A stretch of DNA of 64,000 nucleotides from NCBI RefSeq assembly GCF_014174275.1, contig NZ_JABEQK010000005.1, positions 186,001 through 250,000 of the forward strand. Reading direction: 5' to 3'. Below, one piece after another: positions 1-64,000 of the stretch (positions within the stretch are counted from its first letter, which is position 1; each line of letters opens with the position of its first letter). A model generated the notes under the pieces. It worked only from the letters and a program-made list of their open reading frames with translations. It ran no database searches and was not told the origin of the DNA. Made by a program: the position numbers and the translations under genes. This DNA comes from Gluconacetobacter takamatsuzukensis (GTDB taxonomy: Bacteria; Pseudomonadota; Alphaproteobacteria; Acetobacterales; Acetobacteraceae).

Positions 1-1509
1 GTGGGCGGCCGCGTGATGGGCCGCGACCTGGGCCGCCAGCAGGTATTTCGCCATCGTCGGCACCAGGGTCCGCGACAGGATGAAGGAGGCGATCATCGCG
101 AAGATGATGGCCTCGGCCATCGGCATGAACAGCCAGCCGGCGACGCCCGTGAGCTGGAACAGCGGCATCCAGACGATACAGATGCACAGGGTGGAGACGA
201 AGGTGGGAATGACGATCTGGTTGGCCGCGTCGATGATGGCGGTTTCCAGGTCCTTGTCCATCTCCAGATGGGCATCGATATTCTCGATCATCACCGTCGC
301 GTCGTCGACCAGGATGCCGACCGCCAGCGCCAGGCCGCCCAGGGTCATGACGTTGATGGTCTGCCCCGCCCAGCCCAGCCCGATGATCGAGCACAGCATG
401 GCCAGCGGGATCGAGGTCGCGATGATGACCGTGGAGCGCCACGAGCCCAGGAACAGCAGCACCACGAGGCTGGTCAGCAGGGCGGCGGTGCCCATTTCCT
501 GCGCCACGTCGCGCACCGCGTCCTTCACGAAGGTCGAGGCGTCGTTGAGGATGTGGATCTGCACGCCCGGCGGCAGGGTCGCCGTGACCGAGGGCAGCAG
601 CGCCTTGACCCCCGACACGACGTCGAGCGTCGAGGCGTCGCCGCTCTTCATGATGACGATCAGCACCGCCTGGTGGCCCTTGACCAGCACCATGTTGGTC
701 TGCGGCGGGCCGCCCGAATGCACCCATGCCACGTCGCGCAGGTAGACCACCGCGTTGCCGACCTGCTTGACCGGGATTTCGTTGAACGCCTGGATCTCGC
801 GCGGGGAGGCGTTGGTCTGCACCATCCAGTCGAAGGCGCCGATCTGCTGGTCGCCCGCCGGCAGGACGATGTTCTGCTTGCCCAGCGCGTTGCCCACATC
901 GGTCGCGGACAGGCCATGGGCCAGCAGCTTCGCCTGGTCGAGATCGACCATGACGTTGCCCGGCTGGCCGCCATACGGGTTGGGGATCGCGGCACCCGCC
1001 ACCGAGACCAGCGCCGGGCGGATCAGGTTCGACGACATGTCGTAGATCTGCGACGCGGTCATCGAATCCGACGAGACCTGGAGGGTCAGGACCGGGACCG
1101 AGGAAGCGTTGTAGGTCAAGACCAGCGGCGCGGTGGTGCCGGTGGGCATCTGGTGGATCACGGTCTGCGAGACCGAGGTGATCTGCGTCTGCGCCACCGA
1201 GGTATCGGTGCCGGGCTGGAAGAACACCTTGACGATGCCGCGCCCGTAATAGGACTGGCTTTCGATATGCTCGATATTGTTGACGGTCGCGGTCAGCGCG
1301 CGCTCGTAATAATAGACGATGCGGCCCGACACGTCCTCGGGCATCAGGCCGGTATAGGTCCAGACGATCGCGACCACGGGGATCTTGATGCTGGGGAAGA
1401 CGTCGGTCGGGGTCTGGACCATCGACCGGACACCGAAGACGAGAATGAGGATCGACAGGACGACGAACGTATAAGGCCGCTTGAGCGCGGTGACGACGAT
1501 GGCGTTCAT
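1..1509 (-). CDS. RND efflux permease (HAE1/AcrB-like), N-terminal part, cut by window edge
   Basis: Inner-membrane proton-driven efflux permease of the resistance-nodulation-division family. The 503 codons visible start at ATG 1509 (MNAIVVTALKRPYTFVVLSI) and run off the left edge, so roughly half of a usual ~1,040-residue protein is seen. There is one N-terminal membrane segment (about residues 12-32), then a large periplasmic region with the family's PTDVFPSIKIP stretch, then membrane segments from about residue 338. The proton-relay pair is present as GILVDDATVMIEN, with Asp402 and Asp403 matching AcrB Asp407/Asp408. It lies 170 bp downstream of a sensor kinase on the same strand, so a two-component system probably controls it. 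A purine-rich AGGGGG lies about 12 nt before the start. The substrate cannot be told; HAE1 is favoured over a metal pump because the sequence reads like drug/solvent pumps, but no substrate residues were tested. Confidence 0.93.
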   Translation of the reverse strand, partial: MNAIVVTALKRPYTFVVLSILILVFGVRSMVQTPTDVFPSIKIPVVAIVWTYTGLMPEDVSGRIVYYYERALTATVNNIEHIESQSYYGRGIVKVFFQPGTDTSVAQTQITSVSQTVIHQMPTGTTAPLVLTYNASSVPVLTLQVSSDSMTASQIYDMSSNLIRPALVSVAGAAIPNPYGGQPGNVMVDLDQAKLLAHGLSATDVGNALGKQNIVLPAGDQQIGAFDWMVQTNASPREIQAFNEIPVKQVGNAVVYLRDVAWVHSGGPPQTNMVLVKGHQAVLIVIMKSGDASTLDVVSGVKALLPSVTATLPPGVQIHILNDASTFVKDAVRDVAQEMGTAALLTSLVVLLFLGSWRSTVIIATSIPLAMLCSIIGLGWAGQTINVMTLGGLALAVGILVDDATVMIENIDAHLEMDKDLETAIIDAANQIVIPTFVSTLCICIVWMPLFQLTGVAGWLFMPMAEAIIFAMIASFILSRTLVPTMAKYLLAAQVAAHHAAAH

Positions 1510-1679
1510 GCGCGGCGCGAACCCCCTGCGCGCGGGGCCGCGCGCCGTCTGTCCGGCCTGTCCGCCACGCCCATGCGATCTGGCCCGCAAGCGTGCATCG
1601 TCGTCACTCCCGATCGTTCGGGGGCTTCGTTAGCACGCCATCCCGGCACGCCAATGAAATTCCCATTTAAAAAGCCGGG

Positions 1680-3080
1680 CTAGGCCGGCGGGGCGGCGGC
1701 CTGCGCGGGTGGGGGGAACGCGACCCCGAACAGCGCGCCGGGCCTGGCATCGTGCCTGCGGGCGTTCGAAATGGTCAACTGGGCGTTGTGCAGGCGCAGG
1801 ATGGCCGAAACCAGGCTGAGCCCCAGCCCGCTGCCCGGCACATGGCGGCTCTTGTCCGAGCGGTAGAAGCGGTTCATCACCGCCTGGCGCTCCTGCGGCA
1901 TGATGCCGATGCCGGTATCGGCGATTTCCAGCCGTGCCCCGCCCTGGGTTTCGGGGAAGGTCGCCAGGGTGACGTCACCGCCGGGATCGGTGAATTTCAG
2001 GGCATTGTCGATCAGGTTCGCCAGCACCTCGATCAGCAGGTCGCGGTCGCCGTGCACCGGCACCGGGCCGGGGGCGGCGAGGAATTCCAGCCGGATCTGC
2101 CGGGTTTCGGCAATGGGCTCGTACAGGTCGACGATGTCGGCCGCGATCTCGTTGAGGTCGACCAGCGAGAAGCCGACGCGGCGGCGGGCGTTCTCGATCT
2201 CGCCGATCCGCAGCAAGGCGGTGATGATGGAGAAGCACTGGTCCAGGTCGTCGATCGCGCGTGCGATCACGGTGCGCAGGTCGTCGGCCGACAGCGTACC
2301 GGCCTGCGCGCGGTCCAGCCGGGCGCGGACGCGGGCCAGCGGTGTGCGCAGGTCATGGGCGATATCGTTGCCGACATCGCGGATCTCGCCCATCAGGTGC
2401 TCCAGCCGGTCCAGCATGCGGTTCACGCTGCCGGCCAGGCGCTGCATCTCGTCGCGCTGGCGGCCGGCGGGCAGGCGCTCGTGCAGGTCGCCGTCCATGA
2501 TCCGGTCGATCGCCTCGTGCATCCTGGCCACCCGTCCCAGCGCGCGGTGGCTGAGCACGATGCCGCACAGCAGCGCGAACAGCACCGTGGGCACGATGGA
2601 GACCAGCAGCGAATGGCGCATCATCAGCCGCCATTCCGCGATCATGTGCAGGCCGCGCCCCAGCACCAGCACCCGGTCGCCGGCGACCGGCACGGCCAGG
2701 ATCCGCAGGACATAGGGCGCGTCCTCGTTGGGGCGGACGGTCAGTTCGTGCACATGGCCGTCGACCGCCAGCCCCTCGGGCCAGGTCCGCAGATCGCCCG
2801 CGATGTGGTGGTGGAGGGTATCGAACAGGGCGGCCTGGTTGATGACCACGCGCAGGTCGTCGGTCGCGCGCTCGCTGATCTTGTGCTCAAGGTCCTGCTG
2901 CGGCTCCCGCGCCAGCAGCGCGGCCTCGCGGTGCAGCAGCGCGTCGGTGCGGCGGAACTCGAACGCCTTGGTCTGGCTGTAGCCGACCGCGAATTGCAGT
3001 GCAGCCGTGCCGATCATCGCCACGACCACCGCGAGCGTCAGCCGGAAGGTGGCGGTGCGCAGCACCTCGCCCGGGTGCAT
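1680..3080 (-). CDS. Two-component sensor histidine kinase
   Basis: Membrane histidine kinase of 466 residues. Transmembrane helices near residues 12-33 and 158-178 bracket a periplasmic sensor region of about 120 residues. A HAMP linker follows (about 178-230). The H-box NDIAHDLRTPLARV carries the phospho-accepting His242, and the catalytic domain shows the N-box NLIDNALKF, the G1 box DTGIGIMP and the G2 box GSGLGLSLVSA. It begins 3 bp after the stop of the response regulator, so the pair is surely co-transcribed. The RND permease gene follows. The signal is unknown; the gene order (regulator, kinase, pump) resembles heavy-metal or drug-responsive efflux systems. Confidence 0.95.
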   Translation of the reverse strand: MHPGEVLRTATFRLTLAVVVAMIGTAALQFAVGYSQTKAFEFRRTDALLHREAALLAREPQQDLEHKISERATDDLRVVINQAALFDTLHHHIAGDLRTWPEGLAVDGHVHELTVRPNEDAPYVLRILAVPVAGDRVLVLGRGLHMIAEWRLMMRHSLLVSIVPTVLFALLCGIVLSHRALGRVARMHEAIDRIMDGDLHERLPAGRQRDEMQRLAGSVNRMLDRLEHLMGEIRDVGNDIAHDLRTPLARVRARLDRAQAGTLSADDLRTVIARAIDDLDQCFSIITALLRIGEIENARRRVGFSLVDLNEIAADIVDLYEPIAETRQIRLEFLAAPGPVPVHGDRDLLIEVLANLIDNALKFTDPGGDVTLATFPETQGGARLEIADTGIGIMPQERQAVMNRFYRSDKSRHVPGSGLGLSLVSAILRLHNAQLTISNARRHDARPGALFGVAFPPPAQAAAPPA

Positions 3081-3083
3081 GGG

Positions 3084-3842
3084 CTATTCGGGCACGCGCA
3101 GCATGAAGCCGGTGCCCCGGATGCTCTGGATCAGCGGCGTGCCGGCCGGGTCGTCGATCTTGCGGCGCAGCTTGCCGATATGGACGTCCACCAGGTTGGT
3201 CTGCGGGATGAAGCGGTAGTTCCACACATCTTCCAGCAGCATGGTGCGGGTCAGCACCTGGTTGGGCCGGCGCATCAGATATTCCAGCAGCCGGAATTCG
3301 CGCGGCAGCAGGTCGATCGGCTGGCCGTCGCGCGTGACCGTGCGCTCGATCAGGTCCATGCTGAGCGACCCTGCATGCAGCATGGTCTCGCGCGTGTTGT
3401 TGGGGCGGCGCATCAGCGCCTCCAGCCGGGCGGCCAGTTCCTCCATCGCGAAGGGCTTGGTCAGGTAGTCGTCGCCGCCGGCCTTGAGGCCGCTGACCCG
3501 GTCGTCGACCGCCGACAGCGCCGACAGCACCAGCACCGGGATGGAGACCTGGCGCCCGCGCAGGGTCTCGATCAGGGTCAGCCCGTCCATTTCGGGCAGC
3601 ATCCGGTCGACGATCATCACGTCGAACGTCTCGGCCAGCGCCGCCGCCAGGCCGCCCGGCCCGGTGTCGGCGTGGCAGACCGCGAAGCCCCGGCTTTCCA
3701 GCTCCTCGGCGACTTCCTGCGCGATCTTGCCGTCATCCTCCACCAGCAGTACCCGTGGCCTGGCCTCCCGGCCCGGCCCGGCCTCCCCCGGCTGGGGAAA
3801 CGGTTCTGAGGTCGATGTCGCATTCATGGTCCGGTCAGGCAT
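3084..3842 (-). CDS. OmpR/PhoB-type response regulator
   Basis: Cytoplasmic DNA-binding response regulator, about 252 residues from the ATG at 3842. A TTG a few codons upstream and the ATG at 3827 (MNATSTSEP) are alternatives; 3842 is chosen because GACGGGG lies about 8 nt before it. After a short disordered N-terminus comes a receiver domain (about residues 29-145) with acidic residues in LLVEDD, the phospho-accepting Asp79 in MIVDRMLP and the conserved Lys in LTKPF. The C-terminal winged helix (about 155-250) shows LPREFRLLEYLMRRPNQVLTR in two parts, and the TNLVDVHIGKLRRKID recognition region. It starts 14 bp after rmuC ends and sits directly before its kinase. Confidence 0.95.
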   Translation of the reverse strand: MPDRTMNATSTSEPFPQPGEAGPGREARPRVLLVEDDGKIAQEVAEELESRGFAVCHADTGPGGLAAALAETFDVMIVDRMLPEMDGLTLIETLRGRQVSIPVLVLSALSAVDDRVSGLKAGGDDYLTKPFAMEELAARLEALMRRPNNTRETMLHAGSLSMDLIERTVTRDGQPIDLLPREFRLLEYLMRRPNQVLTRTMLLEDVWNYRFIPQTNLVDVHIGKLRRKIDDPAGTPLIQSIRGTGFMLRVPE

Positions 3843-3856
3843 GATCGCACCCCGTC

Positions 3857-5098
3857 TCAATCACCATTAAATTCGGTTTCACCACGCGCCGGCACCGCTT
3901 CGTCCATCGCCGGCGCGGCGTCCGGATCGATGCCGTCCAGCCCGCGCAACTGCCTGGCCACCACGCGCGTCCGCCGCCTTGCCTCGTCGATCGACGAGGA
4001 CATGGCCGATGCGTTGCGGGCCAGTTTTTCCAGCACGCCGTCCATCCGCAGCATTTCCTGCCGGGTGGCGCCCAGCAGCCGGGCGATGCCGTCCGTCCGT
4101 TCCTCCAGCGCCAGGGTGACGTAGCCCAGATGGATCGTGCGCAGCATGGCGGGCAGCAGGCCGGGGCCCATGATCATGACCCGGCAGGTGCGCCCGATTT
4201 CGTCGACCAGTCCGGGAATCCGCGCGATTTCGGCGTAGAGCCCATCGGTGGGCAGGTACAGGACCGCGAATTCCACCGTCACCGGCGGGACGATGTATTT
4301 GGCGGCGATCTTGCGGGCTTCGATCTTCAGCGTGGTTTCCAGCGCGCGGCGGGCGGCGCGCTCGGCCTCGGCATCCACCCGGTCCACGGCGTCGAGCAGG
4401 CGTTCGTAGGCCTCGGTCGGGAATTTGGAATCGATGGCCAGCAGCGGCGGGGTGGTGGCGCGCACCGGCATGCGCACGGCGAATTCCACCACCTCCGCGC
4501 TGCCTTCGCGCAGGCGGCAATTGGCCTGGTAGGCGCCGGGGGGCAGCACGTCGTCGAGGATGGCGCGCAACTGGGCCTCGCCCCAGCCGCCGCGCGTCTT
4601 GACGTTGGAGAACAGGCGCTTGAGGTCGCCGATCTGCGCCGTCATCGCCGAGACCTCGCCCATCGCCTTCTGCATCGCCGTGAACTGCTCCAGCACCCGC
4701 TGGAAGGAGGTCTGCATCTGGCGTTCCACGGCCTCGTGCAGGCGTTCGTCGACCGTGGCGCGGATGGCGTCGAGCTGGCGGGCCGAGGTCTCGGCCATCT
4801 CGCGCAGGGCCTCGCTCTGGCGCACCCGGGCCTCGGCCAGGTCGCGGGTCAGGGATTGGGCCATCGTGCCCAGCCGGTCGGCGGTCTCGGCACGGAACTG
4901 GTCCAGCCGGGTGCGCTGGGCCTCGGCATCGGCCAAGCGGGCGGTGGAATCGCGTTCCATCATCACATAGACGCGGGCCAGCAGGTCGCCGCCGTCGGTC
5001 CCGCGCCCGCGCCGGGCCAGCAGCACCAGGACGGCCGCGACCGCGATCGCCGCCAGGGCCGCGAGCCCCCATACGCCGGTGCCCAGAGCGTCGGACAT
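3857..5098 (-). CDS. rmuC: RmuC family DNA recombination protein
   Basis: RmuC limits DNA inversions and rearrangements at inverted repeats; the C-terminal half is related to restriction-endonuclease folds. The start is the ATG at 5098, preceded by a strong GGAAGGAG; an in-frame GTG five codons upstream is less likely. The 413-residue protein has one N-terminal membrane helix (about 8-27, LAALAAIAVAAVLVLLA), a long Ala/Arg/Glu-rich coiled coil (about 40-150) and the RmuC domain (about 160-390) with FSNVKTRGGWGEAQL, VEFAVRMP and the AIDSKFPTEAYERL motif. It sits 22 bp after the AsmA-like gene and 14 bp before the response regulator, so all five genes from 8378 down to the left edge may form one transcript. 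Confidence 0.95.
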   Translation of the reverse strand: MSDALGTGVWGLAALAAIAVAAVLVLLARRGRGTDGGDLLARVYVMMERDSTARLADAEAQRTRLDQFRAETADRLGTMAQSLTRDLAEARVRQSEALREMAETSARQLDAIRATVDERLHEAVERQMQTSFQRVLEQFTAMQKAMGEVSAMTAQIGDLKRLFSNVKTRGGWGEAQLRAILDDVLPPGAYQANCRLREGSAEVVEFAVRMPVRATTPPLLAIDSKFPTEAYERLLDAVDRVDAEAERAARRALETTLKIEARKIAAKYIVPPVTVEFAVLYLPTDGLYAEIARIPGLVDEIGRTCRVMIMGPGLLPAMLRTIHLGYVTLALEERTDGIARLLGATRQEMLRMDGVLEKLARNASAMSSSIDEARRRTRVVARQLRGLDGIDPDAAPAMDEAVPARGETEFNGD

Positions 5099-5120
5099 CG
5101 CCTCTCCTTCCACAGACCGT

Positions 5121-8100
5121 CTACTCGACCAGTCGCCGCATCACGCCGGGCAGGAAGAGCGAGAACGGGTTGACCCGCAGCGCCGGGGAATCCAGCGCGC
5201 CGCTGACGACGAAGGTGGCCGCCAGCAGGCCGCCGCCTTTCTCGGGGCTCATCAGCCGCCCCACGCCCGGCATGTGGCCGGGGATGGTGTTGACCGCGAA
5301 GGCGGGCACGATGGTGCCCTTGAGATCCAGCTTGCCGCGGTCGAGATCGACCGGGCCCTGCACCGTCACGCCCAGCGAGGCGTTGCTGGCCACGCCGTCA
5401 TGCACCGCGAGGACCCCGTCGCGGAAGGTGAAGGGCAGCGAGACATGCTGGATCGCGAAGCCCGGCGCCGGCGCGGACTGCACCCAGCCGTAGAGCGACG
5501 CGTTGTTGGCCAGCCGCACCGCCTGCGGGACCTCGCTGACCATGATCGGGTCGATGGTCAGCACCCCGGCGAAGGGGGCGCTGGGCTGGGCGTCGTCGAA
5601 CACGCCCTGCATCACCGTCCGTCCGCCCTGGAACTTGGTCGTCACGCCCAGCGTGCGCAGCATCAGGCCCAGATCCTGGACGCTGGCCCACAGATGCCGG
5701 CCGTCGCGCTCCGGCGTCAGGGTCGCGCTGGCGGGGGACGGGCCGGCCATGGAGAAGCGCATCCGCGTCAGGCGGACGCCGTTATCCTCCAGATGCGCAT
5801 GCACGCCGGTCAGCGCCGAATCGCGGGCATAGAACAGCGTGTGGACATCGGCATCGATCAGCCAGCTTCGCCCCGGCGGCCCGTGCACCCGGCCCGAGGC
5901 GGCCTCGGGCAGGTGATAGGCACCCTTCCTGGCGGCCTTGGGGGCGGAGACCGGGGCCGGCGTGGGGGCGAGCAGCGGCGAGAGGTCCAGCACCGACGCA
6001 TGGACGGCCACATGCAGCGGATCGGCCGGGCGGGGCGAGACGCCCACCGTGGCATCGCCGCGCGACCGGCCGACGCGGAAGCCGCGCATGATCAGCGTGC
6101 GCCCGCCGTCGCGGCCCATGGTCGCGCGGCCGTCGATCAGCAGGTCCGGCCCCGTGGCATGAATGGCCTCGACCGAGACCAGGCGCCCGTCATCCAGCCC
6201 CAGCCGTGCCGAGGCCGCCGCCGCCTGGCCCTGCTGCTTGCTCCAGACCGGGATGGTCAGTGCGGCATCCGCCAGGTCCAGCTTCAGCCCCACCTGCCCG
6301 GTGCCGTCGGGGAAACGGTCGTAATCGACATCGAGCTCCGCGCTGCCGCGGAAGCGCTGGCCGACATCGAAGCCGGCGCGCACCGCGCTTTCGGGCGTGA
6401 CATGCACGCGCACCTGCGCGGTTTCGGTGGTGCGGACATCGGGCGTGCCCCGGAAATCCATGGCGTAGGTCAGGACCGACTGCATGCCGCCCAGCAGGGC
6501 CGTGCCGTGCATGGTCAGCCCCTCGGTCGTCGCATCAAGCGCCACCCGCCCGTCATCGAGCGCGCGGCCCTGCACCACGTTGCCCAGGTGCAGATGGTCG
6601 AGGTCGGCATGGCCGTTGAGGTGGATCTGGGCCACCGACACCTTGTCGTCCAGCGGCAGGACCAGGTGCAGCAGCACCCGCGCATTGCCGCTGGGCCGTT
6701 CGAACGCCACCGGGTGGCGCGACAGCAGGTGCAGGCGGGGCTCGCCCAGCAGGGCCAGCACGTCGCGCAGATTGCCGCGCAGGGTGGTAGTGATGTCGCC
6801 GACCTGGTCCTTGCCCAGCAGGCCGGTGATGCGCATGTGCCCGTCGCCCACTGCCAGATGCCCGATGCCGGTGGCGCCCACATGCCGGTCGGCGCGCTCC
6901 ATGCTCTGGGTGCCGTCGCTGAAGGCGATGGACAGCGCGTCGGGGCCCTCGAAGGTCAGGACCGCGTTGACGCCCTGGATCGGCGGGATGGGGCGCAGCC
7001 AGTGCAGGTCGAGGTCCGAGCCGCTGACGCCGCCCGTCATCGACCGCATCGTGATCGCCCCCCATCCGGCCGGGCTGCCCAGCCCGATCGCGACATGCAG
7101 GTCGTGCGCCGCGCCGCGCGTGATGTTGCGCGTGACCCATGCGCGCGCGCCCTTCATGGCCCCGGCCGGCCAGTAGGAAGCGAGGGTCGCGAAATCGAGG
7201 TTGGGGATGGCCGCGTCCACCGAGGCGTCGATGGGCCCGGGACCGTCGAGGCGGGCGATGTCGAGCACGCCATGGGCGCCCAGCGTGACCGTATCGGCCG
7301 GCGTGCCGGCCGGGCGGTCGGAGGGCAGCAGGCTGGCCGCCAGCGAATCCAGCCGGATCCTGGCCCCGCCCGGCAGCGCGCCGCCGGCGGCGGCGGGCGT
7401 GAACGCGGCGGCGAGATCGGCCTGCGCCGCGGCCACGCGCACCAGCCCCTTGGCCCCCGTCACGATCCGACCGGCGCCGGCCTGCACGCGCAGGGCGGCG
7501 GAGACCGGGCGGGCCATGAGCCCGTCGCGGTCCGCCGCCAGGCGGATCGTGCCGTCCAGCCACACGGGCAGGTCGGCATGGGCCAGGCCCGGCACCAGCG
7601 GGGCCAGCGCGCTGGGCGTGACCGGGGTGGTGGCGAAGTGCCAGACCAGCCCGGTCGTGCCGTCGGCCTGCCCGTCGGCCCGCAGCGAGGCGCGCACCCC
7701 CGGCCCCGCCAGCGTGACGCCGGCCTGGCCCACCAGCCCGAACCGGGCGGCATGGCGCACGGCGTGCAGGTCGGCGTTTATGCCGTCGGCCTGCCAGGCC
7801 TGGCCGGTCGGCACATCGTGCAGCGTGACCGCCACGTCCCGCACCGCCACCCGTTCCAGCATTCTCGGGTCGAACGGCAGGGCCGCGCCGCCGCCATGGG
7901 TGGGAGGCAGCCCGGTATCGAGGCCGATGGTGCCGTCCCGGTCCCGGCGCAACGCCACGCGGGCGCCAGAGACCATCAGTTCGGGCGTGACGAGGCGGCC
8001 ATGCAGCAGCGGGCCGCCGGCCACCACCAGCCGCAGCGTGCCGACGCCGGCCGCCACGCTGCCGTCGGGCCGGCGCAGGCGCAGGTCGCCGGCCGCGAGT

Positions 8101-8378
8101 TCCAGCGGGGCCGCCAGCCCGCGATGCAGCCAGTCCCAGCCGATGCTCATCTGCCCCAGCTCGAGGCGGATCGCCGGGCGGCCCCGCGTGCCGTGGGGCA
8201 GCATGCGCGCCACCGCCAGCCGCGCCAGCGGCGTGACGTCGACCGGCCGCCACGACAGCCATGCCGCCAGCCCCAGCACCAGCAGCGCCGGCACGGCCAC
8301 GCAGGCCGCGACCGCCGCCAGCAGGATACGCCGCCACCGTCGCGGGGCGGGGGGCCGGGGCTCTTGACCTTGGGTCAT
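5121..8378 (-). CDS. Large AsmA/YhdP-like inner-membrane protein (DUF3971 type)
   Basis: A 1,085-residue protein with one N-terminal membrane anchor (about 20-43, after the basic stretch APRRWRR) and a long periplasmic beta-rich body. The last ~170 residues resemble the conserved AsmA-like C-terminal region, including KGTIVPAFAVNTIPGHMPGVG and the terminal FSLFLPGVMRRLVE. Members of this superfamily bridge inner and outer membranes and are linked to phospholipid transport; that role here is inferred from family knowledge. The ATG at 8378 is preferred to a GTG four codons upstream. It is divergent from glnE, with about 90 bp between the starts, and first in a run of minus-strand genes. The very high GC content leaves a long open frame on the opposite strand, which is not a gene. 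Confidence 0.85.
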   Translation of the reverse strand: MTQGQEPRPPAPRRWRRILLAAVAACVAVPALLVLGLAAWLSWRPVDVTPLARLAVARMLPHGTRGRPAIRLELGQMSIGWDWLHRGLAAPLELAAGDLRLRRPDGSVAAGVGTLRLVVAGGPLLHGRLVTPELMVSGARVALRRDRDGTIGLDTGLPPTHGGGAALPFDPRMLERVAVRDVAVTLHDVPTGQAWQADGINADLHAVRHAARFGLVGQAGVTLAGPGVRASLRADGQADGTTGLVWHFATTPVTPSALAPLVPGLAHADLPVWLDGTIRLAADRDGLMARPVSAALRVQAGAGRIVTGAKGLVRVAAAQADLAAAFTPAAAGGALPGGARIRLDSLAASLLPSDRPAGTPADTVTLGAHGVLDIARLDGPGPIDASVDAAIPNLDFATLASYWPAGAMKGARAWVTRNITRGAAHDLHVAIGLGSPAGWGAITMRSMTGGVSGSDLDLHWLRPIPPIQGVNAVLTFEGPDALSIAFSDGTQSMERADRHVGATGIGHLAVGDGHMRITGLLGKDQVGDITTTLRGNLRDVLALLGEPRLHLLSRHPVAFERPSGNARVLLHLVLPLDDKVSVAQIHLNGHADLDHLHLGNVVQGRALDDGRVALDATTEGLTMHGTALLGGMQSVLTYAMDFRGTPDVRTTETAQVRVHVTPESAVRAGFDVGQRFRGSAELDVDYDRFPDGTGQVGLKLDLADAALTIPVWSKQQGQAAAASARLGLDDGRLVSVEAIHATGPDLLIDGRATMGRDGGRTLIMRGFRVGRSRGDATVGVSPRPADPLHVAVHASVLDLSPLLAPTPAPVSAPKAARKGAYHLPEAASGRVHGPPGRSWLIDADVHTLFYARDSALTGVHAHLEDNGVRLTRMRFSMAGPSPASATLTPERDGRHLWASVQDLGLMLRTLGVTTKFQGGRTVMQGVFDDAQPSAPFAGVLTIDPIMVSEVPQAVRLANNASLYGWVQSAPAPGFAIQHVSLPFTFRDGVLAVHDGVASNASLGVTVQGPVDLDRGKLDLKGTIVPAFAVNTIPGHMPGVGRLMSPEKGGGLLAATFVVSGALDSPALRVNPFSLFLPGVMRRLVE

Positions 8379-8467
8379 GCCGCCGTCCACGGTGCGCCGC
8401 GACCCCGGCGCGCCATGGCGCGGCGGATGGCCCCTTCCCTTTTCCGTTCCCCGGACCAGGACATACG

Positions 8468-11400
8468 ATGCCCCGACATCGCCCCGCCCGCGACATGCAG
8501 GCGCCGCCCGCCGGCAGCCCGGCCGGCTGGACCGCCCGCCCCTGGCCCGCGCCCGCCGATGCGCGCGGCGCCGCCCTGCTGCGCGAGGACCTGGACGAAT
8601 TGTGGCGGGAGCATGCGCTGGACCCCGCGCTGCTGCTGGGCGACGGCGTGGCGGCGATGCTGGCGGCGATCGGCGGCAACAGCCCCTATCTGGCCGGGCT
8701 GGTGCGGCGCGATGTCGTGCCCTTTGCCCGGCTGCTGGCCGAGGGGCCGGATGCCGGCATGGCGGCCGCCCTGGAGGGCATGACCGCGCTGACCCCGCGC
8801 GACAGTCGCGCCACGATCGCGGCGACCCTGCGCGCCGCCAAGCGACAGGCCGCGCTGGCCATCGCGCTGGCCGATATCGGCGGGCTGTGGACGCTGGAGC
8901 AGGTGACGCTCGCGCTCAGCCGCCTGGCCGAGGGCGCGCTGGAGGAAGCGGTCAGACATCTGCTGCGGACGGCACATGATGCGGGGCAACTCGTTCTGCC
9001 GGACCCCGGCCACCCGACCCGGGGCAGTGGATTCGTCGTGCTGGCGATGGGGAAGCTGGGTGCGCGGGAACTGAACTACTCCTCGGATATCGACCTGATC
9101 GTGCTGTACGACCCGGACTGCCATCCGGGCCACGAGGATTTGCGCCGGATCTTCATCCGCATGACTAGCGATCTTGTCAGCCTGATGGAAGCGCGGGATG
9201 CCGACGGCTACGTCTTCCGCACCGACCTGCGCCTGCGCCCCGACCCGTCGGCCACGCCGCCCGCCATCTCGTTTCCCGCCGGGATCGCCTATTACGAGAG
9301 CATGGGCCAGACCTGGGAGCGCGCGGCGATGACCAAGGCCCGGCCTGTGGCGGGCGACATTGGTGCCGGGCGCCGCTTCCTGCGCGCCATCCACCCGTTC
9401 GTGTGGCGCCGGCACCTGGATTTCGCGGTGATCGACGACCTGCACGACATGAAGGCGCGCATCGACCGCCACCGCAATGCCGGCCATACCGGCCTGTCGC
9501 GCCTGACCGACCGCACGGTGCACGACCCCGGCCCGGCCCGCGACTGGCTGCTGGGCCACGACCTGAAACTGGGCCAGGGCGGCATCCGCGAGGTGGAATT
9601 CGTCGCCCAGGCGCTGCAACTGGTATGGGGCGGGCGGCAGCCCGAACTGCGCGACCCGACGACGCTGGGCGCCCTGCGGCGGCTGGTGCGCGCCGGCATC
9701 CTGCCCCGCCCGCAGGGCGAGAGCCTGGCCCGCACCTATCGCATGCTGCGCCGGGCCGAGCACCGGTTGCAGATGCAGGCCGACCACCAGACCCACCGCC
9801 TGCCCGCGACGCGCGAGGCCTTCAATATCTATGCCATCTTCATGCAGGAGCCGAGCGGCCGCGCGCTGGCCGGGACGATGCTGCCGATCATGCAGGAATC
9901 GCGCCGGATCTTCGAACGCCAGTTCGCCGAGCCCGAGGGGGGCGAGGCCTCGATCGACCCCGAGGCCGAGGACATGGCCGAACACCTCCGCCTGGCCGGC
10001 TTCCCCGACGCCGACATCCCCGACGCGCTGGCCCTGCTGGGGCGCTGGAGCGGCAACCGGCTGCGGGCCCTGCGCTCGGACCGCGCGCGCAGCCTGCTGC
10101 GGCGGCTGATGCCGGGCATTCTGTCCAGCTTCGGCCAGCGGCGGGAGCCGCTGACCTGCCTGCGCCGGTTCGACGCCATGCTGGCCCGGCAATGGGCGGG
10201 GGTGCAGTTTCTGACGCTGCTGGAGCGCAATCCGGCGCTGATCGGGCGCATTGCCACCATCCTCGACGGTTCGCCCTTCCTGGCCGACCATCTGGCCGAG
10301 ACCCCGGCGGCGCTGGAAGGGCTGCTGGGCGGTATCGGCGACGACGAGGCCGACACCCGCGCCGCCGACCTGCCGCCCGCCCAACTGGTGCGCCAGCATG
10401 TGGCAGCCGCGACCTCGACCGAGCAGCTTCTGCCCGTGCTGCGCGCGCTGGTGCGCGGCGAGGAATTCCGCCTGTCCACCGCCCGGCTGGAACATCGGCT
10501 GGACGTGGATAGCGCCAGCCGCGCGCGCACCGACATGGCCGAGGCCGTGATCCGGGGCCTGCTGCGCACCGTCACCGCCGAGCATCGCGAGCGCTACGGG
10601 CGCGTCCCCGGCGGCGCGATGGCGGTGGTGGCGCTGGGCAAGGCCGGATCGCGCGAGATGATGCCCGGATCGGACCTGGACCTGATGCTGATCTACGACC
10701 ATCCGGCCGGGGTGACGGACAGCGTGGTTGCGCCCCGCGCGGCCGCCGAGGGGGGCGGGCTGCCGCCCCGGCCGCTGCCGGTGGGACAGTATTTCGTCCG
10801 GCTGGCGCATGCCTTCGTCGCCGCGCTGACCGCGCCGGGGCCCGAGGGGCCACTGTATGAGGTCGACATGCGCTTGCGCCCCTCGGGCTCCAAGGGGCCG
10901 GTCGCGCTGTCGCTGGAGTCCTTCCGCCGCTATCATGCCGAAAGCGCCTGGACGTGGGAGCGGATGGCCCTGACCCGCGCCCGGGTCGTGGCCGGGGCGC
11001 CGCCGCTGGTCCGCGCCATGCGCGCCGCGATCGGCACCGCGCTGGACGGCCCCACCTCCCCCGCCGCCCGCCGGGCGATCCTGGACGATACCAGCGCGAT
11101 GCGCGCCCGGATCGCGCGCGAATTTCCGCCCGAGGGGCCGTGGGACATCCGGCGCCGGCCGGGCGGGCTGATGGATGTGGAATTCATCGCCCAGACGCTG
11201 CAACTGGTGGCCGGCACCGCCGATGCCCGCACGCCCTGCACGCGCGAGGCGCTGCGCCTGCTGGCGCGGCATGGGCTGCTGGACCCGGCGGCGGAAGAGG
11301 TGCTGCTGCGCGCGGACCGGACGTGGCGATCGGTGCAGAGCATGCTGCGCATCCTCTTCGGCGCCCGGCCGCCCACCGACCCCGCCGCCATGCCCGCCGC

Positions 11401-11566
11401 CACGCGCGACATCCTGCTGCGCGAGGTCGGCGCGGCCTCGATGGACGAGGCGTTGCAGAGGATGGATGCCCTGGCCGGGGCGGTGCGCGCGCTGTTCACC
11501 CGCCTGATCGGCCCGGTGGAAGACACGGCCGAGCGCTTGCGGGCGCCGGCAAACCCATCAAAATAG
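8468..11566 (+). CDS. glnE: Bifunctional glutamine synthetase adenylyltransferase/adenylyl-removing enzyme
   Basis: GlnE attaches AMP to and removes it from glutamine synthetase in response to PII proteins, so it tunes ammonium assimilation. From the ATG at 8468 the protein has 1,032 residues, the usual size. It carries two nucleotidyltransferase modules. The N-terminal deadenylylase core shows GSGFVVLAMGKLGARELNYS followed by SSDIDLIVLYD (Asp207/Asp209). The C-terminal adenylylase core shows GAMAVVALGKAGSREM followed by GSDLDLMLIYDHP (Asp736/Asp738). Helical regulatory segments with KLGQGGIREVEFVAQ and RPGGLMDVEFIAQTLQL follow each. The peroxiredoxin gene bcp follows after 51 bp, an arrangement common in Alphaproteobacteria. 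An internal ATG at 8495 is an alternative start. Confidence 0.97.
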   Translation: MPRHRPARDMQAPPAGSPAGWTARPWPAPADARGAALLREDLDELWREHALDPALLLGDGVAAMLAAIGGNSPYLAGLVRRDVVPFARLLAEGPDAGMAAALEGMTALTPRDSRATIAATLRAAKRQAALAIALADIGGLWTLEQVTLALSRLAEGALEEAVRHLLRTAHDAGQLVLPDPGHPTRGSGFVVLAMGKLGARELNYSSDIDLIVLYDPDCHPGHEDLRRIFIRMTSDLVSLMEARDADGYVFRTDLRLRPDPSATPPAISFPAGIAYYESMGQTWERAAMTKARPVAGDIGAGRRFLRAIHPFVWRRHLDFAVIDDLHDMKARIDRHRNAGHTGLSRLTDRTVHDPGPARDWLLGHDLKLGQGGIREVEFVAQALQLVWGGRQPELRDPTTLGALRRLVRAGILPRPQGESLARTYRMLRRAEHRLQMQADHQTHRLPATREAFNIYAIFMQEPSGRALAGTMLPIMQESRRIFERQFAEPEGGEASIDPEAEDMAEHLRLAGFPDADIPDALALLGRWSGNRLRALRSDRARSLLRRLMPGILSSFGQRREPLTCLRRFDAMLARQWAGVQFLTLLERNPALIGRIATILDGSPFLADHLAETPAALEGLLGGIGDDEADTRAADLPPAQLVRQHVAAATSTEQLLPVLRALVRGEEFRLSTARLEHRLDVDSASRARTDMAEAVIRGLLRTVTAEHRERYGRVPGGAMAVVALGKAGSREMMPGSDLDLMLIYDHPAGVTDSVVAPRAAAEGGGLPPRPLPVGQYFVRLAHAFVAALTAPGPEGPLYEVDMRLRPSGSKGPVALSLESFRRYHAESAWTWERMALTRARVVAGAPPLVRAMRAAIGTALDGPTSPAARRAILDDTSAMRARIAREFPPEGPWDIRRRPGGLMDVEFIAQTLQLVAGTADARTPCTREALRLLARHGLLDPAAEEVLLRADRTWRSVQSMLRILFGARPPTDPAAMPAATRDILLREVGAASMDEALQRMDALAGAVRALFTRLIGPVEDTAERLRAPANPSK

Positions 11567-11617
11567 AGACAAAGCCCGCCACCGCCCGCCCTGGGCGGAG
11601 CCGAACGGAGACCCATC

Positions 11618-12097
11618 ATGGCCGAAACCCCGATCTTTCCCGCCATCGGCGCCCCGGCGCCCGATTTCGACATGCCGGCCAGCAAGGGGCGGCAGGTCAG
11701 CCTGGCGGCGATGCGGGGCAAGCCGTTCATCCTGTATTTCTATCCCAAGGCCAGCACGCCCGGCTGCACCACCGAGGCCTGCGATTTTCAGGAGGCCCTG
11801 GGCGCGCTGGGGAGTACCGGCCTGCCCGTCATCGGCGTGTCGCGCGATTCGATGAAGGCCATCGATACGTTCGCCACCAGGCAGAACCTGGACTTTCCGC
11901 TGGCGTCGGATGCGACCGGCGCGGTGACCGAGGCCTATGGCGTGTGGGTGGAGAAGACGCTGTACGGCCGCAAATATATGGGGATCGAACGCGCCACGTT
12001 CCTGATCGATGCCGATGGGCGGGTCGCGCAGGTGTGGCGCAACGTCAAGGTGCCGGGACACGTGGCGGAGGTGATGCGGGCGGCTTCGGCCCTGTGA
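11618..12097 (+). CDS. bcp: Thiol peroxidase of the BCP/PrxQ family
   Basis: Cytoplasmic peroxiredoxin of 159 residues that reduces H2O2 and alkyl hydroperoxides using thioredoxin. The motif FYPKASTPGCTTEACDF shows the peroxidatic Cys50 and the nearby Cys55, the classic PrxQ pair that can form an intramolecular disulfide. The thioredoxin-like fold markers GAPAPDF, GVSRDS and the C-terminal YMGIERATFLIDADG segment are all present. A GGAG lies about 8 nt before the ATG. It is probably co-transcribed with glnE. The next gene is convergent. Confidence 0.96.
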   Translation: MAETPIFPAIGAPAPDFDMPASKGRQVSLAAMRGKPFILYFYPKASTPGCTTEACDFQEALGALGSTGLPVIGVSRDSMKAIDTFATRQNLDFPLASDATGAVTEAYGVWVEKTLYGRKYMGIERATFLIDADGRVAQVWRNVKVPGHVAEVMRAASAL

Positions 12098-12128
12098 CGA
12101 AGCCGCCTGCCCTCATCCACCGGCCCCA

Positions 12129-12488
12129 TCAATAGGCCGGATAGGCGTATCCGTAGGGCTGCACATAGACCGGCGGGGGCGGAGGCGGCGGGGGCGGTGC
12201 GTAGGTCTGGGCCACGATGGCCGTGCCGGCCGCGCCGATCAGCGCGCCCCCGATCAGCCCGCCGACAAAGGCGCCGCCGACACCGGGGCCACGGCCGTAA
12301 TAGCCCCGGCCGCCCCAGCCCGGGCCCCGCCAGCCGCCGCCGTGCCAGCCGCCACCATGCCAGCCGGGGCCAGGGCCGCCATAGCCATGACCGCGCCATT
12401 GCGCATGGGCCGCCGGAGCCGCCGCGGCGAGACCCGCCGCCATCACCGGAACCACCAGCAGAAGCCGCGCCATCTTGTGCATGGCCAT
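12129..12488 (-). CDS. Exported glycine-rich protein with polyproline tail, function unknown
   Basis: From the ATG at 12488 (AAAGGG about 5 nt upstream) the product has 119 residues. It has a signal peptide, with a hydrophobic core LLLVVPVMAAGLAAAA and probable cleavage after AHA. The mature part has tandem Gly/Trp/His-rich units (GGGWHGGGWRGPGW), then a hydrophobic glycine-zipper-like stretch (GGAFVGGLIGGALIGAAGTAIVA written in two parts: GGAFVGGLIGG and ALIGAAGTAIVA), then nine consecutive prolines and a Tyr-rich end. Such proteins are usually cell-envelope components. No function can be assigned. It lies between bcp (convergent) and the paralogue pair. Confidence 0.75.
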   Translation of the reverse strand: MAMHKMARLLLVVPVMAAGLAAAAPAAHAQWRGHGYGGPGPGWHGGGWHGGGWRGPGWGGRGYYGRGPGVGGAFVGGLIGGALIGAAGTAIVAQTYAPPPPPPPPPVYVQPYGYAYPAY

Positions 12489-12628
12489 ACCCTTTCTTCT
12501 TTCCGTGGCGGGACGAATCGCCCCGCTTGAAAGGAAGAACACCAGCCCCTGATGGCAATTTACGGGCAGGTTTCGCCCCATTTTCGTCACGAACCCGGGC
12601 GGGTTTCAAAGGCCTTCGAGACGGGTTT

Positions 12629-13231
12629 TCAGGGATGGGCAGCCTGGATGGTCTTCAGCCCAGGCGGTACGGCAAAGACCGAGTCGGGCTGGGATGCGTG
12701 GCTGACCTGTTCGGCGCGCACCACGATCCGGTCGTCCTGCGTGACCTGCAACATGTCGCCGCCGTCGCTGTAGCAGACATCGCTGACCCGGCCGTCGGTG
12801 TCGTGCGTGTGCCAGACGGTGCAGCTTTCGCCGGCCACCAGCATCGTCTCGCCGCGCGCCCAGTCGCCCGCGGCCCGCTGCCCCGGCTGCGACAGGGCCG
12901 GGCCGGGGGCGGGAATGACCGTGCGGGCGCCGTGGGCCTGGTCGATGACCGTCAGTTGGGCCGTGCCGTAATCGGTGATCATGTAGGTGGCCGAGCCGTC
13001 GGGGTCGACGCGCTGGCGGCGGGTGGCGGCGGACCAGCGCATGCGCTGGTGCTGCAACGGCACCGACGGGTCGGGCGAGGCCAGCGCGTAGCGGATATCG
13101 ACGTCCTGCTGCGGGGTGACGAAGGGGGCATCGGCCTCGGCCCACGCCGCCGACGCGACGGGCTGCGCCAGGGCGAGGACCAGGGCGGGGACCAGGGCCG
13201 CCCGTGCCGGGCGGCGCGATGGGGCCGTCAT
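12629..13231 (-). CDS. Exported protein, second of a tandem paralogous pair, function unknown
   Basis: A 200-residue protein from ATG 13231, whose start overlaps the stop of the upstream gene (ATGA), so the two are translationally coupled. It has a signal peptide (basic PSRRPARAA, then a hydrophobic ALVPALVLALAQPVASAAWA). The mature part shares a pattern with its upstream neighbour: a DVDIRYAL strand near the start, a central strand pattern MITDYGTAQLTVID, and a conserved cysteine motif GESCTVWHTHD with a second Cys in DVCYSDGG. A disulfide between the two conserved Cys is plausible in the periplasm. I do not recognise a named family; it may belong near DUF4412-like lipoprotein-type folds, but that is a guess. 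Confidence 0.8.
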   Translation of the reverse strand: MTAPSRRPARAALVPALVLALAQPVASAAWAEADAPFVTPQQDVDIRYALASPDPSVPLQHQRMRWSAATRRQRVDPDGSATYMITDYGTAQLTVIDQAHGARTVIPAPGPALSQPGQRAAGDWARGETMLVAGESCTVWHTHDTDGRVSDVCYSDGGDMLQVTQDDRIVVRAEQVSHASQPDSVFAVPPGLKTIQAAHP

Positions 13232-13902
13232 TGGCCGGACTGCGCCGCCCCGCCCGTCACGGGCTGGCCGCCGCCCACCGCGTGCGAGGGGGCGACGCGG
13301 TGGCGCGTGACCATCTGGTAGCCCTCGGGCGGCAGGAAGGTGCTGGCCGGCAGGGGGGCGTAGGTGACGCGCGTGGCTTCCAGCCGGCCCTTCATGCCGT
13401 CGCCGTCCACCCCGTCCTCGCGCAGGATCACGCCGTCGTCGGTCACGCAGGCGGTGGCCGTGCCGCGACCCGAGACCACGCCCCATTCGGTGCAGGACAC
13501 GCCCGCGACCTGTGCCGTGCCCTTGCGGGTGAACTGCATCGACAGGTCGAGCAGGAACGGGTTGCGGATGCCGTTATGGGCGTCGAACTGCGTGTAGACC
13601 TTCTGCTTGTTCAGCACGATCGTCACCTGCCGCGTGGTGCGGTTGAGGATGGTCGAGCCCATGGCCTCGGGGCTGTCGATGCGCATCATGCCGCCATTGG
13701 CGGTGAACCAGGCCTCGATCGTCTTGGGGGCCGGAACGCCGTCGGGCTGCACGGCATACTGCACCTGCACGTCGCGCGCGGGCGCCAGCGGCGGGTGATC
13801 CGCCTCGCTTTGCGCCCGGGCCGGCTGAATCGCGGCCGCCGTCATCAGGCTCACCGCCAGCGCGCCAGCCAGGCCCGCGCGCGCCCCTGTCGGATGGATC
13901 AT
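13228..13902 (-). CDS. Exported protein, first of a tandem paralogous pair, function unknown
   Basis: A 224-residue protein. The ATG at 13902 is chosen because GGAAGGAA lies about 10 nt upstream; the longer frame to 13956 lacks such a site. The signal peptide (GLAGALAVSLMTAAAIQPARA) would be cleaved before QSEAD. The mature part contains DVQVQYAV, MMRIDSPEAMGSTILNRTT and GVSCTEWGVVSGRGTATAC. These align with DVDIRYAL, MITDYGT and GESCTVW...DVC in the downstream gene, which supports an old tandem duplication. The proline/glutamine-rich C-terminus looks disordered. It probably has a periplasmic role, but none can be named. Confidence 0.8.
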   Translation of the reverse strand: MIHPTGARAGLAGALAVSLMTAAAIQPARAQSEADHPPLAPARDVQVQYAVQPDGVPAPKTIEAWFTANGGMMRIDSPEAMGSTILNRTTRQVTIVLNKQKVYTQFDAHNGIRNPFLLDLSMQFTRKGTAQVAGVSCTEWGVVSGRGTATACVTDDGVILREDGVDGDGMKGRLEATRVTYAPLPASTFLPPEGYQMVTRHRVAPSHAVGGGQPVTGGAAQSGQ

Positions 13903-13992
13903 GATCCCGAATTCCTTCCTGCTTCTTTCCGGTAAGGGGCCGGTTGCCGAAATCACCGGTTTTCCGGGACGGCCCCCCGATGCGAAACGACC

Positions 13993-14697
13993 CTAACCGC
14001 TTCCGTCGCCGGACGAAATTGCGCCCGCGTCGCTTCCGCCCCGCATGGCGAGAATTTCATGACGAATCGCGTCGCGCTCCCCCGGCACGCTCTCGTCCGG
14101 CCAGCAGGCCGGCAGGCGCAGCGCGGCGGCGAGCTGCTTCTTGTAGCGCCACGAGGGGATTTCGACCCCGCCGAAGCGCGACAGATGCTCGGTGCCGAAC
14201 TGGGTGTCGAGCAGCGTGAAGCCGCCGCAGCGCAGCCGCGCGACCAGCGAGACCAGCGCCGCCTTGGACGAATCGCGGGCGCGGCTGAACATGCTCTCGC
14301 CGAAGAAGGCGGCGCCGATCGCCACCCCGTACAGGCCGCCCACCAGTTCGCCGTCGCACCAGCTTTCCACGCTGTGGGCGTGGCCCTGGGCGTGCAGGTC
14401 GCAGAACAGGCGGACGATCCGCTCGTTGATCCAGGTTTCCTCCCGCCCCGGCGCGGGGGCGGCGCAGGCGCGGATCGTCGCCTCGAAATCGCGGTCGGAC
14501 ACGATCTCGAACCGGTCGGACAGGACGGTGCGCAGCAGGCGGCGGGGGGCGTGGAACCCGTCCAGCGGCAGGATGCCCCGCAATTCCGGATCGTACCATT
14601 CCAGCCGCTGCGAGCGTGCGTCGGGCGCCATCGGAAACAGGCCGATCGAATAGGCCTGGATCATGATCTCGGGCGTAATGTCCATGCTCTCGGCCAT
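13993..14697 (-). CDS. aat: Leucyl/phenylalanyl-tRNA--protein transferase
   Basis: Aat transfers Leu or Phe from aminoacyl-tRNA to proteins with N-terminal Lys or Arg, marking them for ClpS/ClpAP. The ATG at 14697 gives 234 residues, the normal family size. Family motifs are plain: AYSIGLFPMA near the N-terminus, LEWYDPELRGILPLD, the FHAPRRLLRT region, TWINERIVRLFCDLHAQGHAHSVE in sequence, GVAIGAAFFGESMFS, and LLDTQFGTEHLSRFGGVEI near the C-terminus. ClpS and ClpA, which complete the pathway, are encoded about 39 kb away in this window. The gene is divergent from the hydroxyacid dehydrogenase gene. Confidence 0.97.
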   Translation of the reverse strand: MAESMDITPEIMIQAYSIGLFPMAPDARSQRLEWYDPELRGILPLDGFHAPRRLLRTVLSDRFEIVSDRDFEATIRACAAPAPGREETWINERIVRLFCDLHAQGHAHSVESWCDGELVGGLYGVAIGAAFFGESMFSRARDSSKAALVSLVARLRCGGFTLLDTQFGTEHLSRFGGVEIPSWRYKKQLAAALRLPACWPDESVPGERDAIRHEILAMRGGSDAGAISSGDGSG

Positions 14698-14803
14698 CGT
14701 ACTCTCTTTCTCGTCATGCCGCGCGTCTGGACACGCACCGGCAATCGGTCGAACCTGTCGGGGAAGCCGGCTGCGCGGCACCCACGAAAAAGAGGCCGAC
14801 CCC

Positions 14804-15778
14804 ATGTCCCGGACCCGCCCCCGCCTGATCGTCTCCCAGCATCTGCTGGCCGCCGCCAATGCGCGGATCGCCCGCGACTATGACACGCCGCCGGCCCCCG
14901 ATCACAAGCTGACGGAAGACGAACTGGTTGCCCAGGCCCGGGAATTCCGCCCCGATGCGGTGGTGGTGACCAGCAGCACCCCGGTTTCCGCCGCCGCCAT
15001 CGCCGCCCTGCCCGACAGCGTGCGCGTGATCGCCACCGTCAGCGTCGGTACCGACCATCTGGACATTCCCGCGATCCTGGGCCGCGGCATCGCCCTGACC
15101 AACACGCCCGACGTGCTGACCGACTGCAACGCCGACCTGGCGATGATGCTGATCCTGGCCGCATCGCGCCGGGCGAAGGAATATCTGGCGCTGGTCGCGG
15201 CGGGCTGGGGGCGGACCCTGGGGCTGGACGAGATGCTGGGCAGCCGCGTCACCGGCAAGACGCTGGGCATTATCGGCATGGGGCGCATCGGCCGCGCCGT
15301 GGCCCGGCGGGCGCGCGGATTCGAGATGAAGATCCTCTATTCCAACCGCAGCCGGCTGGCGCCGGAGCAGGAAGAGGGCGCGACCTATTTCGCCGACCCG
15401 CGCGAGATGCTGCCCCATTGCGACGTGCTGAGCCTGCACATGCCGGGCAGCAAGGACGGCAGGCCGGTCATGACCGCCGAGCTGTTCGGCCTGCTGCCGC
15501 GCGGCGCCATCTTCGTCAATGCCGCGCGCGGCAGCCTGGTGGACGAGGATGCGCTGATTGCCGCGCTGAAGGACGGGCGGATAGCCGGCGCGGGGCTGGA
15601 TGTGTGCCGCAACGAGCCGCACCCCGACCCGCGCCTGCTGGCCCTGCCCAACCTGTTCATGACGCCGCATGTGGGCAGCGCCACGGTGGAAACCCGCACC
15701 GACATGTGCATGCTGGCGCTGGACAATGTCGACGCCGTGCTGGCCGGCCGCCCGGCCCTGACCCCTGTGGCGGGATGA
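14804..15778 (+). CDS. D-2-hydroxyacid dehydrogenase (glyoxylate/hydroxypyruvate reductase-like)
   Basis: A 324-residue NAD(P)-dependent oxidoreductase acting on 2-keto/2-hydroxy acids. From the ATG at 14804 (AGAGG about 9 nt upstream), the split substrate domain carries SVGTDHLDIPA and the Rossmann domain carries GIIGMGRIGRAVA (158-163). The catalytic triad is visible: Arg242 in NAARGSLVDE, Glu271 in CRNEPHPDP and His289 in FMTPHVGSAT. The Asn/Arg pair after beta-2 (YSNRSR) suggests NADP rather than NAD, as in GRHPR-type glyoxylate/hydroxypyruvate reductases. The ATGA junction couples it to a small membrane protein gene. The exact substrate is not decidable from sequence. Confidence 0.92.
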   Translation: MSRTRPRLIVSQHLLAAANARIARDYDTPPAPDHKLTEDELVAQAREFRPDAVVVTSSTPVSAAAIAALPDSVRVIATVSVGTDHLDIPAILGRGIALTNTPDVLTDCNADLAMMLILAASRRAKEYLALVAAGWGRTLGLDEMLGSRVTGKTLGIIGMGRIGRAVARRARGFEMKILYSNRSRLAPEQEEGATYFADPREMLPHCDVLSLHMPGSKDGRPVMTAELFGLLPRGAIFVNAARGSLVDEDALIAALKDGRIAGAGLDVCRNEPHPDPRLLALPNLFMTPHVGSATVETRTDMCMLALDNVDAVLAGRPALTPVAG

Positions 15779-15948
15779 CGACCATGCAGGCCGGACAGAC
15801 CTTCTTCCTCTGCTGCCTGGCGGGCTGCGCCACGGCGATCATCCTGATGCTGCTGATGCCGCATTATGCCGGCATGGCCCGCACGCTGATCGGCTTCTAC
15901 CTGCTTGCCGCGACGGTCGCCGCCGTACGGCTGGCCCTGCGTCCCTGA
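15775..15948 (+). CDS. Small membrane protein, 57 residues, translationally coupled
   Basis: The ATG at 15775 overlaps the stop of the dehydrogenase gene (ATGA), giving MTTMQAGQTFFLCCLAGC at the start. An ATG at 15784 is an alternative (54 residues). Two hydrophobic helices are likely, one covering FFLCCLAGCATAIILMLLM and one covering LIGFYLLAATVAAVRLAL, with a short loop PHYAGMART. It ends just before a repeat fragment and the convergent shikimate dehydrogenase-like gene. No family is recognised. Coupling and coherent hydrophobicity argue that it is real. Confidence 0.6.
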   Translation: MTTMQAGQTFFLCCLAGCATAIILMLLMPHYAGMARTLIGFYLLAATVAAVRLALRP

Positions 15949-15952
15949 AAGA

Positions 15953-16004
15953 CGGACAGGAAACGCGCGCCGGATCGCCACCAGCGCGCATTTACGGCCG
16001 GGCT
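15953..16004 (-). repeat. Family A repeat fragment, directly after a stop codon
   Basis: On the minus strand this ~50-bp stretch starts right at the stop of the shikimate dehydrogenase-like gene (TGA at 16007-16005). It carries the family A end: GTAAATGCGCGCTGGTGGCG followed by ATCCGGCGCGCGTTTCCTG. The same block follows the stops of yqgE (59666 onward) and fumC (62030 leftward). Only the gene-proximal end is present; the distal arm is missing because the convergent small ORF ends at 15948. Confidence 0.75.
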
Positions 16005-16856
16005 TCAGTTGGTGGGGAGGCCCAGGGCTTCGACGGTGGCGGGGCCGTGGGCGAACAGGACGGCATCGCGGATATCGGCCGGTGAGGGCCGGATGCCGGT
16101 GTAGAGCACGAACTGCTCGATGGCCTGCAACACGATGACCTCCGCGCCGGAAATGACCGTCTTTCCGCGCGCGCGGGCCGCGCGCAGGAAGGGCGTGTTC
16201 GGCGGCTGGGCCACCACGTCGAAGGCGATGGTGCAGGCATCGACCAGGGGTTCGGGGAAGGCCAGGGCCTCGCTGTCCGGCCCTTCCATGCCCAGCGGGG
16301 TGACGTTGACCAGCAGGGGCGCGCCTTGCGCCGGCAGGTCGGGGCGCCAGCGATAGCCGTATTCCCCGGCCAGGGCCCGGCCCGCGCCTTCGTTGCGGGC
16401 CACGATCGTGCCGTCGGTGAAACCGCTGTCGCGCAGGGCCGCCACCACCGCGCGCGCCATGCCGCCGCTGCCGCGCAGCAGGAACGGGGTCGCGGGGTCG
16501 ATGCCGCGCAGGGCCAGCAGGCTCTGCGCCGCGATATAGTCGGTGTTGTGGCCGACCAGCACGCCGTCGTCGTTGACGATGGTGTTGACGCTCTCGATCG
16601 CCTGGGCCGAGGGCTCCAGCCGGTCGATCAGGGGGATGACGGCTTCCTTGAACGGCATGGAGATCGCGCAGCCCCGGATACCGAGCGCGCGCACGCCGCC
16701 GATTGCCGCCGGCAGGTCGGTGGTGCTGAAGGATTTGTAGACATAATCGAGGTCCAGCAGCTCGTAGAGGCGGTTATGCAACCGCGAGCCCGCGTTGCCG
16801 GGGCGGCCCGACAGCGACATGCACAATTTCGTATCGCGACCAATCGGCGGCTTCAT
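16005..16856 (-). CDS. Shikimate dehydrogenase-like enzyme of the HI0607 (SdhL) type
   Basis: A 283-residue NAD(P)-dependent enzyme with the shikimate dehydrogenase fold. It resembles the Haemophilus HI0607 subgroup (DTKLCMSLSGRPGN, VRALGIRGCAISMPFKEAV, LVNVTPLGMEG, VIVLQAIEQFVLYTG) rather than canonical AroE. The catalytic Lys70 and Asp106 (HNTDYIAA) are both present. The nucleotide-binding loop is GSGGMARAVVAAL, followed by ARNEGAGRALA. HI0607-type enzymes have weak activity on shikimate and their true substrate is unsettled, so the physiological role is open. It sits downstream of the fru regulator on the same strand (45 bp apart), which hints at sugar or quinate metabolism. Confidence 0.88.
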   Translation of the reverse strand: MKPPIGRDTKLCMSLSGRPGNAGSRLHNRLYELLDLDYVYKSFSTTDLPAAIGGVRALGIRGCAISMPFKEAVIPLIDRLEPSAQAIESVNTIVNDDGVLVGHNTDYIAAQSLLALRGIDPATPFLLRGSGGMARAVVAALRDSGFTDGTIVARNEGAGRALAGEYGYRWRPDLPAQGAPLLVNVTPLGMEGPDSEALAFPEPLVDACTIAFDVVAQPPNTPFLRAARARGKTVISGAEVIVLQAIEQFVLYTGIRPSPADIRDAVLFAHGPATVEALGLPTN

Positions 16857-16901
16857 GTCCCTCTTCTCCTTATGCTTATGGTCCGTATGGGCGGCCGGCC
16901 C

Positions 16902-17882
16902 TTATCCCCCCGATCCCCTGGCGAGGAAACGCCCCGCCAGCACGACCCGGCGCGTGACCTGGTCGGCGTGGTCCAGCCGGTCGAGCAGCATCGTCACCGC
17001 GACGCGCCCGATTTCCTCGACCGGCTGTTCGATCACGCTCAGCCCGCCGCCGACGAATTCCATCCAGGGTTCGTTGTCGAAACTGGTCACGGCGATGTCG
17101 CGGGGGATCGACAGGCCCAGCGCATCGATGGCCCGCAGCACGCTGAGCAGCATGACGCCGTTGCTGACGATCAGCGCGCCCGGCCGCCGCGACGCATCGG
17201 CCAGCAATTCGGTGACGATGCGCTCGGCCTCGGCGCGCTCGTGCGGTACCAGCACCGCGTGCGCGGGCAGGCCGAGCGCGGCCATGGCGCGTTCGTAGCC
17301 GGTGCGGCGCTCGTTGCCCGTGACGGTCGCGGTGCCGAACAGGCCGGTGATGCGGGTGTGCCCCCGCTCGTGCAGGTGCGCCACGAGCTTCGCCGCCATG
17401 GCGCCGTTATCGAGCACCACGCTGTCGCACGCGCCGTCGGGCGCCGCGCGGTCGATGAGGACGATCGGGAAGTCGCTCTGATATTGTGCGATATTGTCCA
17501 CGCCGTGGCGCGTGGGCGCCAGGATGACGCCGGTCACGCGTTCCTCCTGCATCAGGTGCAGGTACATCGCCTCCTTCGCCGCGTCCTCGTCGGTGTTGCT
17601 GAAGATGACACGCAGGCCGCGCTCGTAGGCGATGCCCTCGACCATGCGGGCGACGGCGGTGAAGAACGGGTTGCGGATGTCGGCCACGATCAGGCCGATG
17701 GTGTTGGTGTGGCGCGAGCGCAGGCGGCGTGCCGCGAGGTTGGGCCGGTAGCCGGTCTCGCGCACCGCCGCCACCACCCGTTCGCGCATTGCCGGATCGA
17801 CGGCGCGGCCGGCCAGCACGCGCGAGACCGTGGCCGGCGAGACCGCCGCCACCCGCGCGACATCCTTGATTCCGATACTCAT
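16902..17882 (-). CDS. fruR: LacI-family regulator of the fructose operon (FruR/Cra-like)
   Basis: A 326-residue transcription factor. The ATG at 17882 begins MSIGIKDVARVAAVSPATVS, the LacI helix-turn-helix, followed by the hinge helix (RRLRSRHTNTIGLIVADI). The remainder is a periplasmic-binding-protein-like effector domain (about 62-320) with RNPFFTAVARMVEG, VILAPTRHGVDN and SFDNEPWMEF. It is divergent from fruBKA. The intergenic region and the start region each hold a copy of the palindrome GAGAA-N4-TTCTC, one of them just upstream of its own start codon, which implies repression of both the fru operon and itself. Fructose 1-phosphate as inducer is inferred from the family and neighbours. 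The gene symbol is by role, not proven orthology. Confidence 0.88.
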   Translation of the reverse strand: MSIGIKDVARVAAVSPATVSRVLAGRAVDPAMRERVVAAVRETGYRPNLAARRLRSRHTNTIGLIVADIRNPFFTAVARMVEGIAYERGLRVIFSNTDEDAAKEAMYLHLMQEERVTGVILAPTRHGVDNIAQYQSDFPIVLIDRAAPDGACDSVVLDNGAMAAKLVAHLHERGHTRITGLFGTATVTGNERRTGYERAMAALGLPAHAVLVPHERAEAERIVTELLADASRRPGALIVSNGVMLLSVLRAIDALGLSIPRDIAVTSFDNEPWMEFVGGGLSVIEQPVEEIGRVAVTMLLDRLDHADQVTRRVVLAGRFLARGSGG

Positions 17883-17883
17883 C

Positions 17884-17897
17884 GAGAAATCGTTCTC
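17884..17897. promoter_or_regulatory. Putative FruR operator at the regulator's own start
   Basis: Palindrome GAGAA-ATCG-TTCTC, 14 bp with perfect 5-bp arms, starting 2 bp upstream of the fruR ATG (codon 17882-17880). It shares half-sites and spacing with the site at 17985-18000. Its position over the ribosome-binding region suggests autorepression. Operator assignment is inference from symmetry, repetition and LacI-family habits. Confidence 0.65.
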
Positions 17898-17970
17898 TCT
17901 CCGCTCGCAGCGTGAAACAGCCCACACGGGAAGACGCTATGCCAATGGCACCCTTCCCATATCCTGTCTA

Positions 17971-18010
17971 TTGACAAAAATACGAGAGAACGTTTTCTCT
18001 AGCCTAAAAT
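17971..18010 (+). promoter_or_regulatory. Putative fruBKA promoter with FruR operator
   Basis: A consensus -35 hexamer TTGACA is at 17971-17976. Nine bases later begins the perfect palindrome AGAGAA-CGTT-TTCTCT at 17985-18000, the likely operator. The 17-bp-spaced -10 would fall at 17994-17999 inside the right arm and is poor; TAAAAT at 18005-18010 is a better hexamer but 28 bp away, so the exact -10 is undecided. Either way the operator overlaps the core promoter, as expected for a repressor. The Shine-Dalgarno GGAGAGG for fruB lies at about 18018-18024. Confidence 0.65.
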
Positions 18011-18032
18011 CAAGAATGGAGAGGCTCGTCGC

Positions 18033-20567
18033 ATGCCCCCCACCCCGATCGGCCCCACGGTCGAAACCCTGATCCGGATCGATGCCCGCGCGGCGAACAA
18101 GGAGGATGCCATTCGCCAGGCCGGGCAATTGCTCGTCGCGGCCGGCTGCGTGGTCCCCGGCTACGAAGAGAGCATGATCCGGCGCGAGCAGGTGGCGAAT
18201 ACCTTTCTGGGCTCGGGCGTCGCGATTCCGCACGGCACCGGCGACGACAAGGGGCTGGTGCGCCGCGACGGCATCGTGGTGCTGCAATTCGCCGACGGGA
18301 TCGAATGGAATCCGGGCCAGGTCGCGCATCTGGTGGTCGGCATCGCCGCCGGGTCGGACAGCCATATCGCGATCCTGCGGCGGCTGACGCGGCTGATCCA
18401 GAACGAGGCGCGCCTGCGCGACCTGATCGGCACGCGCGACCCCGAGACGATTGCCGCCGCCCTGCGCGACGACGCCCCGGCGGCCCCGGCCGCCGACGCG
18501 GCGGAGGATTATCCCGAGCGGATCGAATGGACCGTCGATTACCCGGCAGGGCTGCATGCCCGCCCGGCCTCCGTCTGGTCGGAGAGCGCCAGGAGCGTGG
18601 GCAGCCCGCTGCGCGTGCGCCATGGGGCGGAGGCCGCCGACCCCCGCAGCCTGGTCGCGCTGCTGCAACTGGGCCTGAAGGCCGGCGATACGATCGTGCT
18701 TTCGGCCGCAGGCGGCAATGCGCGGGCGGCGCTGGAGCGGTTCCATGGCGTGGTTACGCGCCTGACGGCGCAGGAAAAGGCCGATGCCGCCCGTGCCGCC
18801 GAAAAGGCCGCTGCGGCGGCAAGCAAGGGGCCGCTGAAAGGCTGGACGCCCGTCGGCACGCCGCGCCTGATGACCGGCGTGGCCGCCAGCCCGGGGCTGG
18901 CCATCGGCAGGATCCATATCCTGGCCGCCACCGAGGCGGAGGTGGCGGACAGGCCCGTGGACCTGGTGGCCGGGGGCGCGCTGCTGAACGGCGCGCTGGT
19001 GCGCACGCGCGCGCAGATGGAGGGGCTGATCGACGACACGACGCGCCGGCTGGGTGCGGGCGATGCCGCGATCTTCGTCGCGCAGGCCGGGCTGCTGGAC
19101 GATACGGACCTGATCACACTGACCTGCCAGATCATGGTCGAGGGCCATGGTGTCGCCTGGTCGTGGCATCAGGCCGTGGAGCAGATGGCGACCAGGCTGG
19201 CCGGGCTGGGCAACCCGGTGCTGGCCGCGCGGGCGGCGGACCTGCGCGATGTCGGGCGCCGGGTGCTGGCGCAGATCGACCCCGAGCTGGGCACCGGCAC
19301 ACTGGGCGACCTGCCGGAAGAGCCGTGCATCCTGGTTGCCGGCGATCTGTCGCCGTCCGATACCGCGACGCTGGATATCGGGCGCGTCGCGGGGATTGCG
19401 ACCGCGCTGGGCGGGCCGACATCGCACAGCGCGATCCTGGCGCGCACGCTGGGCCTGCCCTCGGTCGTGGCGGGCGGGCCCGGGCTGCTGGCCCTGCCCC
19501 CCGGCGGCACGGCCATCGTCGACGGCGATACCGGGCGCATCTGGCTGGACCCGAGCGAGGCCGACCTGGAATCGGCCCGCGCCTGGCTGGCCGAGCGCGC
19601 GCGCCTGCGCGCGGCGGAGGAAGAAAAGCGCGCCAACCCCGCCGAGACGAAGGACGGGCACCGCGTCGCCATCGGCGCCAACGTCAACCGCCCCGACCAG
19701 GTGGCCTTCTGCCTGTCGCAGGGGGCCGAGGGCGTGGGGCTGATGCGGACCGAGTTCCTGTTCCTCGAACGCGGCGAGACGCCGAGCGAGGACGAGCAAT
19801 ATACGGTCTATCGCGAGATGATGGAGGCGCTGGGCGACCGGCCGCTGATCGTGCGCACGCTGGATATCGGCGGCGACAAGCAGGTGCCGCATCTGGACCT
19901 GCCGCACGAGGAAAACCCGTTCCTGGGCGTGCGGGGCGCGCGGCTGCTGCTACGCCGGCCCGACCTGCTGGACCCGCAATTGCGCGCGCTCTATCGCGCA
20001 GCGAAGGCGGGCGGGGAGCTGCTGATCATGTTCCCGATGATCACCTCGCTGCCCGAACTGATCGCGCTGCGGCAACGGTGCGAGGCCATCCGGGCCGAGC
20101 TGGAGGCGCCGGTGGTGCCCGTGGGCATCATGGTCGAGGTTCCGGCGGCGGCGGTGCAGTCGCACATTCTGGCGGAGCATGCCGATTTCTTCTCGGTCGG
20201 GACCAACGACCTGACGCAGTACACGCTGGCCATCGACCGGCAGAACCCCGAGCTGGCCAGCGAGGCCGACAGCCTGCACCCCGCCGTGCTGCGCCTGATC
20301 GCGCAGACGGTGGAGGGCGCGCGGCGGCACGGGCGCTGGGTCGGGGTGTGCGGCGGGCTGGCGGGCGACCCGTTCGGGGCGGCGCTGCTGACCGGGATCG
20401 GCGTCGACGAGCTGTCGATGACCCCGCGCGACGTTCCCGCCGTGAAGGCTCGGATTCGCAACACCGACCTGGCGTCCCTGCGCGCGCTCGCCGCGCGGGC
20501 GCTGGAGGCCGGAACCCCCGAGGCGGTGCGCGCGCTGGACGGCGCGGCCGATGGAAAGGACGTGTGA
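18033..20567 (+). CDS. fruB: PTS fructose multiphosphoryl transfer protein (EIIA-HPr-EI fusion)
   Basis: An 844-residue cytoplasmic fusion that passes phosphate from PEP to FruA. The N-terminal EIIA-Fru domain (about 5-150) has phospho-His67 in SGVAIPHGTGDD. The HPr domain (about 165-250) has His175 in YPAGLHARPAS. The EI domain (about 285-840) has the phospho-His465 in GGPTSHSAILARTLG, the PEP-binding segments GVGLMRTEFLF and GTNDLTQYTLAIDRQN, and active-site Cys773 in GVCGGLAGDP. An Ala/Lys-rich linker (about 255-275) separates HPr from EI. Carrying its own EI and HPr makes the operon independent of a general sugar PTS. It is first in the fruBKA operon; fruK overlaps its stop (ATGA). Confidence 0.97.
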   Translation: MPPTPIGPTVETLIRIDARAANKEDAIRQAGQLLVAAGCVVPGYEESMIRREQVANTFLGSGVAIPHGTGDDKGLVRRDGIVVLQFADGIEWNPGQVAHLVVGIAAGSDSHIAILRRLTRLIQNEARLRDLIGTRDPETIAAALRDDAPAAPAADAAEDYPERIEWTVDYPAGLHARPASVWSESARSVGSPLRVRHGAEAADPRSLVALLQLGLKAGDTIVLSAAGGNARAALERFHGVVTRLTAQEKADAARAAEKAAAAASKGPLKGWTPVGTPRLMTGVAASPGLAIGRIHILAATEAEVADRPVDLVAGGALLNGALVRTRAQMEGLIDDTTRRLGAGDAAIFVAQAGLLDDTDLITLTCQIMVEGHGVAWSWHQAVEQMATRLAGLGNPVLAARAADLRDVGRRVLAQIDPELGTGTLGDLPEEPCILVAGDLSPSDTATLDIGRVAGIATALGGPTSHSAILARTLGLPSVVAGGPGLLALPPGGTAIVDGDTGRIWLDPSEADLESARAWLAERARLRAAEEEKRANPAETKDGHRVAIGANVNRPDQVAFCLSQGAEGVGLMRTEFLFLERGETPSEDEQYTVYREMMEALGDRPLIVRTLDIGGDKQVPHLDLPHEENPFLGVRGARLLLRRPDLLDPQLRALYRAAKAGGELLIMFPMITSLPELIALRQRCEAIRAELEAPVVPVGIMVEVPAAAVQSHILAEHADFFSVGTNDLTQYTLAIDRQNPELASEADSLHPAVLRLIAQTVEGARRHGRWVGVCGGLAGDPFGAALLTGIGVDELSMTPRDVPAVKARIRNTDLASLRALAARALEAGTPEAVRALDGAADGKDV

Positions 20568-21535
20568 TGCGCGTTGCAACCGTCACCTTCAACCCGGCCA
20601 TCGACCAGACCGTCACGGTCGACCATCTGGTACCCGGCGAGGTCCATCGCGCGCGCGCCGTCCGGCAGAATGCCGGCGGCAAGGGCGTGAACGTCGCCAG
20701 TTGCCTGGCCGACTGGGGCACGCGCGTGACCGCGTTCGGGCTGCTGGGCCGCGAGAATGCGGGATTGTTCGAGGCGCTGTGCGCGGAAAAGGGGATCGCG
20801 GACCGGTTCCGGCGCATTGCGGGCGCCACCCGCGTCAACCTCAAGATCGTCGACGACCGCGACACCACCGACATCAACATGGACGGTGCCGCCGTCGATG
20901 CCGCGACCCTGGCGGAACAGGTCGGGATGGTGGAGGCGTTTGCCGGCGAGGACAGCCTGATCGTGCTGTCGGGCAGCCTGCCGCCCGGGTGCCCGCCCGG
21001 CCTGTATGCCGACCTGATCGGCCGGCTGCGCGCGAGGGGCGCGCGGGTGCTGCTGGATACCAGCGGCCTGCCGCTGATGCTGGCGCTGCAAGGCAGCACG
21101 CCCCCCAGCATCGTCAAGCCCAACCTGCGGGAGCTGGCCGACTGGGCGGGCGAGCGGGTCGAAACGACGGAGGATGCGCTGCGCGTCGCGACCCGGCTGG
21201 CGGCCAGGGGCGTGGAGCTGGTCGTGGTGTCGATGGGGGCGGAGGGTGCGCTGTTCGTGCGCGATTCCGTCGCCATCACCGCGCGGCTGCGGGCCGGGAG
21301 CGTGACCAGCACGGTCGGCGCCGGCGATGCCATGGTCGCGGGGCTGGTCGCCGCCCTGGCCGAGGAGGCGGCGCTGGAGGATATCGCGCGCCTGTCCACG
21401 GCGTTTGCCGTCGGCAAGCTGGGCCTCGCGGGGCCGAATCTGCCGGATCGGGCCACGATCCGGGCCCTGATGGGGCAAGTGACGATCGCAACAGCCGGAC
21501 GTACAGAAGCCGGCGGCGCGGGAGAGACAGCATGA
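20567..21535 (+). CDS. fruK: 1-phosphofructokinase
   Basis: A 322-residue PfkB-family kinase that converts fructose 1-phosphate to fructose 1,6-bisphosphate. The start ATG overlaps the fruB stop, with GGAAAGGA just upstream. Family signatures include TVTFNPAIDQTV at the N-terminus, RQNAGGKGVNVASCLADWG, the VLSGSLPPG segment, VKPNLRELADW, and the ATP-site motif STVGAGDAMVAG with catalytic Asp254. It is coupled at its 3' end to fruA through another 4-bp overlap. Confidence 0.97.
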   Translation: MRVATVTFNPAIDQTVTVDHLVPGEVHRARAVRQNAGGKGVNVASCLADWGTRVTAFGLLGRENAGLFEALCAEKGIADRFRRIAGATRVNLKIVDDRDTTDINMDGAAVDAATLAEQVGMVEAFAGEDSLIVLSGSLPPGCPPGLYADLIGRLRARGARVLLDTSGLPLMLALQGSTPPSIVKPNLRELADWAGERVETTEDALRVATRLAARGVELVVVSMGAEGALFVRDSVAITARLRAGSVTSTVGAGDAMVAGLVAALAEEAALEDIARLSTAFAVGKLGLAGPNLPDRATIRALMGQVTIATAGRTEAGGAGETA

Positions 21536-23259
21536 AGCACATACTGGCGGTGATCCAGGCCGGCGAGGAGAGCGTGACGGGCGTTCTGGCCGGCGAGGCG
21601 CTGCGCCGCGCGGCGCGCGAGACCGGCCGCACGCTGGATGTCGAGATCCGTACCGCGCAGGGCGTCCTTGCCCCCCTGCCCCCCGATGCGCCGGGCGCGG
21701 ACGAGATGCTGCTGCTGGTCGGTTCCGGCGGCCAGGCCGACGATGCCCTGGCCGCGCGCGCCGACCGGCACCTGACGCTGGAAGCGGTGCTGGCCGACCC
21801 CGGCCGGGCGCTGGCGGAGCTGGACGGCCCCGGTGCCGCCCGGCCCGCGGGCGCGGCGGCGGATGCGCGGGTGCCGCGCATCGTCGCCGTGACGTCGTGC
21901 CCCACCGGCATTGCCCATACCTTCATGGCCGCCGAGGGCTTGCAGGAGGGTGCGCGGCAGCTGGGCTATCCGCTGCGCGTCGAAACCCAGGGCTCGGTCG
22001 GGGCGGGCAATCCGCTGACCGAGGCGGAAATCGCCGCGGCCGACCTGGTGCTGATCGCGGCCGACCGCGAGGTGGATCGCGGCCGGTTCGGCGGCAAGCG
22101 CGTCTATGCCACCGGGGCCAAGCCCGCGATTACCGGCGGCGCCGCCGTGATCGAAAAGGCGCTGGCCGAGGCGACCGTGCAGCCGGTGGCGGCCGGGGCG
22201 TCGGCACAGGCCACCGGCAAGGGCGAGCGGGCGGGGCCGTACAAGCACCTGATGACCGGCGTGTCGTTCATGCTGCCCTTCGTGGTTTCCGGCGGGCTGC
22301 TGATCGCGCTGGCCTTCGCGCTGGGGGGCATCCATGCCAGCGATGCGGCCTCGGCCGGGACGCTGGCCCATACGCTGTTCACCATCGGCTCCGGCGCCGC
22401 CTTCGCGCTGATGGTGCCGGCGCTGGCGGGCTATATCGCCTTTTCGGTGGCCGACCGGCCGGGGCTGGCGCCGGGCATGATCGGCGGCATCCTGGCCGCC
22501 GGCCTCAATGCCGGCTTCCTTGGCGGTATCGCGGCGGGTTTCGTCGCGGGATATGTGGTGGAGGGGCTCAACCGGCTGATCCGCCTGCCCAAGACCTTGC
22601 AGGGGCTGAAGCCCATCCTGATCCTGCCGCTGCTGGGCACGCTGATCACGGGGCTGCTGACGATCTATGCCATCGGCACGCCCGTCGCCGCTCTGCTGGC
22701 CTTCCTGACCGAATGGCTGCGCGGCATGCAGGGGTCGAGCGCGCTGCTGCTCGGGCTGATCCTGGGGGCGATGTCGGCCTTCGACATGGGCGGGCCGGTG
22801 AACAAGGCGGGCTATGCGTTCTCGGTCGGGCTGATCGGCAGCGCGGTCTATACGCCCATGGCCGCGACGATGGTGGCCGGCATGGTGCCGCCGCTGGCGG
22901 TGGCGCTGGCCACGCGCCTGTTCCGCGCGCGCTTCACGACCGAGGAGCGCGAGGCCGGGGCGACGGCGGCGGTGCTGGGGCTGGCCTTCATTACCGAGGG
23001 CGCCATTCCCTTCGCCGCCCGCGACCCGCTGCGGGTCATCCCGGCCCTGATGGCGGGGTCGGCCATCGCCGGCGCGATTTCGATGGTCGCGGGGGTGGAG
23101 CTGAAGGTGCCGCATGGCGGCATCTTCGTGCTGCCCATTCCGGGCGCCGTCACGCATCTGCTTGCCTATGTGGCGGCGCTGGTGGCCGGCACGCTGGTCG
23201 GCGCGGTGCTGATCGGCGTGCTGATGCGCGCCCCCGTGCCGGCCGAACAGGCGGCCTGA
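21532..23259 (+). CDS. fruA: PTS fructose transporter, EIIB'BC
   Basis: A 575-residue inner-membrane permease that imports and phosphorylates fructose at C1. Residues 1-115 look like a degenerate EIIB' copy without any Cys. The active EIIB domain (about 117-215) has phospho-Cys123 in VTSCPTGIAHTFMAAEGL. The EIIC domain (about 235-565) has eight or more membrane segments and the motifs MTGVSFMLPFVVSGGLLIA, GMIGGILAAGLNAGFLGGI, FDMGGPVNKAGY and FITEGAIPFAARDP. The ATG overlaps the fruK stop, with GGAGAG about 7 nt upstream. It is last in the operon, followed by a hairpin. Confidence 0.97.
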   Translation: MKHILAVIQAGEESVTGVLAGEALRRAARETGRTLDVEIRTAQGVLAPLPPDAPGADEMLLLVGSGGQADDALAARADRHLTLEAVLADPGRALAELDGPGAARPAGAAADARVPRIVAVTSCPTGIAHTFMAAEGLQEGARQLGYPLRVETQGSVGAGNPLTEAEIAAADLVLIAADREVDRGRFGGKRVYATGAKPAITGGAAVIEKALAEATVQPVAAGASAQATGKGERAGPYKHLMTGVSFMLPFVVSGGLLIALAFALGGIHASDAASAGTLAHTLFTIGSGAAFALMVPALAGYIAFSVADRPGLAPGMIGGILAAGLNAGFLGGIAAGFVAGYVVEGLNRLIRLPKTLQGLKPILILPLLGTLITGLLTIYAIGTPVAALLAFLTEWLRGMQGSSALLLGLILGAMSAFDMGGPVNKAGYAFSVGLIGSAVYTPMAATMVAGMVPPLAVALATRLFRARFTTEEREAGATAAVLGLAFITEGAIPFAARDPLRVIPALMAGSAIAGAISMVAGVELKVPHGGIFVLPIPGAVTHLLAYVAALVAGTLVGAVLIGVLMRAPVPAEQAA

Positions 23260-23272
23260 GCGACGGCATGGC

Positions 23273-23295
23273 GGCCCGGAGCGTGCCTCCGGGCC
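23273..23295. terminator. GC hairpin between convergent fruA and ecsC-like genes
   Basis: A perfect 9-bp stem, GGCCCGGAG (23273-23281) with CTCCGGGCC (23287-23295), around a 5-nt loop. It lies between two convergent stop codons. There is no T-run on either side, so it may work only partly or with Rho. Confidence 0.5.
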
Positions 23296-23302
23296 GGTGA
23301 GG

Positions 23303-24205
23303 TCAGAAGGGCTGGCTGGCGCCCGCCATGGTGGCGCGCAGCGATTCGGCGGTGCGCCGCACTTCCGGCCCGTGTTCGCGTTCCAGGCGGCGGATGGTGA
23401 AATGCGCGCGGGCCAGGGCGCGGTAATGCGCCAGGAACGCGACGTTGAGCGATGCCCCGCACAGGGCGCCGGCAACCGGCATCATCTGCACCGCCAGCTT
23501 GCGCGACAGGCCCAGCCCGTAATGGGACGCGACCTCCGACACCAGCATCACGATCGGCCGGCCGCGCAGCATCGCCCGGGCCGAGAAATAGCCCAGTTCG
23601 CTCTCGTCGTCGGAGGCGCCGACCGGGAAGGCGCGCAGCGCGAAGACTTCGAGGCACGCGCGGCGCGCATCCTGGGTGGACAGGTCCTCGCCTTCCTCGC
23701 GGGCGATGCGCGCGATCTCGCGCATGATGGCCAGCGTGGTGAAGGTGACGTCGGGCAGCAGGCCGGCAAAGCCGGCAAAGCCGCCGACCGCGCCCGAGAC
23801 CGTTACCGCCGCCTGGAGCGCCGGCACCCGCCATGCGGGCGTGGCGAGCGGGAGGGGTGCGGCTGCGGGTGTCGCGGCGGGTGTCGCGGACGCGGCGGCC
23901 AGGGCGGGCGATTCGGGCACCGACTGCTCGCCCCTGAGCGGCGTCATGCCGACGACCGCGATATCAAAAGCGCGTGAAATCGCGGTCTCGGCGATTCCCT
24001 TCAGCTTGGCCTGCATGGTGGGCGCCATGCCCAGGCCCCGCATGCCCAGCAGCGCCGCCTGGCCGACGGCGCCGCCCATCAGGTCCGCCAGCCGCACCAG
24101 CACGCCGCGACCCGATTCGACCTTTTGCAGCGCGCTTTGCAGTTCGGCGATCGCCGGGGCGTCCAGCACCAGTGGAGCGATCTCGCCCCCGGTTTGAATG
24201 GTCAT
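23303..24205 (-). CDS. EcsC family protein
   Basis: A 300-residue protein of the EcsC family, named after the third gene of the Bacillus ecs locus; its biochemical role is unknown. The ATG at 24205 has a strong AGGAGGG about 8 nt upstream. N-terminal helices are followed by a low-complexity Ala/Pro linker (about 100-125) and then family-like segments: AVGGFAGFAGLLPDVTFTTL, MREIARIAREEGEDLS, CLEVFALRAFPVG and LVSEVASHYGLGLSRKLAVQ. The hydrophobic Gly-rich segments suggest membrane association. It is convergent with fruA. Confidence 0.85.
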   Translation of the reverse strand: MTIQTGGEIAPLVLDAPAIAELQSALQKVESGRGVLVRLADLMGGAVGQAALLGMRGLGMAPTMQAKLKGIAETAISRAFDIAVVGMTPLRGEQSVPESPALAAASATPAATPAAAPLPLATPAWRVPALQAAVTVSGAVGGFAGFAGLLPDVTFTTLAIMREIARIAREEGEDLSTQDARRACLEVFALRAFPVGASDDESELGYFSARAMLRGRPIVMLVSEVASHYGLGLSRKLAVQMMPVAGALCGASLNVAFLAHYRALARAHFTIRRLEREHGPEVRRTAESLRATMAGASQPF

Positions 24206-24437
24206 TCCCCAACCCTCCTGCCGATCATGCGCCCTGCCCGCCCGGATGGGCGGGACGACGGCCATATAGATGATGCGCCGCCGATCGTGGCGGGCGTCGC
24301 TTTATCAAGCATATTACCCCTCTCGCAAATCCGCCGTCACGCCGTATATGGTTCGTGACGCAGGGCCGCCATGTCCATGCCGGGAGAGGACGAACCGGTC
24401 GCAGCCCGGGTACAGTCCGAACGCAAGGAGAACCCTT

Positions 24438-24974
24438 ATGGATGCGAAGACGGCCTTACGGCCCGCCGAACGGACGATGCGCCTGGCCCTGCTTTCCTCC
24501 GCCGGCCTGGTCCTTGCGGCGGGCTGGAGCGTGATGGCCCCCGGCGCCCACGCGGCCCCGCGCCACCGTACCGCGGCCTCGGCCCCGGCAACCGGCAGCC
24601 TGGATGCCCCGGTCGCGGCATCGCTGGACACGCAGGATGCCCGGCACGACCCGACCGTCGACCCCGACAATCCGCCGGCCCCGCCGCCGCCCGACGGCTA
24701 CCAGGTGGTGCAGGACGAGGATGTGACGGCCCAGACGTTCAGCCCGCAGGTGACGGCCCTGCACGGACCCGGCCTGCCCTCGATCGAGGCCCGCCAGACG
24801 CCGCGCGATTCCAGCGACGTGCCCTCGCATTTCAGCGTCTTCGACGTGCCCGTGAAGTTCAATGCCCCGGTGCAGCCGGCCTATAACGCGGCGTTCACCT
24901 ATTCGACCTACGGGGGCCAGCCCGGACGCGGGATCGAGGCCATCGGCGCGGAAGGGGCCGCCGGCGAGCCGTAA
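24438..24974 (+). CDS. Exported proline-rich protein of unknown function
   Basis: A 178-residue protein starting at ATG 24438, eight nt after AAGGAG. An internal ATG at 24477 would give a more typical signal peptide. A hydrophobic stretch (LALLSSAGLVLAAGWSVMA) ends at AHA, a probable cleavage site. The mature part is rich in Pro, Asp and Ala (DPDNPPAPPPPDGYQVVQDE) and ends in a Tyr/Gly-rich region. No family is recognised. A T-rich hairpin terminator follows. Confidence 0.7.
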   Translation: MDAKTALRPAERTMRLALLSSAGLVLAAGWSVMAPGAHAAPRHRTAASAPATGSLDAPVAASLDTQDARHDPTVDPDNPPAPPPPDGYQVVQDEDVTAQTFSPQVTALHGPGLPSIEARQTPRDSSDVPSHFSVFDVPVKFNAPVQPAYNAAFTYSTYGGQPGRGIEAIGAEGAAGEP

Positions 24975-25000
24975 GGGGAAGCCGTCGGTTACGCCTGCCC

Positions 25001-25037
25001 GGGACCGGCGCCTTGACGGCGCGCCGGTCCCTATTTC
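25001..25037 (+). terminator. Rho-independent terminator
   Basis: Perfect 11-bp stem GGGACCGGCGC (25001-25011) and GCGCCGGTCCC (25021-25031) around a 9-nt loop, followed by TATTTCTT. It ends the exported-protein transcript just before the convergent EVE-domain gene, whose stop is at 25039. Confidence 0.75.
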
Positions 25038-25038
25038 T

Positions 25039-25449
25039 TCACCTGAAACCGCCCATGCGGCACAGATGGGCCCAGTGTGCGTCGGATACCGGGACGACCG
25101 AGAGGCGGGACTGGCGGACCAAGGCCAGGTCGGCCAGGTCGGGGTCGGCCTTGATGGCCGCCAGCGTCACCGGGTGGGGCATCGGCCCGACCGCGCGGAC
25201 GTCGACGCAGACCCAGCCGCCGTCGGCGGCGGTGGGGTCGGGATAGGCTTCGCGCACGATCTCGACCACACCCACGATCTCGCGGCCGATATTGGAATGG
25301 TAGAAGAAGGCGCGGTCGCCCAGCGCCATCGCCATCAGGTTGCGTTTCGCCTGGTGGTTGCGCACGCCCGTCCAAGGCTCGACGCCATGGGCCACCTGCT
25401 GGTCCCACGAGAACGCGTCGGGTTCGGATTTAACAAGCCAGTACGCCAT
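25039..25449 (-). CDS. EVE domain-containing protein
   Basis: A 136-residue single-domain protein. EVE is a PUA/YTH-like fold thought to bind modified nucleotides in RNA or DNA. Family hallmarks are the N-terminal YWLVKSEPDAFSWDQ, TGVRNHQAKRNL, MALGDRAFFYHSN and IVGVVEIVREAYPDPTA. The start is ATG 25449. It lies 3 bp after a YciI-family gene on the same strand, so the two are probably co-transcribed. The function in the cell is unknown for most members. Confidence 0.93.
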   Translation of the reverse strand: MAYWLVKSEPDAFSWDQQVAHGVEPWTGVRNHQAKRNLMAMALGDRAFFYHSNIGREIVGVVEIVREAYPDPTAADGGWVCVDVRAVGPMPHPVTLAAIKADPDLADLALVRQSRLSVVPVSDAHWAHLCRMGGFR

Positions 25450-25452
25450 CCG

Positions 25453-25746
25453 CTATTCCACCAGCGCGCCGTCGCGGAAGACCGGGCGGAAGGGGCGGAT
25501 CACCACGCTTTCGAACACGTCGGCCCTGGCATACGGGTCGCTGGCGGCGAAGCCTTCGGCCGTCGCGCGGTCTTCCACGTCGATCAGCAGCATGCTGCCG
25601 CAGGGGCGGCCGTCCGCGCCCATCAGCGGGCCGCCCTCGATGATCCGGTCCTGATAGGCCTGCAGATAGGCCAGGTGCTGCGGCCGCGTGGCGATGCGCG
25701 TTTCCAGCGCCCCCGGCTTGTCGGTGCAGATGATGGCGAACAGCAT
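25453..25746 (-). CDS. YciI family protein
   Basis: A 97-residue protein of the YciI/YCII ferredoxin-like fold. The ATG at 25746 is chosen for the AAGGGGG about 8 nt upstream; the open frame extends further but without support. It reads MLFAIICTDKPGALETR, then HLAYLQAY, GPLMGADGRPCGSMLLI and a C-terminal DPYARADVFESVVIRPF, the usual YciI pattern with the conserved His-Leu segment and SDP-type turn. Catalytic roles in the family are mostly unproven. It is upstream of the EVE gene and divergent from the ccm operon. Confidence 0.92.
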   Translation of the reverse strand: MLFAIICTDKPGALETRIATRPQHLAYLQAYQDRIIEGGPLMGADGRPCGSMLLIDVEDRATAEGFAASDPYARADVFESVVIRPFRPVFRDGALVE

Positions 25747-25924
25747 GGAAGTCCCCCTTCGAAAGACGCGGACCGGCGAAGATGTGAACAACGCGCCATG
25801 GAGCCGGCGCGGGCCGTGCCTTTCTTCGCATGTTCGTGTAGGAACGGAAAGCGAAACGCCCCCACCGTCGTCAGACGGACGCACAGATAGGAGCCCCCCG
25901 CGTGTGGGGAGGAACGAGACCGTC

Positions 25925-26731
25925 TTGAACGCCACACCGAGCCTTGCCGCACGTACGGGCAATTTCTTTCACCGCTACGCCAATCCGGGGCGGTTTCTCC
26001 GGCTGGGTGCGCGCCTGCAACCCTGGCTGACCTGGCCCGCCATCGTGCTGTCGATCGCCGGCATCGTCTGGGGCCTGTTCCTGTCGCCCGCCGACTGGCA
26101 GCAGGGGGACAGCGTGCGGATCATGTATGTCCATGTGCCTGCTGCATGGCTGGCATCGTCGGGCTATATGGGGCTGGCCGTATGTTCGCTGCTGTCGCTG
26201 GTGTGGCGCCATCCGCTGGCCGACCTGGCGGCGGTGGAAATCGGGCCGGTCGGGGCCTCGGTCACCGCCATCTGCCTGGCCACCGGCTCGCTGTGGGGCA
26301 AGCCGATGTGGGGCACCTGGTGGGTGTGGGATGCGCGCCTGACTTCGGTGCTGGTGCTGTTCTTTCTCTATCTGGGCCATATCGCGCTGATCCGTGCCTT
26401 CGACGAGCCGCAGCGCGGCTATCGCGCCGCCGCGATCCTGGGCCTGGCCGGGGCGGTGGACCTGCCGATCATCAAGTTCAGCGTGCAATGGTGGAACACC
26501 CTGCACCAGCCCGACAGCATCACGCTGACGGCGGCGCCCACCATGTCGACCAACATGCTGTGGCCACTGCTGGTCTGCACCGTGGGCTTCACCTTCGGTT
26601 TCGCCGCCATCCTGGTCGCGCGGCTGCGCGCCGCCGTGATGGAAAGCCGGGTCCGCACCGCGCTGGCCATGCGTCGGGGCCGGGCGGAGGCCCAGGATTC
26701 GGAGCCGGACCTGAGCGGAGCCGTCGCATGA
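25925..26731 (+). CDS. ccmC: Heme exporter/heme-handling protein CcmC
   Basis: CcmC presents heme to CcmE at the periplasmic face in System I cytochrome c maturation. A TTG at 25925 is the likely start: it lies about 11 nt after GGAGGAA, and no ATG fits before the first membrane helix. The 268-residue product has six membrane segments, the tryptophan-rich heme-handling motif WGTWWVWDARLTSVLV, and the flanking histidines His70 (MYVHVPAAW) and the one in WWNTLHQP. The C-terminus is longer than usual. ccmD overlaps its stop by 4 bp. Confidence 0.95.
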   Translation: MNATPSLAARTGNFFHRYANPGRFLRLGARLQPWLTWPAIVLSIAGIVWGLFLSPADWQQGDSVRIMYVHVPAAWLASSGYMGLAVCSLLSLVWRHPLADLAAVEIGPVGASVTAICLATGSLWGKPMWGTWWVWDARLTSVLVLFFLYLGHIALIRAFDEPQRGYRAAAILGLAGAVDLPIIKFSVQWWNTLHQPDSITLTAAPTMSTNMLWPLLVCTVGFTFGFAAILVARLRAAVMESRVRTALAMRRGRAEAQDSEPDLSGAVA

Positions 26732-26895
26732 CCCACCTGCCCTACATCGTCGCCGCCTATGGCATGACCATCGGGCTGGCCGTCATCCTGGGTACCAGCG
26801 CGGCCTTGCGCCTGCGCCGCGCCCGTGCCCGGCTGGCGGCGATCGAGCGCCCGTCGCGTGCCGATTCGCGCGCCGGGGGAGCATCCGCGCCATGA
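26728..26895 (+). CDS. ccmD: Heme exporter protein CcmD
   Basis: A 55-residue single-pass membrane protein that helps release heme-loaded CcmE from CcmC/CcmAB. The start overlaps the ccmC stop (ATGA) and the stop overlaps the ccmE start. It has the typical layout: short N-terminus (THLPYIVAAYGMT), one helix (IGLAVILGTSAALRL), then a basic tail RRARARLAAIE. Identification rests on position and topology, since CcmD is poorly conserved. Confidence 0.88.
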   Translation: MTHLPYIVAAYGMTIGLAVILGTSAALRLRRARARLAAIERPSRADSRAGGASAP

Positions 26896-27422
26896 CCCGC
26901 AAGAGCCGCCGCCTGTGGCTGGTGGGCGGGTGCCTGATCGGGCTGGGCACCGCCACCGCGCTGACGCTGAGCGCGTTTTCGTCCAACATCGTCTTCTTCA
27001 TGGCGCCGTCGCAGGTCCATGCCCATCCGCCGGCCGCCGACCGCACCATCCGGCTGGGCGGCATGGTGGTGGCCGGATCGGTGCGCCAGCAGAAGAACGG
27101 CGACACGCCGGTCAGCCAGTTCGACGTGACCGACGGGCAGGATGCCGTGACCGTGCATTACGAGGGCATCCTGCCCGACCTGTTCCGCGAGGGGCAGAGC
27201 GTGGTGGCCATCGGCAGCGTGCTGGCCGACGGATCGTTCCGCGCCAGCGAGGTGCTGGCCAAGCATGACGAGACCTATATGCCCAAGGAAGTCGCCGAGG
27301 CGCTGCGCCGCAGCGGCAAATGGGACCCTCGTTACGGCAAGGCCCCCGACGCCGCGAGCTGGAACAGCATGACCAAGAGCGCCACGAGCCAGGACAAGGC
27401 TGCTCCGCAGCATGGAAGCTGA
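26892..27422 (+). CDS. ccmE: Cytochrome c maturation heme chaperone CcmE
   Basis: A 176-residue periplasmic heme chaperone anchored by one N-terminal helix (about 9-28). It binds heme covalently through His125 in LAKHDETYMP, the family HxxxY site with Tyr129. The OB-fold core includes RLGGMVVAGSV, FDVTDGQDAVTVHYEGILPD in part, and LFREGQSVVAIG. The Lys/Gln-rich C-terminus is disordered as usual. The start overlaps the ccmD stop. Confidence 0.97.
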   Translation: MTRKSRRLWLVGGCLIGLGTATALTLSAFSSNIVFFMAPSQVHAHPPAADRTIRLGGMVVAGSVRQQKNGDTPVSQFDVTDGQDAVTVHYEGILPDLFREGQSVVAIGSVLADGSFRASEVLAKHDETYMPKEVAEALRRSGKWDPRYGKAPDAASWNSMTKSATSQDKAAPQHGS

Positions 27423-27429
27423 CTGACAC

Positions 27430-29409
27430 ATGACTCCGGAACTGGGAAATTTCGCCCTCGCGCTGGCCTGCTGCCTGGCCGCCGGGCAGGCCGTGCTGCC
27501 GATGGTCGGCGCGCGGCGCCGCGATCCGCGCCTGATGGCGCTGGCCCCTGCCCTGGCCATCGGGCAGCTTCTGGCGCTGCTCTATTCCTTCGCGTGCCTG
27601 ATCGATGCCGCCATCAACGACGATTTCTCGGTCCAGAACGTCGCGGCCAACAGCTCGGTGGCCAAGCCGCTGCTGTACAAGATTACCGGCGTGTGGGGCA
27701 ATCACGAGGGGTCGGTGCTGCTGTGGGCGCTGATCCTGGGCCTGTGCGGCGGCGCGGTGGCGCTGTTCGGCCGCGACCTGCCCTCGGCCCTGCGCGCGCG
27801 GGTGATCGCGGTGCTGGGCGGGGTGTCGGCGGGGTTCCAGCTTTTCTGCCTGACCACGTCCAACCCGTTCGACCGGGTGTGGCCGGCGCCGATGGAAGGC
27901 CAGGGGATGAACCCGCTGTTGCAGGACCCCGGCCTGGCCTTCCATCCGCCCATTCTCTACACCGGCTATGTCGGGTTCGCGGTGCCGTTCGCCTTTGCCG
28001 TCGCGGCGCTGATCGAAGGGCGGGTCGATGCCTCCTGGGGCCGCTGGGTGCGCCCGTGGGCGGTCGCGGCCTGGTGCTTCCTGACCTGCGGCATCGCGCT
28101 GGGGTCGTGGTGGTCGTATTACGTGCTGGGCTGGGGCGGCTATTGGTTCTGGGACCCGGTGGAAAACGCGTCGCTGATCCCGTGGCTGACCGGCACCGCG
28201 CTGGTCCATTCCGCCATCGTCGTGGAAAAGCGCGAGGCGCTGAAGATCTGGACCGTGCTGCTGGCCATCGGCACCTTCTCGTTCTCGCTGTCCGGCACCT
28301 TCCTGGTGCGTTCGGGCATTCTCAATTCCGTCCATGCCTTTGCCAACGATCCGGCGCGCGGCATCTTCATCCTCGGCCTGCTGGGGCTGGTGATCGGCGG
28401 GTCGCTGCTGCTGTTCGCCATCCGCGCGCCGCAGTTGACGGCGGGCGGCGTGTTTGCCCCCGTGTCGCGCGAGGGGCTGCTGGTGCTGAACAACATCCTG
28501 CTGTGCTCGATCTGCGCGGTGGTGCTGACGGGCACGATGTATCCGCCCTTCATGTCGCTGCTGTTCGGCAAGACGATTTCGGTCGGCAAGCCGTTCTTCG
28601 ACGCCACGGCAGCGCCGATGGCGATTCCGCTGATGGCCTTCATGGGGCTGGGGCCGATGATGCCGTGGAAGCGCGCGCAGCTTTGGCCGGTGCTGCGCCG
28701 GCTGTGGTGGGCCGGGGCCCTGACCGTGCTGGCCTTCGCCGTCGCGGCATGGCAGGTGCGCGACCTGCTGCCGCTGCTGGCTGCCACCGGCGCCGTCTGG
28801 GTCATCGCCAGCAGCGCCACCGACATTGTCGAGCGCATCCGCCTGTTCCGCATCCCCCTGGGGGCGAGCTGGCAGCGCGCGCGCATGCTGCCGCGCGCGG
28901 CACTGGGTGCGGCGCTGGCCCATGCCGGCGTCGGCGTCAGCGTGCTGGGGCTGGCCGCGATGTCGCAGGCGCAGCACCGCATCGTCGAGGTGCATGTGGG
29001 CCAGACCGAAATGCTGGCCGGCGACGCCTGGACGCTGACCGAGGTGCGCGCCGCGCCGGGCCCGAACTACACCGCGCTGATCGCGACGATCGAGGTCCGG
29101 CATGACGGGCGGCTGGTCACGGTGCTGCATCCCGCCAAGCGCACTTTCGCCAGCCAGAACCAGACGACGACGGAGGTGGCCATTCATACCAACCTGATGT
29201 CCGACCTGTATGGCGTGCTGGGCGACCGGCACGGCATCGGCACCCAGGCGACGTACGTGCTGCGCCTGCATTACAACCCGCTGGCGCCGTGGATGTGGCT
29301 GGGCGGGCTGATCATGGCCCTGGGCGGTGTGCTGTCGCTGTCCGACCGGCGGATGCGCGTGGGCGCGCCCCGCCGCGCCGCGACCGCCGGCCTGGTGGCG
29401 ACGTCGTGA
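27430..29409 (+). CDS. ccmF: Heme lyase subunit CcmF
   Basis: A 659-residue multi-pass membrane protein that, with CcmH and CcmI, attaches heme to apocytochrome c. It has more than a dozen hydrophobic segments. The conserved WWD-type heme motif is GYWFWDPVENASLIPWL (Trp239-Asp242), preceded by WGNHEGSVLLWALIL and PILYTGYVGF. A large periplasmic loop near the C-terminus (about 510-620) precedes the last helix. It starts 7 bp after ccmE. ccmG begins with a GTG that overlaps its stop. Confidence 0.97.
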   Translation: MTPELGNFALALACCLAAGQAVLPMVGARRRDPRLMALAPALAIGQLLALLYSFACLIDAAINDDFSVQNVAANSSVAKPLLYKITGVWGNHEGSVLLWALILGLCGGAVALFGRDLPSALRARVIAVLGGVSAGFQLFCLTTSNPFDRVWPAPMEGQGMNPLLQDPGLAFHPPILYTGYVGFAVPFAFAVAALIEGRVDASWGRWVRPWAVAAWCFLTCGIALGSWWSYYVLGWGGYWFWDPVENASLIPWLTGTALVHSAIVVEKREALKIWTVLLAIGTFSFSLSGTFLVRSGILNSVHAFANDPARGIFILGLLGLVIGGSLLLFAIRAPQLTAGGVFAPVSREGLLVLNNILLCSICAVVLTGTMYPPFMSLLFGKTISVGKPFFDATAAPMAIPLMAFMGLGPMMPWKRAQLWPVLRRLWWAGALTVLAFAVAAWQVRDLLPLLAATGAVWVIASSATDIVERIRLFRIPLGASWQRARMLPRAALGAALAHAGVGVSVLGLAAMSQAQHRIVEVHVGQTEMLAGDAWTLTEVRAAPGPNYTALIATIEVRHDGRLVTVLHPAKRTFASQNQTTTEVAIHTNLMSDLYGVLGDRHGIGTQATYVLRLHYNPLAPWMWLGGLIMALGGVLSLSDRRMRVGAPRRAATAGLVATS

Positions 29410-29984
29410 CCGGCGATACATCGCCGCCGGACCTGACGCGCCGGCGCCTGCTGATGGCGGCCCCGCTGGTGGTGGCGGGGGGCGCCGGGATCGCGTTCTG
29501 GCGCATGCTGTCGGGCATGCGCCAGGGATCGTTCGACCCGCACGACATCCAGGCCCCGGCGCTGAACCGGCCGGTGCCGGATTTCGCCCTGCCCGACCAG
29601 TTGCCCGGCCAGGGCTTCGGCGCCGCCGACCTGCGGGCGCTGAAAGTGCCGGTGCTGGTCAATTTCTTCGCCTCCTGGTGCATTCCCTGCGTCGCCGAGA
29701 TGCCGCAGCTCAACGCCCTGAAGGCCAAGCTGCCGATCTGGGGCATCGCCTACAAGGACAAGCCGGCCGATGCGCTGGGCTTTGTGCGCCGGGCGGGCAA
29801 CCCCTATGCGCGCATCGCCAGCGATCTGGCGGGCATGACCGCGATCGACTGGGGCGTGTCGGGCGTGCCGGAATCGTTCCTGATCGGGCCCGGTGGCGTG
29901 ATCCGCTGGCATTCCGCCGCGGCACTGGATGCGGCGACCGCGCACGACATCCTGCTGCCCCTGGCCGCGAGCCTGCGGGCATGA
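29406..29984 (+). CDS. ccmG: Thiol:disulfide oxidoreductase CcmG/DsbE
   Basis: A membrane-anchored periplasmic thioredoxin-like protein that keeps apocytochrome c or CcmH thiols reduced. The GTG at 29406 overlaps the ccmF stop and gives 192 residues. An N-terminal signal anchor (RRRLLMAAPLVVAGGAGIAF) precedes the thioredoxin domain. The active site is FFASWCIPCVAEMP, Cys92 and Cys95, and the cis-Pro loop is SGVPESFLI. An internal ATG after the arginines is a weaker start. Confidence 0.96.
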   Translation: MTGDTSPPDLTRRRLLMAAPLVVAGGAGIAFWRMLSGMRQGSFDPHDIQAPALNRPVPDFALPDQLPGQGFGAADLRALKVPVLVNFFASWCIPCVAEMPQLNALKAKLPIWGIAYKDKPADALGFVRRAGNPYARIASDLAGMTAIDWGVSGVPESFLIGPGGVIRWHSAAALDAATAHDILLPLAASLRA

Positions 29985-30457
29985 AGGCCGCGATGCGCCG
30001 GCTGGCCCTCGTGCTGGCCACCCTGCTGGCCGTGACGGCCGGCCTGTCGCCGCTGGCCGCCGTGGCGGTCGACGACCCGTCGGAAATGCTGCCCGACCCG
30101 CATCAGGAAGCCCGCGCCCAGGCCATCGGGTCGCAATTGCGCTGCCTGGTCTGCCAGAACGAATCGATCGAGGACAGCAGCGCCGGCCTGGCCCGCGACC
30201 TGCGCCACGTGGTGCGCGAGCATGTGGCCAAGGGGGAGAGCGACCGCCAGATCATGGACTGGATGGTTGGCCGCTACGGCAATTTCATCCGCCTGAAGCC
30301 GCCGCTGACCGTCGGTACGGTGCTGCTATGGCTGATGCCGGTCCTGGCCCTGCTGGTCGGCGGTCTTGTCGCCCTCCTGTCCTTCCGCCGCGCCCGCGGT
30401 GCCGGCCCCGCGCCCCTGAGCGACGACGAGCGCGCGCGCCTGACCGACCTGACCTGA
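29981..30457 (+). CDS. ccmH: Cytochrome c maturation protein CcmH
   Basis: A 158-residue membrane-tethered periplasmic protein that handles the thiols of apocytochrome c. It starts in the 4-bp overlap with ccmG. A signal peptide (LALVLATLLAVTAGLSPLAAVA) is followed by the redox motif LRCLVCQNESIEDS with Cys55 and Cys58, and by the three-helix family core (LARDLRHVVREHVAKGESDRQ in part, MVGRYGNFIRLKPP). A C-terminal membrane helix follows (VLLWLMPVLALLVGGLVALL). This is the short form without the CcmI-like domain, which is encoded separately next door. Confidence 0.97.
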   Translation: MKAAMRRLALVLATLLAVTAGLSPLAAVAVDDPSEMLPDPHQEARAQAIGSQLRCLVCQNESIEDSSAGLARDLRHVVREHVAKGESDRQIMDWMVGRYGNFIRLKPPLTVGTVLLWLMPVLALLVGGLVALLSFRRARGAGPAPLSDDERARLTDLT

Positions 30458-30470
30458 CTGCGCTGAGATA

Positions 30471-31193
30471 ATGATGATCTGGATTGGCATTTTCCTGCTC
30501 AGCGCCGTGGTGCTGCTGCCTTCTCTCCTGGCCTTTCGCCACACCACGCGCCTGCGGGACGAGCGGGAAGCGGCGCTGGTGCTGCTGCGCGCCCAGCTTG
30601 CCGAGCTGGACCGCGACCGGGAATGCGGCCTGATCGCCGCCGGCGAGCATGAGGGCGCGCGGCTGGAAATCCAGCGCCGGCTGCTGGCGTCGGACGCCGC
30701 CCCCACGCGCGGCATCGGCCGCGCCGCCACCGCGCCGGTCGTGCTGGTCTGCCTGCTGCTGCTGCCCCTGACCGCGACGGGGCTGTACCTGCTGTTCGGC
30801 CATCCGTCGCTGCCCCCGCAGCCCCTCGCCCCGCGCCTGCTGGCGCAGAAGGCGCAGGACAGGCGCGATGACGGGCTGCTGGCGGAATTGCGCGCCGGCC
30901 TGGCCCGCATGGCGCCGGAGGACCCGAACCGCTTCCAGGGTTTCCTGCTGCTGGGGCAGGCCGAGGCGGCGCGCGACCATTATGCCGCGGCGGCCGAAGC
31001 CTGGCGCGAGGCCATGACGATCCGCTTCGTCCCCGAAATCGCCGCCCGCGCCGCCGAAGCCCAGACCCTGGCCGACGGCAGGGTGACGCCCGAAAGCGCC
31101 GCCCTGTTCCGCCGCGCGCTGGACGCCGCCCCGGCCGACGCGCCCTGGCGCATGGCCGCCCAGCAGCGGATTGCCGAATCCGAACATCAATAG
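30471..31193 (+). CDS. ccmI: c-type cytochrome biogenesis protein CcmI (CycH)
   Basis: A 240-residue apocytochrome chaperone. It has an N-terminal helix (MIWIGIFLLSAVVLLPSLLAF), a cytoplasmic Arg/Glu-rich coiled region, a second helix (VVLVCLLLLPLTATGLYLLF) and a periplasmic helical part with TPR-like repeats (FQGFLLLGQAEAARDHYAAA). It is shorter than many CcmI proteins, with fewer TPR units. It starts 13 bp after ccmH and closes the ccmC-I run. Confidence 0.88.
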   Translation: MMIWIGIFLLSAVVLLPSLLAFRHTTRLRDEREAALVLLRAQLAELDRDRECGLIAAGEHEGARLEIQRRLLASDAAPTRGIGRAATAPVVLVCLLLLPLTATGLYLLFGHPSLPPQPLAPRLLAQKAQDRRDDGLLAELRAGLARMAPEDPNRFQGFLLLGQAEAARDHYAAAAEAWREAMTIRFVPEIAARAAEAQTLADGRVTPESAALFRRALDAAPADAPWRMAAQQRIAESEHQ

Positions 31194-31221
31194 CACCCGC
31201 GGCGACCCACAGGGGACCATC

Positions 31222-31530
31222 ATGATCGAACCCATCGCCGGCACCGTCGAGCAATGTCCGTTCTGCCACCGCACGATACGCGGCACGGTCGAGATCTGCC
31301 CCCATTGCGGCGCGGAGCGGCGCTTCGGCCCCACCCTGCGCGAAAGCCTGCTGACCTTCGCGGTCGGGGTTTCGGTCGGCCCGGTCTTCATGCTGATCAT
31401 CGGCGCCGGCGTGCAGCTGGCGGTCCTGGCGGCGGCGATCGGCGGGCTGCTGGGCTTCTTCGTCGCCCATTCCCGCCATGCCGGCGATCGCTGGATGAAG
31501 CCGCCCGCCGGGTGGACACCGCCCGAGTGA
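31222..31530 (+). CDS. Zinc-ribbon membrane protein of unknown function
   Basis: A 102-residue protein from ATG 31222, with AGGGGA about 6 nt upstream. The N-terminus holds a rubredoxin-like zinc ribbon: Cys12-x2-Cys15 in QCPFCHRTI and Cys26-x2-Cys29 in ICPHCGAERRFGP. Two hydrophobic segments follow (LLTFAVGVSVGPVFMLIIGAG and LAVLAAAIGGLLGFFVA). It lies just after ccmI in the same direction. A link with cytochrome maturation or with the next gene is possible but unproven. Confidence 0.75.
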   Translation: MIEPIAGTVEQCPFCHRTIRGTVEICPHCGAERRFGPTLRESLLTFAVGVSVGPVFMLIIGAGVQLAVLAAAIGGLLGFFVAHSRHAGDRWMKPPAGWTPPE

Positions 31531-31580
31531 TCACACGCCCGTTTCTTGCCTGGGGCGGAAAGTCGGGCCAAGCTGGGGGC

Positions 31581-31742
31581 ATGACCAGCACCGATACACA
31601 TGACGACGCGCCCTCGCCCGCCACGCCGGCGGCCGACGCGCCCGAAACCACGTCCGACGCCAAGGAATATGGCGGGCCCAAGGAAAAGAAGCCCACGCGT
31701 TATGGCGACTGGACCGTCAAGGGACGCTGTATCGATTTCTGA
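31581..31742 (+). CDS. SDHAF4-like succinate dehydrogenase assembly factor (DUF1674)
   Basis: A 53-residue protein. The C-terminal motif KEYGGPKEKKPTRYGDWTVK followed by GRCIDF is the hallmark of DUF1674, whose eukaryotic member SDHAF4/Sdh8 binds flavinylated SdhA and assists succinate dehydrogenase assembly. The N-terminal 28 residues are Asp/Ala/Pro-rich and disordered. A GGGGG run lies just before the ATG. Placement after ccm genes fits a respiratory theme. The bacterial function is inferred from the family. Confidence 0.88.
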   Translation: MTSTDTHDDAPSPATPAADAPETTSDAKEYGGPKEKKPTRYGDWTVKGRCIDF

Positions 31743-31766
31743 GCGGACGGGGGGTGAGGCAGCCCC

Positions 31767-32288
31767 TTACAGGCTGCCCTGTTCCTGCATGCGGCCGAAG
31801 CGGGCGCGGGCGGTCTGGCGGTGGCCGGGGGGGCGGACTTCGCACGAGATCAGGTAGATCCCGGCGACGAAGATGATGTTGGCCAGCGAATTGAACCACA
31901 GCGCGATCTCGAAATGCGGGGGCGCCGTCGCGCCCTGGTAGAGCGCATAGACCGCAAACGGGATCGAAAGCGGCCGCATGCCCGCCAGCATCACCCGCAG
32001 CGGGTTCATATGGCCGGGCCGGACCATCGGCCGCACCCGGTTGATCCCGACATAGAATGCCAGCCCCAGGCACCAGACCAGAACATTGAACATCGCGTCG
32101 CTGAGCGACATGTGCCCGATCACGATCATCGCGACGATCGACGCCGCCGACAGCATGATGGCGCCGAACTGGAAGCTCATGCCCAGGGCCAGGGCCGGCA
32201 ACCGCTCGGGCAGGCGATCGGCGAAAGGCTGGAACACCCGGTCCAGCAGCCAGACGTCGAACTGATTGATGCGATCACCAAAAGACAT
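31767..32288 (-). CDS. Membrane protein of unknown function
   Basis: A 173-residue protein with four likely transmembrane segments (about 36-58, 65-82, 98-118 and 128-147). The N-terminus (MSFGDRINQFDVWLLDRVFQ) looks amphipathic and cytoplasmic, and the tail is basic (GHRQTARARFGRMQEQ). No family is recognised. It is convergent with the SDHAF4-like gene; a short GGCAGCC/GGCTGCC hairpin lies around its stop codon. Confidence 0.65.
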   Translation of the reverse strand: MSFGDRINQFDVWLLDRVFQPFADRLPERLPALALGMSFQFGAIMLSAASIVAMIVIGHMSLSDAMFNVLVWCLGLAFYVGINRVRPMVRPGHMNPLRVMLAGMRPLSIPFAVYALYQGATAPPHFEIALWFNSLANIIFVAGIYLISCEVRPPGHRQTARARFGRMQEQGSL

Positions 32289-32385
32289 GCGGATCTTGTA
32301 TCAAGGCCGCCCCGCCGCCGCACCCCCGAAATGCGCACCAGGGGCGATCGAAGGCGCGTTTCGTCCTCGAAGCGGGCTTTCAGAA

Positions 32386-32503
32386 GCTGTTTGAAAAGTC
32401 GGCCGGCTGGGCGAGAGTGCCGTGCAGCGGCCTTGATGGCCGTGAGCACCGAAGCGCAGAAAATGCGCGAAGGACACGCCGGCAGGGTGACTTTACAAAC
32501 AGC
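32386..32503 (-). repeat. Family A palindromic repeat downstream of bfd
   Basis: On the minus strand it begins 3 nt after the bfd stop codon. The outer arms are 15-bp inverted repeats with one mismatch: GCTGTTTGTAAAGTC (gene side, 32503-32489) and its partner at 32400-32386. Inside is the family core GCTTCGGTGCTCACGGCC, also found at 59716-59733 and, with changes, in the recR copy. Its orientation relative to the upstream gene is the same as in the other copies. Confidence 0.8.
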
Positions 32504-32506
32504 CTC

Positions 32507-32725
32507 TCAGATCGCAGGCAGGGCGTCGGACGGCGCCATTTCGGCCCGTGCCTGGATCGCGCGGCGCAGCAGGCACAGCACGCCCGGCACGCAATTGCCG
32601 CACTGCGCGCGGCATCCGCGGGCCGCATAGATCTCGCGGGGGCGGGTGGCGCCATTGTCCACCGCGCGTTCCACATCCTGGTCGGTCAGCATATTGCAAG
32701 AACAGACAAACATCAGGCGTCTCAT
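32507..32725 (-). CDS. bfd: Bacterioferritin-associated ferredoxin
   Basis: A small [2Fe-2S] protein of about 72 residues that reduces bacterioferritin to release stored iron. The cluster ligands are Cys8 and Cys10 (VCSCN) and Cys42 and Cys45 (QCGNC), the family CxC...CxxC spacing. The helix-turn-helix-like fold region DQDVERAVDNGATRPREIY fits. The start is uncertain: ATG 32725 is used here, while ATG 32713 (MFVCSCN, with GGAG about 11 nt upstream) is nearer the usual protein length and ATG 32749 is also in frame. A palindrome that could bind an iron regulator lies upstream. Confidence 0.92.
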   Translation of the reverse strand: MRRLMFVCSCNMLTDQDVERAVDNGATRPREIYAARGCRAQCGNCVPGVLCLLRRAIQARAEMAPSDALPAI

Positions 32726-32772
32726 CTCCGTGCCCGTCCCTTCAAGCATGGATGATAATAGTTCGCAATAGC

Positions 32773-32788
32773 ATTCTCATCTGAGAAT
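32773..32788. promoter_or_regulatory. Palindrome upstream of bfd, possible iron-regulator site
   Basis: ATTCTC-ATCT-GAGAAT, perfect 6-bp arms with a 4-bp centre, in an AT-rich patch (about 32755-32800) that contrasts with the GC-rich surroundings. It lies about 48-60 bp upstream of the bfd start. Iron control of bfd is common, and GAGAAT half-sites resemble Fur-type boxes, but the match is not to full consensus. Confidence 0.45.
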
Positions 32789-32849
32789 CGCATATGCGAT
32801 CCACACTGACCGCGGAGGTCGTCCGCCGCCGCCCCCCTGCCCGCCGGCG

Positions 32850-34022
32850 CTATCGGGCGCCGTAGACCGCGTCGCGCACCGCGTCGGGATAGGCACCCGC
32901 CATGCCGGCCAGCGCGGTGTTGCTGAGCATCACGATCGCCACGCCGCGCGCGGGATCGGCGATCCATTGATGGCCATAGACGCCGCCCCAGGTGAAGCCG
33001 CCCGGCGAAACCGGGGTGCGCGCCCGTGCCGGGTCCCGGACCACCGCCGCGCCGATGGCGAAGCCCATGCCGGCGTTCATCGGGCCCATCGGCAGGTCGC
33101 CGATCGCATTCTGCCCGAACAGGGCGGCGCTTTCGGGCGACAGGATCGGGCCGCCGCCGCTGCACAATGCCTCCACGAAGGTCAGGAACTCCTCGGCCGT
33201 GCCGACCATGCCCGCACCGCCCGAGGGGTAGGAGCGCGGGTCCAGCACCCGGTCGGGGGCGAACACGATCTCGCTGACCTTGCCGCCGCCAAGCTGGCGC
33301 GGCATGACGTAGCGCGCGCCCATCGCCACCGGAAGCGGCCGCCCGTCGGCATAGGCCGGGCAGAGTGCGGCCGGGTCGGAGACCGCAAAGCCGGTGCGGG
33401 TCCAGCCCAGTTTCGCGCCGACATGGCGCTGCACCAGTTCGGGCAGCGTGGCGTCGCCCGCGCGTTCCAGCACGCCGCCCATCACGTCCAGCGCCAGCGA
33501 ATAGGCCCAGCCCGTGCCGGGCGCGAACAGCAGCGGCACCGATGCCAGGCGGGCCAGATTGTCGGCCAGCGCCATGCCCGGCTCGGCAATGCCGTCGGAA
33601 ATTCCGGCGCCGGTATAGGGATTGTCGTCGCGCGGGAAGGCGAAGCCGTAGGACAGGCCCGCCGTGTGCGTCAGCAGGTGCCGCAGCGTGATCGTGGGCA
33701 CCGAGCCGTCGGCGCAGGCGGGGCGGAAGTCGGGCAGGAAGCGCGTGACCGGATCTTCCAGCGCCAGCGCGCCCTGTTCGGCCAGTGCCAGGGCCACCGC
33801 CGTGACCACCGGCTTGGTCAGCGAGGCCAGGCGCAATTGGGTGTCCGGGCCCATCGGCGCGTCGGCCTCGCGATTCGCCAGGCCGGCGGCGCGGCGCACC
33901 ACCGTCTTGCCGTCCACCGATACCAGCACCGTGGCGCCCACCAGCCGTCCGCGCGCCACGGCTGCGTCCATCACCTGGCCGACACGCGCATCCATTCCCG
34001 CAACCGGCATGGCCTCACTCAT
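32850..34022 (-). CDS. Serine hydrolase of the beta-lactamase/class C esterase family
   Basis: A 390-residue penicillin-binding-fold hydrolase. The ATG at 34022 has GGGAGG nearby; the frame is open further upstream without support. The nucleophile motif is LASLTKPVV (Ser67, Lys70), followed by LRHLLTHTAGLSYGF. The tyrosine motif is WAYSLALDVMGG, and the third motif appears as GHQWIADP near residue 360. There is no signal peptide, so it is probably cytoplasmic and more likely an esterase or peptidase than a resistance enzyme. It is divergent from the M16 peptidase gene. Confidence 0.9.
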   Translation of the reverse strand: MSEAMPVAGMDARVGQVMDAAVARGRLVGATVLVSVDGKTVVRRAAGLANREADAPMGPDTQLRLASLTKPVVTAVALALAEQGALALEDPVTRFLPDFRPACADGSVPTITLRHLLTHTAGLSYGFAFPRDDNPYTGAGISDGIAEPGMALADNLARLASVPLLFAPGTGWAYSLALDVMGGVLERAGDATLPELVQRHVGAKLGWTRTGFAVSDPAALCPAYADGRPLPVAMGARYVMPRQLGGGKVSEIVFAPDRVLDPRSYPSGGAGMVGTAEEFLTFVEALCSGGGPILSPESAALFGQNAIGDLPMGPMNAGMGFAIGAAVVRDPARARTPVSPGGFTWGGVYGHQWIADPARGVAIVMLSNTALAGMAGAYPDAVRDAVYGAR

Positions 34023-34127
34023 CGCATCCTCCCTCTTCCGCCGCGTTCCGTTGCATGGCCGTCCCCCGGTTTCCACCATGGCGCCCTGCGTCTACGCTGT
34101 CCGGGTCAGCAGGAGTACCAGCGAATC

Positions 34128-36839
34128 ATGACAGCGCGACTGGCCACCACCGCATTAAGCCTCTCCCTCGCCCTTCTGGCCATGCCCATGGCACAGGCCC
34201 GGGCCGAGGCGCCGCCCGCCCGGCCCGTGGTGGCATCCGGGGCGACCGTTGCCGACAATGCGGTCCGCGCCACCCTGCCCAACGGGCTGCGCGTGGTGGT
34301 GGTGCGCGACCGGCTGGCCCCCGTGGTGACGACCGAGGTGAACTATCTGGTGGGCTCCAGCGAGGCGCCCAAGGGCTTTCCCGGGACCGCCCACGCGCTG
34401 GAACACATGATGTTCCGTGGCAGCAACGGGCTGGACAAGGACCAGCTTTCCGCCATCGGCGCGCGGCTGGGCGGCAGCTACAATGCCGACACGACCGAGA
34501 ACGTGACCCAGTATTTCTACACTGCCCCGGCCGAGGACCTGGACGTGATGCTGCGCATCGAAGCGCTGCGCATGCGCGGGCTGACCCTTGCGGCCCCCGA
34601 CTGGGAGAAGGAGCGCGGCGCGATCGAGCAGGAAGTGGCCCGCGACCTGTCCAGCCCCAGCTACCAGTATCTGACCCGCCTGCAATCAATCCTGTTCGCC
34701 GGCACGCCCTACGAGCAGGACGCGCTGGGCACCCGCCCCTCGTTCGACAAGACCGACGCCGCCCTGCTGCGCCGCTTCTACGATGCGTGGTACGCGCCCA
34801 ACAATGCCATCCTGGTCATTGCCGGCAATGTGGACCCGGACCATGCGATCGAGCGGGTGCGGGCGATCTTCGGCGATATCCCGCGCCGCGCGCTGCCCGA
34901 GCGTTCGGCCGTGCGGCCGGGGCCGGTGACGGGGCAGACGCTGCATTTCCCGACCGATTATCCGGTCGGGCTGGCGACCGTCGCGTGGCGCATGCCCGGC
35001 CTGCGGTCGAAGGATTACGCTGCCGCCCAGATCCTAGCCGATGTGCTGACCAGCCAGCGCGGGGCGCTGTATGAGCTGGTGCCGTCGGGCAAGGCGCTGT
35101 TCGCGGGCTTCGAATTCGCGCCCAAGGCCGAGGCCGGCATCGGCATCGCGGTCGCGGCCTATCCCCGCACCCAGGACCCGGCCCCGCTGCTGGCGGAGAT
35201 CAACGGCATCATCGCCGCCATCCGCGACAAGGGCGTGCCCCCCGATCTGGTCGAGGCGGCGCGGCGAAAGGAGCTGGCGCAGCTCGGCTTCTCGGCCAAC
35301 AGCATCAGCGGGCTGGCGGAAACCTGGTCGCAGGCGCTGGCGGTGATGGGGCTGGACTCGCCCGATGCGCAGGGCACCGCCCTGCGGGCCGTCACGGTCG
35401 AGGACGTCAATCGCCTGGCCCGGCAGATCCTGGACCCGCACCAGGCGGTGACGGCGCTGCTGACGCCCGAGGATTCCGGCCACCCGGTCGCCGGCAAGGG
35501 CTTCGGCGGGTCCGAATCCTTCGCCACCCCGCCCGACCACCCGGTGGCGCTGCCCGACTGGGCGCATGAGGCGCTGTCGACCGTGACCCTGCCGCCGCCG
35601 GTCGGCCTGCCCAGCGTCTTTACCTACCCCAACGGGCTGCGGCTGATCGTCCACCCGGCGCATGTCAGCCACACCGTGTCGGTCTACGGCCAGATCCGCC
35701 AGAACGCGAACATGCAGGAGCCGAAGGGCCAGGACGGCATCGCCGCGATCACCGAGGACCTGTTCAGCTACGGCACGCAGTCCCTGGACCGGCTGGCCTT
35801 CCAGAAGGCGCTGGACGATATCGCCGCCACCGAGAGCGCCGGCCCCGGATTCAGCGTATCGGTTCTGACGCCCGATTTCGAAAAAGCCGTGCGCCTGCTG
35901 GCGGATAACGAAATGCACCCCGCCCTGCCCGACCGCGCGTTCCAGGTGGTGCGCATGCAGACGGCGCAATCCTATGCCGGGCTGCTGAGCTCGCCCAACT
36001 ATCTGTTCGGCCGCGCGGTCAAGGCCGCCGTGTCGCCCGCCGGCGACCCCACGCTGCGCCAGCCCGATCCCCAGCGGATCATGACGCTGAAACAGGCCGA
36101 CGTGCAGGCTTTCTACGCCGGCGCCTACCGGCCCGACCTGACGACCATCGTCGTGGTGGGCGACGTGACCCCCGAACAGGCGCATGAGGTGATCGGCCGC
36201 ACCTTCGGCGCCTGGACCCGGCCTGCCGGCCCCACGCCCGCGGTCGACCTGCCGCCCCGCCCCGACAGCCGCGCCTCGCGCACCCAGGTACCCGACCGCA
36301 CCAGCGTGCAGGATTCCGCGATCCTGGCCGAGAGCCTGGGGCTGACCGCCGCCCATCCGGACCATTTCGCGCTGACGGTCGGCAACGAGATCCTGGGCGA
36401 CGGATTCTCCTCGCGCCTCTATCGCGACCTGCGGGTGCGCACGGGATATGTCTATTCCGTCAGCAGCAATTTTTCCTGGTCGCGCCATCGCGGCGGCTAC
36501 AGCATCAGCTTCGGTGCAGACCCGGACAAGGTGGGCCGCGCGCGCGATGCCGCGCTGCATGACCTCCAGGCGTTGCAGGACCAGCCCGTGACCGATGCCG
36601 AGTTGACGCTGGCCAAGGCGTCGCTGCTGCGCGGCTTGCCGCTTTCCCGCGCCAGCCTGGATTCGATCGCGGCGGAAGACCTGCATCTGGTCGAGCTGGG
36701 CCTGCCGCTGGATACGCCCGACCGGGCGGCCCATGCCTATTACGACATGACCGCCGCCGCCGTGCAGACCGCCTTCCGCACCTGGATGCGCCCGCACGAC
36801 ATGGCGGAGATCGTCAAAGGCCCGACACCCGCGCCCTGA
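34128..36839 (+). CDS. Periplasmic M16 family zinc metallopeptidase, two-module form
   Basis: A 903-residue secreted peptidase related to pitrilysin and processing peptidases. The start ATG 34128 follows AGGAG (34111-34115). A signal peptide ends near AQARAEA. The first M16 module has the inverted zinc motif TAHALEHMMF (His89, Glu92, His93) and the distal glutamate in IEQEVARDL. The second module (about residue 490 on, VFTYPNGLRLIVHPAHVSH in part) lacks HxxEH, having QDGIAAITEDLF there, and is the usual inactive partner half. A hairpin terminator follows. Confidence 0.94.
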   Translation: MTARLATTALSLSLALLAMPMAQARAEAPPARPVVASGATVADNAVRATLPNGLRVVVVRDRLAPVVTTEVNYLVGSSEAPKGFPGTAHALEHMMFRGSNGLDKDQLSAIGARLGGSYNADTTENVTQYFYTAPAEDLDVMLRIEALRMRGLTLAAPDWEKERGAIEQEVARDLSSPSYQYLTRLQSILFAGTPYEQDALGTRPSFDKTDAALLRRFYDAWYAPNNAILVIAGNVDPDHAIERVRAIFGDIPRRALPERSAVRPGPVTGQTLHFPTDYPVGLATVAWRMPGLRSKDYAAAQILADVLTSQRGALYELVPSGKALFAGFEFAPKAEAGIGIAVAAYPRTQDPAPLLAEINGIIAAIRDKGVPPDLVEAARRKELAQLGFSANSISGLAETWSQALAVMGLDSPDAQGTALRAVTVEDVNRLARQILDPHQAVTALLTPEDSGHPVAGKGFGGSESFATPPDHPVALPDWAHEALSTVTLPPPVGLPSVFTYPNGLRLIVHPAHVSHTVSVYGQIRQNANMQEPKGQDGIAAITEDLFSYGTQSLDRLAFQKALDDIAATESAGPGFSVSVLTPDFEKAVRLLADNEMHPALPDRAFQVVRMQTAQSYAGLLSSPNYLFGRAVKAAVSPAGDPTLRQPDPQRIMTLKQADVQAFYAGAYRPDLTTIVVVGDVTPEQAHEVIGRTFGAWTRPAGPTPAVDLPPRPDSRASRTQVPDRTSVQDSAILAESLGLTAAHPDHFALTVGNEILGDGFSSRLYRDLRVRTGYVYSVSSNFSWSRHRGGYSISFGADPDKVGRARDAALHDLQALQDQPVTDAELTLAKASLLRGLPLSRASLDSIAAEDLHLVELGLPLDTPDRAAHAYYDMTAAAVQTAFRTWMRPHDMAEIVKGPTPAP

Positions 36840-36867
36840 AAGCCTGAGGAGTTGCACGAAGACGTGG

Positions 36868-36905
36868 GGGCCGGTCCATGCGCCAATACTGGACCGGCCC
36901 GTCTC
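36868..36905 (+). terminator. Hairpin terminator after the M16 peptidase gene
   Basis: A perfect 11-bp stem, GGGCCGGTCCA (36868-36878) and TGGACCGGCCC (36890-36900), with an 11-nt loop, then GTCTCTAATT. The T-tract is weak, but position and stem strength fit a terminator. Confidence 0.65.
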
Positions 36906-37160
36906 TAATTGCGGACATTACGCGCCCGCATCGGCCGCCGTGCACGCCCCGCGTGCCGGCGTGCAGATGAATGTTTTATTTCATCTCTTCAGCCCAATCG
37001 CCCGGTATCCGCGCGCGGGCGCGCCTGTGCCGCCGGGCTGTTTTCCATGACGATTACATGGGTTGAAGGCATGTTATTTCCAGCTCAGAAGATCAGGACC
37101 GGATGTAATCACAGACGCTTCATGTCCGGATCAAATGCAGAAGGTGGTTCAGAGCCGGTT
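36906..37160. other. Non-coding stretch upstream of the SLOG-like gene
   Basis: With the terminator this makes about 320 bp without a clear gene. It contains AT-richer patches (around 36970-36985 and 37065-37110) unlike the flanking coding DNA, so a promoter is likely here, but no good -35/-10 pair stands out. The frame of the next gene stays open through most of it, with ATGs at 37047 and 37122, neither with a Shine-Dalgarno sequence. Confidence 0.5.
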
Positions 37161-37814
37161 ATGCCAGATACGCCAATGCTGCCCCTCCTCGTTGGCGTGA
37201 CGGGCCATCGGGACATCAGAACGGATGCCCTTCCCATCATTCGCCGGCGCATTCGCGAAGCCCTGCAAGGATTGATCAAACTCTACGGGGCCCGGCAACT
37301 GCAATTGCTGACCGCGATGGCAGGCGGCGCCGATCTCGAGGCCGCCGAGATCGCGCTGGAACTGGGCATACGGCCTGTCTGCCTGTTTCCCATGGAGCCG
37401 GAACGGTACCGGGAGACGCTGAGCGAGGCGGATCGCCCCCGGTTCGACAGGCTGCGCGCCGATGAGCGCATCGCCCTGCAAGTGACCCTGCCCCCGGTCG
37501 CGAGAGCGGCGCACAGGGCGGCCGGCGACGGGTTCCGGCACGATGCGCTCCAGGAACTGTCCGGCGCCATGCCCGACACGCTGGTCCCGGCGGATGCGGT
37601 CAATACGCTGAAATCCTACCTCCCGAACGGCCTGTCACCGACCGACGCCCAGGCGATCCTGCGAGGTACCGATAATTTCTATGCCAGCAGCCTCGGCCTG
37701 ATCGCGCCGCACCTCGCGCCGATGTCGGCGGCGGATGCCGCGCAACTGACGTCCCCGATCGCCGGAACCATGGATGGCGCCATGTGGTTGAAGAAACTCA
37801 GCCGGCGCGGTTGA
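37161..37814 (+). CDS. SLOG-like (Rossmannoid nucleotide-binding) domain protein
   Basis: About 217 residues from ATG 37161; longer starts at 37122 and upstream are possible. The N-terminal half has a Rossmann-like pattern: strand plus loop LPLLVGVTGHRDIRTDA, a helix IIRRRIREALQGLIKLY, then LQLLTAMAGGADLEAAEIAL and GIRPVCLFPMEPERYRETL. GVTGHRD and the AGGAD loop resemble SLOG-superfamily proteins (DprA/LOG relatives), which bind nucleotide-type ligands and often pair with SLATT or other effectors in defence systems. No effector domain or partner gene is visible here: a repeat and a convergent NTF2-like gene follow. The C-terminal half is unrecognised. Truncation of a larger protein is possible. 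Confidence 0.6.
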   Translation: MPDTPMLPLLVGVTGHRDIRTDALPIIRRRIREALQGLIKLYGARQLQLLTAMAGGADLEAAEIALELGIRPVCLFPMEPERYRETLSEADRPRFDRLRADERIALQVTLPPVARAAHRAAGDGFRHDALQELSGAMPDTLVPADAVNTLKSYLPNGLSPTDAQAILRGTDNFYASSLGLIAPHLAPMSAADAAQLTSPIAGTMDGAMWLKKLSRRG

Positions 37815-38036
37815 GAGCTTGTTGTCGTTGGGTGCGAGAAGCCGGGCTCTGCCCGGACCCGGCAGGGCCTGAGGCCCTGCACCCCAATCGTTTGAGTACG
37901 ACCGGGTTCCCAAAGGGCGACTGCCCTTTGGCGGGTTTCAGGGCGGAGTGGCCAAGGTTCCGTCGGCCGGAACGGCCGATGGAAAGCCAACGGAGGGGGG
38001 GCCCTGACCTTCGTCGGCAACGCCTCATAACAGCGC
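37815..38036 (+). repeat. Family B repeat, full copy
   Basis: It fills the gap between the SLOG-like stop and the convergent NTF2-like stop. Modules in order: GCAGGGCCTGAGGCCCTGC followed by ACCCCAATC (about 37861-37888), the hairpin CAAAGGGCGACTGCCCTTTG (37911-37930), and GGTTCCGTCGGCCGGAACGG with CCGATGGAAAGCCAACGGAG (about 37959-37998). The same modules in the same order occur at 51735-51940 (inverted), and in part at 56697-56832 and 63640-63800. Confidence 0.85.
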
Positions 38037-38408
38037 TTAACTCAGATCGACGATCCGGATGAGTTTTCCGTCGGCGATGGTCATGAACGAGGCGCCGCGC
38101 ATCGTCGTTTCCACCCCGGCTTTCATCGGCCCCAGATCGACCGCCGGCGTGCCGGTCCATGCGATTTCCAGCGCGACGCTGTCGCCGTTTACCACCGCCG
38201 TCTTCACGGTCTGGTTGCGGTGCACGAACAGATTGGCGGCCTGCGTGGCCAGCCGGGCGAATGCGTCCCGCCCCTCGATCTTCAGGGATTGGCCGGCGTT
38301 CGAGACATTTTCGAACACCACCCCATCGGCCACGCAGGAAGCGAGCGTGGCGACGTCCTTGCGGTTATAGGCATCGAGATAGGTCCGGATAATCGCCGGC
38401 AGCGTCAT
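38037..38408 (-). CDS. NTF2-like/SnoaL-type protein
   Basis: About 123 residues of the NTF2-like cone fold. ATG 38408 (MTLPAIIRTYLDAYNRKD) is chosen because it matches the usual family start; ATG 38423 is also in frame. Further features are LASCVADGVVFENVSN, IEGRDAFARLATQAANLF and a strand-rich C-terminus ending ADGKLIRIVDLS. Members are isomerases, hydrolases or ligand-binding proteins, and the role here is unknown. It is separated from rpsA by a strong terminator. Confidence 0.85.
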   Translation of the reverse strand: MTLPAIIRTYLDAYNRKDVATLASCVADGVVFENVSNAGQSLKIEGRDAFARLATQAANLFVHRNQTVKTAVVNGDSVALEIAWTGTPAVDLGPMKAGVETTMRGASFMTIADGKLIRIVDLS

Positions 38409-38542
38409 GACCCAGGCTTTCATGAAATGCGTGCGCCACCATGGCAGCCGGAGCCTGCGGCGTCTGCCGAATTGTCGCCACGGGTCCCATGCAGCGCATG
38501 CAGGGCACGCCTGCCGCCCGGCCGTGCGCGTGCAGGCCGCGC

Positions 38543-38580
38543 ATAAAGAAAAAGGGCGGTGCCGTTTCCGGCACCGCCCC
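38543..38580 (-). terminator. Rho-independent terminator of rpsA
   Basis: On the minus strand: GGGGCGGTGCCG, loop GAAA, CGGCACCGCCC, then TTTTTCTTT. This is a perfect 11-bp GC stem (38554-38564 with 38569-38579) with a GNRA-type tetraloop and a T-run, 32 nt after the rpsA stop codon. Confidence 0.92.
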
Positions 38581-38611
38581 TTTCCCTAGTTCGATCCGTG
38601 AGTGGGATCGA

Positions 38612-40327
38612 TCAGGCGTCGGCGTTCCGACGACGGATCGCGGCGCTCAGGATGTCGCCCAGCGAGGCGCCGCTGTCGGACGAGCCGTACTCGTTGATCG
38701 CCTGCTTGTCTTCCTCGACCTCGCGGCCGCGGATGGTCAGGGCCAGCTTGCGGGCCGCGCGATCGACCGACACGATCTTCGCATCGACCTTCTCGCCGAC
38801 CGCGAAGCGCTCCGGACGCTGCTCGGCCTTGTCGCGCGCCAGCTCGGCGCGGCGGATGAAGCCGGTCAGGACGTCGTCGACCTTCACCTCGATGCCGTTC
38901 GACTGCACGGCGGTCACGATGCAGGTGACGATCGCGCCCTTCTGCACCTTGCCCAGCGCGTCGGCGGCGGGGTCTTCATGCAGCTGCTTGATGCCGAGCG
39001 AGATGCGCTCCTTCTCGACGTCGACATCCAGCACCTTCGCCTGGACGACCTGACCCTTTTCGTAGTGGGTCATGGCGACTTCGCCGGCTTCGTCCCACGA
39101 CAGGTCGGACATGTGGACCATGCCGTCGATGTCCGCGGACAAGCCGATGAACAGGCCGAACTCGGTGATGTTGCGGATCTCGCCCTCGACCGTGGAGCCG
39201 ATCTTGTGCTCCTCGGCGAACTGCTCCCACGGGTTGCGCTGCACCTGCTTCAGACCCAGCGAGATGCGACGCTTGCCGCTGTCCACGTCCAGGACCATGA
39301 CGTCGACTTCCTGCGAGGTCGCGACGATCTTGCCCGGATGGACGTTCTTCTTCGTCCAGGACATTTCGGAGACGTGCACCAGACCCTCGACACCCGGCTC
39401 CAGCTCGACGAACGCGCCGTAGTCGGTGATATTGGTGACGCGGCCGGAATAGCGGGCACCCGGCGGATACTTGATCGCCACGTTCTCCCACGGATCGGCC
39501 TCGAGCTGCTTCATGCCCAGCGAGATGCGCTGCGTATCCGGGTTGAAGCGGATGACCTGCACGCGAACCGGCTGGCCGATCTGCAGGGCCTCGGACGGGT
39601 GGTTGATGCGCTTCCAGGCGATGTCGGTGACATGCAGCAGGCCGTCCACGCCGCCCAGGTCGACGAACGCACCGTAGTCGGTGATGTTCTTGACCACGCC
39701 GTCGAGGATCATGCCTTCCTTCAGGCCCTGGATCAGCTCGCTGCGCTGCTCGGCGCGCGTCTCTTCCAGCACCGCACGGCGCGAGACCACGATATTGCCG
39801 CGCGCGCGGTCCATCTTCAGGATCTGGAACGGCTGCGGCACGCCCATCAGCGGGGTGACGTCGCGCACGGGGCGGATATCGACCTGGCTGCCCGGCAGGA
39901 AGGCCATGGCGCCGCCGAGGTCGACGGTGAAGCCACCCTTGACGCGGCCGTAGATCGTGCCGTTGACGCGCTGGTTGTTCTCGAACGCCTTTTCCAGGTT
40001 CGTCCAGGCTTCCTCGCGACGCGCCTTCTCGCGCGACAGGACGATCGAGCCGTCGCGGTCTTCGTACCGTTCGACGAACAGTTCGATGACGTCACCCGGC
40101 TTCACGTCCGGGGACACGCCCGGCGGGCCGAATTCCTTGAGGGCGACGCGCCCTTCGCTCTTGAGGCCGACATCGACGATGGCGAATTCGTCGGTCAGGC
40201 GCACGACGCGGCCGGTGACGACCGAACCGTCGAACGCGGTGTCGCGGCCGAGGGTCTCGTCCAGCAGGGTCGCGAAATCTTCACCGCCGAAATGGTCGGT
40301 GGCAGACTGTAAGGTGGCTGAAGCCAT
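38612..40327 (-). CDS. rpsA: 30S ribosomal protein S1
   Basis: A 571-residue RNA-binding protein that brings mRNA to the 30S subunit. The ATG at 40327 begins MASATLQSATDHFGGEDFAT, although the frame stays open for another 150 codons upstream. Six S1 OB-fold repeats are visible, at about 33-100, 117-183, 203-272, 288-358, 375-445 and 462-528, with the recurring NITDYGAFVDLG, GLLHVTDI, GLVHVSEMSW and RISLGMKQL patterns. The last two repeats are less regular, as in other S1 proteins. No strong Shine-Dalgarno precedes the start, which is usual for rpsA. It is third in aroA-cmk-rpsA, but a separate promoter is likely in the 236-bp gap. Confidence 0.97.
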   Translation of the reverse strand: MASATLQSATDHFGGEDFATLLDETLGRDTAFDGSVVTGRVVRLTDEFAIVDVGLKSEGRVALKEFGPPGVSPDVKPGDVIELFVERYEDRDGSIVLSREKARREEAWTNLEKAFENNQRVNGTIYGRVKGGFTVDLGGAMAFLPGSQVDIRPVRDVTPLMGVPQPFQILKMDRARGNIVVSRRAVLEETRAEQRSELIQGLKEGMILDGVVKNITDYGAFVDLGGVDGLLHVTDIAWKRINHPSEALQIGQPVRVQVIRFNPDTQRISLGMKQLEADPWENVAIKYPPGARYSGRVTNITDYGAFVELEPGVEGLVHVSEMSWTKKNVHPGKIVATSQEVDVMVLDVDSGKRRISLGLKQVQRNPWEQFAEEHKIGSTVEGEIRNITEFGLFIGLSADIDGMVHMSDLSWDEAGEVAMTHYEKGQVVQAKVLDVDVEKERISLGIKQLHEDPAADALGKVQKGAIVTCIVTAVQSNGIEVKVDDVLTGFIRRAELARDKAEQRPERFAVGEKVDAKIVSVDRAARKLALTIRGREVEEDKQAINEYGSSDSGASLGDILSAAIRRRNADA

Positions 40328-40493
40328 GAGGTACCGTAAATCCTGTCTCCGGCACGGCGGGCGGACCGGATGTCTTGCGCACCGCCGGTCAACAGCGGAA
40401 CGACTTGCCCGGCTTGGTCCACGACCCTTGTCGCGACATGCCTGACGGCCGATGCATCGACGCGCCCCCAGGGAGGAGCCGCGCGTGGAATGC

Positions 40494-40522
40494 ACAGACA
40501 CCCTCGCACCCCGGCCTGTCAA
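40494..40522 (-). promoter_or_regulatory. Possible rpsA promoter
   Basis: On the minus strand a consensus TTGACA lies at 40522-40517, about 190 bp before the rpsA start. The 17-bp-spaced -10 would be GTCTGT (40499-40494), a weak hexamer. The rest of the gap (40328-40563) holds a long leader in which I see no known riboswitch. Confidence 0.4.
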
Positions 40523-40563
40523 CACAAACCGGCACAAATCCGCCCCGCAAGGCGGAATCGGCC

Positions 40564-41220
40564 CTACACGGTGCCGAGAGCGCCGGCGCGTTCGCGCACC
40601 ACGCGCAGGGCCTCGACCAGGACCTGTTCGGCCGTCAGATGGTCGGTATCGATCACCACCGCGTCGGCGGCGGCCTTCAGCGGTGCCACCGCGCGGCCGG
40701 CATCGGCGGCGTCGCGCGCCACCAGCTCGGCCTCGACCCGCGCGATCTGGGCCGCGCGGTCGGGCGCGTCGCGGTCGGCCGCCAGCTGTTCCCACCGCCG
40801 ACGGGCGCGGGCAGCGGGCGAGGCGGTGATGAACAGCTTGACCTGCGCATCGGGGAAAATGACGGTGCCGATATCCCGCCCGTCCAGCACGCCGCCGGCG
40901 GCGCGGGCGAAATCGCGCTGCACATCGACCAGGATCGCCCGCACTGCCTGCTGGGCGGCGACCAGGCTGGCCGCGCGATCGACCTCCGGCACCCGCAGGT
41001 CGCCGCGCTTCAGGTCCTGGGGCGTGATCTGCCGCGCCTGGTCGTCGGCCGGATGCCCCGCCGGGTCCAGCCCGGCATCGAGCATCCGCCGCCCGACCGC
41101 GCGATAGAGTAGCCCGGTATCGAGATAGGGCAGGCCCAGCGCATCGGCCAGGCGGCGGGCCAGCGTGCCCTTGCCGGCGGCCGCCGGGCCGTCGACGGCG
41201 ATGACCAGGGCGCGGCTCAT
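40564..41220 (-). CDS. cmk: Cytidylate kinase
   Basis: A 218-residue kinase that phosphorylates CMP and dCMP. It carries the P-loop VDGPAAAGKGTLARRLA, YLDTGLLYRAVG (the nucleoside-binding region), LDGRDIGTVIFPDAQVKLFI and the lid SPAARARRRWEQL. The ATG overlaps the aroA stop (ATGA). The order aroA-cmk-rpsA is widely conserved in proteobacteria. Confidence 0.97.
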   Translation of the reverse strand: MSRALVIAVDGPAAAGKGTLARRLADALGLPYLDTGLLYRAVGRRMLDAGLDPAGHPADDQARQITPQDLKRGDLRVPEVDRAASLVAAQQAVRAILVDVQRDFARAAGGVLDGRDIGTVIFPDAQVKLFITASPAARARRRWEQLAADRDAPDRAAQIARVEAELVARDAADAGRAVAPLKAAADAVVIDTDHLTAEQVLVEALRVVRERAGALGTV

Positions 41221-42566
41221 GCCGCCAACCCCGCGCCGATGCGGTTCATCAGGTCGATGAAGCCGGGGAAGCTGGTATCGATGAAGACCGTATCGTCGAC
41301 CTCGACCGGCCGGGCCGCGACCAGGCCCAGCACGATGGCGCTCATGGCCAGGCGGTGGTCCATGCGGGTTTCGACCAGCCCGCCGCCGGGCACCGCCCCG
41401 CCGGTGCCGGTGACCAGCATGTCGTCGCCCACCACGTCCACGCTCACGCCGTTGCGCTGCAACAGCGCCACGGTGGCCGACAGGCGGTCGCTTTCCTTGA
41501 CGCGCAGTTCCTCCAGCCCCCGGAACCGCGACGGGCCGGTGGCATGGGCGGCGACGACGGCCAGGATGGGATATTCGTCGATCATCGAGGGCGCGCGGTC
41601 GGCCGGCACGTCCACCCCGTGCAGCGGGCCGGCCACCGCCGTCAGGTCGCCGACCGGCTCGCCGCCCTCGACCCGCTCGTTCGACAGGCGCAGGTCGGCG
41701 CCCATCTCGCGCAGGGTGGCGAACAGGCCGGTGCGCAGCGGGTTGAGCCCCACGCCCCGCACCGTGACCGACGAGCCCGGGACCAGCAGCGCCGCCGCCA
41801 GCACGAAGGCGGCCGATGACGGGTCGCCCGGCACCGCCACGTCGCGCGCCACAAGGTCGGGCCGGCCGGCCAGGGTGATGACGCGGCCGCCGGTATCGAG
41901 CGGCGCCACCGCGACCTCGGCGCCGAAATGGCGCAGCATGTTTTCGGTATGGTCGCGCGTGGCCACCGGTTCCTCGACCCGGGTGGTGCCGGGGGCGTTC
42001 AGCCCGGCCAGCAGCACGGCCGATTTCACCTGCGCCGAGGCCACCGGCAGGCGATAGGACAGCGGCGCCGGATCGGCCACGCCCGCGATGGCCAGCGGCA
42101 GCCGGCCGCCCGAGCGGGCGGTGAAGCGCGCGCCGGTGGCCGAGAGCGGGTCGATCACCCGCTTCATCGGCCGGCCGCGCAGGCTGCCGTCGCCGGTCAT
42201 GACGGAAAAGATGCCGTGGCTGGCCAGGATGCCCGACAGCAGCCGCGCCGCCGTGCCGGAATTGCCCATGTCCAGCACGTCGTCCGGTTCCTGCAACGCG
42301 CCCAGGCCCTTGCCCGTGACCTGCCAGGTGCCCGGCGCCGTGCGGGTGACGGTGGCGCCCAGGGCCCGCATGGCGGCGGCGGTGCGCAGCACGTCCTCGC
42401 CTTCCAGCAAGCCGGTGATCCCGGTTTCGCCGCGCGCCAGCGCCGCGAACATCAGCGCGCGGTGGCTGATCGACTTGTCGCCCGGCACCGTGACGGCCCC
42501 GGAAAGAGGAGTCGTCGCCGACCGGACGGTCAACGGGCGCGAGGCGGGGGCGTTCATGCTTTCCAT
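41217..42566 (-). CDS. aroA: 3-phosphoshikimate 1-carboxyvinyltransferase (EPSP synthase), class II-like
   Basis: A 449-residue shikimate-pathway enzyme that joins PEP to shikimate 3-phosphate. ATG 42566 has GGAAGGGA about 9 nt upstream. Motifs: VPGDKSISHRALMFAALA, GLLEGEDVLRTAAAMRALGA, LPVASAQVKSAVLLAGLN, RDHTENMLRHFG, DRAPSMIDEYPILAV and LRVKESDRLSA. These match the class II (Agrobacterium CP4-like) type rather than the E. coli type. At the PEP-site loop it reads DMGNSGTAARL with Gly104, where CP4 has Ala. The start lies 196 bp from the divergent FYDLN gene. Confidence 0.97.
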   Translation of the reverse strand: MESMNAPASRPLTVRSATTPLSGAVTVPGDKSISHRALMFAALARGETGITGLLEGEDVLRTAAAMRALGATVTRTAPGTWQVTGKGLGALQEPDDVLDMGNSGTAARLLSGILASHGIFSVMTGDGSLRGRPMKRVIDPLSATGARFTARSGGRLPLAIAGVADPAPLSYRLPVASAQVKSAVLLAGLNAPGTTRVEEPVATRDHTENMLRHFGAEVAVAPLDTGGRVITLAGRPDLVARDVAVPGDPSSAAFVLAAALLVPGSSVTVRGVGLNPLRTGLFATLREMGADLRLSNERVEGGEPVGDLTAVAGPLHGVDVPADRAPSMIDEYPILAVVAAHATGPSRFRGLEELRVKESDRLSATVALLQRNGVSVDVVGDDMLVTGTGGAVPGGGLVETRMDHRLAMSAIVLGLVAARPVEVDDTVFIDTSFPGFIDLMNRIGAGLAA

Positions 42567-42762
42567 GGGACCAATCCCTTCCGGATTGTTCGCGGCGAAG
42601 TCAATTACCGGCATGCGCCGCGATGCCAAAAAAACGCCGAAATGTCACCGGTGCAACGATCGCGGTTTGACATGCGGCGCGCAAGCTGGCATGGGGCTCC
42701 GCCCTAAGCAGCCTTCGCCGCGGCTTTTGTCCAACCCACTCCAGGATCGACAGGTTTCAAGC

Positions 42763-43089
42763 ATGGCCCAGCCTAATCTCGGCACCAAGCGCGTCTGTGT
42801 CTCCTGCGGCGCCCGTTTCTACGACCTGGGCAAGAGCCCGGCCGTCTGCCCCAAATGCGGCACCGAGCAGCCGGCGGATGTGCCCCGCCTGCGCCGCACC
42901 CCCGCCGACGCCGCCCCGGAGAGCCCGAAAACGGCCCAGGATGGCGACATCGACACCGCCGTCGACCTGGATACCGACGACGAGGCCGATGACGACGTGA
43001 TGGAAGATACGTCGGACCTCGACGACGATGACGATGAGATCAGCGCCGACATCGATGTGAGCACCGACTCCGACGAGCACGACAACTGA
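42763..43089 (+). CDS. FYDLN acid domain protein (TIGR02300 family)
   Basis: A 108-residue protein typical of Alphaproteobacteria. The N-terminus has a zinc-ribbon-like set, Cys12/Cys15 and Cys29/Cys32, framing the name motif: RVCVSCGARFYDLGKSP and then CPKCGTEQP. The C-terminal 60 residues are strongly acidic (DDEADDDVMEDTSDLDDDDD). The family's function is unknown. It is divergent from aroA and followed by a hairpin. Confidence 0.92.
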   Translation: MAQPNLGTKRVCVSCGARFYDLGKSPAVCPKCGTEQPADVPRLRRTPADAAPESPKTAQDGDIDTAVDLDTDDEADDDVMEDTSDLDDDDDEISADIDVSTDSDEHDN

Positions 43090-43093
43090 TTGC

Positions 43094-43121
43094 TTCTCCC
43101 CGGCCCTCGGGCCGGGGAGAA
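43094..43121. terminator. Hairpin between convergent FYDLN and folB genes
   Basis: TTCTCCCCGGCCC (43094-43106) pairs perfectly with GGGCCGGGGAGAA (43109-43121), leaving a CTCG-type turn. The stem is symmetric and sits between convergent genes, so it may stop both transcripts. No T-run of more than three is seen on the plus strand. Confidence 0.65.
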
Positions 43122-43164
43122 CCCGTCTTCAGCCGGCTTTCTTCCGTCGGCTTTCAGCCGGCCG

Positions 43165-43563
43165 TCAATCGGCGCGCCAGCGTTCGATCTCGACCCCCAC
43201 GGCGTCGAGATCGTCGAAGATGTCCGGCTTTTCCACCCGCACCCGCACCACCTGCACCCGCTCGTCGGCCAGCACGCCGACGGCGATTCGCTCGGCCAGG
43301 GTTTCGACCAGCCGCACATGGCCCTCGGCGATGATCCGCCGCACCATCAGCACGATCCGCTCGTACGACACGGTGCGGCTGAGATCGTCGCGGCCGACGG
43401 TCAGCCCCGGCTCGTCCGGCACGCCGAACGAGATATTGACCCGCACGCGCTGGGTCACGCCCTGTTCGTGGGGGTAGATCCCGATATTGGCCTGAAGCAC
43501 CATGTCCTTCAGGAACACGCGGCGCAGCGGCGGCTGGACCGGCCAGGCGGCGAAAATGGACAT
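43165..43563 (-). CDS. folB: Dihydroneopterin aldolase
   Basis: A 132-residue enzyme of the folate pathway that cleaves dihydroneopterin. ATG 43563 has AGAGG about 9 nt upstream. Family features: VFLKDMVLQANIGIYPHEQG, QRVRVNISFGVP, LSRTVSYERIVLMVRRIIAE, HVRLVETLAERIA with the conserved Glu, and VRVRVEKPDIFDDLDAVGVE in the last strand. It lies 20 bp after a pteridine-reductase-like SDR gene on the same strand. Confidence 0.95.
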   Translation of the reverse strand: MSIFAAWPVQPPLRRVFLKDMVLQANIGIYPHEQGVTQRVRVNISFGVPDEPGLTVGRDDLSRTVSYERIVLMVRRIIAEGHVRLVETLAERIAVGVLADERVQVVRVRVEKPDIFDDLDAVGVEIERWRAD

Positions 43564-43583
43564 CGAACGGCCTCTTGTTCTGG

Positions 43584-44375
43584 TTATTCTTCCGGCGTGT
43601 GGCCGGCCGGGTGCGCCGGCGACCATTGCAGGTGCTGTCCGCCATCCAGCGCCAGCATCTGCCCCGTGACCGAGGGCAGGCACAGCAGCGACAACGCGGC
43701 CCGCGCCACTTCGTCGGGGCAGGTCCCGCGCCCCATCGGCACCGACGCGCATTGCCGCGCGAACTGCTCGGCACTCTGGCGCGGGCTGGGCAGGGCCGGA
43801 CCGGGGCCGATGGCGTTGACGCGGATGCGGCGGGGGGCCAGCGCCAGCGCCAGGGTGCGCGTCAGCGTCCACAGGGCGGACTTCGACACCGTGTAGCTGA
43901 TGAAATGCGGCGTGAGCGACCACACCCGCTCGTCGAGCATGTTCAGCACCATGGCCTCGGCCCCCTCGGGCACCTGCCGGGCGAAGGCCTGGGTCAGCAC
44001 GAAGGGCGCGCGCAGATTGGGCTCCAGATGCGCATCCCAGCCGGCGCGGGTGGCGTCGAACCATTCGTCGCGGTCGAAGGTGCTGGCATTGTTCACCAGC
44101 ACGCCCAGCGGCCCCAGTTCCGCCCGCACCCGGTCGATCAGCGGCGTGACCTCTGATTCACAGGCCAGGTCGGCGCGCAGCATGCAGGCGCGCTGCCCAC
44201 GCGCCACGATCTCCCCGACCGTCTGCCGGGCTTCTTCCTCGCCCGAGCGGTAATGGATGGCCACGGCAAAGCCCGCATCGGCCAGCGCCAGCGCAATCGC
44301 CCGCCCCAGCCGCACGGCCCCCCCGGTCACGAAAGCCACCCGGGGAATCGCCTCAGAAACCGGCCACATCGTCAT
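43584..44375 (-). CDS. SDR oxidoreductase resembling pteridine reductase/FolM
   Basis: A 263-residue short-chain dehydrogenase from ATG 44375; ATG 44369 is equally possible and has GGGGGG seven nt upstream. The nucleotide loop is VTGGAVRLGRAIALALA, the TGx3RxG form typical of PTR1/FolM pteridine reductases, followed by IHYRSGEEEA, which suits NADPH. It has NNAS, catalytic SYTVSKSALW (Tyr-x3-Lys) and NAIGPGPAL. Its position just upstream of folB supports dihydromonapterin or dihydrofolate reduction. Substrate remains inferred. Confidence 0.82.
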   Translation of the reverse strand: MTMWPVSEAIPRVAFVTGGAVRLGRAIALALADAGFAVAIHYRSGEEEARQTVGEIVARGQRACMLRADLACESEVTPLIDRVRAELGPLGVLVNNASTFDRDEWFDATRAGWDAHLEPNLRAPFVLTQAFARQVPEGAEAMVLNMLDERVWSLTPHFISYTVSKSALWTLTRTLALALAPRRIRVNAIGPGPALPSPRQSAEQFARQCASVPMGRGTCPDEVARAALSLLCLPSVTGQMLALDGGQHLQWSPAHPAGHTPEE

Positions 44376-44412
44376 TCCCCCCACTTCTCATCCCCCACTC
44401 CCCCCGGTTTCC

Positions 44413-44576
44413 AAAATCTGTTCGGAAACGTGGGCTGGTGAGCGAGAGCGGCCCACAGGGCCGCGCCCGGCGTGTGTCCGCGAGCCTCAGCGCGGAGCGG
44501 CCTATATGGTCGTGAGCACCGGAGCACAGCGGACGCGCGTCGGATCGCCACCAGCGCACGTTTACGAACAGATTTT
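44413..44576 (-). repeat. Family A palindromic repeat overlapping the end of recR
   Basis: A 164-bp element with 28-bp outer inverted repeats, 26 of 28 matching (44413-44440 and 44549-44576). The gene-side arm on the minus strand begins AAAATCTGTTCGTAAACGTG and includes the last five codons of recR (Lys-Ile-Cys-Ser-stop). The far arm repeats it as AAAATCTGTTCGGAAACGTG. The core GGTGCTCACGACCATATAGG corresponds to that of the yqgE copy. Confidence 0.85.
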
Positions 44577-45158
44577 TCGGGCGGTCAGGGCGGCGGCGAG
44601 GGTACCGTCATCCAGCACGTCCAGGGCGCCGCCCATCGGCACGCCCTGCCCGACGCGGCTGACCGGCACGTCGAAACCCGCCAGACGGTCCTGCAACCAG
44701 TGGGTCGTCGCCGCGCCCTCGACCGTTGCCCCCAGCGCCAGGATCACCTCGCGCACGCCGCCCTCGTCCAGCCGCGCCAGCAGCGGCGCCAGGTTCAAAT
44801 CGTCGGGGCCGGTGCCGGCCAGGGCCGACAGCGTGCCGCCCAGGACCTGGTAGACGCCGCGATGCACGCCCGCGCGCTCCAGCGCCCACAGGTCGCCCAC
44901 CGTTTCCACCACGCAGACCAAGCCGCGGTCGCGCGCCGGGTCGGTGCAGATGGTGCATGGATCGCGCGTGTCCAGATTGCCGCAGCTGGAACAGGTGCGC
45001 ACCGAGCGCGCCGCCTGTTCCATCGCGTGGGCCAGCGGGAGCATGCGCGTCTGCGGCTGGCGCAGCAGCGCCAGCGCCGCCCGCCGGGCCGAGCGCGGGC
45101 CCAGTCCCGGCAGACGCGCCAGCAGCGCGATCAGCCGGTCGATATCGGCGCCACCCAT
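44562..45158 (-). CDS. recR: Recombination mediator protein RecR
   Basis: A 198-residue protein that works with RecF/RecO in loading RecA. It has an N-terminal helix-hairpin-helix (LLARLPGLGPRSARRAALAL), a C4 zinc finger with Cys56, Cys59, Cys68 and Cys71 (TCSSCGNLDTRDPCTIC), and a Toprim domain (VCVVETVGDLWALE, LGGTLSALAGTGPDDLN, EVILALGATVEGAATTHWL). Its last residues KICS and stop codon lie within the inverted-repeat arm of a family A element, so the C-terminus may have been reshaped by it. Order dnaX-ybaB-recR is classic. Confidence 0.97.
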   Translation of the reverse strand: MGGADIDRLIALLARLPGLGPRSARRAALALLRQPQTRMLPLAHAMEQAARSVRTCSSCGNLDTRDPCTICTDPARDRGLVCVVETVGDLWALERAGVHRGVYQVLGGTLSALAGTGPDDLNLAPLLARLDEGGVREVILALGATVEGAATTHWLQDRLAGFDVPVSRVGQGVPMGGALDVLDDGTLAAALTARKICS

Positions 45159-45183
45159 GCGTCCGCGCGATCCGTTCCGGTGC

Positions 45184-45507
45184 TCAGAAAGGCAGTTTCA
45201 GGCCTGCCGGCAGGTTGAGGCCGCCCGTGACCTTCTTCATTTCCTCGGACGCGCGCTCGTCCAGCAGCTTGCGCGCGTCGGCGCAGGCGGCGACGATCAG
45301 GTCCTGCAACATTTCCATCTCGTTCGGGTCGGCCAGCTTGGGGTCGACCTTGATGGCCTTCATGTCGCCCTTGCCATTCAGCGTCACCTGCACCATGCCG
45401 GCGCCGGCACTGCCCTCGATCGTCATGCCTTCCAGCTTGGACTGCATTTCTTCCATGCGGGCCTGCATCTGGGTGGCCTGCTTCATCAGCCCGGCAAGAT
45501 TCTTCAT
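45184..45507 (-). CDS. ybaB: YbaB/EbfC family nucleoid-associated protein
   Basis: A 107-residue dimeric DNA-binding protein. ATG 45507 has AAGGAGAG about 8 nt upstream. Typical features: [20 protein letters not shown] coiled N-terminus, [40 protein letters not shown] and the C-terminal [20 protein letters not shown]. It starts 13 bp after the dnaX stop codon and ends 25 bp before recR. Confidence 0.95.
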
Positions 45508-45520
45508 CGACTGTCTCTCC

Positions 45521-47578
45521 TTACCTTTCGTCGCCCGCGTCCAGATCGTCCTCGTCCACCAGTTCGGCATCGAGCGGGGCGAATTCCAGATCCGGCGCGA
45601 GCGTGACGGATGCCGCCTCTTCGGGCGGCAGCCCGTAATCGTCAAGCGAATGATCCGTCACCGCCCCGAGGACGGCATCGGGAAACCGCGCGAAGATCGC
45701 GCGGACCAGCGGGTGGCTCTCGGCCGAGGCCCGCTGGAACTGGATGATCTCGGCACCCTGTTCCGCCAGGGTGGGCTGCCCGTCCTCGGTCGAGGACCGG
45801 ACCTCCCATTCCTGTCCGGTTTCGCGGCGCAGCAGGGTTTCCAGCCGGCGGGCCAGCCCCGGCAGGCCCGCGCGCTGCACCCGGATATCGATGCGCGGCG
45901 GCGCGAAGGCGACCAGATGGGTGGAATGGCGCAGATGCCCGTGCAGCATGGCATCGCGACCGGACACGAAGGCCACGACCGCGCGCCATGTCGTCAGCGC
46001 GGGCGGGGTATCGTCCTCCGGCACCGGCTCCGCCGCCGGCGCGTCCGTGGGTTCCGGCGCCGTGTCGGCAACCGATTCGGCCGCGAGTTCCACGACGGGC
46101 TCGGCCGCCGGATCGGCGAGGCGCACGCCGCCATTGGCCACCATCCGCAACCCGCCATGGGCCATCACCTGCCCGCCGCCCGGCCGCCCGGCGGCGACCA
46201 GCCCGGTGGCCGAGGGCCCGGGCCCACCGGCCATGGCGCCCGGCCCGCCATCGGGCGCCCCGCCGCGTGCCGCCGGGCCGGCAGAGACAGCCGCCCCGCC
46301 CTCGGTCAGGCGGCGCACCAGGTCGCCGGGCGGCGGCAGGTCGGCCACGTAGCACAGGCGGATCAGCACCATTTCGGCCGCCTGGCGCCGGTCGGCGGCC
46401 ATTTCGACCTCCGACAGGCCCTTCAGCAGCATCTGCCACGTCCGCCCCAGCACCGGCACCGACAGGCGGTCGGCCAGTGCGCCGCCCCGCTCGCGCTCGG
46501 CTTCCGGCAGGTCGGCGGCCTGGCGCAGCGCCGGCACGGCCTTGAGGCGCGAGACGGTGTGAATCAGTTCCAGCAGGTCGCCCAGCATCACGCCCAGGTC
46601 GGCGCCGCGGGCATGGGCCTCGTCGGTGATGGTCAGCGCCCGGTCCGGCTGGCCGGACAGCACGGCTTCCAGCAGGTCGAACACCCGGCCGCGATCGGCC
46701 AGCCCCAGCATGTCCGCAACACGTTCGGCGCCGATGGGGCCGCCATCGGCCTCGGCCCCGCCCTGGGCGATCGCCTGGTCCAGCAGCGACAGCCCGTCGC
46801 GCACCGAGCCGTCGGCGGCGCGGGCGATCAGGGCCAGCGCGTCGGGCGTGCAGTCCGCGCCCTCGGCATGGGCGATGCGGCCGAAATGGGCCGCCAGTTC
46901 GGCCTGCGGCACACGGCGCAGGTCGAATCGCTGACAGCGCGACAGCACCGTGACCGGCACCTTGCGCAGTTCGGTGGTGGCGAAGACGAACGTGACCTGG
47001 GCCGGCGGTTCCTCCAGCGTCTTGAGCAACGCGTTGAACGCGTTGCGCGAGAGCATGTGGACTTCGTCGATGATGAAGACCTTCATCCGCCCCTGCATGG
47101 GGCGGAAGCGCGTGGCCTCGATGATCTCGCGCACATCGTCGACGCCAGTGCGCGAGGCCGCGTCCATTTCCAGCACGTCGGGGTGGCGGTCGGCCAGGAT
47201 CGCCACGCAATTGGCGCACACCCCGCACGGGTCGGCGGTGGGCCCGCCCTTGCCGTCCGGCCCCACGCAGTTCAGCGCCCGGGCGATGATGCGCGCGGTG
47301 GTCGTCTTGCCCACCCCGCGCACGCCCGTCAGCATGAAGGCATGGGCCACCCGCCCCAGCGCGAAGGCATTGCGCAGGATGCGGACGGTGGAATCCTGGC
47401 CGATCAGGTCGTCGAGGGTGGTCGGGCGATATTTGCGGGCCAGCACGCGATAGGGGCCCTGCGCGGGCACCGGGGCCGTGGCGAGTGCCGGGGCATCGCC
47501 GAACAGGCCCATGCCCGAATCGGGGGGAAGCGGCAGGTCCGGGTCGCCGGAAAAATCCTGGTCCGAGGACACGGTCAT
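45521..47578 (-). CDS. dnaX: DNA polymerase III subunits gamma/tau
   Basis: A 685-residue clamp-loader ATPase and replisome organiser. From ATG 47578, a short disordered N-terminus precedes the AAA+ core: [20 protein letters not shown], Walker [21 protein letters not shown], a zinc module (CGVCANC preceded by DPC), Walker [12 protein letters not shown], and sensor region [20 protein letters not shown]. Domain III follows (about 240-360). A Gly/Ala/Pro-rich linker (about 395-490) leads to the tau tail that would contact DnaB and the polymerase. I saw no obvious slippery heptamer for a gamma form. The frame extends upstream across the SRP RNA, so a longer start is rejected. Confidence 0.96.
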
Positions 47579-47643
47579 CACGATTTCCGGAAGGGGCGCT
47601 GCACCGCACCCGGGGCGGCGGCGTCTTCGAGACCATAAATCCC

Positions 47644-47750
47644 GGGGTGGGAGACCGAACAGACGACCCGGGCGAAACTCACTGCGGCTGCTTCCTTCCG
47701 GACCTGACCGGGTTGGCAAGGCGCCCGTCCGTTGCCGGTCTCCCACCCCC
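47644..47750 (-). ncRNA. ffs: Signal recognition particle RNA, bacterial small type (4.5S)
   Basis: On the minus strand the sequence has the SRP RNA signature GGTCAGGTCCGGAAGGAAGC AGCC, read continuously across 47711-47688, which forms the conserved Ffh-binding internal loops and GGAA-type apical loop. Flanking strands GGGTGGGAGACCGGC (near 47750) and GTTCGGTCTCCCACCCC (near 47644) pair to close the hairpin. Length about 107 nt fits the Alphaproteobacterial form. Position directly upstream of dnaX is the usual one. Ends are estimated from the base-paired stem to within a few nt. Confidence 0.93.
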
Positions 47751-47926
47751 TTCTTAGCACGCAAACCGGTATCGGATACAAGGGGGCGAATGGGCCGCCA
47801 TGCCGTCTTCGCCGGTTCGCAAGCGCCTCTCGCGGATTATAATTCCGGTAAATTACTGATTTCATTATCGTCCCATCCGTGTCCAAAATCCCTGGACCGA
47901 GAGACGGACACACAGGAACGCGACCC

Positions 47927-48880
47927 ATGCCCCCTGCCCCACCCGATCCCGAACCCGCCGACGGCAATTTCTACACCGGCAGCCCGATCGACCGCGCGGC
48001 GCAGGATCGCACGGATACCGACCGAATCGCGCGCTACCTGGCCGATGGCGACACGCTTCTGATCCCCTGCTGGCGCGGCCGGCACCTGATCGTGCAGGCG
48101 GACGAAAGCGCGGCCCGCGTCGAACTGCCGACGCTGCGCACGATGCGGCCGGCGCCGGGGCTGCCCGAGCCGGAGCAATGGGTGTTTCTGGGCTATCTGG
48201 AGGGGCGCCCGCTGTTTGCGCTCGACCTTGGCCCGGTGGAACAGTCGGAGGGGCTGTTTCCCGAGGCGCGGGGCACGTTCCGCGAACTGCGCCCGCTGGC
48301 GGGGCTGCTGCCGCCCGGCGATGCGGCGATTCTGGCGCAGGCGCGCGGCATGGTGAACTGGCGGGCGCAGAGCCGGTTCTGCGGCGTGTGCGGCGCACCG
48401 AACCAGCCGGACCAGGCGGGGCATCGGCAGGTCTGCACCGCCGATTCCGCGCATGTGCATTTTCCGCGCACCGATCCGGTCGTGATCATGCTCGTCCGGC
48501 GCGGCGCGCGCGTCCTGCTGGCGCGCGGCACTCGCTTCGGCCCCGAAAGCCGCACCTTCTCGGCCCTGGCCGGCTTCGTGGAGCCCGGCGAGACGCCCGA
48601 GGAAGCGGTGGCGCGCGAGGTGTGGGAGGTGTGGGAGGAAGCGGGCATCCGCGTGCGCGCCATCCGCTACCATTCCGCCCAGCCCTGGCCCTTTCCGGGC
48701 GCGCTGATGCTGGCCTTTACCGCCGAGACCGAGGACGAAACCCTGTGTCTGGACCCGGGGGAAATCGCCGAGGCGCGGTGGCTGACGCGCGATGAGGTGC
48801 GCAGCCCCGAGGGCTTTACGTTACCGGCGCCGACGACGATTGCGCGGCGGATGATCGAGGACTGGTTGAAGGAAGGGTAG
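47927..48880 (+). CDS. nudC: NADH pyrophosphatase NudC-like protein with altered Nudix box
   Basis: A 317-residue Nudix protein. NudC cleaves NAD(H) and removes NAD caps from RNA. ATG 47927 has AGGA about 10 nt upstream. The N-terminal domain (1-140) is followed by a zinc region with Cys152, Cys155 and Cys170, but the expected fourth Cys is missing (CTADSAHVHFPR), where Ala175 or His176 stands. The Nudix box reads GFVEPGETPEEAVAREVWEV then WEEAGI: three extra residues (Glu-Val-Trp) between the RE and EE elements compared with GX5EX7REUXEEXGU. They come from a perfect 9-bp tandem duplication (48617-48634). The NudC motif survives as AQPWPFPGALM. Activity is therefore uncertain. Confidence 0.88.
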   Translation: MPPAPPDPEPADGNFYTGSPIDRAAQDRTDTDRIARYLADGDTLLIPCWRGRHLIVQADESAARVELPTLRTMRPAPGLPEPEQWVFLGYLEGRPLFALDLGPVEQSEGLFPEARGTFRELRPLAGLLPPGDAAILAQARGMVNWRAQSRFCGVCGAPNQPDQAGHRQVCTADSAHVHFPRTDPVVIMLVRRGARVLLARGTRFGPESRTFSALAGFVEPGETPEEAVAREVWEVWEEAGIRVRAIRYHSAQPWPFPGALMLAFTAETEDETLCLDPGEIAEARWLTRDEVRSPEGFTLPAPTTIARRMIEDWLKEG

Positions 48881-48886
48881 GTCTTC

Positions 48887-50695
48887 CTACTCCCCGACAG
48901 CCGCCCCGCCGGGGTGCCGCCGGTCGAACCCGCCGAAATAGCGCGCCATCCCCACATGCCGCCCGCCCAGGCGCGGCGACCCGACCAGGATGCCCTCGGC
49001 CACGCCCCACGGCGCATGCGGCGCGAATTTGTAGCCTTCCTGCTCCAGCGTCCGGGCGACGGCTTCGGTCAGGGCGCCCTGCTCGATCTCGACCGGTTCG
49101 GGCTGCCATTGCTCGTGGATGCGCGGCAGGTCCACTGCCTGCTGGATATCCAGCCCGTAATCGACCACGCCCAGGATCGTGGACAGGACGATGGTGGGAA
49201 TGCGCGACCCGCCGGGGCTGCCGATCACCATCACCGGCTTGCCGTTGCGCGACAGGATGGTGGGCGACATCGACGACAGCGGCGTCTTGCCCGGTGCGAT
49301 GGCGTTGGCGGCGCTGCCGACGATGCCGAACATGTTGGGCACGCCGGGGCGGGACGAGAAATCGTCCATCTCGTCATTCAGGAAGATGCCGGTATGGCCG
49401 CCGATCACCTTCGCACCGAACCAGCCGTTCAGCGTGTAGGTCACGGAAATCGCCATGCCCCTGTCGTCGGCGACCGAGAACTGGGTGGTCTCGTGCTTCT
49501 CGGGCTCGATCTGGCCGGGCTTGAGCGAGGCCGAGGGCACCGCGCGATCGGTGGGGATCGCGGCCCGCACCTGGCGCGCGTAGCTGGGGTCGACCAGATG
49601 CGTCACCGGATTCTGCACGAAGGCCGGGTCGCCCAGATCCTGCCGGTCGGCATAGGCACGGCGCATCGCCTCGACCTCGCGCTGCACCGCGGGGGCGGTG
49701 TGCAGGCCCAGCTTGTGCATGTCGTAGCCCGAGAGGATGGTCAGCATCTCGCACAGCGCCACGCCGCCGCCGCTGGGCGGCGGGGCGGTATCGACCTGAT
49801 AGCCGCGATAGGAGCAGGTGAGCGTCGGCAGCACGCGGGGGGTGTAGCGGCGGAAATCCTCGGACTGGAGAATGCCGCCCCCGACCTTGCTGGCCTGGAC
49901 GATGGCATCGGCGATCGGCCCGCGATAGAAGGCCGCCGCGCCGCTGCGCGCGATCAGCGACAGGCTGTCGGCCAGGTCGGCCTGCACCAGGCGGTCGCCC
50001 ACCTGCAACGGCGTGCCGTCGGGCCGCAGGAAGATCCGCCGTGCCTCGGGGTCGCGGGCGAAATCGGCGGTGGAGGTGTTGAGCAGTTGCACGTCGCCTT
50101 CGGCGAGGATGAACCCGTCCCGCGCCAGGGCGATGGCGGGCGCCATGACCTGCTGGCGCGTCATGTGGCCCCAGCGGCGCAGGATCATGTCCATGCCGGC
50201 CACCGTTCCCGGCACCGCGACGGCCTTCCAGCCCACGATCGACAGGTTGGGGATCACCGTGCCCTTGGCGTCCTGGTACATGGTCTCGGTCGCGGCCAGG
50301 GGCGCGTGCTCGCGGAAATCGATGAAGACCGCATGCCCGTCGGGGGCGCGCAGGGTCATGAACCCGCCGCCGCCGATATTGCCCGCCGCCGGATAGACGA
50401 CCGCCAGCGCATAGGCCACCGCCACCGCCGCATCGGCCGCATTGCCGCCCTGGGCCAGGATATGCGCCCCGACTTCCGACGCCAGATGCTGGGCCGACAC
50501 GACCATGCCGTGCACCCCTTCCGCCGGGGCCAGCGGCGGCAGGGCTGCCTGCGTCTGGCCGAAGGTTAGCACATCGCCCTGCACCGCAGGCACGGCCCCG
50601 GCCGGCAATGCGCCGAGCGGCGTTGCCAGCCCCGCCAGCATCGACCCTGCCAGCATGAGGGACGCACAGCGGAATCGCAGCAGGGAGAAGCGCAT
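48887..50695 (-). CDS. ggt: Gamma-glutamyltransferase
   Basis: A 602-residue periplasmic N-terminal-nucleophile enzyme that hydrolyses or transfers gamma-glutamyl groups, e.g. from glutathione. A signal peptide (LMLAGSMLAGLATPLGALPAGA) is followed by the large subunit with GGNAADAAVAVAYALAVVYP, NIGGGGFM and DFREHAPLAAT. Autoprocessing should occur before Thr403 in KHETTQFSVAD, giving the small subunit with VTYTLNGWFGAKV, NDEMDDFSSRPGVPN and PLSSMSPTI, GSPGGSRIPT. AAAGG lies about 8 nt before the ATG. It is convergent with nudC (6 bp apart). Confidence 0.97.
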   Translation of the reverse strand: MRFSLLRFRCASLMLAGSMLAGLATPLGALPAGAVPAVQGDVLTFGQTQAALPPLAPAEGVHGMVVSAQHLASEVGAHILAQGGNAADAAVAVAYALAVVYPAAGNIGGGGFMTLRAPDGHAVFIDFREHAPLAATETMYQDAKGTVIPNLSIVGWKAVAVPGTVAGMDMILRRWGHMTRQQVMAPAIALARDGFILAEGDVQLLNTSTADFARDPEARRIFLRPDGTPLQVGDRLVQADLADSLSLIARSGAAAFYRGPIADAIVQASKVGGGILQSEDFRRYTPRVLPTLTCSYRGYQVDTAPPPSGGGVALCEMLTILSGYDMHKLGLHTAPAVQREVEAMRRAYADRQDLGDPAFVQNPVTHLVDPSYARQVRAAIPTDRAVPSASLKPGQIEPEKHETTQFSVADDRGMAISVTYTLNGWFGAKVIGGHTGIFLNDEMDDFSSRPGVPNMFGIVGSAANAIAPGKTPLSSMSPTILSRNGKPVMVIGSPGGSRIPTIVLSTILGVVDYGLDIQQAVDLPRIHEQWQPEPVEIEQGALTEAVARTLEQEGYKFAPHAPWGVAEGILVGSPRLGGRHVGMARYFGGFDRRHPGGAAVGE

Positions 50696-50766
50696 TACGA
50701 ACCTTTCAACGAGAGGGGAATTCCGTCATCGGCACCCGGCTGGCGGGCAGAGGCGTGCCCGGCGCG

Positions 50767-51576
50767 TTAGGCCGTGACGGCATAAGGCGGGTGGTTCAGG
50801 CCGGCGGGCGACAGGGTGAAGACCTCGCACCCGTCCTCGGTCACGCCCAGCATATGTTCGAACTGGGCCGAAAGCGAGCGGTCGCGCGTGACCGCCGTCC
50901 AGCCGTCGTCGAGCACCTTCACGTCCGGCCGGCCGCCATTGAGCATCGGCTCGATGGTGAAGAACATGCCCGGGCGCAGCACCAGCCCCTGGCCGGGGCG
51001 GCCGTAATGCAGCACGTTCGGCGCGGCGTGGAACGTGCGGCCGATGCCGTGGCCGCAGAAATCGCGCACTACCGAGAAACGGTGCGATTCCGCGAATTCC
51101 TGGATCGCGTAGCCGATATCGCCCAGCGTGTTGCCCGGGCGCACCTGGGCGATGCCCAGCATCAGCGCCTCGTACGTCGCCTCGATCAGCTTCTCGGCTT
51201 TGCGGGGGATCGCGCCGACCGTGTACATGCGGCTGGTATCGCCGAACCAGCCGTCGAGGATCACGGTCACGTCGATGTTCAGGATATCGCCGTCCTGCAA
51301 CTGCCGGTCGCCCGGAATGCCGTGGCACACGACATGGTTGAGCGAGATGCAGCTGGATTTCGGATAGCCGCGATAGCCCAGCGTCGCCGGCGTGGCGCCG
51401 TGCGCGATCATGAATTCATGAATCACGCGGTCCAGTTCCCCGGTCGTCACACCCGCGCGAACATGCGGCACGATCATGTCCAGCGTACGCGCCGCCAACT
51501 GTCCCGCCGCGCGCATGCCGGCAAAATCCTCGGGCGTATGCAGGATCACGCGCCGCGCGTCCGTATCACCATCCAT
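50767..51576 (-). CDS. map: Methionine aminopeptidase, type I
   Basis: A 269-residue dimetal enzyme that removes N-terminal Met. ATG 51576 has GAGGGGGC about 8 nt upstream. Metal ligands of the pita-bread fold are visible: Asp in LNIDVTVILDGWFGDTSRMY (two), His in GHGIGRTFH, Glu in FTIEPML, and Glu in SAQFEHMLGVTEDG. The substrate-gating segment NHVVCHGIPGD is intact. It lies upstream of ggt on the same strand (71 bp apart). Confidence 0.97.
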   Translation of the reverse strand: MDGDTDARRVILHTPEDFAGMRAAGQLAARTLDMIVPHVRAGVTTGELDRVIHEFMIAHGATPATLGYRGYPKSSCISLNHVVCHGIPGDRQLQDGDILNIDVTVILDGWFGDTSRMYTVGAIPRKAEKLIEATYEALMLGIAQVRPGNTLGDIGYAIQEFAESHRFSVVRDFCGHGIGRTFHAAPNVLHYGRPGQGLVLRPGMFFTIEPMLNGGRPDVKVLDDGWTAVTRDRSLSAQFEHMLGVTEDGCEVFTLSPAGLNHPPYAVTA

Positions 51577-51734
51577 AACGATGCCCCCTCGCTTGTTCAT
51601 CCGCCGCAGAACGGCACCCTCGATCCAAAGGGGATAAATGCGCGGGACGGCGCCTCAAGGCAAGGGCGACGCGCCCGCCGGATCGTCGCCGAGCGCATCG
51701 ACAATCGGGCGGCAATCAGGCTCGCGGATTCTGT

Positions 51735-51940
51735 TTGCTCTGTTGTCGTTGGGTTGGTGGCGAAGGTCAGGGCGCTCCCTCCGTTGGCTTTCCATCGGCC
51801 GTTCCGGCCGACGGAACCTTGGCCAACTCCGCCCTGAAACCCGCCAAAGGGCAGTCGCCCTTTGGAAACCCATCCGTTATCAAATGATTGGGCCGCAGGC
51901 CCTGCGGGTTCGGGCAGACCGATTTCTTACCAACCATTTG
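51735..51940 (-). repeat. Family B repeat, full copy, minus orientation
   Basis: Part of a 487-bp gene-free stretch (51577-52063) between map and the D-Ala-D-Ala carboxypeptidase gene. On the minus strand it runs GCAGGGCCTGCGGCCCAATC, CAAAGGGCGACTGCCCTTTG, then GGTTCCGTCGGCCGGAACGG and CCGATGGAAAGCCAACGGAG, i.e. the module order of 37815-38036. It is oriented the same way relative to the upstream (carboxypeptidase) gene, whose stop lies about 125 bp away. I see nothing definite in the rest of the gap. Confidence 0.85.
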
Positions 51941-52063
51941 AAAAAAGCGCACTTTAACATCCAACCACAACGGAGCCTTGCAGAGTCGACCTGCCGAGGG
52001 AGAGTGCCCGAGCGCGGGAAACCGTCGTCAGGCCGCAGCTAGCGGGGCGTTTGCAGCAGCCTT

Positions 52064-53203
52064 TCAGCCGTGGCTGTGACCGTGGCGGTGGCTGGCCGCA
52101 TGGCTGCCGGCGTGGCCCGCCGCGACCATATGGACGGGCGCATGGGCGTGCCCATGGCGCACGATGCGGTGGCGGGGCGTGCTGGGCAGTTCAGCCACCT
52201 GATCGGGTCCGGCACTGCCGCGGGTGGCGGCGGCCAGCATGATCGCGGCCCGGCGGCGGTTGCCGCGCGCCAGCACCAGCGGCCGGCGCACATCGGCCAC
52301 ACCTTCCTGCCGGAAGCCGTCATCGAGGATGCCAGCCATCAGGGCGCTGCGCTGCGGGTTGCTGCGCGCGCCCAGCACCACGCCGATCAGCCGGACATTC
52401 TCGCGGACCGCCGAGGTGACCAGATTGCGCCCGGCCAGCACGGTATAGCCCGTCTTCAGCCCGTCCGCCCCCGGATAGATCCGCAGCATCGGGTCGTGGT
52501 TGGGCACCTGGCGGCCGTGGAAATAGAAGGCCGGAACCGAGAAATAATGATAATATTCAGGGAATTCGGTGATGATCTGCCGGGTCAGCAGCGCCAGGTC
52601 GCGCGCCGAGGTCATCTGCTCGTCATTCGGCAGGCCCGAGGCGTTGCGGAACGTGGTGTTGACCATGCCCAGCGCCCGGGCCTGACGGGTCATGAGGTCG
52701 GCGAACCGGGCCTCGTCCCCGCCGCCCAGCAATTCGCCCAGCGCGCAGGCGGCGTCGTTGGCCGATTTGGTCACCAGGCCCAGCACCGCCTGCTCCACCG
52801 TCAGGTAGCTGCCGGGGACCAGCCCCAGCTTCGACGGTTCCATCGAGGCGGAATGGGCCGAGACCGGCACCGCCTGATCCAGCGTTACCTGCCCGGCGCG
52901 CATGGCCTTGAAAGCCATGTAGAGCGTCATCAGCTTTGTCAGGCTGGCAGGAAAGCGCTGAAGGTCGGGGTTGCTCTGCGACAGCACGGCGCCCGTGCGG
53001 GCGTCCATGACGATGGAACTGATCTGGCCGACATATTGGGCGTGGGCGCGGGGCGCGGCGACCACGGTCGCCAGATACCCGGCCGCAAGACCGACGGTCA
53101 GGCGCAGGGCGCGGCCACGGCCGGCCTGCCGGCGCCCGCCGTCAGGAACGAGAGACACCACAGCACGACGCAGGTGGGCGAGCCATCCCCGTTTCTCGTC
53201 CAT
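52064..53203 (-). CDS. D-alanyl-D-alanine carboxypeptidase (DacA/DacF type) with His-rich tail
   Basis: A 379-residue low-molecular-weight penicillin-binding protein that trims peptidoglycan stem peptides. ATG 53203 has GGAG eight nt upstream. After a basic N-terminus and signal segment (LRLTVGLAAGYLATVVAAP), the active-site motifs are Ser87-Leu-Thr-Lys90, Ser147-Ala-Asn149 and Lys250-Thr-Gly252. The C-terminal ~37 residues hold eleven histidines (e.g. RHGHAHAPVH, SHRHGHSHG) instead of the usual amphipathic membrane anchor, which suggests metal binding. It is divergent from clpS. Confidence 0.94.
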   Translation of the reverse strand: MDEKRGWLAHLRRAVVSLVPDGGRRQAGRGRALRLTVGLAAGYLATVVAAPRAHAQYVGQISSIVMDARTGAVLSQSNPDLQRFPASLTKLMTLYMAFKAMRAGQVTLDQAVPVSAHSASMEPSKLGLVPGSYLTVEQAVLGLVTKSANDAACALGELLGGGDEARFADLMTRQARALGMVNTTFRNASGLPNDEQMTSARDLALLTRQIITEFPEYYHYFSVPAFYFHGRQVPNHDPMLRIYPGADGLKTGYTVLAGRNLVTSAVRENVRLIGVVLGARSNPQRSALMAGILDDGFRQEGVADVRRPLVLARGNRRRAAIMLAAATRGSAGPDQVAELPSTPRHRIVRHGHAHAPVHMVAAGHAGSHAASHRHGHSHG

Positions 53204-53452
53204 CCATGCTCCGTCGGTCACCGCCTGTTCCCCTCGTCACAGGATCCGCGTCATCCGGCAACTTTATGGCTTTTTTTCTGAGCCCGTCCAGAGAAAACCA
53301 CGATAAGGGGAAGAAAATACTGTCTTTTCAGCCATGCCTGCCCATGGCTGCGGGCAAGACCGGGCAGCCATGCGCCCCGCCCGGGCGATTTGATCAGCAA
53401 AAGCGGGTCCAGCCATGCTTAAAATTCCCCCGCTTCGCTCTTCCAACCCACG

Positions 53453-53914
53453 ATGCCGATCCAATATGGTATGACCATGACAGCAGCATTTTCCCCTGTC
53501 CGTCCCATGATCGGCCCGCGCGTCACAGTGGCGGCGGGTTTGGCGCGGGCGCATGGCGGCAACAACCCGACCCGACGCGATGGCTCCGGACAGGATTCCG
53601 ACCCGGACAACCCCGATTCCCCGACCATCGGCGTCGTCGTCAGGACCCGGCCGCAGACGCGCAAGCCCGCGATGTACAAGGTCCTGATGCTCAACGACGA
53701 CTACACGCCGATGGAATTCGTCGTCCATGTCCTCGAACGGTTCTTCCAGAAATCGCGCGAGGAAGCGACGGACATCATGCTGCATGTCCACAAGCGCGGG
53801 GTGGGTGTCTGCGGCGTCTTCACCTACGAGGTCGCCGAGACCAAGGTGACGCAGGTGATGGATCTGGCGCGCCAGAACCAGCACCCGCTGCAATGCACGA
53901 TCGAGAAGGACTAG
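53453..53914 (+). CDS. clpS: ATP-dependent Clp protease adaptor ClpS
   Basis: ClpS recognises N-degrons (Leu, Phe, Tyr, Trp) and delivers them to ClpAP. The conserved core is [40 protein letters not shown] and [19 protein letters not shown]; the [11 protein letters not shown] segment includes the degron-pocket residues. The start is uncertain: the first ATG (53453) gives 153 residues with a long disordered N-terminus ([16 protein letters not shown]), and none of the ATGs has a clear Shine-Dalgarno. clpA follows 383 bp downstream. Confidence 0.93.
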
Positions 53915-54297
53915 GCCGGACTGCGGCCGAAGCCGGGGGATTTCGAAAAACAGCCTCCAGTTTGTTGTTTTTGAACGTTAGATCCGGCCATCCGGGCCTG
54001 TCGGCCCGAACCGGCCCATCGGGCGCCGCCCGCGCGCCGTCGCGCGATCCAGCCGCGCGTTTCCCGTGCTCCGGTGCCCCGGCCATGGCGGCCGTGCGGC
54101 TTCGGTACCCGGAAACCCGTGGCGGGTGCGGCGGTTGCGGGCCGCTGCCGCCTGCCCGCCCGCGTTTCCGGCCGGGCCCTGAGAACTTTATTGTTCTTTC
54201 CACTGGCTTTCCGTCCAAAACACACCAAATATGGTCCTGTTCGACCGAACCCCGACCTGTCGGGTTCGTGTCCGGCCCAGGAAAAGGAGCGTCACGG
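53915..54297 (+). other. Gene-free stretch between clpS and clpA
   Basis: 383 bp without a convincing gene. The first part has GC-rich inverted repeats such as GGGCCTGTCGGCCCGAACCG (53994-54013). The last ~120 bp is AT-richer (TTTATTGTTCTTTCCACTGG, then CCAAAACACACCAAATATGG) and probably holds a clpA promoter, though no consensus pair is clear. AAGGAG for clpA is near 54283. Confidence 0.5.
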
Positions 54298-56631
54298 ATG
54301 TTGTCACGCACTCTCGAACAGACGCTTCACCGTGCCCTGACCCTGGCGGGGGACCGGCGTCATGAATATGCGACCCTGGAACACCTTCTGCTGGCCCTGG
54401 TCGACGACAGCGACTCGGTAACGGTCTTTCGTGCCTGCGGCGTCGATCTCGACAAGCTGCGGTCCGACCTCACCGAATTTCTCGACAAGGACCTGGCGGG
54501 GCTGGCGTCCGACCGGACGGTCGATCCCAAACCCACCGCCGCTTTCCAGCGCGTGATCCAGCGCGCGGCCATCCATGTGCAGTCCACCGGCCGCGACGAG
54601 GTCACGGGCTCGAACGTGCTGGTCGCCCTGTTCGCGGAACGCGAGAGCCATGCCGTCTATTTCCTGCAATTGCAGGACATGACGCGGCTGGACGCGGTCA
54701 ATTTCATCTCGCACGGCATCGCCAAGGCGCCGGACCGCTCCACGCGCCGCCCGATCACCGGCAGCGCGCAGGAAAACCCCGAGGGCGAGCGCGAGGAACG
54801 CGGCAAGAGCAGCCAGAAGAACCAGGACGCGCTGAGCGCCTACTGCACCAACCTCAACCGCAAGGCCGAGGATGGAAAGGTGGACCCGCTGATCGGCCGC
54901 GATTCGGAAATCGAGCGCACGATCCAGATCCTGTGCCGCCGCACCAAGAACAACCCGCTTTATGTGGGCGACCCCGGCGTGGGCAAGACGGCCATCGCGG
55001 AAGGGCTGGCCAAGCGCATCGTCGAGGGCGACGTGCCGGAAGTGCTGCTGAAATCCACGATCTATTCGCTGGACATGGGCGCGCTGCTGGCCGGCACCCG
55101 CTATCGCGGCGATTTCGAGGAGCGGCTGAAGGCGGTCGTGACCGAGCTGGACAATAATCCGGGCAGCATCCTGTTCATCGACGAGATCCATACCGTCATC
55201 GGGGCGGGGGCGACCTCGGGCGGGGCGATGGATGCCTCCAACCTGCTGAAGCCCGCCCTGGCGGCGGGCACGCTGCGCTGCATCGGGTCCACGACCTACA
55301 AGGAGTATCGCCAGCATTTCGAGAAGGACCGCGCGCTGGTCCGCCGCTTCCAGAAGATCGACGTCGCCGAGCCGTCGGTCGAGGACGCGGTCAAGATCCT
55401 GCGCGGCCTGAAGGTCAATTACGAGCGCCACCACAAGGTCCGCTACACCGAGGAAGCGATTCGCGGCGCGGTGGAACTGGCGGCGAAATACATCCACGAC
55501 CGCAAGCTGCCGGACAAGGCGATCGATGTGATCGACGAGGTCGGGGCCTCGCGCATGCTGGTGCCCGAGAACCGGCGCCGCAAGACCGTGACCCTGAAGG
55601 ATGTCGAGGACATCGTGGCGAAGATCGCCCGCATTCCGCCCAAGAGCGTCTCGTCGGACGACAAGGAGACGCTGCGCACGCTGGAACGCGACCTGAAGGG
55701 CATGGTCTACGGCCAGGACAAGGCGATCGAAGCCCTGACGGCGGCGATCAAGCTGTCGCGTGCCGGCCTGCGCGATCCGGAAAAGCCGATCGGCAACTAT
55801 CTGTTCTCCGGCCCCACGGGCGTCGGCAAGACGGAAGTGGCCAAGCAGCTTGCCCAGACGCTGGGGATCGAGCTGGTCCGCTTCGACATGTCCGAATATA
55901 TGGAGCGCCATTCGATCTCGCGCCTGATCGGCGCGCCACCGGGCTATGTCGGCTTCGACCAGGGCGGCCTGCTGACCGATGCGATCGACCAGCATCCGCA
56001 CGCCGTGCTGCTGCTGGACGAAATCGAGAAGGCGCATCCGGACCTGTACAACGTCCTGCTCCAGGTCATGGATCATGGGCGCCTGACCGACCATAACGGC
56101 AAGACCGTCGATTTCCGCAATGTCGTCCTGATCATGACGACCAATGCGGGGGCGGCGGACCTGAACAAGGAGGCGATCGGGTTCGGCCGGGATTCGCGCG
56201 AAGGCGAGGATGAGGAAGCGATCAAGCGCATCTTCACCCCCGAATTCCGCAACCGTCTGGACGCGATCATCCCCTTCGCCAACCTGACGCCCGAGATCGT
56301 GGGCCGGGTGGTCGAGAAGTTCGTCTTCCAGCTGGAAGCGCAGCTTGCCGACCGCAACGTCACGATCGAAATCTCGTCGGCGGCCAAGGAATGGCTGGCC
56401 GAGCGCGGTTACGACCGTCTCTATGGCGCCCGTCCGCTGGGCCGGGTGATCCAGGAGAACATCAAGAAGCCGCTGGCCGAGGAACTGCTGTTCGGCCGGC
56501 TGGTCAAGGGTGGCGCGGTCAAGATCACGCTGAAGGATGGGGCGCTGGATTTCGAATATATCGAGGCCAACAGCGAAGCCGCCACCGAGGGCGACGAAGG
56601 CAGCGAGCGGGAATCCGAAGCCGCAAGCTGA
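54298..56631 (+). CDS. clpA: ATP-dependent Clp protease ATP-binding subunit ClpA
   Basis: A 777-residue hexameric unfoldase that feeds ClpP. The start is ATG 54298 after AAGGAG. The N-domain (1-145) has the two Clp_N repeats ([20 protein letters not shown], then [13 protein letters not shown]). AAA+ module 1 has Walker [19 protein letters not shown] (Lys230) and Walker [15 protein letters not shown]. Module 2 has [19 protein letters not shown] (Lys511) and [17 protein letters not shown]2-small domain follows, ending in an acidic tail. It carries the IGF/L-type ClpP-docking loop as [11 protein letters not shown]. It lies downstream of clpS. Confidence 0.97.
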
Positions 56632-56655
56632 TCTTGCCTTGGCGGAACATAAAAA

Positions 56656-56691
56656 AAGGGCCGCGTGGCACATGCCGCGCGGCCCTTGTTT
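56656..56691. terminator. Rho-independent terminator after clpA
   Basis: A perfect 10-bp stem, AAGGGCCGCG (56656-56665) and CGCGGCCCTT (56678-56687), with a smaller GGCA/TGCC stem in the loop. TTGTTTTA follows on the plus strand and a run of A precedes, so it could act both ways. Confidence 0.88.
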
Positions 56692-56696
56692 TATCG

Positions 56697-56832
56697 GGCG
56701 CCCGCAAGGCGAGGGCTCTGCCCTCGACCCGGCAGGGCCTGAGGCCCTGCACCCCAATCACCTGACAACGACTGGGTTTCCAAAGGGCGAGCCCTTTGGC
56801 GGGGCGTGGGGCAGAGCCCCACAATACAGCGA
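56697..56832 (+). repeat. Family B repeat, shorter copy
   Basis: It begins just after the clpA terminator and ends at the stop codon of the convergent DUF3465 gene. It has GGCAGGGCCTGAGGCCCTGC with ACCCCAATC (56733-56760) and the CCAAAGGGCGAGCCCTTTGG hairpin (56781-56800). The third module seen in the longer copies is replaced by GGGGCGTGGGGCAGAGCCCC. Confidence 0.82.
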
Positions 56833-57291
56833 TTACTCGTACCGCGCCCCATTGACGGCGACATATCCCGGCATGCCCCATTTCCGGCCCGTGCCGTGAT
56901 GGGTCCAGTCGATACCCTGGCTGCGCGGGTTGTCGTAATAATAGCGGCCGACGACATCGACCGTGTCCCCCTTGGCGACCCATGGCCAGGCCGGTGCGGC
57001 CATCCGGTCCAGGTCCGACACGATGCGGATCGACACCCCCTGCCCGACATCGACATAGAAATAGCCATGCCAGCCGCTGCGCGTCCGTTTCTCGCGCGAC
57101 ACCGCGATGACGCGGCCGCAGACATGCACCGGCTGGTCGCCCCGCAGCGCGCCCCCTTCGAACCCCTGCTGCACCGCCAGGAAATGCCCATTGTCGCAGG
57201 CCGGCCCGATGGCCTGCTGCGCATGGGCATGCCCCACGCCCGTCGCCAGCAGGATGCAGGCGACGCCTGCCATCATCCGCTTCATGCTCAT
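56833..57291 (-). CDS. Exported DUF3465 domain protein
   Basis: A 152-residue protein; ATG 57291 overlaps the ppk2 stop (ATGA), with ATG 57285 as an alternative. A signal peptide (MMAGVACILLATGVGHAHA) is followed by a mature domain matching DUF3465: VHVCGRVIAVSREKRTRSGW, GYFYVDVGQGVSIRIVSDLD, AKGDTVDVVGRYYYDN and the end WTHHGTGRKWGMPGYVAVNG. Two Cys (PACDNG and HVCGRV) could form a disulfide. Function is unknown; the pattern suggests a small beta-barrel. Confidence 0.85.
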   Translation of the reverse strand: MSMKRMMAGVACILLATGVGHAHAQQAIGPACDNGHFLAVQQGFEGGALRGDQPVHVCGRVIAVSREKRTRSGWHGYFYVDVGQGVSIRIVSDLDRMAAPAWPWVAKGDTVDVVGRYYYDNPRSQGIDWTHHGTGRKWGMPGYVAVNGARYE

Positions 57292-58202
57292 CCGTGCCTC
57301 GCCTTCGGTGCCTGCGATTCCAGTTCGCGGCGGACCGCCGCCATGTCGCGGATGATGTCGGGCGCGGGGTCGGGGATGCTCAGTTTCAGCCCCTCCAGTG
57401 CCTCGATGATCGTTTCCATCACCAGCAGCCGCGCCATCCATTTCCGGTCGGCGGGAATCGCGAACCACGGGGCGCCGGGCTGGGCGGTGTTGCGGATGGC
57501 ATCGTGATAGGCGCTGCGATACGCATCCCAATGCTCACGCTCCCGCGCGTCGGCGACCGAGAATTTCCAGTGCTTTTCGTCCTGGTCGATCCGCCGCAGA
57601 AAGCGCTTCCGCTGCTCTTCCTTCGACAGGTTCAGGAAGAATTTCAGGACCACCGTGCCCTGCCGCGACAGGTAATTCTCGAAATGCCGGATGTCGCGAT
57701 ACCGTTCCTCCCAGATCGCGCCGTCGCGCAGGGGGGCGGGAATTTTCTGCTGGACCAGCAGTTCGGGATGCACCCGCGTGACCAGTACCTCTTCGTAATG
57801 GCTGCGATTGAAGATCCCGATCCGGCCGCTGGAGGGGGCTGCCATATGCACGCGCCACAGATAATCGTGCCCCAGCTCGACCGGCCCGGGCTGCTTGAAG
57901 GAGGTCACGGTCACGCCCTGGGGGTTCACCCCGGACATCACATGCTTGATCATGCCGTCCTTGCCGCCGGCATCCATGGCCTGGAACACCAGCAGCAGCG
58001 ACCATGTTCCGTTGGCGTATAACAGTTCCTGCAATGCCGAGAGGCGCTTCACCCCCTGGCGCAGCAGGTGCTTGCCGACCGCCTTGTCGATGCCCTCGAT
58101 CCCGGCGATGCGGGTCGGATGGTCCGCCAGGTTGAAATGCGTGCCGTCTTCGATCCGGCAGCGATGCAGCAGCGTCTTGAGGTCGATCGCCTTCTCGCCC
58201 AC
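57288..58202 (-). CDS. ppk2: Polyphosphate kinase 2
   Basis: A 304-residue PPK2-family enzyme that moves phosphate between polyphosphate and nucleoside di- or monophosphates. A GTG at 58202 is the start: GGAGG lies seven nt upstream and there is no suitable ATG. Motifs: LLLVFQAMDAGGKDGMIKHV (Walker A-like), FKQPGPVELGHDYLWRVH, GRIGIFNRSHYEEVLVTRVH (Walker B/lid), and LKFFLNLSKEEQRKRFLRRI. Length and single-domain layout match class I (ADP/GDP-forming) PPK2, but class needs testing. It starts 2 bp after ydfG. Confidence 0.95.
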   Translation of the reverse strand: MGEKAIDLKTLLHRCRIEDGTHFNLADHPTRIAGIEGIDKAVGKHLLRQGVKRLSALQELLYANGTWSLLLVFQAMDAGGKDGMIKHVMSGVNPQGVTVTSFKQPGPVELGHDYLWRVHMAAPSSGRIGIFNRSHYEEVLVTRVHPELLVQQKIPAPLRDGAIWEERYRDIRHFENYLSRQGTVVLKFFLNLSKEEQRKRFLRRIDQDEKHWKFSVADAREREHWDAYRSAYHDAIRNTAQPGAPWFAIPADRKWMARLLVMETIIEALEGLKLSIPDPAPDIIRDMAAVRRELESQAPKARHG

Positions 58203-58204
58203 GG

Positions 58205-58963
58205 TCAGACCTCCAGCCCCCGCGCCACGGCCAGGCCGCCGGCCGCCTGGCAGGTCGGCATCATCTCGATCCGGTTGATGTTGACGTGCGCGGGCAGGCC
58301 CAGCACCCAGGACACGGTCTCGGCAATATCCTCGGGCTGGATCGGGTGCGTATCCTGGTACACGGCAGCCGCCTTGGCGTCGTCGCGCAGGCGTACATTG
58401 CTGAATTCGCTGCCGCCGCACAGGCCGGGCTCCAGGTTCGTCGCCCGTATCTTCGTCCCCAGCAGGTCGCAGCGCAGGTTGCGCATGAACTGCGCCACGA
58501 ACGCCTTGGTGCCGCCATAGACGTTGCCGCCCAGATACGGGTAGGTGCCGGCGGTGCTGCCGATCGAGACGATATGGCCGCGATCGCGCGCCACCATGCC
58601 GGGCAGCAGGGCGTGGGTGATCTCGACCAGTCCGGCGATGTTGGTATCGATCATCTGCCGCCAGTCGGCGACCGCGCTGTCCTGCGCCTTGCCCACGCCC
58701 AGCGCCAGGCCGGCATTGTTGATCAGGACATCCACTTCCTGCCACCCCTGCGGCAGGCTGGCGGGCAGCGCGCGCAGGGCGGCGGCATCGTCCATGTCCA
58801 GCACCAGCGGCAGCAGGGCGGGGCCGAGCGATGCGGCCAGTGCCTCCAGCCGGTCGCGGCGGCGCCCGGTGGCGATCACCCGATAGCCGTCATGCACCAG
58901 CCGTTCCGCGATCGCCTTGCCGAAACCCGCCGTCGCCCCCGTTACCAAAACAATCTTCGTCAT
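58205..58963 (-). CDS. ydfG: NADP-dependent 3-hydroxy acid dehydrogenase YdfG
   Basis: A 252-residue short-chain dehydrogenase closely resembling E. coli YdfG, which oxidises serine and 3-hydroxypropionate and reduces malonic semialdehyde. Shared segments include IVLVTGATAGFGKAIAERL, RVIATGRRRDRLEAL, VLINNAGLALG, SIGSTAGTYPYLGGNVYGGTK (written TYPYLGGNVYGGTKAF for the Tyr-x3-Lys site) and NINRIEMMPTCQ. It is the first gene of the ydfG-ppk2-DUF3465 operon and is divergent from yqgE. Confidence 0.93.
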   Translation of the reverse strand: MTKIVLVTGATAGFGKAIAERLVHDGYRVIATGRRRDRLEALAASLGPALLPLVLDMDDAAALRALPASLPQGWQEVDVLINNAGLALGVGKAQDSAVADWRQMIDTNIAGLVEITHALLPGMVARDRGHIVSIGSTAGTYPYLGGNVYGGTKAFVAQFMRNLRCDLLGTKIRATNLEPGLCGGSEFSNVRLRDDAKAAAVYQDTHPIQPEDIAETVSWVLGLPAHVNINRIEMMPTCQAAGGLAVARGLEV

Positions 58964-59068
58964 CGCCGGATGCTCCCTTCGTCATTCTGTCATGAATATT
59001 TAAGCGCCAATCCCCGTATCGTCGCAAATCGGCACGCCGCGGTTGCAATGCCCAGCGGTTCTTGTTCT

Positions 59069-59665
59069 ATGTACAAGGTGATGTTTCCCCTGTCCCAGAC
59101 CTCGGCCGACTCCCTCACGGGCTCCCTGCTTGTTGCCTCCCCGGCGCTGGCGGACAGCCCCTTTGCCCGCACCGTGATCTTCCTGTGCGCCCATGTGCCC
59201 GGAGAGGGCGCGATGGGGCTGATCGTCAATCGGCGGCTGTCGCAACCCGGGCTGGACGACGTGCTGGAACGGCTGGGCATCGACCCGGTGCCGCCGCGCC
59301 GGCGGATCGGGCTGTGTGCCGGCGGGCCGGTCGATGGCGGGCGGGGCTTCGTGCTCCATTCCTCGGACTGGAGCGGCGACAGCAGCCTGTCGGTCGATGA
59401 CGGCACGACGCTGACCGCCAGCCTGGACGTGCTGCGCGACATTGCCGACGGCGCCGGCCCGCGCAACGCCCTGCTGGCGCTGGGCCATGCAAGCTGGTCC
59501 GACGATCAACTGGAAGACGAGATCATCCGCCGCAATGCGTGGCTGCCTGCCCCGCCCAGCGACGAGATCCTGTTCGGGCTGGACCACGGTGCCAAATGGC
59601 GCCAGGCGCTGGCGACCATCAATATGGATCCCATGCACCTCTCCCCCCAAACCGGACGCGCCTGA
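59069..59665 (+). CDS. yqgE: YqgE/AlgH family protein
   Basis: About 198 residues from ATG 59069; ATG 59081 is an alternative and has AAGGTG just before it. The family is widespread, of unknown biochemical function, once linked to alginate regulation in Pseudomonas. Conserved parts: LTGSLLVASPALADSPFART, VIFLCAHVPGEGAMGLIVNR, CAGGPVDGGRGFVLHSSDW, ALGHASWSDDQLEDEI and WLPAPPSDEILFG. A family A repeat begins at the base after its stop codon. Confidence 0.94.
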   Translation: MYKVMFPLSQTSADSLTGSLLVASPALADSPFARTVIFLCAHVPGEGAMGLIVNRRLSQPGLDDVLERLGIDPVPPRRRIGLCAGGPVDGGRGFVLHSSDWSGDSSLSVDDGTTLTASLDVLRDIADGAGPRNALLALGHASWSDDQLEDEIIRRNAWLPAPPSDEILFGLDHGAKWRQALATINMDPMHLSPQTGRA

Positions 59666-59828
59666 GACGCTGCCTGTAAATGCGGGCTGGTGGCGATCCG
59701 GCGCGCGTTTCCTGTGCTTCGGTGCTCACGGCCCATAAGGCCGCTCCGCTCCGATGCTCGGAAACACACGACGGGCGCGCCGCTGCGCGGCGCTCTCGCT
59801 CACCAGCCCACATTTCCAGGCAGCGTCT
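59666..59828 (+). repeat. Family A palindromic repeat downstream of yqgE
   Basis: It starts at the base after the yqgE stop. The outer arms are 27 bp long with 25 matches: 59666-59692 (GACGCTGCCTGTAAATGCGG and GCTGGTG) pairs with 59801-59827. Between them are GGCGATCCGGCGCGCGTTTC, the core GTGCTTCGGTGCTCACGGCC and a second hairpin GCGCGCCGCTGCGCGGCGC. Its reverse complement aligns along the whole length with 44413-44576. With the tandem unit and the fragment below it makes up a 309-bp gene-free gap. Confidence 0.87.
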
Positions 59829-59896
59829 TCGTGGCTATCTGGGACGATGCGCTGGTGATGAGCCGGCACGCGTTTCCAGGCAGGACCTTCGTGGCT
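59813..59896. repeat. Short tandem-like direct repeat at a family A end
   Basis: CCAGGCAG-CGT-CTTCGTGGCT at 59816-59836 recurs as CCAGGCAG-GAC-CTTCGTGGCT at 59876-59896, exactly 60 bp later (18 of 21 identical, with TTT before both). It duplicates the distal end of the family A copy, perhaps a remnant of a second insertion. Confidence 0.7.
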
Positions 59897-59920
59897 GCCT
59901 TTTGTAATGTAAGGCGACGA

Positions 59921-59949
59921 ATTGGGGTGCAGGGATCCGTGACCCCTGC
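59921..59949 (-). repeat. Family B fragment downstream of the HAD gene
   Basis: On the minus strand it reads GCAGGGGTCACGGATCCCTG then CACCCCAAT, a diverged first module of family B. It lies 26 bp after the HAD stop codon in the same orientation as other copies relative to the upstream gene. Confidence 0.55.
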
Positions 59950-59974
59950 TGGGTTCCGGTAAAGCCGGGAGTGT

Positions 59975-60835
59975 TCAGGCTGTCCAGCGGAAGGAGGGCA
60001 CGCAGGCTACCGGGGTCAGGCCTGCCGAGGTGGCTTCTGCTGTGGCCAGGGCGGTGTCGTTTCCGATCATTTCCTGGTGGATGCCGCCCAGCACCCAGCA
60101 GCCGTCGACCCCGACCGCTTTCGCGCCGCGCATGTCGGTGGCCAGGGCGTCGCCTACCGCCAGCACGCGGGCGGTGGGTACGCCCAGCATGTGCAGGACG
60201 GGGCCGTAGACTTCGGGATGCGGCTTGCCGATCCAGCGGACGGCGCAGCCTTTCTGCTCGTAGAGGCTGGCCAGCAGGCCGGCGCAGATCAGGCGTCGGC
60301 CGCCGCGGATCACTTCGAGGTCCGGATTGGCGCACACCATCTTCAGCCCACGCGCGGCGCAGGCGTCCAGCAGCGGCAGATAGGGTGTGGGGTCGTCTTC
60401 GCCCTGTTCCGGGTTGGGGCCGGTGTTCAGGATGAAATCGGCCTGCGCCGGGTCTTCGACCCGTTCCAGATCCAGCCCTTCGAACAGATTATAGTCTTTC
60501 GGCGCCCCCAGATGGAGCATCCGGCGCCCCAGCCCGGCGAACCAGGGGTCGGTGCGGTCCGCCAGCAGGCCGCGCGTATATTCGCCGCTGGTCATTACCC
60601 CGTCATACAGGTCGTCCCCCACGCCCATGCCGCGCAGGCCCTCGCGCACCACCGACACCCGCCGGGGCGCGTTGGACAGCAGCACGACCCGCCGCCCCGC
60701 CGCGCGCAGGGCCGCCAGCGTGTCCCGCGCGCCGGGATAGGGGCTGACACCGTCATGGATCACGCCCCAGAGATCGACGATAAACCCGTCATACCGGTCG
60801 GCCAGCGGCGCCATGCCGTCAAGGAAGTGCATCAT
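59975..60835 (-). CDS. HAD superfamily class IIA hydrolase (TIGR01459 type)
   Basis: A 286-residue phosphatase-like protein. The nucleophile motif is DGFIVDLWGVIHDGVSPYPG, the cap-type IIA pattern includes VVLLSNAPRRVS (motif II Ser/Asn) and TSGEYTRGLL, the Lys motif is WIGKPHPEVYGP, and the acidic motif is VLAVGDALATDMRGA. This subgroup is typical of Alphaproteobacteria and its substrate is not established. The ATG overlaps the pyrD stop (ATGA), so they are coupled. Confidence 0.93.
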   Translation of the reverse strand: MMHFLDGMAPLADRYDGFIVDLWGVIHDGVSPYPGARDTLAALRAAGRRVVLLSNAPRRVSVVREGLRGMGVGDDLYDGVMTSGEYTRGLLADRTDPWFAGLGRRMLHLGAPKDYNLFEGLDLERVEDPAQADFILNTGPNPEQGEDDPTPYLPLLDACAARGLKMVCANPDLEVIRGGRRLICAGLLASLYEQKGCAVRWIGKPHPEVYGPVLHMLGVPTARVLAVGDALATDMRGAKAVGVDGCWVLGGIHQEMIGNDTALATAEATSAGLTPVACVPSFRWTA

Positions 60836-61905
60836 GCGGTGCCTTTCGCGTCGGCCAGTGTCTCGAACCCTTCCGCATTCAGGGCGCGGACGGTCTCGCG
60901 CTTCAGGCGCCGCACGATCCCAGGTCCCTCATACGCGAAGGCGCTGTAGAGCTGCACCAGATCGGCCCCGGCGCGCACCCGGTCCACGATATCGGCTCCG
61001 GTCTCGATCCCGCCGCAGGCCACCAGGGTCAGCCGGCCGGCGGCGATCTGCGCCACCTCGCGCAGCACGCTCTCCGCCAGGGGGCGCAGCGGGCGCCCCG
61101 ACAGGCCACCGCTTTCGCCGGCATGGGGGCTGCGCAGCCCGTCGGGCCGCGAGATGGTGGTGTTGGTCACGGTCACGCCCTGCGCGCCGCCCGCGATCAC
61201 GGCCTCGATCACCGGCCCGATATCGTCGCGGGCCAGGTCGGGCGCCAGCTTGACCAGCAGCGGCGGACGGTCGGGATGGGCCTCGCCGATCGCCTGGAGG
61301 ATGGCCTGCAGCCGGTCGGCCTGTTGCAGGTCGCGCAGGCCGGGCGTGTTGGGCGAGGACAGGTTGAGGACGATATAGTCCGCATGATGCTTCACCCGCC
61401 CGACCAGGCGGGGATAGTCGCGCTCGGGATCCGCACCGTTCTTGTTGATGCCCAGATTGGCCCCGACCGGCACCTTCGCGCCCGCGCCGGTGCCCTTGGC
61501 CGGCAGGCGGTGCAGCCGCGCCATGCGGACCACGAACTTGTCGATCCCCTGGTTGTTGAAGCCCATCCGGTTGATGATCGCCCGGTCTTCCGTCAGCCGG
61601 AACAGGCGCGGGCGCGGATTGCCTTCCTGCGGCAGCGGCGTCACCGTTCCCGCTTCGACGAAGCCGAACCCGATCCGCGCCAAGGGGCGGATGACCTGGG
61701 CGTTCTTGTCGAAACCCGCGGCGATGCCGATCGGGTTTGGAAAACGCAGCCCCATGGCCCGCACCGACAGGGCCGGATCGTCCCGACCCGAGCCGCTGCC
61801 GCCCCCCAGGCCGAGCATCAGGGCATCGAGGGCAAGGCGATGCGCGTCCTCGGGGTCCATCCGCCGCACCAGGTTCAACAGCATATTCGACACGATGTTC
61901 ATCAT
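60832..61905 (-). CDS. pyrD: Dihydroorotate dehydrogenase (quinone), class 2
   Basis: A 357-residue membrane-associated flavoenzyme of pyrimidine synthesis that reduces quinone. The N-terminal amphipathic helix ([20 protein letters not shown]) for membrane docking is present, as are [30 protein letters not shown], the catalytic Ser region [21 protein letters not shown] and the FMN phosphate loop [12 protein letters not shown]. The start is a double ATG (61905/61902). It is coupled to the HAD gene. Confidence 0.97.
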
Positions 61906-61950
61906 GGTCCGATTTTCTGCCGTACATCCCGGGACGTTAAAAGGGCTTTG

Positions 61951-62030
61951 CCGGAAAAACCCCGGCTCCCGATCACGATGCGGTGGTCCGGGAGCATGCG
62001 CGCCGGATCGCCACCAGCGCGCATTTCCGG
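61951..62030 (-). repeat. Family A repeat, reduced copy after fumC
   Basis: On the minus strand it starts at the base after the fumC stop: CCGGAAATGCGCGCTGGTGG followed by CGATCCGGCGCGC, the family A gene-side end. The distal arm is short: TTTCCGG at 61957-61951 pairs with CCGGAAA at 62030-62024. Confidence 0.75.
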
Positions 62031-63479
<1,449 letters not shown>

Positions 63480-63639
63480 GTCGTCATCCTCCGTCGCGTC
63501 AGATTACGTCGCCGCGACCGGCATATGCGGCCAGCCGCCCGCGGCACGGTGCCACCCTGAGCGGCTCAGCGTCCACCGAATCCCCCATCACCAATTCGGC
63601 ATGCGTCGCGAGACTCTTCGCCTGCGAGAGGCTGTTTCG

Positions 63640-63800
63640 GGAATCGGTCGTCGACCTCGGGGCTCCCCCTCCGTTGGCATTCCATCGGCCCGAAGCGCCG
63701 ACGGAACCTTGGCCAACTCCGCCCCGAAACCCGCCAAAGGCTGGGCCTTTGGAAACGCGTTTGTTTATCAATGAATTGGGAGGAACGAAATCGGGTGTGG
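63640..63800 (-). repeat. Family B repeat, minus orientation
   Basis: On the minus strand it holds TTTCCAAAGGCCCAGCCTTTGG, shortened here to CCAAAGGCCCAGCCTTTGG, then AAGGTTCCGTCGGCGCTTCG and CCGATGGAATGCCAACGGAG. The first module is absent. It occupies the middle of the 424-bp gap 63480-63903 between the fumC start and the terminator of the rightmost gene. The rest of the gap (63480-63640) has no clear feature. Confidence 0.8.
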
Positions 63801-63844
63801 GTTTGGCCGCCGGTGTCTGCAAACACTCCGGCCCGGGCGCAAAG

Positions 63845-63881
63845 AAAAAGGGCGGCACGTCGATGACGTGCCGCCCTTTTT
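63845..63881. terminator. Strong bidirectional Rho-independent terminator
   Basis: A perfect 17-bp stem, AAAAAGGGCGGCACGTC (63845-63861) and GACGTGCCGCCCTTTTT (63865-63881), with a 3-nt loop. A/T runs at both ends let it act in both directions; it ends the minus-strand gene whose stop is at 63904. Confidence 0.92.
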
Positions 63882-63903
63882 GGACGCGATAGGCCGGGTG
63901 CGA

Positions 63904-64000
63904 TCAGCCGCGCGCGGCGGCCAGACGAGCCAGGCGCACTTGCTTGCGGGCCTCGCGCGCTTCGCGCCACGCGTCGACTGCCGTGCGGTCGCCTTTCGCC
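63904..64000 (-). CDS. C-terminal end of an unidentified protein, cut by window edge
   Basis: The last 31 residues are visible: AKGDRTAVDAWREAREARKQ then VRLARLAAARG, an Arg/Ala-rich helix, ending in TGA at 63906-63904. It is followed 22 bp later by a strong terminator, which supports a real gene end. Too little is visible to name the protein. Confidence 0.55.
   Translation of the reverse strand, partial: AKGDRTAVDAWREAREARKQVRLARLAAARG

Follow-up and report, generated by a model that had tools for sequence, protein, structure and literature searches.

A MITE-like repeat family with IS5-type ends whose copies mostly lie left end first on stop codons in Gluconacetobacter

The window analysed here, a stretch of 64,000 nucleotides from Gluconacetobacter takamatsuzukensis, contains a repeat that starts immediately 3′ of the TGA stop codon (59663–59665, plus strand) of a yqgE/AlgH-like gene, the A of which can pair with T59829. 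On the plus strand, this copy comprises a left outer arm, the terminal inverted repeat GACGCTGCCTGTAAATG (59666–59682), a structured core with a central hairpin and a side hairpin (59683–59811) and a right outer arm that is the complement of the left one (59812–59828). A degenerate, internally deleted second copy lies in tandem behind it on the same strand (59840–59905; match at 59851–59877), in which the right arm and its flank are repeated over an extent judged by eye. Two other copies lie on the minus strand: a full-length one at recR (44413–44576), with the stop codon TAA (44562–44564) within its left arm, and an internally shortened one 3′ of the bfd stop codon (32386–32503; model match 32379–32510), where pairing begins 3 nt past the stop (32507–32509). 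The initial annotation had placed three copies at these positions, at the 3′ ends of yqgE, recR and bfd and in one orientation relative to their own genes. Pfam assignments of the host genes and the stop positions agree with this, and the arm pairing is reproduced from the printed sequence, with 25 of 27 bases at yqgE (59666–59692 against 59802–59828), 26 of 28 at recR (44413–44440 against 44549–44576) and 14 of 15 at bfd. The window also holds two left-end fragments on the minus strand, one directly 3′ of the stop of an aroE-like gene (15951–16004; gene 16005–16820, minus strand) and one at a fumarase-like gene (61998–62040) with the stop TGA (62031–62033) inside the arm, as well as a diverged core copy on the plus strand (54044–54170), with no called stop codon at its place.

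The arms seem to provide the last codons and the stop of the protein at recR (window 44562–44580) and at C5:8207, C8:184150 and C8:199693; RecR ends in ARKICS in this genome, compared with ARRPA in four Gluconacetobacter species that lack the element at this locus. Two further features were recorded in the window, namely a bacterial small SRP RNA (47647–47743, minus strand) and a second repeat family (37856–38021, 51753–51903, 56726–56790 and 63657–63740) of the form GACCCGGCAGGGCC..GGCCCTGC... and CCGTTGGC..CCAAGG, which has matches in seven further fetched genome stretches besides one that overlaps the window.

The family numbers about 85–100 copies in its own genome, many of them 164–172 nt long, and these copies are short, non-coding, dispersed and numerous, as is characteristic of MITEs. 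Across the 3.78 Mb genome, BLAST with the yqgE copy returns at least 52 rows, at least 45 of them long, with scoring of 40 out of 195 candidate regions, and a covariance model built from 29 copies gives 114 rows genome-wide at E ≤ 0.01, some of which are antisense echoes of one copy. The left-end pattern with up to three mismatches has 101 matches, some of those with three mismatches possibly due to chance, against 0 for the reversed pattern. Beyond this genome, the family is present in all 14 genomes of the genus (9 to 137 rows each, E ≤ 0.001) and, under stricter filters, in 28 of 150 Acetobacteraceae genomes, three of which are Gluconacetobacter, and in 22 of 102 genera. The covariance-model search of the genome and of related Acetobacteraceae confirms that the repeats seen in the window belong to a widespread family, the abundance of which is far beyond chance. 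A survey of the open literature, judged by titles and the beginnings of abstracts and with most subscription papers outside its scope, yielded no description of it. Very short versions of about 35–65 nt, with the arms and the core ends kept, lie by stop codons at L074, L059 and yqgE of G002. Tandem copies occur at L050, L080, L068 and L065 and at window 59840–59905; several of the second copies repeat the right arm and about 20 nt of flank without a well-matching left arm, which the second copy at L068 does carry.

The relation of these copies to genes was assessed on 86 of the 98 places fetched, namely those with 96 bases or more, leaving aside 12 that were short or one-ended; five of the 86 are, by eye, second copies in tandem. 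A copy was counted as lying on a stop when its left arm starts within −4 to +1 of the stop of a good coding ORF. By this measure, 50 of 86 copies have their left end on the stop codon of a gene and 3 of 86 their right end (p=6e-12 for the orientation bias), figures that depend on a codon-usage heuristic by which some stops are missed and on a model (R1) derived from a set rich in stop copies, with the CTGA columns included, and so slightly biased towards stop copies. The register is exactly equal in 36 of the 50 stop copies (TGA 31, TAG 3, TAA 2), and 6 further copies of the 86 have the stop inside the arm. For comparison, stop codons make up 9.4% of TNA, 25% of CTGA and 36% of CTGAG sites in intergenic DNA of the window and the same loci. 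Symmetric ends do not account for the orientation at stops, and no orientation bias is seen in copies located elsewhere (a gene end is found within 300 nt on the left only in 7, on the right only in 6, on both sides in 6 and on neither in 8). The pattern recurs in three other genera, where 12 of 20 well-scoring copies have the left end and 1 of 20 the right end on a stop. The preference for stop codons and the fixed orientation at them, first noticed in three copies, therefore hold genome-wide. Upstream of the stop-anchored copies there is no strong sequence motif beyond the stop itself, and the orientation of neighbouring genes is not telling (next gene convergent in 23 of 50, compared with 37% overall). 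Short hairpins follow 33 of 281 stops versus 24 of 790 random places, and those nearest the stop include shortened family members. The same stop can also be occupied by different subfamilies in sister species (site 24; yqgE in G010).

Consistent with the initial annotation, the outer arms co-vary: over 64 copies, the outer 11 bp pair at 9.64 of 11 positions within a copy and at 6.26 of 11 when arms are swapped between copies. The outcomes named in the initial annotation as fatal to the targeted-hairpin idea, no genome-wide preference for stops or orientation, or arms that co-vary no more than by chance, did not occur. Arm faults over 17 bp in 64 copies comprise 38 G.T, 33 A.C and 75 others, 30 of these at one position. 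At sites shared by this genome, G002 and G010 (13 for own–G002, 8 for own–G010 and 9 for G002–G010, in overlapping sets), 510 paired cells divide into 317 that are the same, 108 in which both sides have changed and are paired in both species, and 85 others. Arm likeness between this genome and G002 is 0.67 at the same site versus 0.40 at different sites, with 0 of 5000 permutations as high. Core likeness at the same and at different sites differs by just 2 to 6 points (0.846 versus 0.825 for own–G002, p=0.21; 0.889 versus 0.844 for own–G010, p=0.0008; 0.911 versus 0.849 for G002–G010, p=0.0016). Comparisons with G009 (2 sites) and G004 (3 sites) involve too few sites and show no orthology signal even in the arms. 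Full concerted evolution of the cores was rejected in view of the orthology signal in own–G010 and G002–G010, and the weak form alone was kept. The likeness of arms at the same site, together with the paired changes, shows that each site passes on its own arms, which are for the most part rewritten in pairs. Since G.U and A.C faults are about equally frequent (38 and 33), the pairing of the arms gives no indication that the sense RNA is under selection. The initial annotation had envisaged either selection or a generating mechanism behind the co-variation, and a DNA-level process that homogenises the arms fits their pairing at least as well as sense-RNA selection. Template switching is known to homogenise the arms of inverted repeats (PMC8604942).

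The element as a whole is highly structured. Its sense fold is far more stable than those of shuffled sequences (z −9.6), and the covariance analysis reveals double changes at 24 of 62 consensus pairs. The antisense strand folds better than the sense strand in 64 of 65 own copies (mean −113 versus −98 kcal/mol) and in 20 of 20 copies from other genera, and the sense strand of the core carries 307 A.C against 121 G.T mismatches. Within a genome, the asymmetry in 64 of 65 copies counts as one inherited property instead of 65 separate observations. More weight attaches to its recurrence in other genera, which have other cores, although all of these are related by descent. A U-tract (at least five T among the 8 nt that follow the right arm) is present in 2 of 65 copies only, a terminator scan gives no terminator at the yqgE copy, and Rfam at the gathering cut-off gives no match over the element in the window. 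At E ≤ 0.1, the Rfam matches in five loci are limited to a SAM riboswitch and a microRNA model below threshold; a SAM-I/IV riboswitch match above the cut-off lies at L092 4411–4515 on the minus strand. Near absence of U-tracts and the poorer folding of the strand that matches the host mRNA mean that a terminator function, as suggested in the initial annotation, is not supported. The proposed association with mRNA 3′ ends stands as placement at stop codons (50 of 86 left ends), the form in which it was examined.

The arms of the family resemble IS5-type inverted repeats (GAGCCTGTTTG..., with TNA target duplication), a likeness confined to the ends. A search for a transposase with matching ends, as the initial annotation had suggested, finds two intact IS5-family elements (transpos_IS5_3, DDE_Tnp_1, DUF4096) in the same genome; they end in GAGCCTGTTTGGGAAATC and GAGCCTGTTTGAGAATG, with duplications TAA and TTA, close to arms of the family such as GAGCCTGTTTGGAAATG, so that the repeats and the resident IS have similar terminal inverted repeats. 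Target duplication is visible at some sites. Among the alignments listed, the stop triplet TGA is repeated at both element ends at C1:145667 and C2:78138 (empty in G009), TAA stands at both ends at C12:60402, where G004 has TAG, and TGA stands at both ends at secA (Pfam), where G009 has TAG. L318 and L322, in another genus, have TTA at either end, as does a family copy in G008 (L368 1900–2120) that lies directly after a truncated IS5-type transposase frame. The well-aligned filled and empty pairs at sites 8, 30 and 32, among the same alignments, show no duplication, and two non-stop copies have only the right-hand TCA intact, the left triplet being TCG (C4:191599) or CGA (C1:472730). TNA lies on the right side in 9 of 78 copies, versus about 2.5 expected from base composition, and the commonest right-hand triplet is TGC (9 of 78). 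Because no more than 8 of 78 copies have TNA at both ends, mobilisation by an IS5-family transposase is something that we infer. A related IS with similar ends in G004 and G005 has identical left and right TNA flanks in 18 of 23 copies, consistent with TNA duplication; by heuristic gene calls, a native stop is its target in 0 of 18 insertions that are distinct by left flank, the one junction stop belonging to the interrupted frame. None of 30 IS5-type loci has the MITE core inside an IS, the lone match (L368) being a separate MITE copy. At 34 sites, the gene and its orthologue share their end codon in 30 of 34 cases in G002, 27 of 30 in G009, 23 of 28 in G004 and 27 of 30 in G010. Only 1 of 76 strictly empty orthologous sites carries the copy's own left arm (7 of 8 or better in the first 8 bases), indicating that the arms came along with the element.

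These results are probably best explained by a MITE of about 164 nt with IS5-type ends, inserted in trans at TNA sites, of which copies on stop codons have been retained and the arms kept complementary. The outer arms represent the type of terminal inverted repeat found in full-length IS5-family elements of the same genome, and a trans-acting transposase would put copies at TNA sites, as some duplications suggest. Insertion on TGA or TAA would leave the protein intact and so be harmless, since the stop codon is duplicated. Copies arriving left end first on stops would then be kept preferentially, perhaps because other positions or orientations near genes are costlier or because a structure at the gene end is useful. 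The arms drift from the original repeat and stay largely complementary, for which template switching between arms during DNA replication may be the likeliest cause and selection for a folded structure an alternative one. As the related IS has none of 18 insertions on native stops, the preference for stops and for one orientation is probably generated after insertion or by a different transposase, and retention is the simplest account of the stop bias given that this IS shows no preference for stops. Selection for retention is not shown by sharing with G002, as stop copies are not clearly more shared than others: 14 of 34 stop sites are full-length there, versus element sequence at 7 of 17 other sites, with long versions at 4 of the 7 (Fisher p 1.0 and 0.35), and some of these 17 may be stops that the heuristic gene calls missed.

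The bias could instead reflect targeting, with a mobilising enzyme that recognises gene ends by stop codon and direction, which we regard as possible but somewhat unlikely. The excess of left over right ends on stops, yet no orientation bias away from them, would suit such an enzyme, as would the recurrence of the bias in other genera and the presence of different subfamilies at one stop in different species (site 24). One argument against it comes from an IS5-type element with similar ends that also uses TNA targets and in 23 copies (18 distinct) is never on a native stop by heuristic gene calls; the lack of a strong upstream motif beyond the stop is another. We would give rather little credence to an Acetobacteraceae-wide mobile element that senses direction to install itself left end first on stops as a gene-end module, with the opposite-strand fold conserved, arms inherited per site and rewritten in pairs, and cores nearly interchangeable.

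A functional RNA element at the 3′ end, that is, a domesticated hairpin that protects or delimits the mRNA and has its arms kept paired by RNA selection, would agree with the very stable sense fold, the double changes in 24 of 62 consensus pairs and the exact placement at stops. It is nevertheless unlikely in light of arm faults that do not favour G.U over A.C, the excess of A.C over G.T on the sense strand of the core, the greater stability of the antisense RNA in 64 of 65 own and 20 of 20 other-genus copies, and U-tracts in just 2 of 65. Pre-existing host terminators, into the loops of which a core element inserts, would explain why arms are site-specific between species and cores nearly shared, and yqgE of G004 and G005 does have a short hairpin-like TGAGACGCTGC..GGCAGAGGTC without the core. 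This origin is very improbable, however: a GAGCCTGNNNG-type consensus common to the arms agrees with the IS5 inverted repeats, such target duplications as were observed are located beyond the arms, and the match of 1 in 76 empty sites to the copy's own arm leads us to reject host terminators or inverted host flank as a rule. Among the alignments listed, GACCCTG also follows the stop at the G009 site C12:73724, which may represent a decayed copy; recR of G. diazotrophicus shares AAAAATCTG.

With copies lying exactly on stop codons in one orientation, the MITE family amounts to a natural experiment that shows how gene ends filter or make use of mobile DNA. Sister species in which the arms at a shared site have drifted in pairs provide many replicate cases for separating template switching from RNA selection. 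Genome annotation would also benefit, as such elements can rewrite last codons, for example those of recR.

Comparison with known systems places the family near several others. Integron attC sites are imperfect hairpins that follow a stop in fixed orientation, with arms that are paired but variable and one strand that folds better, all of which they share with the family. Their ends carry the boxes RYYYAAC and GTTRRRY, which a pattern test finds at both ends in 0 of 86 copies, and family copies, unlike attC sites, are mostly dispersed, with some tandem pairs. The IS5-family elements, which we take to be of the IS1031-type group with its TNA habit, have GAGCC... inverted repeats and TNA duplications like the MITE and occur in the same genome and genus, but they carry a transposase, were not found at native stops by heuristic gene calls and showed no MITE core in the 30 loci examined. 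The initial suggestion of a MITE/REP-like element can be divided accordingly: IS5-type ends and dispersed copies favour a mobile MITE-like element, whereas membership of REP is not supported on account of GAGCC-like ends, IS5-type inverted repeats and the absence, by eye, of a GTAG or CGTC tag at the hairpin base in the ends listed. REP/GTAG palindromes are found near gene ends like the family, and their GTAG termini often give a TAG stop, but they are 20–40 bp long with GTAG/CGTC tags, and CGTC repeats are reported missing in Acetobacteraceae (PMC3733652). YPAL is likewise a mobile repeat of about 168 bp near genes, in enterobacteria, but differs in its duplications of 3–26 bp and internal inverted repeats, and the available text of that report does not mention stop-codon anchoring (PMC2229807); the likeness to ERIC lies in the orientation-dependent effect on upstream mRNA that is a feature of ERIC (PMC2229807). 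MITEAba12 resembles the family in being short and non-coding, with target duplications and inverted repeats like those of a co-resident IS (PMC6382973). Its terminal inverted repeats are the most conserved part and no orientation preference was seen (PMC6382973), whereas the present family combines paired but very variable outer 11 bp with a fixed orientation at stops.
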